Made by a program: the position numbers and the translations under genes
In this document: positions 1-39,824 of the stretch, in pieces
Layout of the letters: every line of letters starts with the position of its first letter
How positions within the stretch are numbered: the first letter of the stretch is position 1
The notes under the pieces: generated by a model
Seen by the model: the letters and a program-made list of their open reading frames with translations, nothing else
Database searches by the model: none
What the model was told of the DNA's origin: nothing
From: Anaerolineae bacterium
Lineage (GTDB): Bacteria; Chloroflexota; Anaerolineae; B4-G1
Length of the DNA: 39,824 nucleotides
Assembly (NCBI GenBank): GCA_026418995.1
Contig: JAOAAG010000237.1
Span: 1-39,824, forward strand
Direction: 5' to 3'

Positions 1-19
1 AGATGTGTATAAGAGACAG
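1..19 (+). other. Tn5/Nextera transposase mosaic-end adapter (library artifact)
   Basis: Bases 1-19 are AGATGTGTATAAGAGACAG, identical to the Nextera/Tn5 mosaic end. Confidence 0.97.
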
Positions 20-125
20 GGTATAATACCATACATGGCTATGGACGCCAGTGACGAGGCAGATTGCTCCGATGGGAAAATACCCGACGGCTACTCGCCC
101 ACAGTGGTCAGGGCAGGGGAGCATC
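20..125 (+). ncRNA. Putative structured leader RNA, copy 1 (Moco/Tuco-riboswitch-like candidate)
   Basis: Strongly similar to 6166-6285: shared GGTATRATAC...CGCCAGTGACGARGCAGRTTGCTCCGRTGGG(RRR)ATACCCGMCGG; TATAAT -10-like box at its 5' end; hairpin-forming core. Confidence 0.45.
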
Positions 126-310
126 TCCGGCTCGTCCCGTGCGGCTATACCACACTGGCCTACTTTACCGACGCGGCAGGTGGGCTGCATATGATCATCG
201 CTGGCGAAACGAACGGTGTGGCGTCATCCTGACGCCACGCGCCACGCACCTTAACGGTGTGTGGCGACTTGACCGGCGGTTCACCAGCGCTGGATGAAAA
301 CTTGCACTGT

Positions 311-372
311 GGGGATTAGGGACTGGGGAATGGGTAACCCCATTCCCCAACTCCTAATCCCCAATTTTTTTT
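311..372 (+). terminator. Strong intrinsic-terminator-like hairpin followed by T8, just upstream of the beta-helix gene
   Basis: GGGGATTAGG-gac-TGGGGAATGGG-taac-CCCATTCCCCA-act-CCTAATCCCC then AATTTTTTTT; 10+11 bp paired. Confidence 0.75.
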
Positions 373-387
373 GGGAAGAGGTAAACA

Positions 388-3300
388 ATGTTTCACAACT
401 TTACAAAGCGATTGGGGGTCTACGTACTGTTCGCAGGAGTGATCGGGATACTGACAGGCGGGTATGACCTCCTCCATGCCCCAGCCGCTGCTCTCGCTAA
501 AACCGGTGGGAAACCGTCAGTTACTGATGCAACCTCAAGCACGTATGCACCGCAGGCGTGCACAACCTCGGTCTCCGGCAATATCACCGCTCCGGTCACA
601 TGGACGCCAGCCGGCAGCCCCTACTGCGTCACCGCCGACCTCTATGTTCGGCCCGGTGGCGCGTTGACCATTCAAGCCGGTGTCCAGGTGCAGGTCTCTG
701 ACAATATGTGGATCAGAGTGCAAGGCGGCGCGTTGAATGTTCAGGGCGCGCCGGGCAATCCCGTCGTGTTCACCGCGGCTTCCAACCGTTGGCGTTACCT
801 GTCCGTCGAGAGCGGCAGTGCGCAGATGACGCACTGCGTCATCGAAAAAGCAGGGCTTGTATCCACCGAAGCTGCGCTGCGCCTGTTCGTCAGTGATGTT
901 CAGGTGCAAAACTGTACGGTGCGCAACAACGGCGGACATGGCATCGAGCTGGGCGGCGAAGGTTCGACGATGCTTTTGGAGAACGTGGCGGTGACGGACA
1001 ATGCCGGCCGCGCGGTGTTCCAGAACACCATCAACATGAACCCCACCTACCGCAATGTGATGTTGAGCGGCAATGGTCTCAATGCAGTTATCCTGCCCCC
1101 CGGCACGCTGAACCGCGACGTGACCCTCGATAGCACCGGCATCACCGGCGGGCCTCTGCTCCTGGATTATGACCTTTATGTACCAGTCAGCACCACCTTG
1201 ACCCTGCTCCCCGGCACCACCCTGACGGTGGATAATGACAACGTCTGGGTGCGGGTGCAGGGCGGCGCACTGGTGGCGGAAGGCACAGCCGAAAAGCCCA
1301 TCACCTTGACCGTCAATCTGGTGGATGGTTCCAGTCGCTGGCGCTATCTGTCCATCGAGGCGAACAGCCGCGCCCGGCTGGACTATGTCACCCTGGAGCA
1401 TGCCGGCCTCTACAGCAACGAGGCCGGTCTGTATATTCAGACTTCTGACGTGCAGATGCGCCATAGCGTCGTGCGCGCTAACGCCGGCCCCGGCATCGTG
1501 CTTAGCGGCGAGGGGATCACCCCGACCTTGGAAAGTGTGCTTGTGACCGGCAACGGCGGTTTCGCCATCAAGCAGAATACGGTCAACATGAATCCCATCT
1601 ACCGCGACGTGACGCTGACTGGCAACGGAACGGATGCCGTGTACCTGCCCACCGGCGCGCTGAACCGCGACGTGACCTTGGATGGCGTGGGAATCGGGGG
1701 CAAGCCCTTTATCCTGGATTACGATCTCTATGTGCCGGTCAGCACCACCTTGACGTTGCGCCCCGGCACAACCTTCGCCTTCGACCTCGACAACGTCTGG
1801 TTGCGCGTGACGGGCGGCACGCTGGTAGCGGAAGGCACGGCCACGCAGCCCATCACCTTCACGGCTGCTTATACGACGCCCAGGCCGGGCCTGTATCGCA
1901 TGATTGCCATTGATTCGGGCGCGGCGCGTTTTGATCATTGCGCGATCAACTCGGCGGGATTATACGGTTCTCCGGCGCTCCTGGTCGGGTCGGTCAACCA
2001 GGTGACGGTGCGGAACTGTCGCGTCTACGGTAACAGCGGCGACGGGATGCAGGTGAGTAACAACACCGGCGCCGTCATCCTGGAAAACTCGGCCTTCTTC
2101 AGCAACACCAACGGCCTGCGGCTGAACAACGCCGGGTCGGTGACGAGCGCGAACTGCACTTTCCAGAACAACAGCAGCTACGGCGTCTTGCAGAATTCCA
2201 ACGATACTTTGAGCTACGTAGATAACGTCTTTAGCGGCAATGGGGTGGCAGGCGTAGGCATCAACGGCGGCACGCGCCTCGCGCCTATGACGCTCGGCCC
2301 GTCTGGAAATTCCTTCCGCGTGTTGGGTGACGTCACCGTCGGGCCGACCGCGACGTTGACGATTCAACCCGGCGTGCGGGTGGATTTTGCGCAGTACAAG
2401 GGGCTGGTGGTGGAAGGAACGCTGAACGCCGCCGGCTCGGCCACCCAGCCGATTACGTTCACCGGCACGGCGGAGACAAGCGATTGGTGGTGGGGGATCA
2501 TCGTGCGCAACGCCGGCTCGGCCACCCTGGAGCACGCGACCGTGGCCTACGCGGGATATTGGTCGGATAATACTGGCGTGCTCAAGTCGGGCAGCGGCAG
2601 CCTGATCCTGCGGAATTCCACCATCCGCAACAACGGCGGCGCGGGGCTGCGCATCCTCAACAGCACCGGCTACCACATTCTCACCGGCAACGTCTTCTGG
2701 GCCAACAGTGTGGGCGTGTTGGTGCAAGATACAACGCAGAGCGTGGCGCTGAGTGGCAATGTGTTCGCCGGCAACACCGACTTCGGCGTGCGCAACCTGA
2801 ACTCTGCTACCGTGTACGCCCGCCAGAACTACTGGGGCGACGCCAGCGGGCCAACCCACGCCACGCTCAACCCTGCCGGCACGGGCGACAAGGTGAGTGA
2901 CAATGTGGTCTTCGATCCGTGGTTGACGGCGCTGCCGGAGGGCGGGCAAATGGTGGGCGACCTGTTGTTCACGACCCGGGCGCCTGCCTTCATCAGCCCG
3001 GGCCAAACGGTGGACTATGCCATCCAATATATGAACCTGTTGACCGACACGGTGCGCAACGCGCTGGTGGTGGTGCAGTTGCCGGCGGCGGGCGACCTGG
3101 TGTCGGTCAGCGACGGCGGCATATACTGGCGCGAACGGGATCAGCTTTTCTGGAAACTGGGCGACCTGCCGTCGGGCAGTGCCGGCACGCTCTCCTTCCA
3201 GGTGCGCTTCCTGTGGGGCTTGCAGCGCAACTACAGCGACAGCACCATCACCATTTTCACCGCGGATAATTACAATCCCGGCGAACTGGACAGGCAGCCT

Positions 3301-5292
3301 TATTTCGACTATCAGCCCGTCACAATCAACACAGTGACGCCACTGACACAGGCGCAATTCGACGCGCAACTGGCCGCCTCGCCTGCCCTGCAAGCCGCTT
3401 ACGACGCAGCGCTGGCAGCCGGTTACGCCTATCACAGCGCGGCCAACGTCACCCGCAGCGATGGCGCGACTGTGCTCGGCGCGGTGCTGGTCAACACGGC
3501 CCGCCGCGCCGCCCGCATCCTTACCCTGTACAATAACCAGGTGCTCGTCTACACGATCAACGCCGGCGAATTCATCGTGGAAGACAGCAGCGGCGGTATG
3601 CGCATGGATCTCCTCACCCGCACGACCGGCGAATGGGGCGCGTGGGCATACAATCCTGCCATCAGCGCACTCTCCATGGCCGCCGATGGCTGCACGGTCA
3701 ACGCCTGCAAGCGGAACTGTCGCACGAAGATCGTCAGTTGGGAGTTCGTCACCAAGAAAAGCGCGCGCATCGTCGGTTGGACGGCGTTATCGTTCTTCAG
3801 CGGCGGTGGCGGCCTGCTCGGCGCGGCCTATGAAGTCTGGGATACGGTCAGCACGGCCAAAGAATTCCTCTACGATTGCCGGGTGAACTGCGAGGCCGAC
3901 CCATCCACCCATTGCTGCACGGCCGGTCAGGTGCGTTACAGCGGCGGCTTTATCGGGGGGATGACCAACAGTTGTTACCGCGAGAGATGCAACGCCGCCG
4001 TCGGCATGTGGGTGCCTGACGGCTACCAGACCTGCATCGCCTATGGACAGCGCTGCGTCGCCGGCGTTGGCGCGGGGGCCGGCTGCGTGAATTGCGAAGA
4101 GCGCCTGAACGCGCAGCGCGCGCAGGTGCAGGCGATCACCGTATCGGCTCCAGAAGCCGCGCAGCCACAGGGGTGCAGCGCAACCGCCGCCGGCGGCAAG
4201 CCACGCTGCCGCGACCTGAAGAACATCCAGGCAAAGGACCCCAACGCCCTCTACGGGCCGGCGGGCGACCTGCTGCCCGGCCAGACCGTCGTTTACACCA
4301 TCACCTACGAGAACGAGGGGGCGGGCCGCGCCTACGGCGTCTACGTGACCAACCCGCTGCCCGATGTCTTTGATGCAGCCACGCTCAACCTGCACGGCAA
4401 CGGCATCTACATAGCAGCCAGCCGTGAGATGATGTGGTACGTCGGCGAATTGGGGCCGAAAGGCGCTCCCGATTCCAGAGGCGCCATCACTTACACCGTC
4501 ACGCTCAAAAACAGCTTGCCCTCGGGCACGGTGGTGAGCAATCAGGCCACCGTCTATTTCCCCTCCGTGCCGGAGGAGACGCCCACCAATGCCTGGGTGA
4601 ACGTCGTTGCGCCCCTGGCGGCCATGCCGCAGGAACTGACCACCGCCTACATGACGCCGCTCGCCATCACGCTGAGCGGCCGCGAGATCAGCGGATTGCC
4701 GTTGACCTACGAGATCGTTGATGCGCCTTATGGCGGTATCCTGAGCGGCACCCTGCCCAACCTCATCTACACACCGGCGGAGAACTTTACCGGCCCGGAT
4801 GCCTTCGCCTTCCGTGTGAGCAACGGCGTCACCACTAGCCGCGCCGCGCAGGTCTATATCACGGTAACGCCGGTGGGGGATACAACGCCGCCGCAGGTGG
4901 TGTGGACCGACCCAGTCAGCGGGACAAAGGACATCACCGTCAATGCGACGCCCGTCTTTACCGACGCGCTTGGCCCACTCTACGCGCCAGTTATTCTGAT
5001 TGGCGTCTCCGAGCCGCTCAGTGAAACCACCGTCACGACCAGCACGGTCGTCCTGCGACTCGTGGGCGGCGCAACATTGACTGCCAAGGTCACGTTCGAC
5101 CCGTCCGGCAACTGGATCATACTACAACCGCGCGTGCCGTTGATGACCGGCGACTATGAAGTGCTGGTGACCACTGCCATCGCCGACCGCGCCGCCAACT
5201 ATCTGGTCGCGCCATACCTGTTTCGTTTCAGTACTGTAGCGCCGGTCGCGAGGTATTACATCTACTTGCCGCTTGTGCTGCGGCAATCGTAA
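388..5292 (+). CDS. Large secreted right-handed parallel beta-helix repeat protein with DUF11-like and Ig-like C-terminal domains
   Basis: Signal-peptide-like N-terminus; repeated NNGGxGI/LxLxN-type helix coils; DUF11-like segments (PGQTVVYTITYENEG...LPSGTVVSNQATV); cadherin/Ig-like tail; C-terminal YYIYLPLVLRQS. Confidence 0.85.
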   Translation: MFHNFTKRLGVYVLFAGVIGILTGGYDLLHAPAAALAKTGGKPSVTDATSSTYAPQACTTSVSGNITAPVTWTPAGSPYCVTADLYVRPGGALTIQAGVQVQVSDNMWIRVQGGALNVQGAPGNPVVFTAASNRWRYLSVESGSAQMTHCVIEKAGLVSTEAALRLFVSDVQVQNCTVRNNGGHGIELGGEGSTMLLENVAVTDNAGRAVFQNTINMNPTYRNVMLSGNGLNAVILPPGTLNRDVTLDSTGITGGPLLLDYDLYVPVSTTLTLLPGTTLTVDNDNVWVRVQGGALVAEGTAEKPITLTVNLVDGSSRWRYLSIEANSRARLDYVTLEHAGLYSNEAGLYIQTSDVQMRHSVVRANAGPGIVLSGEGITPTLESVLVTGNGGFAIKQNTVNMNPIYRDVTLTGNGTDAVYLPTGALNRDVTLDGVGIGGKPFILDYDLYVPVSTTLTLRPGTTFAFDLDNVWLRVTGGTLVAEGTATQPITFTAAYTTPRPGLYRMIAIDSGAARFDHCAINSAGLYGSPALLVGSVNQVTVRNCRVYGNSGDGMQVSNNTGAVILENSAFFSNTNGLRLNNAGSVTSANCTFQNNSSYGVLQNSNDTLSYVDNVFSGNGVAGVGINGGTRLAPMTLGPSGNSFRVLGDVTVGPTATLTIQPGVRVDFAQYKGLVVEGTLNAAGSATQPITFTGTAETSDWWWGIIVRNAGSATLEHATVAYAGYWSDNTGVLKSGSGSLILRNSTIRNNGGAGLRILNSTGYHILTGNVFWANSVGVLVQDTTQSVALSGNVFAGNTDFGVRNLNSATVYARQNYWGDASGPTHATLNPAGTGDKVSDNVVFDPWLTALPEGGQMVGDLLFTTRAPAFISPGQTVDYAIQYMNLLTDTVRNALVVVQLPAAGDLVSVSDGGIYWRERDQLFWKLGDLPSGSAGTLSFQVRFLWGLQRNYSDSTITIFTADNYNPGELDRQPYFDYQPVTINTVTPLTQAQFDAQLAASPALQAAYDAALAAGYAYHSAANVTRSDGATVLGAVLVNTARRAARILTLYNNQVLVYTINAGEFIVEDSSGGMRMDLLTRTTGEWGAWAYNPAISALSMAADGCTVNACKRNCRTKIVSWEFVTKKSARIVGWTALSFFSGGGGLLGAAYEVWDTVSTAKEFLYDCRVNCEADPSTHCCTAGQVRYSGGFIGGMTNSCYRERCNAAVGMWVPDGYQTCIAYGQRCVAGVGAGAGCVNCEERLNAQRAQVQAITVSAPEAAQPQGCSATAAGGKPRCRDLKNIQAKDPNALYGPAGDLLPGQTVVYTITYENEGAGRAYGVYVTNPLPDVFDAATLNLHGNGIYIAASREMMWYVGELGPKGAPDSRGAITYTVTLKNSLPSGTVVSNQATVYFPSVPEETPTNAWVNVVAPLAAMPQELTTAYMTPLAITLSGREISGLPLTYEIVDAPYGGILSGTLPNLIYTPAENFTGPDAFAFRVSNGVTTSRAAQVYITVTPVGDTTPPQVVWTDPVSGTKDITVNATPVFTDALGPLYAPVILIGVSEPLSETTVTTSTVVLRLVGGATLTAKVTFDPSGNWIILQPRVPLMTGDYEVLVTTAIADRAANYLVAPYLFRFSTVAPVARYYIYLPLVLRQS

Positions 5293-5310
5293 AGGGGAAC
5301 ACCGCCAGCT

Positions 5311-5732
5311 TGAGCAGCCCGTTCTATATGGACCCGCCCAGTAACACCTTCACCGTGCGCCGCCACGATCCGCTGACGGTGAAGGATTTCCTGGGGCGGC
5401 TGCTGTCCGGCTCAGAGAACGGGCTGCTCAACACCCGCGGTCAACTCACGAAGGCGTTTTTGGATGTGACCACGACTTGACCACGCGAGTCGCGTTGCAG
5501 GGTCTGGACGCGAAGCTGGCGACAGCGCGCGGAGTTGGACGGACCCCACCGCCGCTATGACACGCTGTTGGCCGACTGCGCTGCCATCCTGCAATGCCCC
5601 ACGCCGAACTGGCATATCCAGCACTATACCCTCGAAACGCGCCTCGGCCACTGCATCGCGGAGGGCGACTGGGGTTCACTGAGCCACGAGTTACTCCACC
5701 ATCCTGGTCTCGTCATTTGGAACTCGCCCTGA
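5311..5732 (+). pseudogene. Degraded small coding region with compensating frameshifts (unknown product)
   Basis: Frame 1 reads LSSPFYMDPPSNTFTVRRHDPLTVKDFLGRLLSGSENGLLNTRGQLTKAFLDVTTT; a shifted frame continues LTTRVALQGLDAKLATAR; the original frame resumes RAELDGPHRRYDTLLADCAAILQ... Confidence 0.5.
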
Positions 5733-6165
5733 AAGACAGTGGTCAAACCCTCAGATATCATCACGGTTATGGCGACCCGCACTACGACCCGTGGCCCATC
5801 CAAATTCTTGCGCTGTATTACCTGGTCGTCTCCGCAGTCTCAATGAAAGCGTGAATCTTAACGATATGAATCTGCGCCGCTCAAGATTGCCATCATAGCG
5901 AATAGCAGCATGTGCCCCAGTTGGTATCGTTGTCCCTGCTTGCGACGATGATCGCTGATTCTGAACAAAAAGCTGACGAGCATACCCTCGGCCTCCTATG
6001 ATGAGATGGGGCGATAGATTACCACAGGATGCCAGATCGGGGCAGGATCGCGTCAGAATTGAACAACCCTGCCTGCGTGGTGAAATCACGAGGGGATCGG
6101 ACCAGGTTTCAGCGCGAGCCTGCAGCACCCACGCACGTGCCAGTCTTGCTTTGGGCGCAGGAAGT

Positions 6166-6285
6166 GGTATGATACTACAGATGACTATGTGCGCCAGTGA
6201 CGAAGCAGGTTGCTCCGGTGGGGGGATACCCGCCGGAGAGGAGAAGTTCCTGAGAAACTGCCGGTCCGGGCAGGTGGGGAGAAGA
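6166..6285 (+). ncRNA. Putative structured leader RNA, copy 2 (Moco/Tuco-riboswitch-like candidate)
   Basis: GCCAGTGACGAAGCAGGTTGCTCCGGTGGGGGGATACCCGCCGGAGAGGAG...GAAACTGCCGGTCCGGGCAG; CTCCGGTGGG/CCCGCCGGAG stem; promoter-like TTGCTT-N16-TATGAT at its 5' end; moeA lies downstream. Confidence 0.5.
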
Positions 6286-6520
6286 AGAGCGATGAGTATG
6301 GTACAGGTCAATCTTGAAGACAAGGTGATTGGTGAGCACGTGTTGTCAGGGTGCTTGGGCATCTGGGCGACACGTAGATGCCGCAGATAGGGAAAGCACT
6401 CTGCCGACCGTCCAGCCGGCGCGCGTCGCGTTTGCCTTCGGCTTGCGCTTGCCCGGCAGCCGCTGCGCGGGGCGTTAATGCGCCGGGTTAAATCAGAGAG
6501 TAAGGAGGCAAGGCTACACG

Positions 6521-7201
6521 ATGGAAAGAAAAGCACAATGGATTGACTACCTGGTTGCGGTGCTGGTACTTGGTTCGCTTTGGGGCTTCGCCGAGGTCGT
6601 GCTGGGGGGTGCAATGAAGATAGCCAAGGTGCCGTACCGGTCTGGTATCCTGACCGGCCTTGGAGTGGGACTGATGGCCCTCGCTGTCGGGGCCTTCAGA
6701 AGGCCCGCGTTGTTGCCAGGTATGGCGTTGGTGGCTGCCTGTTGCAAGCAACTGGTGGTACCCATTCTGCGCGTCTCTTTTATGTGCAAGGCCAATTCCT
6801 GCCTGGCAGTTCTGCTGGACGGCGTGGCCCTGTGCGGAGTCGTGGCGCTGGCTGGACGGTGGCTGGATAAGAGCTATCCGACCAGAGTAGCGAGTGGGGC
6901 GTCGGCAGCGTTGTTGGCAGCAGTGGGCTTTTACCTGATAGGTATGCGGTTAGCGCCCTGCCAGTATCTCCTCTCGTTTAATCGTCCCGGCGGTCTGCTG
7001 GCCTTCCTCGGTGCTGAGGGCCTGGTATGGATGATCTTCTCGGCCATCTTCTTCCCCGTTGGCTATGCGGTGGGCAGAAAGGCCGGCGATGTCATCCCCG
7101 CCTGGAGGGTAGGCAGGGCATCGCTGTATTATGCTCTCGCTGCGGCTATTGTAGCGTTTAGCTGGCTGGCGAGCGCGCTGGCCATCGCCAACGGGATTTA
7201 G
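6521..7201 (+). CDS. Conserved polytopic membrane protein (possible transporter component)
   Basis: 226-aa ORF with multiple hydrophobic segments; RBS-like AAGGAGG upstream. Confidence 0.7.
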   Translation: MERKAQWIDYLVAVLVLGSLWGFAEVVLGGAMKIAKVPYRSGILTGLGVGLMALAVGAFRRPALLPGMALVAACCKQLVVPILRVSFMCKANSCLAVLLDGVALCGVVALAGRWLDKSYPTRVASGASAALLAAVGFYLIGMRLAPCQYLLSFNRPGGLLAFLGAEGLVWMIFSAIFFPVGYAVGRKAGDVIPAWRVGRASLYYALAAAIVAFSWLASALAIANGI

Positions 7202-7220
7202 AGTAAGTTGAGGGCTGCCT

Positions 7221-7529
7221 ATGAAGGTCGAGATATCTTCACCCTGGGCCAGGGAGTTTATCCGCAAGCACGGTGGTGTGATCAACATCGCCTGGCGCAC
7301 TGTCTGCATGGACTGATGAACCATCTTCGAGGGCCCATCCGGTCGGATGGGAAAGCCAGATCATCCGGAGGAGTTCGTCTGCTTCCAGGCAGAGGATATA
7401 ACTGTTTATATCTCCAAGCCATTCTTGCGCGGAAAAGTGAAACCAGGGACACGGGAGATCTATTTCTACATTGACGGTTACGGACGTCATACACTCGCCT
7501 TGGACCCTCCATACGAGGGCGAGGCATGA
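7221..7529 (+). CDS. Candidate HesB-like CC/Se-motif selenoprotein read through tandem in-frame TGA-TGA (7314-7319)
   Basis: MKVEISSPWAREFIRKHGGVINIAWRTVCMD-[TGA TGA]-TIFEGPSGRMGKPDHPEEFVCFQAEDITVYISKPFLRGKVKPGTREIYFYIDGYGRHTLALDPPYEGEA in one frame; CCCATCC-GGTC-GGATGGG hairpin at 7334-7351. Confidence 0.65.
7334..7351 (+). promoter_or_regulatory. Bacterial SECIS-like hairpin, GGTC apical loop
   Basis: Perfect 7-bp stem CCCATCC/GGATGGG with GGTC loop starting 21 nt after the second TGA. Confidence 0.65.
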
Positions 7530-7564
7530 GCCGTGGTATACTTTGTTGAGTTGAAAGGAGAAAT

Positions 7565-7843
7565 ATGCCAACCGAACAGGAGGTTATCGAGGCGCTGCGC
7601 CCGGTGATGGACCCCGAGCTGGGAATGAGTGTGGTGGACCTGGGAATGATCCGGGAGGTTAACGTCGAAGGGGATACGGTCGAGATTAAAATGGTGTTGA
7701 CCGTGCCATTTTGTCCGCTGGCGGGCCTGATCACCAGGCAAGTGCAGAACGCCGCGGCAGCCCTACCAGGCGTCAAAGAGGCCAAGGTGACGCTGCTACA
7801 GGAGCCGTGGAACCCTGGCTGGATAAGCGGACAGCAGCGATAG
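7565..7843 (+). CDS. DUF59/MIP18-family Fe-S assembly protein (SufT/PaaD-like)
   Basis: DPELGMSVVDLGMIREV...TVPFCPLAGLITRQVQNAAAALPGVKEAKVTL matches the DUF59 family pattern. Confidence 0.88.
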   Translation: MPTEQEVIEALRPVMDPELGMSVVDLGMIREVNVEGDTVEIKMVLTVPFCPLAGLITRQVQNAAAALPGVKEAKVTLLQEPWNPGWISGQQR

Positions 7844-7880
7844 CGTCCACCAGGCACGGATGCCTGTGAGTTCCATTGAT

Positions 7881-7899
7881 GGTCACTTCCGAAGTGACC
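7881..7899. repeat. Palindrome GGTCACTTCcGAAGTGACC (member of short dispersed family)
   Basis: Perfect 9-bp arms; related to copies at 19738-19772 and 21147-21181. Confidence 0.8.
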
Positions 7900-7920
7900 G
7901 TCAACTGGGCGCATGGAGTG

Positions 7921-9171
7921 ATGAACGTGGAGGTTGAGCCTTATCCGATGCTGAGCGTGGAAGAGGCCCTGGCGCAGGTATTAGCTGCTTTTGAGCCGCT
8001 GCCGCCGGAGCGCAAACCGATTCTGGAAGCGCTGGGGCAGGTACTGGCTGAGGACATCTTTGCCGGGATGGACATCCCCCCGCTGGCTAATTCGGCGATG
8101 GATGGCTACGCTGTACGCTGCGCAGACACCGCTGAAGCTTCGCCTGAGCATCCCTGCCGCCTCCGTGTCGTGGCAGACCTGGCCGCGGGCTATGTTCTTA
8201 ACGAACCGCTGCAGCCAGGGACTGCCGTGCGCATTATGACGGGGGCCCCCGTGCCCCCCGGCGCCGAGGCGGTAATTCCTTTCGAGGAAATTGAGCGCGA
8301 CGGAGAGGAGATTCTCGTCTCCAGACCCTATCCCTACCACAAAAACATTCGCGCCGCCGGTGAGGATGTTCGTGCCGGGCAGAAGGTACTGCCACGGGGC
8401 ACCGTCCTGCGTCCCCAGGAGATCGGCATGCTCGCCGCGCTGGGGCGAGCGGAGGCGCTGGTACACCGGCGCCCGCGCGTGGCGATTCTCTCCACCGGCG
8501 ACGAGGTGATCGCAGTGGACGCTCCCTGGCAGCCGGGCAAAATCCGCGACGCCAACTCATACTCCAACGCCGCACAGGTGCTGCGCTACGGGGGCGTGCC
8601 GCTCTGCCTGGGCATCGCCCGCGACGACATAGCCGACCTGACGGCGAAAATCCGCACCGGCCTGGAGCAGGGCGCCGACCTGTTCCTCACCTCTGGCGGG
8701 GTCTCGGTGGGCGATTTCGACGTGGTAAAGCAGGTACTGGCTGCCGAGGGTGAGATGGCTTTCTGGCAGGTGCGTATGAAGCCGGGCAAGCCGCTGGCCT
8801 TCGGCCATATCCGGGGAGTGCCGCTCCTGGGCCTGCCGGGCAATCCCGTCTCGGCGATGATCGCCTTCGAGCTGTTTGCCCGCCCGGCCATTCTCAAAAT
8901 GCTGGGCAAGACCCAACTGGAAAAACCCACGGTGGAGGCGGTGCTGCTCGACGAAATCAAGCGCAAGGACAACCGCCGCCATTATCTGCGCGTGAGCCTG
9001 GAGGAGAGGGACGGCCGGTATCATGCGCGGCTGACCGGCGACCAAGGTTCGGGCATCCTGCTCTCGATGGTACTGGCGCAGGGACTGGCGATCATCCCGG
9101 AGGATGTGGACCATCTGCCTGCTGGCTCTCGCGTGCAGGTAATGATGCTCGATTGGCCGGAGCGGGGTTAG
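7921..9171 (+). CDS. moeA: Molybdopterin molybdenumtransferase MoeA
   Basis: DIFAGMDIPPLANSAMDGYAV, MTGAPVPPGAEAVIPFEE, STGDEV, TSGGVSVGDFDVVK, KPLAFG...LPGNPVSAMIAFELFARP motifs. Confidence 0.95.
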   Translation: MNVEVEPYPMLSVEEALAQVLAAFEPLPPERKPILEALGQVLAEDIFAGMDIPPLANSAMDGYAVRCADTAEASPEHPCRLRVVADLAAGYVLNEPLQPGTAVRIMTGAPVPPGAEAVIPFEEIERDGEEILVSRPYPYHKNIRAAGEDVRAGQKVLPRGTVLRPQEIGMLAALGRAEALVHRRPRVAILSTGDEVIAVDAPWQPGKIRDANSYSNAAQVLRYGGVPLCLGIARDDIADLTAKIRTGLEQGADLFLTSGGVSVGDFDVVKQVLAAEGEMAFWQVRMKPGKPLAFGHIRGVPLLGLPGNPVSAMIAFELFARPAILKMLGKTQLEKPTVEAVLLDEIKRKDNRRHYLRVSLEERDGRYHARLTGDQGSGILLSMVLAQGLAIIPEDVDHLPAGSRVQVMMLDWPERG

Positions 9172-9215
9172 GGTTCGGGGTTGGGGACCGGAGGTTCGGG
9201 TCCGGAGGTACATCG

Positions 9216-10814
9216 TTGAGCGAGAAGTGGCGGTTACTGGATACCGGGCCGCGTCCTGCGGCAGAAAACATGGCTCTTGACGAGGTTGTGCTTACGGCGC
9301 GCAGTCGTAACGCGGTGCCGAACACGTTACGTTTCCTCCAGTTTTACCCCCGCTGTACCCTGGTCGGCTACCATCAGGCTGTGGAGCAGGAAATCCGCGT
9401 CTCCTATTGCCAGGAGCACGGCATTGAAATCAACCGGCGGCTCACCGGCGGGGGCGCGCTATTCTGGGACGAGACCCAGTTGGGGTGGGAAATTTTCGCC
9501 TCTAGAGACGATCCCCGTTTCCTCTGCTCTGCCGAGCTACTCTACGAGCGACTGTGCCAGGGCGCGATCAAGGGGCTGGAGAAGCTGGGAGTGCGCGCAG
9601 CGTTCCGCCCCAAGAATGATATCGAAGTGCACGGCCGCAAAATTTCCGGCACCGGTGGGACCAGTATGGAAGGCGCCTTTATGTTCCAGGGCACCCTGTT
9701 GGTGGACTTCGATGTGGATACGATGCTCCGTGCATTGCGTATCCCCACCGAGAAACTGAAGGATAAGGAGATTGCATCGGTGAGGGAGCGGGTTACCTGC
9801 CTGGCGTGGGAGCTGGGCGCGGCGCCCCCTCTACCTCAGATCAAAGCTGCGCTGGTAGCTGGCTTCTCGGAGGTGCTGGGTGTAGAGTTCGAGCAGGCGC
9901 CTTTGACTCCCCTGGAGCAGGAACTGCTGACGAGCCGCCTCCCCTACTTTCGCTCCGAGGAGTGGGTCTACGGCATACGCCGTCCGCTGCTCCACCGTGA
10001 CGAACTGCGGGCGCTCTACAAAAGCCCCGGGGGGCTGATTCGCATCTCGCTGGTGGTGGATAGGCAGGCACGCCGCATCCGTGAGGCGTTCATCACCGGC
10101 GATTTCTTCGCCTACCCCCGCCGCGCCATCCTCGACCTGGAGGCACGGCTCAAGGGAGCCCCCGCCGCAATCGGGGCCGTGGGCCGCATCGTCGAGGAGT
10201 TCTTCGCTAATGAAGAGCTCGAAATGCCCGGCGTCTCCACAGCCGACATGGTGCGCACCCTGCGCGAGGCCCTGGAGAAAAGCACCTACACCCGTTACGG
10301 CATCCGCCCGGATGAGGTGAACTACGTCTTCTCAGTGGTCGAGCCGCTGGCGGAGATCATGGAGCGGCGGCTCGCTCCTGGTCACCGGAACGGACCGCTG
10401 CCCCTCCTCCTTCCGTACTGCGCCAAACTCACCTCGTGCGCCTACCGCTACCGGGAAGGCTGCACTTTGTGCGGTGGATGTTCCATCGGCGCAGCCTTTG
10501 AACTCGCCGAACGATACGGTTTGATACCGATTTCCATCCAGAACTACGAGCACCTTGAGGCGACGCTGGAGCGCCTCAAAGCCTCAGGCCACCCTGCCTT
10601 CATCGGAAGCTGCTGCGAGCCGTTCTATGCCAAACATCGGGATGACTTTGAACGCATCGGATTGCCCGGCATCCTGGTGGATGTAGATAGCTCCACCTGC
10701 TACGACCTGGGCCGTGAACAGGACGCCTACGCCGGCCGGTTCGACAATCAAACATATCTGAAACTGGACCTGCTGGAACGGATTCTGGCGCGGGTCTCCT
10801 CCGCTGCACAGTGA
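9216..10814 (+). CDS. Lipoate-protein ligase (LplA-type) fused to C-terminal DUF116
   Basis: N-terminus: GPRPAAENMALDEVVL, INRRLTGGGALFWDETQLGWEIF, KNDIEVHGRKISGTGG. C-terminus: DUF116-like Cys-rich LPYCAKLTSCAYRYREGCTLCGGCSIG...PAFIGSCCEPFYAKHRDDF. TTG start. Confidence 0.85.
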   Translation: MSEKWRLLDTGPRPAAENMALDEVVLTARSRNAVPNTLRFLQFYPRCTLVGYHQAVEQEIRVSYCQEHGIEINRRLTGGGALFWDETQLGWEIFASRDDPRFLCSAELLYERLCQGAIKGLEKLGVRAAFRPKNDIEVHGRKISGTGGTSMEGAFMFQGTLLVDFDVDTMLRALRIPTEKLKDKEIASVRERVTCLAWELGAAPPLPQIKAALVAGFSEVLGVEFEQAPLTPLEQELLTSRLPYFRSEEWVYGIRRPLLHRDELRALYKSPGGLIRISLVVDRQARRIREAFITGDFFAYPRRAILDLEARLKGAPAAIGAVGRIVEEFFANEELEMPGVSTADMVRTLREALEKSTYTRYGIRPDEVNYVFSVVEPLAEIMERRLAPGHRNGPLPLLLPYCAKLTSCAYRYREGCTLCGGCSIGAAFELAERYGLIPISIQNYEHLEATLERLKASGHPAFIGSCCEPFYAKHRDDFERIGLPGILVDVDSSTCYDLGREQDAYAGRFDNQTYLKLDLLERILARVSSAAQ

Positions 10815-10815
10815 G

Positions 10816-11907
10816 ATGCGGACTCAGGTAGATGTACTGGTGATCGGAGCCGGACCCGCCGGGAGCAGCGCCGCACGCGCTGCTGCCTCTGGTGGGCTGC
10901 GCGTACTGCTGGTCGAGCGCCGGCCTACCGTGGGGCTCCCGGTACAGTGTGCGGAGTACGTGCCGGCCCAGCTTGTGCACTACATCTCTATCCCGGAGCG
11001 CTGCATCGCCCGCCGTGTCCGTGCGATGCACACGCACCTGCCCGATGGCCAGGTCGTGGAAACGCCCGCGTGCGGCTATATGCTCGACCGCGCGCTGTTC
11101 GACAGGGCGCTTGCTGTAGCCGCCTGCCAGGCCGGCGCCGAGCTGTGGACGGCAGCACCGGCCGTAACGGTGCTCCCGGGGGAAAATCTGGCGTATGTGA
11201 GGAGAGGCGGGAGGCTCGAGGAGGTGGGGTATCGCATCCTCATCGGAGCGGATGGCCCGCGCTCCCTGGTGGGGAAGCGCATCGGGCAGGTCAACGCGGA
11301 GTTTGTCCACGCCGTACAGGTAGAAGTAGCGCTGAACGGAGGGCGCGATCACACTGAGGTCTACTTCGATTCCGTTTACCGGGGGGGCTATGGCTGGTTC
11401 TTCCCCAAGGAGAACACGGCCAACGTCGGTGTGGGGGTCAACTGCGGCATGGGAGGTGAGCCACGTCGGGCGCTCGCCCATCTGCTGGAGCGTCTGAACC
11501 TCGGATCGGCGGCCATTGTAGGGCACACCGCTGGCCTCATCCCGGTCGGCGGGGTGGTGGGCCAGATGCGGGTGGGCAATGTGCTGCTGGCCGGGGACGC
11601 GGCAGGACACACCCACCCTATCACCGGCGCGGGCGTCTTCGCCGCTGTCGTGGGGGGGATACTGGCAGGGGAGATGAGCGTCAAGGCGCTCAGGAACGGC
11701 GATCTGGAGCTGCTGGAGGAGTATGAGAGAGAGTGGTCGGCCTTTATGGGAGGGCCGCTGAGGCATGCCCTGAGCAAGCGGTGTTACCGGGACGAGCGCT
11801 GGAGTGACCACCCGGTCGCGTTAAGCCGTCTGATCCGGGAGACATGGGTGGCCTTTCCAGACTATGCGAGACGCACACCAAGTGAGGTGACTCACCCGTG
11901 CAGGTGA
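10816..11907 (+). CDS. Geranylgeranyl-reductase-family FAD-dependent oxidoreductase (LipT-like candidate)
   Basis: DVLVIGAGPAGSSAARAAASGG nucleotide-binding motif, LIGADGPRS, GNVLLAGDAAGHTHPITGAGV. Confidence 0.85.
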   Translation: MRTQVDVLVIGAGPAGSSAARAAASGGLRVLLVERRPTVGLPVQCAEYVPAQLVHYISIPERCIARRVRAMHTHLPDGQVVETPACGYMLDRALFDRALAVAACQAGAELWTAAPAVTVLPGENLAYVRRGGRLEEVGYRILIGADGPRSLVGKRIGQVNAEFVHAVQVEVALNGGRDHTEVYFDSVYRGGYGWFFPKENTANVGVGVNCGMGGEPRRALAHLLERLNLGSAAIVGHTAGLIPVGGVVGQMRVGNVLLAGDAAGHTHPITGAGVFAAVVGGILAGEMSVKALRNGDLELLEEYEREWSAFMGGPLRHALSKRCYRDERWSDHPVALSRLIRETWVAFPDYARRTPSEVTHPCR

Positions 11908-11933
11908 TCGTCATCTGATGTCACGGAGGCACT

Positions 11934-12956
11934 ATGGAAAGTCCTGAGTACGTACAGATCAGCCTGGCGGCTGCGATGGCGCTGGGCTACCGTCCGGCGA
12001 TGTTTCGCCGCAACTCTTATCTGACCGGGCTCAACCTGCTGGTGACGTATCCGGAGGGTTGCGCAGCCCGCTGTGCGTTCTGTGGCCTCAATCATCAGCG
12101 GCGTATCGAGCCGGAAAAGCGCACGTTTATCCGGGTGGACTGGCCTACCTATCCCCTGGATGACGTGATTGCCCGCCTTAACCGCAACGGACACGCATTG
12201 CGCCGTGTCTGCGTGGGCATGATCACTCACCGCCGCGCCTTCGACGACACGGTCGCGATCATCCGCCGCTTCCACGACGCATCCGACCGCCCTATCTCGG
12301 CGCTCATTTCCCCCACGCTACTCGGCGATCTGTCGCGCCTGGCGGAGATCAGGGAGGCCGGTGCAGATATGATCGGCATCGCCATAGACGCCGCCACGCC
12401 GGAGCTGTTCGAGCGCTACCGTGGCCGTGGCGTCCGGGGGCCGCATCGCTGGGCGCACTACTGGGCCGCCGTGGAAGAGGCTGTCCGTGTGATGGGGCCC
12501 TACAAGGTAGGCGTGCACCTGATTGTTGGCCTGGGTGAGACCGAAGAGCAGATGATCGCCACCATTCAGCGCGCGCACGACATGGGGGCCCACACCCATC
12601 TCTTCTCTTTCTTTCCTGAAGCTGGTACTCCGATGGAGCACCATCCGCAGCCGACCTTTGGGCATTACCGGAGGGTGCAACTGGCACGCTACATCATCAA
12701 CAAGGGCTACGGTCGCTATGAGGGGATGCGCTTTAACGCCGCTGGTCAGGTGATAGACTTTGGGCTGGAGACCGAGGAGTTGATCCAGTACGGTGAGCCT
12801 TTTATGACCTCCGGCTGTCCTGGCCCGGATGGCAAAGTGGCCTGCAACCGTCCATTTGGCAACGAGAGGCCAGGCCAGCCCATTCGTAACTACGCCTTTG
12901 AGCCAGAGCCAGAAGACGTGGAGCTGGCTCGCTACCAGTTGCGCGACTACGCCTGA
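11934..12956 (+). CDS. Radical SAM protein (LipS1/LipS2-like candidate)
   Basis: EGCAARCAFCGLN CX3CX2C cluster motif; GVHLIVGLGETEEQM; operon context with LplA. Confidence 0.75.
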   Translation: MESPEYVQISLAAAMALGYRPAMFRRNSYLTGLNLLVTYPEGCAARCAFCGLNHQRRIEPEKRTFIRVDWPTYPLDDVIARLNRNGHALRRVCVGMITHRRAFDDTVAIIRRFHDASDRPISALISPTLLGDLSRLAEIREAGADMIGIAIDAATPELFERYRGRGVRGPHRWAHYWAAVEEAVRVMGPYKVGVHLIVGLGETEEQMIATIQRAHDMGAHTHLFSFFPEAGTPMEHHPQPTFGHYRRVQLARYIINKGYGRYEGMRFNAAGQVIDFGLETEELIQYGEPFMTSGCPGPDGKVACNRPFGNERPGQPIRNYAFEPEPEDVELARYQLRDYA

Positions 12957-13963
12957 TGTCCCCGCGACCCCATCTGGCGCCAGGCGCCTCTGGCGAGGCG
13001 AAACGCCTCTTCAACCTTCCCTGGCCGGAGCTACAGGGAGCGGCCTGGACGGTGCGTCATGCGTACCATCCGCCAGAGCTGCGCTTCGCCGTGCCGGGGG
13101 GCAAAAGGTACGCCACCGAACATTATCGCAACACCCCTTGGCGCTTTGCCAGCATCAGCCTGACCGGGCGACATTGTGATTTGCAGTGCGAACACTGCCG
13201 GGGGCGTATGCTGGCGACGATGCTACCTGCCCTCACTCCCGAGATGCTGGTGCTTCAAGCAGAGCGGCTGCTCGAGCGGGGATGTGCCGGCGTGCTTATC
13301 AGCGGCGGCTGCAACCTCGACGGCGCGGTGCCGATCAAACCGTACCTCTCCGCTATCGCTCGCGTCAGGAGCATGGGGCTGCGCACCATCGTCCATACCG
13401 GCCTGCTGGACCGGGAGACGGCGGAGGGGCTGAAAAACGCGGGTGTGGATCAGGTGCTGCTGGACGTCGTGGGGGACGAAGAGACCATACAACAGGTGCT
13501 CCATCTCACTCATTCGCCTGCTGAGTACGAGGCGACGCTGGCGTTAGCCCGCGCAGCGGGGTTATCGGTTGCACCACATGTGATCGTCGGCCTGCATTGC
13601 GGGGAACTGCGCGGGGAATTGGCTGCGCTGGAGATCATCCGCCGTACAGGAGCTGATGTGGTCGTGATAGTGGTGTTACGCCCGCTGCCGCACACGCCGC
13701 TGGCGCAGGCGCCTGTAATGGCTCCCGACACAGTGGGGCGGCTGGTAGCGGTGGCGCGGCTCCTGTTCCCGGCTGTACCGGTGACCTTGGGCTGCGCCAG
13801 GCCGGCCGGGCCGCTCAAGGCAGAAATGGAGCGGCTGGCAGTACTGGCTGGTATCAACGGCCTGGCCTACCCCGACCCGGCCACTGTAGAGCTGGCCGCA
13901 GGTCTGGGGTTGCGTACCTCATTCGTCGAGAGCTGCTGCACCCTTGCCGTCACCTCCCAGTAG
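12956..13963 (+). CDS. Radical SAM protein (LipS1/LipS2-like candidate)
   Basis: RHCDLQCEHCRGRML CX3CX2C motif; GVLISGGCNLDGAVPI; TGATG overlap with the preceding CDS. Confidence 0.75.
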   Translation: MSPRPHLAPGASGEAKRLFNLPWPELQGAAWTVRHAYHPPELRFAVPGGKRYATEHYRNTPWRFASISLTGRHCDLQCEHCRGRMLATMLPALTPEMLVLQAERLLERGCAGVLISGGCNLDGAVPIKPYLSAIARVRSMGLRTIVHTGLLDRETAEGLKNAGVDQVLLDVVGDEETIQQVLHLTHSPAEYEATLALARAAGLSVAPHVIVGLHCGELRGELAALEIIRRTGADVVVIVVLRPLPHTPLAQAPVMAPDTVGRLVAVARLLFPAVPVTLGCARPAGPLKAEMERLAVLAGINGLAYPDPATVELAAGLGLRTSFVESCCTLAVTSQ

Positions 13964-14827
13964 GGACGTGGCGCCGCTGCGCCCTCCCTGCAGCGCGCTG
14001 ACCACGGTCGCCCATTCCTGGAGCGAGAGCGACTGCGCCCGCCTGCTGGGATCCACCCCTGCCTCTCTCAGCCTGAGGGCTACATCGTCAGGAGACAGTC
14101 CGAGGCCGGCGGCCAGCGCATTATGGAGTTGCTTGCGGCGCTGGGAGAAACCAGCCCGCACGACACGGAAAAAGGCCTCCGTATCTGCTACCTGGACGGG
14201 GGGAGTGGCATGTGGCACAATGCGCACCACAGCCGATTCCACCTCCGGCGGCGGGTAGAAACTCCCGGGCTTGATACGGAAGAGTAGCCGTGGCTCTCCA
14301 TATAACTGGACGCTCACCGACAGCAGACTCATCTCGCCAGGGGCAGCGATGAGACGCTGGGCTACCTCGCGCTGCACCGTGACCACAATGGATGCGGGGC
14401 GTGGACTTGCCTCCAGCAGATGACGGAGCACAGCCGAGGTGATATAGTAGGGGAGGTTCGCGACCACTTTGTAGCCGGATGCATATCCCCTGGAAGCTTG
14501 CAGGGCCAGCGCAGCCGGGTCAAGCGTCAGGATATCCCCCTGAACCAGCGTGATATTGGTAAAATTTTTCAATACGCTCTGGAGAATGGGAAAAAAGCGC
14601 TGGTCCAGCTCGACGGCCACCACATGGCCGGCCCGACGGGCCAGGAGGCTGGTCAGCGTTCCCGGCCCGGCCCCGATTTCCAGCACCACATCCTCGTCGG
14701 TTAACGCAGCGGCTTCGACAATGCGCTCGAGGATGGTCTGGTCCACGAGAAAATTCTGGCCCAGCCCCTTATCTGGCCGCAACCCCCATCTGGCCAGCAG
14801 CTCGCGCACGTCAAAGTCCCCCGGCAT
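13919..14827 (-). CDS. rsmA: 16S rRNA (adenine1518-N6/adenine1519-N6)-dimethyltransferase RsmA/KsgA
   Basis: GLGQNFLVDQTILERIVEAA, VLEIGAGPGTLTSLLA, VVANLPYYITSAVL motifs. Confidence 0.95.
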   Translation of the reverse strand: MPGDFDVRELLARWGLRPDKGLGQNFLVDQTILERIVEAAALTDEDVVLEIGAGPGTLTSLLARRAGHVVAVELDQRFFPILQSVLKNFTNITLVQGDILTLDPAALALQASRGYASGYKVVANLPYYITSAVLRHLLEASPRPASIVVTVQREVAQRLIAAPGEMSLLSVSVQLYGEPRLLFRIKPGSFYPPPEVESAVVRIVPHATPPVQVADTEAFFRVVRAGFSQRRKQLHNALAAGLGLSPDDVALRLREAGVDPSRRAQSLSLQEWATVVSALQGGRSGATSLLGGDGKGAAALDE

Positions 14828-14901
14828 CTTTTTACCATCCACCATAACACAGGATACTGGAGGCCAGACCGTTTTACCTCTCGCAGCCGTGCAGGCCAAA
14901 A

Positions 14902-14937
14902 ATAAGCAGGGTACCCCCGGGGGAGGTACCCTGCTGT
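14902..14937 (-). terminator. Intrinsic terminator downstream of the superoxide reductase gene
   Basis: Minus strand GCAGGGTACC-tcccccggg-GGTACCCTGC followed by TTATTTTT. Confidence 0.8.
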
Positions 14938-14953
14938 GGCCTCAAGGCAGCAC

Positions 14954-15349
14954 TTACCCGGTCACACGAATCTCCTTGCTACTCTCCCACAAGCCGTGGA
15001 TATTGCAGTAAGCCAGGGCATAGAGTGTGCCGGGCCTGTCCACCTTCATCCAGGCCGTGACCGCGTGATGGGTGTACACCGGACCCTGATTGGGGCCGGC
15101 GACCGACTCCCCATGCGCGTTGAACTCGAAATGGCCGACATCATAGGTGAACTTGTCGCCCTCGGGGTGGAAATAGAGCGTGATCCAGCGGATATGATGC
15201 TCGGTCGTGTTAGGATGGGCGATCTCCTTACCCAACCCCACCTTCACCTCGAATGTCTCGCCAGCCTTCACCTCATCAGGGCACTCGATGACTGGCACGT
15301 GCTTCTCTTTTTTCCAATCGGCTTCCTGAATCCTGTCTCCCAGTCTCAT
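14954..15349 (-). CDS. Desulfoferrodoxin-family superoxide reductase (neelaredoxin-like, class II)
   Basis: EIAHPNTTEHHIRWITLYF and ALAYCNIHGLWE iron-site motifs; no N-terminal Dx domain. Confidence 0.92.
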   Translation of the reverse strand: MRLGDRIQEADWKKEKHVPVIECPDEVKAGETFEVKVGLGKEIAHPNTTEHHIRWITLYFHPEGDKFTYDVGHFEFNAHGESVAGPNQGPVYTHHAVTAWMKVDRPGTLYALAYCNIHGLWESSKEIRVTG

Positions 15350-15424
15350 CCTTCACCTCCCAAAGTGTGAACTCAACTAACGCACTCACCTCTCCCACGT
15401 CAAGAGGCTGCGGGAGCTTCGTTG

Positions 15425-15928
15425 CTATCTCACCTCAAAGAACTTTTCCTGCGGTGCATTACAAATGGGACATCGTTCCGGAGCTTCCCGCTCGGCGATG
15501 TACCCGCATACCTGGCAGACATAGTAGCTGTTGGTTTCGCCGCGCAGCATAGCAGCCAGTGCCCGCTTATAGAGCAGGGCATGCCCCTCTTCCACGTCTC
15601 GCGCCTGGCTGAAAGTCAGGGCTGCTGCACGTTCGCCCTCCTCTTCCGCCTCGCGGATGAACTGCGGGTAGTAGACCTGATTGACGGTGGTCTCACGCTC
15701 AAAGGAAGCACGCAGGTTCTCCTCGGTGCTCTTGACCACGGCCTCGCCCAGCAGACGGAGGTGGCGCTCAGCATGCACACCCTCAGCCGCAGCAACGGCG
15801 CGAAACAACGCGGCGATCTCTGGATAACCCTCTGCATCGGCTTGGCGTGCGAAGGCCTGCAAACGGTAGTGGGCCTTCGCCTCACCCACGAAAGCAGCAT
15901 AGAGATTGCGCAGGGTCTTTTCCCCCAT
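15425..15928 (-). CDS. Rubrerythrin family protein
   Basis: LRNLYAAFVGEAKAHYRLQAFARQADAEG diiron domain; C-terminal CQVCGYIAEREAPERCPICNAPQEKFFEV rubredoxin-like domain. Confidence 0.93.
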   Translation of the reverse strand: MGEKTLRNLYAAFVGEAKAHYRLQAFARQADAEGYPEIAALFRAVAAAEGVHAERHLRLLGEAVVKSTEENLRASFERETTVNQVYYPQFIREAEEEGERAAALTFSQARDVEEGHALLYKRALAAMLRGETNSYYVCQVCGYIAEREAPERCPICNAPQEKFFEVR

Positions 15929-16022
15929 ACAGGCAAAAGGCCACTTCTACAGGATAGGTAGGAGCCGCACCGCCGCAGGCAGTGCGGCTCAAATCACCAG
16001 TTAGCCCGCCCTGATCACACCG

Positions 16023-16724
16023 TTAAGGTTTCCACACTTCCCACACCCTGCCCACCAGCGCGGGGCCAGGCTTGAGCGTGGGTTGACCTGGCTGCCAACC
16101 TGAAGGCGTCACCTCTCCGGTAGCCCGCACATGCTGGAACGCCTTAATCTGCCGGATGAGCTCATCAGGATTGCGACCCACTTCCGGGGTCAGTACCTCC
16201 ATCGCCCGGATCACAAAGTCTGGATCAATGATGAACCGTCCCCGAATGTCTACCCCGGCGGCCTCATCATATACCCCGTAGATCCTGCCGATCTTCCCCC
16301 CGGCATCGGAGAGCATCGGGAACGGCACACCGCCGCTGACCATTTTGGACAGCTCTTGCTCCTGCCAAATCTTATGCACGAAGCGGCTGTCAGTGCTCAT
16401 CGCCAGTACTTCCACGCCGAGGGCCTTCAGCTCCTCATAGCGGGCGGCGACCGCCGCCAGCTCCGTCGGTCAGACAAAGGTAAAGTCGCCGGGGTAGAAG
16501 CAGAGCACGATCCATTTGCCCCGATAGTCGGAAAGTTTGACGTTCTGGAAGCCGACGCCCTCAATGTAGGCACTGGCCTCAAAATCAATGGCCTCCTGGC
16601 CAACCCGTGCTACCATCTTGACCTCCTTCATAAGCACACCGCTTTCGGGCACAGCCGGGGACTCAACCGCCGGCACAATGGGCCCACGCGCTGGCTGAAC
16701 GCAACTGTCCTTAAGTTCTGCCAT
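16023..16724 (-). CDS. Selenocysteine-containing peroxiredoxin (in-frame TGA at 16470-16472)
   Basis: [15 protein letters not shown]-[TGA][35 protein letters not shown] in a single frame; TGA replaces the peroxidatic Cys of AhpC/Prx; RBS GGAGG before MAELKDS. Confidence 0.92.
16439..16462 (-). promoter_or_regulatory. SECIS-like hairpin downstream of the peroxiredoxin TGA
   Basis: Minus strand AGC-T-GGCG-GCGGT-CGCC-C-GCT; loop starts 15 nt after the TGA. Confidence 0.7.
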
Positions 16725-16791
16725 TTTCACCCTCCTTCTACCTGACATACCTGATTGCGGGCTGGTCCTTCAGGGCGGGCTAACAGGCTAT

Positions 16792-17298
16792 TTAACTGAA
16801 AACGATAAACTTATCCTTACTGGCTTTGCAGAGAGGGCACTCGTCCGGTGGCTCCCCTTCGCCGGTCCAGCCGCACAGGGAGCAAACGTAAACCGGGCCC
16901 AACTGAAGGTCGCTACCGGACTCGACCGCGGCTTTAGCCTTGCCGTACATATCGGCATGGATCTTCTCGGCTTCAAGCGCCCAATTATTGGAACGCACGG
17001 CGGGTTTCTCACCCTGCAGTTCGGCCACGGCCAGGAAAGCAGGATACATCTCCTCGACCTCATACGTTTCGCCACCGATAGCAGAGCCTAAGTTCTCCGC
17101 CGTCTTCCCCAGGTAGCCCAGAGCCTTGAAATGGTTGCTCGCGTGTACCTGTTCCGCGTAAGCAATGGCTCTAAAAAGACGTGCCACGTTCGAGAAACCT
17201 TCCTGTTCCGCCTTGGAGGAGAAAATCAGATACTTCATATGAGCCTGGCTCTCACCCGCAAAGGCGGCTTCCAAATTGGACTGTGTCATCTTACGCAT
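16792..17298 (-). CDS. Rubrerythrin
   Basis: TQSNLEAAFAGESQAHMKYLIFSSKAEQEG; C-terminal VCSLCGWTGEGEPPDECPLCKASKDKF. Confidence 0.95.
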   Translation of the reverse strand: MRKMTQSNLEAAFAGESQAHMKYLIFSSKAEQEGFSNVARLFRAIAYAEQVHASNHFKALGYLGKTAENLGSAIGGETYEVEEMYPAFLAVAELQGEKPAVRSNNWALEAEKIHADMYGKAKAAVESGSDLQLGPVYVCSLCGWTGEGEPPDECPLCKASKDKFIVFS

Positions 17299-18538
17299 CT
17301 TTGCCTCCTGTGATTAGTGTATGTTGGAGCAATGATTGGGGGTCGAAATCGTCATCCAGCAGATGGTCCACATAGGCGGACACGTCCACACCCTGCTCGA
17401 TGAGCCTGGAGACCGGCCGGACGCGCCCCGGATCGTTCAGCAAGATGGCGCCAACGATCTGACCATCACGCAGCACAAGCTTCCGGTAACGTCCAGCGGC
17501 CAGGTCGGTGGCTCGCAACGTGACAAACCCATCGCCGGAAGGGGTACAGACGCCCAGCGAGCTTACCTCCGCTCCGGCAATTTTTAACGTGGTGATCGGC
17601 AGCGTACCGGCATACACGGTGCTCTCCGGCGTGACCATATTGGCCGCTGCTACGCGCGCCTGTTCGATGGCTGCAGGGATAATCCCGTAGACCGTCCCTG
17701 CGAATTCGGCCGCATCCCCGGCTGCGAAGACGTCCTCCGCACTGGTGCGCATATATTGGTCCACAACGATGCCCTGGTTGACCTGCAACCCGGCTGCCTG
17801 GGCCAGCCTGGTTTCAGAGCGGATGCCGGTGGAGAAGAGGACCAGTTCGCCTTTCAATTCCCTTCCATCTCTGAGCCGGACACCCTCCACCTGCTCACCG
17901 CCCAGCACCGCCTCGACAACGCCATCGGTTACCACATGTATGCCCTGGGCTTCCAGTAGCGATTGAAGTACGGCTGCGCCCTCTGCATCAAGCTGGCGCG
18001 GCATCAGATGAGGGAAGAACTCGATGACCGTCACCTCTGGCACACCGGCCAGCCGCAGCGCTCGCGCCGTCTCCAGCCCCAACAGTCCACCGCCGATAAT
18101 CAGCGCCGCCGTGACCTGCCCGGTATACGCCTTGATGGCCAGCGCATCGTCCAGCGTACGCAGCGTGAATACGCCTTTCCGGTCAATGCCAGCGCATGGA
18201 GGAACATAGGGACGGGCACCGGTGGCCAGCAACAGCCGCTCGTATCGCATACGCGCTCCATCCTTCAATACAACCTGGTGCGCCTCAATATCGAGGCTAC
18301 TGACCTCCACCCCCAGGTGCAGATGGATCCCTTGCCTGGCATACCAGTCAGGTGGTCTGAAGTAAACCTCTTCCTGCTCTATCTGGCCGGCAATAAACTC
18401 CCAGAGCAGTGGGCGGCGGTAGTAAGGGTACGGCTCCTCGCCAAAAAGGTGTACTTCTGCTGAGGGAGCTGCGCGCGCGATGTGTTGAGCTGCCGTGACG
18501 CCCGCGACACCACTACCGACGATGATATATGTTGTCAC
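17291..18538 (-). CDS. NAD(P)/FAD-dependent oxidoreductase (rubredoxin reductase-like)
   Basis: YIIVGSGVAGVTAAQHI, LLLATGARPYVPP, ALIIGGGLLGLETARAL, VFAAGDAAEF motifs; adjacent to rubredoxin. Confidence 0.88.
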   Translation of the reverse strand: MTTYIIVGSGVAGVTAAQHIARAAPSAEVHLFGEEPYPYYRRPLLWEFIAGQIEQEEVYFRPPDWYARQGIHLHLGVEVSSLDIEAHQVVLKDGARMRYERLLLATGARPYVPPCAGIDRKGVFTLRTLDDALAIKAYTGQVTAALIIGGGLLGLETARALRLAGVPEVTVIEFFPHLMPRQLDAEGAAVLQSLLEAQGIHVVTDGVVEAVLGGEQVEGVRLRDGRELKGELVLFSTGIRSETRLAQAAGLQVNQGIVVDQYMRTSAEDVFAAGDAAEFAGTVYGIIPAAIEQARVAAANMVTPESTVYAGTLPITTLKIAGAEVSSLGVCTPSGDGFVTLRATDLAAGRYRKLVLRDGQIVGAILLNDPGRVRPVSRLIEQGVDVSAYVDHLLDDDFDPQSLLQHTLITGGKDA

Positions 18539-18549
18539 TGTCTGTTCGT

Positions 18550-18690
18550 TTAACCCATCTTCTCAAACATATCCTTGGTGGCCCCGCAGTCAGGGCATAC
18601 CCAGTCATCAGGTAGCTCTTCAAAAGGAACATTATTGTGTTCCGCCGGGTCGTACACGTAGCCACATACCAGACATTCCCACTTGTCCAT
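18550..18690 (-). CDS. Rubredoxin (46 aa, below the ORF-track cutoff)
   Basis: [46 protein letters not shown] with two CXXCG motifs; AGGAGG RBS-like sequence upstream. Confidence 0.96.
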
Positions 18691-18742
18691 GATTACCTCC
18701 TGCAATCATTCTCCGGGCACTGAGAAGTGGTGAAAAAAAATT

Positions 18743-18848
18743 AACCGCAAAGAACGCAAAGAGCGCAAAGGTATTATATTCTCTTTGCGTCCTTGGCGCT
18801 CTTTGCGGTTAGATTCTGAACCGCAAAGGGCGCAAAGAGCGCAAAGGT
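18743..18848. repeat. Intergenic CGCAAAG-type repeat/palindrome
   Basis: AACCGCAAAGAACGCAAAGAGCGCAAAGG...CTTTGCGTCCTTGGCGCTCTTTGCGGTT followed by another AACCGCAAAGGGCGCAAAGAGCGCAAAGG. Confidence 0.9.
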
Positions 18849-18855
18849 ACTTACG

Positions 18856-19278
18856 TTATTGAGAAGCCAGACACTCGGGGCAATAGCCACGCAGAATAAG
18901 TTGCCGCTCCAGTACTGCGAAGCCACGCAAGTGCTGTGCATCTGTACCAAGAGCGTCGTAATTGAAGGGCACGTCCTCCACACGGTGGCATCTGATGCAG
19001 ACCAGATGCGCATGGTCAGCGGTGCGAATGTCATAGTGGCGCTCGCCCAGTCCCACGTCTAGCTCGCGCACTACCCCCAGCTCTACCAGTTCGTCCAGCG
19101 TGTTGTAGATAGTGGCCGGGGAGATGTCCGGTAGTATTCTGCGCACTCGTGATAAAATCTGCTCGACCGTGGGGTGCGAATCATCATCAAGCAGTGCTTG
19201 GATGATCGCACGGCGCTGAGGGGTCAGCCGCCGCCCCTGGGCTTTCAGTGTCTCGCAGATCAGTTCTGGTGTAGCCAT
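18856..19278 (-). CDS. Fur-family transcriptional regulator, PerR-like
   Basis: LTPQRRAIIQALL, HPTVEQILSRVRRILPDISPATIYNTLDELVELG, RHYDIRTADHAHLVCIRCHRVED, CPECL. Confidence 0.93.
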   Translation of the reverse strand: MATPELICETLKAQGRRLTPQRRAIIQALLDDDSHPTVEQILSRVRRILPDISPATIYNTLDELVELGVVRELDVGLGERHYDIRTADHAHLVCIRCHRVEDVPFNYDALGTDAQHLRGFAVLERQLILRGYCPECLASQ

Positions 19279-19302
19279 TATAAATCTATACCGTTTACTA
19301 AC

Positions 19303-19317
19303 TTGTAAATATTATAA
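19303..19317 (-). promoter_or_regulatory. PerR-box-like operator upstream of perR-like gene
   Basis: Minus strand TTATAATATTTACAA resembles the PerR box TTATAATNATTATAA; 25 bp upstream of the regulator start. Confidence 0.6.
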
Positions 19318-19537
19318 CATAGTCTTTGCTCCACGTCAACACTCCGGGAAACAAGCTCCATACAGCGCGAGAAACCCCACGCTCAGCAGACATTTGCTTG
19401 CGCTGGTCGAGCATACGTGCTATGATAAGCTGAGACGTGGTCTGAGAAGTGAGTTTGTGAACAGTTGCCCACTGATACTGTCACTGAGTGGGCGCTCATA
19501 GGCTGAGTAATCTACACCTGAGCGGATACGTTGAGCC

Positions 19538-19737
19538 TTGATTCGTATCAATAACCGCGATGAACTGGAGTGGGAAGAAGGGATGACCGTTTCCAGCTTG
19601 CTGGAGCGGCTCAAATATACCTTCGCCCATATCATTGTCAGAGTCAATGGGGAGATCGTCCCCCCTGAGAAGTACGCGACGTATCTCATTCCGGACGGCG
19701 CGCAGGTGCTGGTCATTCACCTGATCGCCGGAGGGTG

Positions 19738-19738
<1 letters not shown>
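19538..19738 (+). CDS. MoaD/ThiS-family sulfur-carrier protein
   Basis: 66-aa beta-grasp-like protein: MTVSSLLERLKYTFAHIIVRVNGEIVPPEKYATYLIPDGAQVLVIHLIAGG ending in GG; TTG start. Confidence 0.8.
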
Positions 19739-21142
<1,404 letters not shown>

Positions 21143-21146
21143 CTAT

Positions 21147-21181
21147 CAGGTAACGCTCACTCTCGAAGTGACCGTCACCTG
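21147..21181. repeat. Dispersed palindrome copy (CAGGTAACGCTCACT...AGTGACCGTCACCTG)
   Basis: CAGGTAACGCTCACTCTCGAAGTGACCGTCACCTG, near-complete dyad. Confidence 0.75.
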
Positions 21182-21185
21182 AGGG

Positions 21186-23756
21186 CTATACCATCCGCGG
21201 CACCCGCGCCAGGATCTCCGAGACCACCTCGTAGTTGATCGTCCCTAGCCAGTCCGCGACCTCTTCGGCGGAAATTTCATCCTCGCCCTGCCGTCCGATC
21301 AGCACGACTTCATCTCCCACGCGCACATTGGGGATATGATCCACTCGAATTATGGTCTGGTCCATACATACCCGCCCGACAATGGGGGCCCGTTGGCCGT
21401 GCACGAGGACCTCGCGCCAGTGGGTCGGGGCGCGGCGAAACCCATCGGCGTAGCCTACGGGGATGACGGCAATGGTCTCCTCTTTCTCGGTGCGGTAGGT
21501 GTTACCATAGCTTACAAAAGTACCTGGCGGCAGGGTTTTGACCTGGGCGATGGTCGTTTTCCAGGTTAACGCAGGACGGAAGCCCGGCGGCAGAGGCACA
21601 TGCGGAGAGGGGCGCAGGCCGTACATCGCCAGGCCCAGGCGTACCATGTTGAAGCGCGATTCAGGCAGGCGCAGCAAAGCGGCAGAGTTAGCACAGTGCA
21701 CCAGGCGAAAGGTTACCCCGATCGCTTGCAGGCTCTCCAGCACCGCGCGGAAACGGGCCAGTTGCCAGCGTGTGTACCCCAGGTCCTCGTCATCAGCGGT
21801 GGAAAAGTGGGTGAAAATCCCCTCCAGGTCAAGCGCGGGCAGGTCCCGCACTGCCTCAACGAAGGGGACCACCTGGTCTGGGAGCAGGCCAAGCCGGCTC
21901 ATTCCGGTATCCACTTTGATGTGCACACGAGCGGTGCGGCGTAACTCAAGCGCGGCCCGGCTCAGTACGCGGGCAATATCCAGGTCATAGAGGGTGAGGG
22001 TGATATCACGCAGCAGGGCCTCCCGCACCAGCCAGGCCGGGGTGTAACCGAGCACCAGGATGGGGGCATCTATGCCAGCGTCGCGGAGTTTGGTGGCCTC
22101 GTTCACGGAAGCGACGCCGCAGTAGGACACACCATTGTTGATAGCCGTGCGGGCTACAGTGATCGCGCCATGGCCATAGGCATCGGCTTTGAGCACGGCC
22201 AGGATATTTACCCCCGGGCCGACAATATCCCGGATACGCCGCACGTTGTAAGCGATGGCTTCCAGATCTATTTCCACCCATGTAGGGCGGGAGGGACGCG
22301 CTACCCGCACGGCCAGCCCGTCTGCACGCCTGACCAGGCAGGCTGCGTCCTCCGGCCTGGACAACAACCCCGCGACGATTTCTTCCATGCGAGCCTCGAC
22401 GTCGCCCTTGACCATCACCACGTCGCCCGGCCTCAGTTGGGTCTTGAGGTAGCGCACCGCATCCCGCGCCGTATAAGTGACAAGGATACGCTCACAGGGG
22501 AAACCGGCTTCTCTGGCCGCGTCGGCGATCCAGGCGGCCCGCTCGCCCTTGACCACCAGGAGATCGGCCACCGAGGCGGCACGCTGCCCCAGCAGGCGGT
22601 GCCCCTCCACCGTGTAGCCACCCAGTTGCCCCATATCGCCGAGCACCACGATACGGCGGCGGGCCGGGTAGTGGGCCAGCGTCTCAAGAGCCTGGAGACC
22701 GCTTGTGGGGCAGCAACTAGCCGAGCCATCCAGTAGCAGCGCCCCACCCACCGCAGGGAGGACCTGCAGCCTTCCCGGACCGGGTTCCAGTCCCTCAAGC
22801 ACATCCACAATGTCATCCCAGGGGACACGGCAGATCAACCCCACGGCGATGGCCGCCAGGATAGAATGGACCTGGTGTGCTCCCAGCAGCCTGGTGCGCA
22901 CCTGCCCCTTAGGCGGGTAGCCGGGAGTGCCCAGCCCGCTGACACCGGGCAAGTGTACTGTGCACTGCACTCCCTCTGGATCGTTACGTACTTCCGAGGC
23001 GACAATGTCAGCATTCGGATCGAGGCCGTAGGTGATCACCTGGGCCTGGGTATATTTTCTCATCTCACGTACCCGTGGGTCGTCGTAGTTGAGGACGGCA
23101 AAGCCATCTGAGGGAAGTGCCGCTACCAATCGGCTTTTCTCCTGGGCGATAGCCTCCAGACTACCCAGGTAGGCCAGATGAGCCTGATTGATCGTGGTGA
23201 CCACGGCGATATGAGGGCGGGTTAACTCGCTCAAACAGGCGATATCGTCAAAAGTATGACACGCCATCTCGAGCACGGCTACCTCGTGCTCGGAGGTCAG
23301 GCCTGCTAAGGAGAAGGGTAGCCCCAGCCGGTCACTTAAGTCGGGCGGGTTGGTGAAGACTTTATAGCGGCTTGAGAGGACAGCGGCGATAGCCTGCCCG
23401 GCATCGGTCTTGCCGGTGGAGCCGGTGATACCAATCACCTTGGGGTTGTACTTGCGAATGACGTAAGCAGCCCATTCAGACAGTGCCAGTTGCACGTCGG
23501 GCACGACAATGCAGGTACAGGCGGGCTCAGCCGGGGGAAACTGGCACAGGACACCCCCAGCCCCTTTGCTGATAGCTTCGGCAATAAAATCGTGACCGTC
23601 TCTGCCATCCTCGGTTTTGACGGTCACGAACAGCTCGTGCGCTCTGATGCGGTTAACATCGTAACAGAAGTCCGGGAACTGAGCAGGGGCGGGGCAATGT
23701 TGATTTCCCACCAGGCGGCCACCAGTCGCTGCCAACAGGTCTTCCAGGTAGATCAT
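21186..23756 (-). CDS. Bifunctional MurF / alanine racemase fusion
   Basis: N-terminus: GITGSTGKTDAGQAIAAVL and Mur ligase motifs. C-terminus: PTWVEIDLEAIAYNVRRIRDIVG...LAVLKADAYGHGA, KVDTGMSRLGL, IPVGYADGFRR. Confidence 0.93.
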   Translation of the reverse strand: MIYLEDLLAATGGRLVGNQHCPAPAQFPDFCYDVNRIRAHELFVTVKTEDGRDGHDFIAEAISKGAGGVLCQFPPAEPACTCIVVPDVQLALSEWAAYVIRKYNPKVIGITGSTGKTDAGQAIAAVLSSRYKVFTNPPDLSDRLGLPFSLAGLTSEHEVAVLEMACHTFDDIACLSELTRPHIAVVTTINQAHLAYLGSLEAIAQEKSRLVAALPSDGFAVLNYDDPRVREMRKYTQAQVITYGLDPNADIVASEVRNDPEGVQCTVHLPGVSGLGTPGYPPKGQVRTRLLGAHQVHSILAAIAVGLICRVPWDDIVDVLEGLEPGPGRLQVLPAVGGALLLDGSASCCPTSGLQALETLAHYPARRRIVVLGDMGQLGGYTVEGHRLLGQRAASVADLLVVKGERAAWIADAAREAGFPCERILVTYTARDAVRYLKTQLRPGDVVMVKGDVEARMEEIVAGLLSRPEDAACLVRRADGLAVRVARPSRPTWVEIDLEAIAYNVRRIRDIVGPGVNILAVLKADAYGHGAITVARTAINNGVSYCGVASVNEATKLRDAGIDAPILVLGYTPAWLVREALLRDITLTLYDLDIARVLSRAALELRRTARVHIKVDTGMSRLGLLPDQVVPFVEAVRDLPALDLEGIFTHFSTADDEDLGYTRWQLARFRAVLESLQAIGVTFRLVHCANSAALLRLPESRFNMVRLGLAMYGLRPSPHVPLPPGFRPALTWKTTIAQVKTLPPGTFVSYGNTYRTEKEETIAVIPVGYADGFRRAPTHWREVLVHGQRAPIVGRVCMDQTIIRVDHIPNVRVGDEVVLIGRQGEDEISAEEVADWLGTINYEVVSEILARVPRMV

Positions 23757-23813
23757 TTCGCTCGACTATTAATCACAGGTAGCAGTCACAGCAGCCTGAT
23801 GGTCTGAGAGCTG

Positions 23814-23888
23814 TGGGCGGTACAGGACTTGAACCTGTGACCTCCTCTTTGTAAGAGAGGCGCTCTGACCAGGCTGAGCTAACCGCCC
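23814..23888 (-). tRNA. tRNA-Val (anticodon TAC)
   Basis: GGGCGGTTAGCTCAGCCTGGTCAGAGCGCCTCTCTTACAAAGAGGAGGTCACAGGTTCAAGTCCTGTACCGCCCA folds as a complete cloverleaf. Confidence 0.97.
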
Positions 23889-23969
23889 GGATATAGTCAA
23901 TGATACCCGATTTTCGGTAGAAGTCAACCTGCGCGTACCGCAAGCATGCAGAACTTTTTGCCGATATAA

Positions 23970-24273
23970 CCTTTGCGTACTCTGCCTTCTTTGCGGTTCA
24001 ATAAAAACCGCGAAGGGCGCAAAGAGCGCAAAGAATATGGAAAACCCTTTGCGTACTCTGCCTTCTTTGCGGTTCAATAAAAACCGCAAAGGGCGCAAAG
24101 AACGCAAAGGGGTTTAGATTCTTGCGTCCTTTGCGTCCTTTGCGTTCTTTGCGGTTCAATAAAAACCGCAAAGGGCGCCAAGAGCGCAAAGGGGTTTAGA
24201 TTCTCTCTGCGTCCTTTGCGTACTTTGCGGTTAGATGCTTCGGCGCTTTGCGGTTAGATTCTGAACCGCAAAG
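23970..24273. repeat. Clustered CGCAAAG-type inverted repeats
   Basis: Several alternating blocks of CTTTGCGTNCTTTGCGG and CCGCAAAGGGCGCAAAGAGCGCAAAG separated by TTCAATAAAAA. Confidence 0.92.
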
Positions 24274-24344
24274 TGTGCAGTGGAAGAACCAGTCGGTGGT
24301 ACGCCAAGGCCTGTCCGCGCATGACCTGCACCCTGGTAAGTGGC

Positions 24345-26192
24345 CTAGCGGGCTACAACTTCTATCCAAGCGATGTGGACGTGATCACCAAGGGACTCCA
24401 CAGGTAATCTGATGCCGGTGAAAGCATGATACACGGCTACAATGAGCTCGTAACGCCCCGGCGGCAGAGCGGGCGGCAAGAGCAGCCCATAGCGATCCGT
24501 CAGTGACAACCCCTCCTCCCACCGATCGGTCGGTAACAACCCCGCCCGAGGCTCTGTATCGCACTGGGCCACCAGCCGACCACTCCCATCCAGCAGTTGC
24601 ACGGTCACCTTGTAGCGCTCGGTAATGTTTTCTCGCGCTTCCCAGAACAGCGTCACGGGCACAACCTCGCCCACGCTGAACTGGCGTCCCGGCAGGGCAT
24701 ACCCCTGCAGGCATATCCCCTCGCCAAAACAGCTCTCCATATAGTCCGACGGCTGCGCTGGCAAAGAGGCCACTCCGTAGAGACTTAGACGCACGCGCCC
24801 ATGCCAACTGTCGGTAGCCTTATAAGCATGCTCGGCCAGCCAGCTTTCGATCAAACGGCGCGGGTCGGACTCAGCATCGCCCCAGTACAGCACAAACAAG
24901 CGCCGGTATCGCTCTGTCAGAGGGAGCAGTAATCCCTCCACCTCAGACGGGTCAGGCCTGTAAGGAGCGGGATAGACATCGCGATCAGGGTAATAGTAGG
25001 TGAACACTTCCCACTGATTCGGCGCGTTAAGGACAATCGCATCACCCGGCTGGAAGCGGGAGGCAATCAACGCGGCGATGCCGCGATAGTCGTCGCGAGC
25101 ATACAGCGGGTTGAAATAAAGGTTGTGTAACGACACACCAACCGGAAACAGGCCGGGGAGCAACAGCAGCACCGAGAAAGCGACTGACAGCCCAGGACGC
25201 GTGGATACCAACTGCCCCGCATTTTTTGCGCCAAGCGCCAGAAGGATGTGAAACGGCGGCAAAACGACGACCAGGAACTTGAGCCACTCCGGCTTGTACA
25301 GGCCGAGAGCAAAGATGAGACATACAGGCACCACAAGATAGAGCATCATTCCCACAATGGCGGGTCCCATACCGGGTGCCCTCCGCGGCCACAATGCCGC
25401 AACGAACAAAACCGCTGTCCCGCCGAGAGCTACCGAAGCCTGCGTCAGGGGGAGGGTCTGCCCGACCGTCAGCACGCGCCACATATCCAGCAAAGCCTCT
25501 CCCACCCTGTACTCCTGCGCCGCAGCAGGCCAGCCGGTCACACTCCTGAGGGCGATGGGCAGCCAGGGAAGGTAAAGAAGCACGATGATGACCTGCATCC
25601 CAGCCCATGCCATCAGCCACCGCTGCCATTCAGCCCGGCGCAGCCACCAGAGCCCGACCCAAAGATTGTGTACCAGCAACACGAAAGGAAAGGCGTAATG
25701 CGTGTACAGCCCGGCCACACAGGCAACAGGATACAGGTGAACAGGGCCAGCGACCAGCAAATAGGTCGAGAGAGCGGAAAACAAGCCCAGAAGGGCATAC
25801 ATACGCGCTTCCTGGGCATAGTAGATCGCAAACGGAGAGAGGGCCGCGATGAAAGCGGCCATCACACCTACCCGTTTATCGAAGAGCCTGCGCCCCAACA
25901 AGAAGGTAAATACGACGGTGAGCACGCCCACCAGCGCCGAAAAGGAGCGTAAGGCAAATTCGCTATGCCCGCATAACGCACGCCAATAGTGCAGCAGCAG
26001 ATAGTAACCTGGGGGATGAATGTCGGCTGCGGCGCCCTCCCAGATGAGTTGCAACGGGCGCTCGGCAATGCGGGCGGAGTTGCCTTCATCGTTCCAGAAG
26101 GATTGCGCAGAGAGACGATAGAAACGCAGTACACAAGCGAGAAGGATAATTAGCAGTAGTACGACACGGTGAACAGCGAGGGACCGGCTCAT
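24345..26192 (-). CDS. Glycosyltransferase family 39-like membrane mannosyltransferase
   Basis: FRLSAQSFWNDEGNSARIAERPLQLIWEGAAADIHPPGYYLLLHYW; multiple TM segments; extracytoplasmic C-terminal domain. Confidence 0.85.
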   Translation of the reverse strand: MSRSLAVHRVVLLLIILLACVLRFYRLSAQSFWNDEGNSARIAERPLQLIWEGAAADIHPPGYYLLLHYWRALCGHSEFALRSFSALVGVLTVVFTFLLGRRLFDKRVGVMAAFIAALSPFAIYYAQEARMYALLGLFSALSTYLLVAGPVHLYPVACVAGLYTHYAFPFVLLVHNLWVGLWWLRRAEWQRWLMAWAGMQVIIVLLYLPWLPIALRSVTGWPAAAQEYRVGEALLDMWRVLTVGQTLPLTQASVALGGTAVLFVAALWPRRAPGMGPAIVGMMLYLVVPVCLIFALGLYKPEWLKFLVVVLPPFHILLALGAKNAGQLVSTRPGLSVAFSVLLLLPGLFPVGVSLHNLYFNPLYARDDYRGIAALIASRFQPGDAIVLNAPNQWEVFTYYYPDRDVYPAPYRPDPSEVEGLLLPLTERYRRLFVLYWGDAESDPRRLIESWLAEHAYKATDSWHGRVRLSLYGVASLPAQPSDYMESCFGEGICLQGYALPGRQFSVGEVVPVTLFWEARENITERYKVTVQLLDGSGRLVAQCDTEPRAGLLPTDRWEEGLSLTDRYGLLLPPALPPGRYELIVAVYHAFTGIRLPVESLGDHVHIAWIEVVAR

Positions 26193-27874
26193 CGGCCACG
26201 TCGGAGAAGATATCCGTACAGGAGCACGGGGATGCTGCAAGCCAGACACACCAGCGCTACCTTCCACCAGAACGGGGCTGGCTTCACGATAACGCCGTCT
26301 ATGGCCACATCACCTGCGACTACTTTCAACGTCACCTCATGCCGCCTTTCTGACCAGCCGCGTACCAGAGGCACCGGCGATCCGTTCAGAGAGATACGCC
26401 TGGGTGCTTCACTATCCAGATACACCTCCACCTCGCCCGTACCCGGACCGGGCACAAGCACCAGCGAGGCGCCCTCGACAGTAAAGCGTACCATCGCCCC
26501 GGGCGACTTTGCGAGGCGATAGGCGCCCACCCCTTTTCCTACTGTCGCCCACTCTCCTTCATACCTGATTGCCCAGTGTTCCTCCTGGTGATAGCCAGGG
26601 TAAAGCGTGGGAGTCAGGCCAGTGATATACTCACGCATAGCCTCATAGACCGGGAGAGGAGTGAAATCCGGTTCGACCATACGAAAGTAGTACATCGCCT
26701 GGTTGCGCTCGGCGTCGGAAGCGCGCTTGAAGAACCAGAAACTAACCACCCCCACCCAGGGCCATTCCTCGATCACCCGCTGATAGGCCAGCACTGCATA
26801 TCTGGCCTGTTGCTCCAGCGTCACCTTGCCGTAATCCCCCCAGCGCTGGATACCTGTCGGATCGTCCGGGACCGCGTTGGAATTCATCTCACTGATCCAG
26901 ATTGGTTTGGCCGCGTCGCCGTTGGCTACCATGATATCGCGGAGGTAAATAGGGCGCGAGAAGTTCACGTTTAGCGGCCGCATCCGACGGTCAGTCGGGC
27001 CGGACCACAGCATATAATCATTGACGCTCAGGATATCGAAGCAAGCGGCAGCACCAGCGTCATACATACGCTGGAGAAACACAAAATCGTTCAAATCACG
27101 CCAGGTGAGTGCAATGGTGGGCGCTAGAGCACCGCTCAGGATCACTACGTCAGGATCGGCCTGCCTGGCACGTCGGTACCCCTCGCACAACAGGCGGGTA
27201 TAGCCCTCCGGGTCCACCGGCTGCTCCCCCCACTCCGGGTAAATATTCGGCTCGTTCCACAACTGATAGTAACGCACCCGCCCCCGGTATCTGGAAACCA
27301 CGGCATACACATAATCCCCCCAATCGGCCAGGTTATCGGGGGGGGCATACGTGCCTATGGTATCGGTAAGTGCGCGGGACCAGGCAGGAGGATTGCTCAG
27401 GCGAGGTACAAGCTCAAGGCCGTACTGCTCGGCCAGCTCTACAATGTGGTCATATTTAGCCCAGGCATTCACCGGGTCAACTGTCCCATCGCCGTCCAGG
27501 TCGTTGCGCCGATCGGTAAAATCGCCCTTGCCATGTATCTCAATATCTTCCCAGGGGAACTCCTGACGCAGCCAGTGAAAGCCGGCCTCAGCGACCATCT
27601 GCACAGTGCGTTCGCGCTTCCACAACTCGACCTCTTGATTCAGAAAGACGTTGATCCCAAAGGGATTCACACCGGCGTGGTCAATGGCCGCGTATGAGGC
27701 CGTTTCCGGCCTGGGGCGGAACAGGTCGAATACCAGATGGCCTATTCCGCGCACCTGAGAGAGCAAACGTTCCTCTCCTGTGCAGTGAAACAACCAGACG
27801 GAGACAAGGGTCAGACACGGTGGCACCACAAGGAGCGCCGTCAGCAAAAGCTTGAGGCGGTGTAGTTTATCCAT
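26189..27874 (-). CDS. Membrane-anchored glycoside hydrolase-like TIM-barrel protein
   Basis: AEAGFHWLRQEFPWEDIE, RVRYYQLWNEPNIYPEWG (catalytic NEP), IWISEMNSNAVPDD; N- and C-terminal hydrophobic segments; ATGA overlap with the GT39 gene. Confidence 0.75.
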   Translation of the reverse strand: MDKLHRLKLLLTALLVVPPCLTLVSVWLFHCTGEERLLSQVRGIGHLVFDLFRPRPETASYAAIDHAGVNPFGINVFLNQEVELWKRERTVQMVAEAGFHWLRQEFPWEDIEIHGKGDFTDRRNDLDGDGTVDPVNAWAKYDHIVELAEQYGLELVPRLSNPPAWSRALTDTIGTYAPPDNLADWGDYVYAVVSRYRGRVRYYQLWNEPNIYPEWGEQPVDPEGYTRLLCEGYRRARQADPDVVILSGALAPTIALTWRDLNDFVFLQRMYDAGAAACFDILSVNDYMLWSGPTDRRMRPLNVNFSRPIYLRDIMVANGDAAKPIWISEMNSNAVPDDPTGIQRWGDYGKVTLEQQARYAVLAYQRVIEEWPWVGVVSFWFFKRASDAERNQAMYYFRMVEPDFTPLPVYEAMREYITGLTPTLYPGYHQEEHWAIRYEGEWATVGKGVGAYRLAKSPGAMVRFTVEGASLVLVPGPGTGEVEVYLDSEAPRRISLNGSPVPLVRGWSERRHEVTLKVVAGDVAIDGVIVKPAPFWWKVALVCLACSIPVLLYGYLLRRGR

Positions 27875-27913
27875 AGCAGCAGTTCAGGGAGGCAGGAAAA
27901 CCATCCTGCATCC

Positions 27914-28288
27914 CTACCCCTGGCTCTTTGTCTCCGAGCGACGGACCAGGGCAGCTATGGGTGGCGGGACTTCGCCGGAATTTAAATAAGCACGCACTTC
28001 CTCCCGCGCTTGCTCGAACATACGTATCAGTTCCGTATCCTGCCCCTTGAACCCGGCTATGGAGCGGGATGCACAAGTGCAACAGCCTAACGAAGCACGG
28101 TAGCTGTCCAGGTCGCAGGTCAGACAGCTCCCGAGGTTGATCATCATCAGCGAAAAACCCAGCACATCCTCGTGGCCGTCCTCGAGAGAAGCAATGTAAT
28201 CAACCAGCTCTGCCCATTTAGGGCCACGCAGGTTGCGTAATTGAGCAATGCAGCGTGATGGGAACAGAATTTCACTGTCAGGATACAT
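27914..28288 (-). CDS. Small Cys-rich conserved hypothetical protein
   Basis: 124-aa ORF with SCLTCDLDSYRASLGCCTCASRS motif; promoter-like AT-rich sequence upstream. Confidence 0.6.
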   Translation of the reverse strand: MYPDSEILFPSRCIAQLRNLRGPKWAELVDYIASLEDGHEDVLGFSLMMINLGSCLTCDLDSYRASLGCCTCASRSIAGFKGQDTELIRMFEQAREEVRAYLNSGEVPPPIAALVRRSETKSQG

Positions 28289-28478
28289 TGTACCAGGCCA
28301 TCCTCAGGAATCAGATAGCTTTAATGATAACACAAAAGACAACAATTTCAAGGGGTGTCGCTGGGATAATTCAAATTCCGGGAACAACGGGAGGCCTATG
28401 CGGTTACACCGTACTGAGCGGCATGGGAGTCCTGGTGAAACACCGCGCAGAGCACGAAATCTCTCAAGTACCCTGGCG

Positions 28479-28500
28479 CCCTTTGCGCTCTGTGCGGTTT
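28479..28500. repeat. CGCAAAG-type repeat fragment
   Basis: CCCTTTGCGCTCTGTGCGGTTT. Confidence 0.65.
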
Positions 28501-28542
28501 TTAAGTGTAAACTATTGTGTGAACCACCGGAATACGCAAAAG

Positions 28543-28575
28543 AAACCGCCGAACCCTAACGGGGCTCGGCGGTTT
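28543..28575 (-). terminator. Intrinsic terminator downstream of AOR
   Basis: Minus strand AAACCGCCGA-gccccgttagggt-TCGGCGGTTT followed by CTTTT. Confidence 0.8.
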
Positions 28576-28597
28576 GGTGCTCAGGTCAAGAACCCTA

Positions 28598-30337
28598 TCA
28601 CCAGAAGACCGCGTCCAACGTCTCGTCGGGCACGTCCCAGACGACGTTGTGCGGCGGGAGCGGCTCATATTTCATGAATTCCGGCACCCGGTCATGCGCC
28701 TTGGTGAAGCCCGCCGCGCGGTTGAAGGCCAGCTCTTTGTCAATAATCTCCTTGCCGATACGGGCCGCATCCTCCGTCCTCCAGTCTGTGCCCAGGACAC
28801 CCGCACACTCCTCCATCAACCCCTCGAAGCCACTGGGGATATCCAGGATAGCAAAGGCGATGAACAGGCAGTGACCGGAGGAGTCAATGAAAGCAGTGGT
28901 GTACTGGAAACCACGGGAGAGGTCCGCCTTATCGGTGGCGAACTGATCCACCTTACCGCTAACGCCCAGAATCTCCGGGGCAATGGTGTAGCCGGCGGTG
29001 TGATCGGCACCCATCGTGGAGGTAGCATATGTGATGCCAATGCCCTTGACGGCACGCGGCTCATAAGCGGGCATGTTCTGGCCCTTGCACGCGGGGACAC
29101 GATGCCAGCCGAAGGCCCGGCCGGTGAAAGCAGCGCCGTTGCCGATGATACGGCCCAGCGGTGTGCCCTTACGGACCTCCTCATCCAGCAGCTTGATGGC
29201 CCCCTGCCAATCACCGAAGGGCATCAGACCCGCATCCATCGCCACTGCGATGGTTCCGCCGGTCTCGATGGTGTCGAGGCCGAGATCGTTGCACAGCCAG
29301 ATCAGCTTGCCAATGGCCTCCAGGTTATCAATGCCGCAGTTGGCTCCCAGCGCCCAGGTGGATTCGTACTCAATGCAGGAGACGATCTCATTCCCCTGCT
29401 CATCGTAGTACGTGTTAGAGCACTGGATGGTACAGCCGGGATGGCAGGCGTGGTTGTAGAGTTCCTTGCCCAGGCGTGCCTTGTTATTCTCGAAAATGGC
29501 CTCGCCGGAGGTCGCTGCCGCGCCCTCAAAACGGCCCTCGCGGAAGTTACGGGTAGGATAACCGCCAGCCTCGTTGAGGATATTGACCAGCACCGCGGTA
29601 CCATAGGTATTCAGGCCGCCCTTGGGCTTGGTGATATCGTGCTGGCGCAGCGCTTCCAGCATCTTCTTGCGCCCCTGGTCAAAGAGCTCGGGGTTGGCGA
29701 TCTCCACGCCTGGCCCTCCCTCGGCATTCACCACCATCAGCTTGAGGCCCTTGGAGCCCATCACAGCACCCAGCCCACCACGACCGGAGTAGCGGCTAGG
29801 CCGACCATGGGCGTCGTTAAAGCACACGCCCGCCATCGCCATACGCATCTCGCCGGCCACACCAATGGAGCAGATATCCGCTTTCTTACCGAAGCGCTCG
29901 AAGAGCAGCGGGTAAACCTCGTAGAGGCTCCGCCCAACGTACTCGTCGGCAGGGAAGAAGGTGGCCCCATCCTTCGTGATATGCAGCCCCCACCAGCCAC
30001 CATCTTTGGGATAGCCCTCTACGATGATCGCCTTGATCCCCAACCTCGCCACCGACTGCGGCCACCCAGAGCCAGCATTGGACTCCTTGATCCCTCCGGT
30101 GAGGGGGGACTTGCCACCCACCGAGACACGGCCAGAGGTGGGCGCATTGGTGCCGGTGATAATGCCCGGAGCGAAAACGAGCTTGTTGTTGGGGCCCAGA
30201 GGGTGGCATAATGGATCCACCTCATCGCAGACCACGGTAGACGTGAGACCACGACCACCAAGCAGACGGTACTTTTCGGGGACATCTTCGTAGGAGATAG
30301 TGCGGTCGGTCATGTTGACGCGCATTATCTTGGGCAT
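28598..30337 (-). CDS. aor: Tungsten-dependent aldehyde ferredoxin oxidoreductase family protein
   Basis: KIMRVNMTDRTISYEDVPEKYRLLGGRGLTS, GRVSVGGKSPLTG, RYSGRGGLGAVMGSKGLKLMVV, ACHPGCTIQCSN, LGLDTIETGGTIA; RBS AGGGAGGTG. Confidence 0.95.
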   Translation of the reverse strand: MPKIMRVNMTDRTISYEDVPEKYRLLGGRGLTSTVVCDEVDPLCHPLGPNNKLVFAPGIITGTNAPTSGRVSVGGKSPLTGGIKESNAGSGWPQSVARLGIKAIIVEGYPKDGGWWGLHITKDGATFFPADEYVGRSLYEVYPLLFERFGKKADICSIGVAGEMRMAMAGVCFNDAHGRPSRYSGRGGLGAVMGSKGLKLMVVNAEGGPGVEIANPELFDQGRKKMLEALRQHDITKPKGGLNTYGTAVLVNILNEAGGYPTRNFREGRFEGAAATSGEAIFENNKARLGKELYNHACHPGCTIQCSNTYYDEQGNEIVSCIEYESTWALGANCGIDNLEAIGKLIWLCNDLGLDTIETGGTIAVAMDAGLMPFGDWQGAIKLLDEEVRKGTPLGRIIGNGAAFTGRAFGWHRVPACKGQNMPAYEPRAVKGIGITYATSTMGADHTAGYTIAPEILGVSGKVDQFATDKADLSRGFQYTTAFIDSSGHCLFIAFAILDIPSGFEGLMEECAGVLGTDWRTEDAARIGKEIIDKELAFNRAAGFTKAHDRVPEFMKYEPLPPHNVVWDVPDETLDAVFW

Positions 30338-30384
30338 GGTACACCTCCCTTTACTGAAACTAGTTGGTACGGTCGGGTGGATAC

Positions 30385-30530
30385 AAAATAAAAAGAGCCA
30401 CCTCTGGCCGGGACAACGCCCCGAACCAGCAAGTGCCTCCTTTGCAAACACGGCGGGCATAGAGATTGCTCTCTATACCTTATCGCTCATCTGTCCCGGT
30501 GGGAGCATGATGAGTCGGAGGGAAGGTATG
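30385..30530 (-). promoter_or_regulatory. Structured 5' leader of the AOR gene with possible antiterminator/terminator switch
   Basis: Minus strand: ATACCTT...AAGGTAT enclosing CTCAT...ATGAG; ATAGAGA-GCAA-TCTCTAT; CTGGttCGGG...CCCGgCCAG; overlapping GCCA-gagg-TGGC followed by TTTTTATTTT. Confidence 0.5.
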
Positions 30531-30625
30531 GGGTTTTTCAACAAGAGTCGGAGGTTTACAAGTACGCAATTATAATATATGCCAGAATCTCCCGCTTGTC
30601 AAGTGCTGGAGAGTGCTGACGCTAT

Positions 30626-30654
30626 TTGACTTTATCCGACCGTAGAGGTAAAAT
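30626..30654 (+). promoter_or_regulatory. Sigma-70-type promoter for hppA
   Basis: TTGACT - 17 nt - TAAAAT, about 30 bp upstream of the ATG. Confidence 0.65.
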
Positions 30655-30685
30655 CTTACCTACCCAAGCCCCTGAGGAAAAGTAT

Positions 30686-32815
30686 ATGGACTCGGCACGC
30701 TTCGTTGAGCCACTCATCCCCCTGGCCTCACTCCTGGCTCTGGGGAGCCTGGTGGCTTTTTACTTCTGGCTGCGCAGGCAGGATGCTGGCACAGCACGTA
30801 TGCGCGAAGTGGCGGAGTCCATCCAGATAGGAGCCAACGCCTTTCTCCGCCGGGAGCTGATCTCCATCACCCCGTTTGTGCTCCTGGTGGCCCTGCTCCT
30901 CCTCATCGTGATGCCCGGCGAGAGCAACTGGGAGGTGGCGGGGGGCTTTGTTGTTGGCTCTGTCCTCTCGATGCTCGCTGTTTACCTGGGGATGAATGCT
31001 GCGGTGCACGTTAACGTGCGCACGGCGGCTGCCGCCCGCTCTTCGGCGGCCCGTGCTCTGATGGTCGCTTTCCGGGGCGGAGGCATCATGGGCCTCTCGA
31101 TCACCGGCCTGACACTGCTGGGCCTCTACGGGCTGAGCCTTCTCTTCGGCGTCTCCCCGGCCACTCCAGGCCACGTGCACCTGCTGGTCGGGTTCGGCTT
31201 CGGGGCCAGTTTCTCCGCCCTGTTTGCTCAGTTAGGCGGCGGTATCTTCACCAAAGGGGCAGACATCGCTGCTGATCTGGTCGGCAAGATAGAGCAGGGC
31301 ATCCCGGAGGACGACCCCCGCAACGCGGCCGTTATCGCCGACCAGGTAGGGGATAACGTGGGAGACGTGGCTGGCCGCGGCGCCGACCTCTTCGAGTCCG
31401 GCGCCGACATCCTGATCGGTGCCATGATTGTGGGACTGGCTTTCACACCCCGATATGGGTGGGCGGCGGTGCTCTTCCCGCTGCTGAGTGAGGCGGTCGG
31501 AGCTATCGGTGCTGTGCTTGGTGTGCTGGCAGTGCGCGGCTCGGAGAGGCGCAGCCCGCTGTTCAGTATGAATGTGGGCTTTCTCGCCACCGGTGCTTTC
31601 TGCCTGCTTTCCTATTACCTGTTGGCTACCTGCGTGATGCGCGACGTGCGCATCTTCTACTGCCTGGTACTGGGACTGCTCACTGCCCTCGCCGTGACGC
31701 TGCTGGTGCAGTACTACACCGGCATCACCCTGCGGCCGGTGCGGGAGATCGCGCGGGGTGGGATGCGGGGCGTGGCTACTAACCTCATCTATGGCTTCGC
31801 CTGGGGGATGGAGAGCGCCGTAGCCCTCAAAATCCTGGTGGCCGTGGTCAATGTGATCGCCTTTTACCTGATGGGCGGGGGACTGGCTGGCGTGCTCGGC
31901 ATCACAGCGGCAACACTGGGCATCCTGGTGATGAAGGGCATCATTATGGCGGCGGACGCCTTCGGGCCCATCGCTGACAATGCCAGCGGCATTGCCGAGA
32001 TGGCCGGGCTGGGGCCGCAGGTGCGTCACGCGGGCGATGCGCTTGACGCCGCCGGCAACATCACCAAGGCCATCACCAAGGGCTACAGCATGTCCGCCGC
32101 CCTGATGAGCAGCGTGGTGATACTCTTCGCCTATCTGCTCAGCGCGGCGCAATTGGCCGGCGTGTCTGGCGAACATCTGAGCAGCTTCGTCACCTTTGGT
32201 GGCGCGGACCCGGAGGGAATGGTGCTGCGCCTCCTGCGCAGCCTGAACCTGGCCCATCCGCTCAACATCGCTGCGCTGATGATCGGCTCCACCATTCCGT
32301 TCCTGTTCACCTCGCAGGCGATGAAGGCGGTGGGACGCACCGCATATCGCATGGTCGAGGAAGTGCGCCGCCAGTTCCGTGAGATACCTGGTCTTCTGGC
32401 TGGTCGAGTGCCGCCGGAGTACTCAACGTGCGTGGACATCGGGACGGCACATGCGCTGCGGGAGATGATTCTGCCGACGCTTGTCGGCGTGGCGTTTCCC
32501 GTTGCCGTCGGTTTTCTGATGGGACCGTGGGCGCTGGCGTTCTACCTGATCGGTGTCAAAGTCGTCGGCGCCACGCTGGCGATTTTTATGTTCAATGCCG
32601 GCGGTGCCTGGGATAACGCCAAGAAATACGTCGAGGAGGGCAACTTCGGGGGCATCGGGTCGGAGGCGCATCAGGCTGGGATCATCGGTGACACGTTCGG
32701 CGACCCGCTCAAAGACACTGCTGGTCCCTCGCTCCATATACTTATCAAGCTGCAGAACATCCTGGGCATCACGCTCCTCCCATTGTTCTATGCTCTGGGG
32801 TTGAAATGGGACTGA
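30686..32815 (+). CDS. hppA: Membrane-bound proton-translocating pyrophosphatase
   Basis: GGGIFTKGADIAADLVGKIEQGIPEDDPRNAAVIADQVGDNVGDVAGRGADLFES, DAFGPIADNASGIAEMAG, GNITKAITKGYSM, GGAWDNAKKYVE...GDTFGDPLKDTAGPSLH. Confidence 0.97.
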   Translation: MDSARFVEPLIPLASLLALGSLVAFYFWLRRQDAGTARMREVAESIQIGANAFLRRELISITPFVLLVALLLLIVMPGESNWEVAGGFVVGSVLSMLAVYLGMNAAVHVNVRTAAAARSSAARALMVAFRGGGIMGLSITGLTLLGLYGLSLLFGVSPATPGHVHLLVGFGFGASFSALFAQLGGGIFTKGADIAADLVGKIEQGIPEDDPRNAAVIADQVGDNVGDVAGRGADLFESGADILIGAMIVGLAFTPRYGWAAVLFPLLSEAVGAIGAVLGVLAVRGSERRSPLFSMNVGFLATGAFCLLSYYLLATCVMRDVRIFYCLVLGLLTALAVTLLVQYYTGITLRPVREIARGGMRGVATNLIYGFAWGMESAVALKILVAVVNVIAFYLMGGGLAGVLGITAATLGILVMKGIIMAADAFGPIADNASGIAEMAGLGPQVRHAGDALDAAGNITKAITKGYSMSAALMSSVVILFAYLLSAAQLAGVSGEHLSSFVTFGGADPEGMVLRLLRSLNLAHPLNIAALMIGSTIPFLFTSQAMKAVGRTAYRMVEEVRRQFREIPGLLAGRVPPEYSTCVDIGTAHALREMILPTLVGVAFPVAVGFLMGPWALAFYLIGVKVVGATLAIFMFNAGGAWDNAKKYVEEGNFGGIGSEAHQAGIIGDTFGDPLKDTAGPSLHILIKLQNILGITLLPLFYALGLKWD

Positions 32816-34617
32816 TCGAATCCGATCGGCGCTTGCTGGAGATATACAGCGAACTCGACCGGGACCGGTTGATGGAGCTGGTCGTCAATTACGCACGCGA
32901 CCGGCTCGACGCCGGGGGATCGTCCATTTTCCTGCGGGATGACATCACCGGCCGCTATGTGCTGCGCGGCACCACCGGCCTGCTAGAACAGGCAGAGATG
33001 GAATCGGCTGGCAGGATAGAGTATGAACCCGGCGAAGGGCTGACCGGCTGGATCGCCAAGCACGGCCGCCCCCTGCGCATCTCCAACGTCAAGGATACCG
33101 AGGAACTGCGACGCATCGCCGACGACCTGGTATGGAGCAAGAAGTACTCGGAGATCAGCGCTAAGCCCGGTCGGGCCTATATCGGGGTGCCGATCCTTTC
33201 CAGGGATGGCAAAAGCGTGATCGGCGTGCTGAGGGTCTCCGGCAAGGCAGAGGGCAGCCAGTTTAATGAACAGGATGAAGCACTGCTGGTCAATGTGGCA
33301 GCGCTGGTGAGCATTGCCATCGAAAACTCACAGCGCTACGAGCAGGAAAAGCGGCGCGCACGTTACTTCGAGCTGTTACTGGACATCAGCAGCGAGCTGG
33401 ACCCGCGCCGCTCCATCACCGAGATGCTCGGTGTGGTCGCCGACCGGGTGCGCCGGGGCTTCCGTACCGAGGCCTGTCTCATTTATTTGCAAACCGAGGA
33501 TGATGTCCATCGCGTCGCCCTGAGGGCAGCCAGTGGACCGCCCGAGACGCTGCTGGGCAAGCTCAGATATGTGGCGGGGGAAGGGTTGACCGGCCACATC
33601 ATCCTTACCGGCGAGACGCTTCAGGCACGCGCGCCATCCGACCTGCAGAGATGGAACGATCCTCACATCGCGAAGATCGCAGCCTATCTGCCGTCCGGCC
33701 TCTACCGCTCCTACGTCGGCGTGCCCCTGCGGCTGGGTAACGAGGTGCTGGGGACGCTGGAGCTGGTCAACAAAATTCCCAGCCGTCCAGGCCACCGAGA
33801 CTGGTTCACTGACGATGACGAAAGGTATCTGCGCCTGCTTGCCACGGCCATCTGTGGGGTGCTGGAAGGGGCGCGTTACCTGAAGGCACTCGGCGAGGTC
33901 AGCGTGACCACGATGCGCATGCAGCGTATCGCCTCCTTTGGCACGCTCGCCCAGCGCATTCTCCACGAGACCGCCAACCCGCTGGCTGTGGCACGCCTGG
34001 CCGCGGCCAACCTGAACGCGAACCTTCAGGAGTGCCTGGCGGGCGGCTCCCCTCAGCAGCAGGCCCAGGTGCGGCGACGGCTGGACGTGATCCAGACGAG
34101 CCTGAACCAGGTGAGCGACCAATTGTTGGAACTGGTCAAGTGCTCGCAACATGTGGGCTTCACCCGTACCGCGGTTAACTGGAAGCAGATGGTACGGGAG
34201 GTGCTGATCTGGCTGGCCGCCGAGCGCCAGCGGCGCAAGGTAGAGGTGCACACCTTCCATGGAGAAATCCCTCCGCTGCTCATCGAACCTAACGAGATGT
34301 TCGGCGTCCTGGTGACCGGGCTACGGATGGTGATGGAGACGCTGGACGAGCAAGGGGGGCTGATTGAAGTACGTACCTTCGTATCTTCCGATGGTAAACG
34401 GGCTTGCACTCGCATTTGTGCCCCCGTAGCCCCCTATGCAGAGCGCATCCTGGCTGCCACTACCACAGAAGCCGGGGCCTCGGAGAAGCTCTCACCGTTT
34501 TACTTCGAGTGGGGGTTGGCCCAGGAAACGGTGGAGAAACAGTATGGAGGGACATTGGCCTGGCATATTACCGGGCAGACGGTCTGCTTGATGCTGGAGC
34601 TGCCGTTGCAGCCATAG
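32806..34617 (+). CDS. Tandem GAF-domain sensor with degenerate histidine-kinase-like C-terminus
   Basis: GSSIFLRDDITGRYVLRGTTGL...YEPGEGLTGWIAKHGRPLRISNV and a second GAF; RILHETANPLAVARLAA H-box-like; overlaps hppA 3' end by 10 nt. Confidence 0.8.
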   Translation: MGLIESDRRLLEIYSELDRDRLMELVVNYARDRLDAGGSSIFLRDDITGRYVLRGTTGLLEQAEMESAGRIEYEPGEGLTGWIAKHGRPLRISNVKDTEELRRIADDLVWSKKYSEISAKPGRAYIGVPILSRDGKSVIGVLRVSGKAEGSQFNEQDEALLVNVAALVSIAIENSQRYEQEKRRARYFELLLDISSELDPRRSITEMLGVVADRVRRGFRTEACLIYLQTEDDVHRVALRAASGPPETLLGKLRYVAGEGLTGHIILTGETLQARAPSDLQRWNDPHIAKIAAYLPSGLYRSYVGVPLRLGNEVLGTLELVNKIPSRPGHRDWFTDDDERYLRLLATAICGVLEGARYLKALGEVSVTTMRMQRIASFGTLAQRILHETANPLAVARLAAANLNANLQECLAGGSPQQQAQVRRRLDVIQTSLNQVSDQLLELVKCSQHVGFTRTAVNWKQMVREVLIWLAAERQRRKVEVHTFHGEIPPLLIEPNEMFGVLVTGLRMVMETLDEQGGLIEVRTFVSSDGKRACTRICAPVAPYAERILAATTTEAGASEKLSPFYFEWGLAQETVEKQYGGTLAWHITGQTVCLMLELPLQP

Positions 34618-34626
34618 GGTGGTACT

Positions 34627-35751
34627 ATGGAAGAGAAGACGATCCTGGCCGTAGACGACGAACCGTTTTTCCGCGAGGAGATCGTTGCTTTCCTGAGCGC
34701 CCCGGAGTTTGCCGCGCGCGGGTGGAAGGTGGAAGCCGCCGCCAGCGGTGAGGAAGCGCTGGCCCGGCTTCAGGAAACCTCCTTCGACGTGATGCTGCTC
34801 GATATTAACATGCCCGGGCTGGACGGCATGGAAGTGCTCAGACTGATGCAGGAGCGGCACCTGCTGGAGCAAACCTATGTCATTATGCTCAGCGCCTATG
34901 GCGTGTACGAGAACGTAGTGGCAGCTATGCGTGGCGGGGCCAAGGACTTCGTCAACAAGTCCGAACCGCTGGATCAATGGGTGGTGCGCATTGAACGCGG
35001 GTTTGAATGGCAGGAGCTGCGCCGCCGTAAGCAGGAAGTTGAAGAGGAGCTCCGTCTCCTGGCCCGCGAGGTGGGCCACGACATAGGGGGGTCCACTTTC
35101 TTCGTGCTGACCCAGCGGGTCCAGGCACTGGCACGCAAGGTAGCCGGAGACCCGGAGGCTGAACGTTCCATAGAAGTCATCCAGCAGATTCTGGGCCGCA
35201 TCAAGCGCCTTGCCGACGACCTGGGCCATGTAGCGATCGCGCTGGATAGCAGCGAGGTCTGGCGCTGGGAGCCGCTTGACCTGCACCGTTTGCTGGAGAG
35301 GCTGTTGCAGGAATTCTCTTACGGTAATCCCAATGTCACGATCGTGCGCGAGTGGGGCGAAAATATCCCTCCACTGACCGGCAGCCGTGCGCAATTGGAG
35401 CGAGCATTCCACAACCTGCTGACCAATGCTGGCCGTGCTATGCCGGATGGGGGAACGCTAACGCTGCGCACGCAGTATAGCGCTTCCCTGGACGAAGGGG
35501 GGGCCAGGACCGGATGGGTACGTACTGAAATCCAGGACACTGGCGTGGGCATTCCCCCTGCTACGCTCCAGAAAATCTTTCGCATCGGCTTTTCCGATTG
35601 GAGGAACGGTGTTAAAGGGAGTGGGCTGGGACTCTATGTCGCCCGTCGCAACATCGAGAACCACGGCGGGCGCATCGAGATAAGCAGCACCGTTGGCGAG
35701 GGGACCACCGTCACGGTGTACTTACCTGTATCAGCGAAACCACGTTCCTGA
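34627..35751 (+). CDS. Hybrid receiver domain-histidine kinase (REC at N-terminus)
   Basis: TILAVDDEPFFREEI, VMLLDINMPGLDGMEVLRLM, REVGHDIGGSTFF, FHNLLTNAGRAMPDGG, DTGVGIPPATLQKIF, GSGLGLYVARRNIENHGGRIEISS. Confidence 0.9.
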   Translation: MEEKTILAVDDEPFFREEIVAFLSAPEFAARGWKVEAAASGEEALARLQETSFDVMLLDINMPGLDGMEVLRLMQERHLLEQTYVIMLSAYGVYENVVAAMRGGAKDFVNKSEPLDQWVVRIERGFEWQELRRRKQEVEEELRLLAREVGHDIGGSTFFVLTQRVQALARKVAGDPEAERSIEVIQQILGRIKRLADDLGHVAIALDSSEVWRWEPLDLHRLLERLLQEFSYGNPNVTIVREWGENIPPLTGSRAQLERAFHNLLTNAGRAMPDGGTLTLRTQYSASLDEGGARTGWVRTEIQDTGVGIPPATLQKIFRIGFSDWRNGVKGSGLGLYVARRNIENHGGRIEISSTVGEGTTVTVYLPVSAKPRS

Positions 35752-35881
35752 TGGCCTGTCACCTTCCCGCAGGCAGGAACGCAATGCGAAGATGCCTCAT
35801 CATACATCGCGCACTCTGATTTGCGGCAGCTTTTTGACCTGCGGGAAGACAGGTTGAATATTATCAATCGAGGAGGTGTAA

Positions 35882-36514
35882 ATGTCGGCTAAAATATTGG
35901 TGATGGATGATGACCTGCTTGCGCTTGAGAGCCTGGAGAATTACCTTAAGCAGGCCGGGTACGAGGTGATCGCGGCCAGCAGTGCACGCGAGGCCGTGGA
36001 CAAAGCGCGGGGGACCAAATGCGATGTGGCCCTGCTGGATATGAAGATGCCCGAAATGGACGGCTTCCAGGTGGCAGCAATACTGCGCCAGTTCCAGCCG
36101 GAGTTGCGGGTAATCATCTTCACCGGCTACGCCTCGCTGGAAACAGAGGCCCGCGCTGCTCAACTCGATTTCTATGAGTACCTGCCCAAGTCCAACTGGT
36201 ATGATCTGCTGCTCCCCACAATCGAGCGCGTGCTAAAAGAGCCGGAGCCGCGTCTCCCCAAGCAGCGCCCAGTGGACCTGGAAAAGGCCGCTGCCCAGTA
36301 CGTGGAAGAAGGCAAGTGGGAAATGGCCGCGATGGCGCTGGAACAGGCTGCCCGTATCGCCGAGTTCACCCACGAATGGGAGAACGCCGCCAGGCTCTAT
36401 ACCCAGTCCTTCGAGTACATGAAGCGCGCCCGGGGGCTTTCTGTCGAAGCACAGCGGCTGCGCGAACTCGCCGAGTGCGCCTACCGCATCGCATCGGAGG
36501 GCGGTGTAGATTAG
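35882..36514 (+). CDS. Response regulator with receiver domain and non-DNA-binding helical C-terminus
   Basis: KILVMDDDLLALESLENYLKQAGYEV, CDVALLDMKMPEMDGFQV; C-terminal EKAAAQYVEEGKWEMAAMALEQAARIAEFTHEWENAARLYTQSFEYMKRA is TPR-like. Confidence 0.88.
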   Translation: MSAKILVMDDDLLALESLENYLKQAGYEVIAASSAREAVDKARGTKCDVALLDMKMPEMDGFQVAAILRQFQPELRVIIFTGYASLETEARAAQLDFYEYLPKSNWYDLLLPTIERVLKEPEPRLPKQRPVDLEKAAAQYVEEGKWEMAAMALEQAARIAEFTHEWENAARLYTQSFEYMKRARGLSVEAQRLRELAECAYRIASEGGVD

Positions 36515-36523
36515 CCTGTTCCC

Positions 36524-36590
36524 AACCGCAAAGGACGCGAAGAGCGCAAAGGATGACACACCCCTTCGCGCTTCTGGCGTTCTTTGCGGT
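36524..36590. repeat. CGCAAAG-type palindrome
   Basis: AACCGCAAAGGACGCGAAGAGCGCAAAGG...CTTCGCGCTTCTGGCGTTCTTTGCGGT. Confidence 0.85.
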
Positions 36591-36613
36591 ATCCCATTCG
36601 CCATCGTTGAACC

Positions 36614-37315
36614 ATGACCGAAACTATCTTCATCACAGGAGCCGACAAAGGCCTGGGCTTCTCACTCGCGGAAAAGTTCCTGAGCGAGGGCTACCACGTC
36701 TTCGCTGGCCAGTATATCACCAGAGAACGGCTACAATTGCTGGTAGAGCGCTTTCCGCAGACGTTGACGATAGTACCACTGGATGTCTCAGATGAAGCGT
36801 CCGTCAGCCAGGCTGCACGCACCGTTGCCGGACTCACGGACGCTCTGGATGTCCTGATCAACAATGCCGCCGTCTACCTGGAAGGCGCTCGCCCCGTGCT
36901 GGAAGACGACACCGGTGCCCACTGGCTGCGCACACTGGACGTGAACGCCCTGGGCCCGCTGCGGGTGACCCGTCGTTTCCTCCCACTGCTGGAAAGAGGT
37001 CGCCGTAAGCTCATCGTCAACATTTCCTCCGAGGCCGGGAGCATCGCCGACTGCTGGCGCGATCGTGAGTATGCTTACTGTATGTCCAAGGCCGCACTCA
37101 ACATGCAGTCGAGAATCCTGCATAACTATCTCACCCCCAGGGGCTTCACAGTGCTGGCTGTGCATCCCGGCTGGATGCGCACCGATATGGGTGGGCCGGA
37201 TGCCGACCTGGACCCAGCCGAGTCCGCAGCCGGTATCTTCGCGCTGGTGACGCGAGACTGGTCGCCAGATGACCCGATCTACGTAGATTACCAGGGCAGG
37301 CCGATGCGCTGGTAG
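36614..37315 (+). CDS. Short-chain dehydrogenase/reductase
   Basis: IFITGADKGLGFSLAEKFLSEG, LDVLINNAAVY, YCMSKAALNMQSR, GFTVLAVHPGWMRTDMGGP. Confidence 0.93.
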   Translation: MTETIFITGADKGLGFSLAEKFLSEGYHVFAGQYITRERLQLLVERFPQTLTIVPLDVSDEASVSQAARTVAGLTDALDVLINNAAVYLEGARPVLEDDTGAHWLRTLDVNALGPLRVTRRFLPLLERGRRKLIVNISSEAGSIADCWRDREYAYCMSKAALNMQSRILHNYLTPRGFTVLAVHPGWMRTDMGGPDADLDPAESAAGIFALVTRDWSPDDPIYVDYQGRPMRW

Positions 37316-37326
37316 AGAGAGGCACT

Positions 37327-37995
37327 ATGGAGAGTAAAAAAGTACTGATGCTCCTTGGCGGTACCTGGCACGACTTCGATGGCTTTGCTGCCACCATACG
37401 ACCTGTCTTAGAGCAGGCCGGGTATGCCGTCGAGGCCACTTATGACCTGGACACATTGACGCGGCTGGGAGAGCTCGGCTGCGACGTAGTACTGCTCTAC
37501 ACCTGCCTGACCGAGCAACTGGAGGATGGCCGACCGGCGACCCTGAAGCACAGCGCAGCGCAGATCGCGGCACTGGCCGAGTGGGTAAAGGCCGGCGGGG
37601 GGCTGCTTGCTGTCCATGCCGCCACCGTTGCCGGTCAATCCAGCCCGACGCTCCGTGCTCTGATGGGCGGTGTCTTTGTTACTCACCCCCCTGCTTTCGC
37701 CTTTACCGTCTATCCGCTCCACCGTGAGCATCCTATCACCGCTGGTGTCCCGGCCTTCACTGTCTACGATGAACTCTATGTGCAGGACTACGACGCGGAC
37801 GTCGCGATCCATGCCGTCACGATAGACCGTGGCGTAGCGTATCCAATGGTGTGGACGCGCACCGAGGGACGCGGACGTGTGGCACACATCGCTATGGGAC
37901 ATGGCGAGGAGGTATGGATTCTTAAACCATATCAACAGCTACTGCAACAAGCCGTGAAGTGGCTGACTACTCACTTTGAGCCTCTCAAAGGGTAA
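37327..37995 (+). CDS. ThuA-like domain protein
   Basis: KVLMLLGGTWHDFDGFAATIRPVLEQAGY, ALAEWVKAGGGLLAVHAATV, HPITAGVPAFTVYDELYVQDY, RGRVAHIAMGHGEEVW. Confidence 0.85.
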   Translation: MESKKVLMLLGGTWHDFDGFAATIRPVLEQAGYAVEATYDLDTLTRLGELGCDVVLLYTCLTEQLEDGRPATLKHSAAQIAALAEWVKAGGGLLAVHAATVAGQSSPTLRALMGGVFVTHPPAFAFTVYPLHREHPITAGVPAFTVYDELYVQDYDADVAIHAVTIDRGVAYPMVWTRTEGRGRVAHIAMGHGEEVWILKPYQQLLQQAVKWLTTHFEPLKG

Positions 37996-38033
37996 GGATG
38001 GTGTCAGGCCACCTTCTGTGATAGACCCAGGCA

Positions 38034-38062
38034 ATACCCCCCCACAGAACGGGGGGGGTATA
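38034..38062 (+). terminator. GC-rich hairpin, probable terminator between thuA-like and SBP genes
   Basis: ATACCCCCCC-acagaacg-GGGGGGGTAT. Confidence 0.5.
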
Positions 38063-38185
38063 TTCATCGCTGAACCACTACAAACCCTTTTGCGCTGCCC
38101 CTGGATAAGCTACTTTTCGTGCCCTGCAACGTAATACTCTATTGAACAGAGCCCGCAGGACCGTACCAGCTCAAGGAGTGCTTTT

Positions 38186-39811
38186 ATGGAAGGCCTAGAG
38201 AGGACCCGGCTCATATTTCTCGTGATCGTCGGCCTGGCACTGCTGATCGCCTGCATCGCAGTGGGGTACAACGTCATCAGCAGGTTGAGTGCTGGCCGCG
38301 CCTTTCCACCTCCTGTACAGGGGACGCCATCCCAGAGCCAGCCTGTGCCCACGACGCACCTGGAGTCGCCGCCGCCTATCTTCGCCCCCGACTACAAGCC
38401 CGACGACGGCCTGCCCGTCTACATCTGCGGCGCCGATTCATTCGGGAGCTACTTCGTCCTCCAGCACATGCAGATGGCGGGTAAGGACGTTGCCCACGGG
38501 TTCCACCTGGGCATTATTCCCTTCTCCCTGAACGAACAATACGAGATTTCTGAAGAACAGCGAGGAGCCCTCCTGCGGAGCGGTCAGTGGGACTGTATGC
38601 TCGCCACGCTGGAATCCATCGCACTGAGCAGCCCCGGCGTAGTCACCGCCATCGTGGACGAAAGCGCCGGCGCCGACCAGTTGTGGGTGCGCGGTATCTC
38701 CACCATCAACGACCTGAAGGGCAAGCGCATCACCTTCTCGCGGGGCAGTGTGGGCGAATACTTCGTGTACTACACGCTCTCGATCGCCCGTCTTAATCCG
38801 CGCTTCGACGTAACGCTGCTGCCTCAGGACAGCGTCGCCGAGGCGGTGGCCTTCTTCAACAGCGGCCAGGCCGATGCCGTCTCGGGGTGGGAGCCAGACA
38901 TCTATGAAGCTAAAAAGAGCGGCGGTGTGCCTCTGCTCAGCTCGAACCAACTGCGCATCATCATAGATGTGATTGTCACCTCCCGGCACTCTATCGCCAA
39001 CAAAGCCGACCTGGTCCAGGCCTTCCACGATGCCTGGTTCGACACGCTCAAAGCCCAGCTCGAGGACTTCGACGGCGCGGCCCGTCAGATCGCCGCATGG
39101 GGCCACAACGATTGGACCTACGTCTATCCCGAGAGCGCCTCCGACGACCTGCGGGCCTGGCTCAAGAGCGTGGCCCAGGCTGACCTGGGAGACAATGCCT
39201 TTGTGATGCGCGATCCCCGTCCACTCATCAATCGGCTGGAGATCGCGCGGCGCGTCTGGGCAGCCGCTGGCTTCACGGTGGAAGACGTTGATGTGACCAG
39301 TCTGGTCAATCCTGGTTTTGTCTCCCGCTCCGCCGCCCAGGCCTCGCTCCAGGCGAACGCCAACCCCGTAAACGACACCTTTTCCCTTTCCGCTTCAGCT
39401 CAGCTCGACGTGGCCAGTATCAACCCTGACGAGGCGGCGACGCTGGCCGTGTTGCCTTGCCGTCGCTTCACCTTTTTGCCCGAATCCACCGAGCTAACGC
39501 TGGAATCGCGCCGTATCCTGGACGACTGTGTGTTGCCCACACTGTCGCAGAGCGTCGGGCTGTTCCTGCGGGTCAAGGGATGCGCTGCCTGGCCTGGACC
39601 GCCTGGCACCTACACGAAGGAAGAGATCCTGGAATTCGCCAGGGCGCGTGCCCAATCGGTGGTGGACTACCTGGTCTCTCAGGGCATTGACCCGGCCCGC
39701 TTTATCGTCGAGGCCACCCTTCCACCTGAAGAACACTGGGAAACGGAGGACCCGGCGATCCAGGCAGAGGATCGCTACGTAGAAATGACGCTGGTCACCG
39801 TGGGACGGTAA
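38186..39811 (+). CDS. Membrane-anchored periplasmic substrate-binding protein fused to an OmpA-like domain
   Basis: N-terminal TM; NMT1/SsuA-like TINDLKGKRITFSRGSVGEYFVYY, AVSGWEPDIYEAKK; C-terminal FLPESTELTLESRRILDDCVLPTLSQS...FARARAQSVVDYLVSQGIDPARFIVEA OmpA-like pattern. Confidence 0.82.
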   Translation: MEGLERTRLIFLVIVGLALLIACIAVGYNVISRLSAGRAFPPPVQGTPSQSQPVPTTHLESPPPIFAPDYKPDDGLPVYICGADSFGSYFVLQHMQMAGKDVAHGFHLGIIPFSLNEQYEISEEQRGALLRSGQWDCMLATLESIALSSPGVVTAIVDESAGADQLWVRGISTINDLKGKRITFSRGSVGEYFVYYTLSIARLNPRFDVTLLPQDSVAEAVAFFNSGQADAVSGWEPDIYEAKKSGGVPLLSSNQLRIIIDVIVTSRHSIANKADLVQAFHDAWFDTLKAQLEDFDGAARQIAAWGHNDWTYVYPESASDDLRAWLKSVAQADLGDNAFVMRDPRPLINRLEIARRVWAAAGFTVEDVDVTSLVNPGFVSRSAAQASLQANANPVNDTFSLSASAQLDVASINPDEAATLAVLPCRRFTFLPESTELTLESRRILDDCVLPTLSQSVGLFLRVKGCAAWPGPPGTYTKEEILEFARARAQSVVDYLVSQGIDPARFIVEATLPPEEHWETEDPAIQAEDRYVEMTLVTVGR

Positions 39812-39824
39812 CGTCGCAGGAGAG

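Follow-up and report, generated by a model that had tools for sequence, protein, structure and literature searches.

An invariant tandem UGA in Chloroflexota very probably encodes two adjacent selenocysteines in a CC/Se motif protein

A small gene that seems to be broken by a double stop very probably encodes two adjacent selenocysteine (Sec) residues. The gene lies in a stretch of 39,824 nucleotides, which we call the window, from the genome of an Anaerolineae bacterium, a fragmented MAG of 3.85 Mb in 418 contigs with 96% completeness. In the overall explanation that we favor, to which we give a probability of roughly 0.88, both UGA codons are read as Sec, a single hairpin serves them both, and the product is a small dyad protein resembling IscA/HesB. 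The features on which this explanation is built are as follows.

7221 to 7529, forward strand: selenoprotein gene, 102 aa, with a probable Sec32-Sec33 pair, UU subfamily of NF041239 (read-through translation, NF041239 match, TGATGA at 31 of 31 loci)
7314 to 7319, forward strand: tandem UGA UGA, probably read as Sec-Sec (invariant in all homologs; on NF041239 dyad columns 30-31)
7334 to 7351, forward strand: SECIS-like hairpin with a 7-bp stem and a GGUC loop (covariation, base-pair counts, synonymous constraint at codons 38-42, fit to the published bacterial SECIS model)

Translation of the window gives a frame that runs from ATG 7221 to TGA 7527-7529 with TGATGA in frame, and its product, with TGA taken as Sec, is MKVEISSPWAREFIRKHGGVINIAWRTVCMD-U-U-TIFEGPSGRMGKPDHPEEF..., 102 aa in length. 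An earlier sequence-only reading of this DNA had described a tandem in-frame TGA between two short open reading frames of the same frame, and this arrangement is indeed present, with the joined frame giving the 102-aa product. The ten sense codons that it placed between the TGAs and the downstream open reading frame, however, are nine when counted to ATG 7347. Ordinary gene callers would split or lose each member of the UU subfamily, as we term the proteins with the tandem UGA.

The hexamer TGATGA is found at the equivalent site in all 31 homologous loci, which come from 30 Chloroflexota genomes and reach down to ~30% identity. Twelve further genomes of the same order, all from separate assemblies, have the gene with ~49-59% protein identity and both TGAs, and 17 genomes outside the order have it as well (16 from a profile search that covered 397 genomes of the class, and one from a search of the phylum). 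These homologs represent a sampling of Chloroflexota. The patterns used to search genome contigs were derived from that group and therefore matched close Chloroflexota relatives only. The viral contigs and plasmids searched contained no relatives, and a search of the class of genome G011, which consists of one genome, added no locus. The sequence-only reading expected Cys or Sec at these two positions in homologs, and every homolog found keeps TGATGA; at this similarity level, neither CC, CU, nor UC occurs at the dyad among the 31 loci. In a 21-row alignment, the only invariant residues are Sec32, Sec33, Ser40, Gly41, Pro46, Tyr63, and Gly88. Cys29, three residues ahead of the dyad, is not invariant, and the motif is CxxUU in the Thermoflexales loci and in L071, L072, and L075, and xxxUU elsewhere.

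The region beyond the tandem UGA also behaves as coding sequence. Entropy at the three codon positions is 0.99, 0.75, and 1.38 after the TGAs, which matches the values of 1.05, 0.77, and 1.30 before them and thus argues that the downstream region is translated in the same frame. One may argue that a window from a fragmented MAG carries a sequencing or assembly error, or that the gene is a pseudogene, but the same six bases recur in the separately assembled genomes of the order and in those outside it, and the coding constraint persists downstream of the TGAs. Because TGATGA is invariant in 31 loci and the codon variability downstream is coding-like, we reject sequencing error, a pseudogene, and ordinary stops, and the chance of error or gene decay is negligible. 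As far as sequences can tell, there is selection for read-through at TGATGA.

The family to which the protein belongs is identified by the CC/Se motif model NF041239, which is matched at 44.1 bits against a curated cut-off of 40 when UGA is read as a residue, and which is the sole family matched by all 21 aligned relatives (E up to 1). Since a MAFFT alignment of the UU forms with distant RCCGG forms needs compensating gaps to bring the dyads together, the position of the dyad in NF041239 was instead deduced by probing the model with residue substitutions and fragments of the window protein. Substitution by Ala lowers the score by 5.3 bits at U32 and 3.2 bits at U33, and by 0.4 bits at Cys29. 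In addition, a fragment ending at Sec33 extends to model column 31, and one starting at Sec32 begins at column 30. Both probes place the two UGAs on columns 30-31, in agreement with the earlier proposal that the tandem TGA occupies the CC dyad of the family. The window protein resembles the Moorella thermoacetica type of NF041239 in scoring above the curated cut-off and in having both UGAs on the conserved dyad columns. However, the family is listed in a 2026 review as CxxU with a single Sec (PMC13188914), and the UU proteins depart from that motif: there are two Sec codons, both dyad positions are Sec, and the preceding Cys is absent from many members outside the order.

The sequence-only reading had named the family "HesB-like CC/Se". 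The CC/Se half of that name is justified by the NF041239 score, but the HesB-like half finds no match among HesB sequence models and a weak one in fold. The AlphaFold2 model is confident (mean pLDDT 92.9) and shows a single, mostly beta domain, in which a loop joining strands 20-29 and 35-43 carries the dyad. Among its ten best Foldseek matches, nine are of the IscA/SufA/HesB type, though weak (E = 0.022, TM 0.43), and it is in these best matches that the likeness to the HesB-like selenoprotein (TIGR01911, UxGP) and to IscA/SufA/ErpA consists. An hhalign comparison with IscA sets Sec32 opposite IscA Cys35 in an alignment that is not significant (probability 0.5%). In contrast to those proteins, none of 21 UU members matches the HesB-type Pfam family (PF01521), with only scattered weak hits to unrelated families, and no TIGR01911 match is reported for UU members. 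The ligands of the C-terminal CxC cluster are likewise absent, and the C-terminal part, FYIDGYGR..., lacks a conserved Cys. A profile search of PDB chain sequences found no relatives. We regard the predicted fold as weakly IscA/HesB-like.

The hairpin consists of CCCATCC (7334-7340), GGTC (7341-7344), and GGATGGG (7345-7351), so that its stem of 7 bp is perfect, and its loop starts 24 nt past the first UGA and 21 nt past the second. This is the GGTC hairpin at SECIS-like spacing that the sequence-only reading had pointed out. Its minimum free energy of -12.7 kcal/mol is equalled by two of 200 shuffles. The window has 32 TGATGA hexamers, counting both strands, and that at 7314-7319 is the only one with such a hairpin downstream; in base-shuffled windows, a hairpin of this kind follows TGATGA in 0 of 1093 cases. 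It is the core hairpin alone that stands out: a longer stretch of 66 nt folds no better than shuffles, and Rfam at a permissive threshold gives no match within 7100-7600. In E. coli fdhF, too, the SECIS has a GGUC apical loop, and its distance from the UGA is similar. However, fdhF has one UGA and its SECIS is described with a bulged U, whereas the hairpin here has a perfect 7-bp stem and follows two UGAs; its lack of a bulged U is a point against our reading. With either UGA as the reference, the hairpin satisfies each of the four constraints that a published model sets for a bacterial SECIS (PMC13188914).

Conservation of the hairpin can be followed in the ungapped alignment of the 42 nt from TGATGA, in which the stem is paired in 97.8% of cells; sliding the partner by 1-3 columns brings pairing down to 31-51%. 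The covariation score of 0.253, against a shuffled mean of 0.136, is reached by 0 of 500 shuffles, and ten stem cells show compensatory change on both sides. The stem closes with C-G in 16 sequences and with A-U in nine, a switch that accompanies the protein change Arg42 to Leu, and in the 26th sequence (L078 of genome G011) U-A is replaced by G-C together with Ser40 to Ala. Because the protein tree accounts for the C-G/A-U switch with one to three events, to which one U-A to G-C change is added, the independent compensations are few. Moreover, codons in this segment are under synonymous constraint: one codon is used in all sequences for the shared Gly41 (codon identity 1.00 vs 0.31 expected), and identity is 0.93 at Arg42 (0.31 expected), 0.82 at Gly38, and 0.76 at Pro39, whereas the conserved Gly18, Gly19, Pro46, and Gly88 stay near expectation without such constraint. 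Two other loci show different states. The distant Cys-Sec homolog L024 (genome G251), as read from its sequence, has a different hairpin with a GGUC loop 23 nt past its single UGA, and it may represent a step between the CC and UU states. A second UU paralog, L076 (genome G628, ~1045-1284), keeps TGATGA and has lost ~11 hairpin-bearing residues; it may be decaying or using another SECIS.

These data bear on whether the tandem UGA is a real double stop, with a 31-aa open reading frame ending there and a separate 60-aa protein re-initiating at ATG 7347 (ATG or GTG in relatives). Such a restart would agree with the presence of ATG or GTG, both usable starts, at that position in nearly all homologs, but stem pairing accounts for the change from ATG to GTG (U-A to U-G), and the codon is CTG in L078. 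Furthermore, TGATGA and the start codon are exactly 27 nt apart wherever a homolog retains the segment, the nine intervening codons encode a predicted strand and a GPSG motif, the NF041239 alignment spans the join, the AlphaFold2 model forms one domain, and SECIS-type RNA constraint acts on the region. Termination followed by restart is thus very improbable, and we return to read-through of the tandem UGA.

Read-through could still involve only one Sec, with the other UGA decoded as a near-cognate suppression residue or serving selenium-dependent termination for regulation. In favor of a single Sec are the presence of one hairpin for two UGAs, the Cys-Sec dyad of the relative L024, and a Sec recoding efficiency of 30-40% in E. 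coli (PMC4513850). At such an efficiency per UGA, two successive events from one hairpin would be inefficient, with a full-length yield, by our own arithmetic, of ~10-15% if they are independent. According to the present model for E. coli (PMC4513850), the SECIS already carries SelB with Sec-tRNA by the time the ribosome reaches it, so the second UGA would need re-loading within a single elongation step, with the hairpin already at the ribosome. Against a single Sec, TGA is invariant at both positions in all the loci, both positions fall on dyad columns where NF041239 favors Cys, and suppression by another tRNA is not expected to keep TGA at such columns. A single Sec is therefore improbable, and it is highly likely, judging from these comparisons, that Sec is inserted at both positions 32 and 33.

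For double insertion, the GGUC hairpin inside the coding sequence would recruit SelB with Sec-tRNA(Sec) for the first UGA and, after the 3-nt step, would act again for the second. One hairpin might serve both UGAs because its distance from each falls in the 16-37 nt range permitted for a bacterial SECIS. The product would be a small domain made mostly of beta strands and similar to IscA/HesB, and its second strand would lead into the loop that bears Sec-Sec. This dyad would most likely bind a soft metal(loid), for example As(III), or cycle as a diselenide/selenol couple, in the setting of metalloid resistance or of tungsten/molybdenum enzyme maturation. We infer both the double use of the hairpin and the chemistry of the dyad, giving the chemistry about even odds. 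On balance, it seems rather likely that a single bacterial SECIS can work at two UGAs in immediate succession and so produce an obligatory vicinal selenol/diselenide pair, which whole Chloroflexota lineages have kept, often in metalloid-handling operons.

The source genome is that of a Sec-decoding organism. The components that the sequence-only reading had named for a genome check are all there: selA (574 bits), selB (331 bits), selD (364 bits), and selC, as a tRNA-Sec with anticodon UCA (69.8 bits, with ARAGORN in agreement). The selD gene (L018, contig C159) has an in-frame TGA near its N terminus (SAAGUAAK) and is probably a selenoprotein gene itself. In-frame TGAs both here and in selD could be taken to mean that this lineage uses TGA as a sense codon in general. 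However, TGA terminates nine of the 26 window genes, the selA and selB frames run open with no in-frame TGA, and a tRNA-Sec and SECIS-like constraint are present; an alternative genetic code is refuted by these observations and has a vanishingly small probability. Across genomes, selA is above cut-off in 28 of the 30 that have the UU gene, and the remaining two are 76-77% complete, one of them containing a fragment of selA. In the sister family f92 of the same order, none of the 24 genomes has the UU gene or a selA above cut-off. Since ten genomes of the order have selA but no UU gene, the latter is not the sole reason for keeping the Sec pathway. The co-occurrence of selA and the UU gene follows phylogeny and is supporting rather than independent evidence.

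What appears to be new, on sequence grounds, is a conserved bacterial Sec-Sec dyad in a known selenoprotein family, apparently served by one SECIS. A table of 119 prokaryotic selenoprotein families and subfamilies contains no Sec-Sec motif (PMC13188914), and we found no bacterial Sec-Sec selenoprotein in the literature, although an unpublished RefSeq annotation is possible. The only Sec-Sec report found is that of the algal PDI_e selenoprotein, whose GUGUU motif led to its being called the first selenoprotein with two consecutive Sec residues (PMC7539508). The UU protein shares this feature with PDI_e, but PDI_e is eukaryotic, of the PDI type, and decoded by means of a eukaryotic SECIS, and we do not claim homology. 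Cys-Sec dyads are known from MbdU (metal-binding double selenoprotein), SaoC, SaoL, and HgcA, whose names are tied to metals or organometals (PMC13188914); they differ from the UU protein in having Cys-Sec rather than Sec-Sec and in belonging to different families. A natural, conserved tandem-UGA gene makes it testable whether one SECIS works twice and how release factor 2 is excluded, and poses the puzzle of a low-yield double recoding kept throughout a lineage. Moreover, a Sec-Sec pair for which reversion to Cys is never seen suggests a job beyond that of Cys-Cys or Cys-Sec.

Two genes flank the selenoprotein gene in the window.

6521 to 7201, forward strand: hydrophobic protein, unannotated, 226 aa, directly upstream (open reading frame; no Pfam family)
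7565 to 7843, forward strand: DUF59/MIP18-type protein, 92 aa, next gene downstream (PF01883, 2.2e-24)

The downstream neighbor had been read as DUF59/SufT, with Fe-S or metal-sulfur chemistry as its implication. It is indeed a DUF59 protein (PF01883, 85.9 bits), but its score is far under every SufT cut-off. DUF59 is not among the families recurrent at other UU loci, and the implied chemistry is less well supported in that DUF59 is local, whereas arsenic/metalloid genes or a tungsten-enzyme maturase recur elsewhere. Neighbor clustering and Pfam at 20 UU loci revealed ArsR regulators, ArsP-type permeases (ArsP_1), Thioredoxin_3, and PF04060 Fe-S proteins at 6-9 loci each, as well as ACR3/SBF-type transporters at three loci and ArsC- and ArsB-like genes at single loci. 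For example, the gene order at L096 is ArsP, thioredoxin, Fe-S protein, UU, SBF/ACR3-type transporter, and ArsR-cluster gene, and the paralog L076 in the same genome has an ACR3-like reading frame downstream of it. At six loci (L080, L082, L084, L086, L093, and L094), a radical SAM gene belonging to a single cluster is adjacent or close to the UU gene. The two that were scored, those at L080 and L082, both surpass the TIGR04317 cut-off (tungsten cofactor oxidoreductase maturase), and these neighbors possibly link the UU gene to tungsten enzymes. The enrichment of all these genes near the UU gene is a judgement. The arsenic operons and the maturase neighbors together offer concrete candidate substrates for the Sec-Sec pair.

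In the window itself, the neighbors are the 226-aa membrane protein, DUF59, MoeA, lipoate ligase, and LipS1/LipS2-like genes, with an AOR-like gene 21 kb off. Because this neighborhood is not of the arsenic type, we give only about even odds to the function that we favor, in which the UU protein would be a vicinal-selenol metal(loid)-handling or redox protein, or an electron donor to such a reaction. At 7876-13963, MoeA-like, lipoate ligase, geranylgeranyl-reductase-like flavoprotein, and LipS2/LipS1-like radical SAM genes stand in a row, the last two with scores just under the LipS cut-offs; this is probably a divergent LipS1/LipS2 lipoate assembly cluster, and it runs in the same direction as the selenoprotein gene. 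The window also encodes a 1634-aa, secreted-looking protein with repeated segments (388-5292) and an aldehyde ferredoxin oxidoreductase-like protein (28598-30532), whose gene has a Mo/W (Moco) riboswitch at its upstream end (Rfam RF01055, 43.3 bits).
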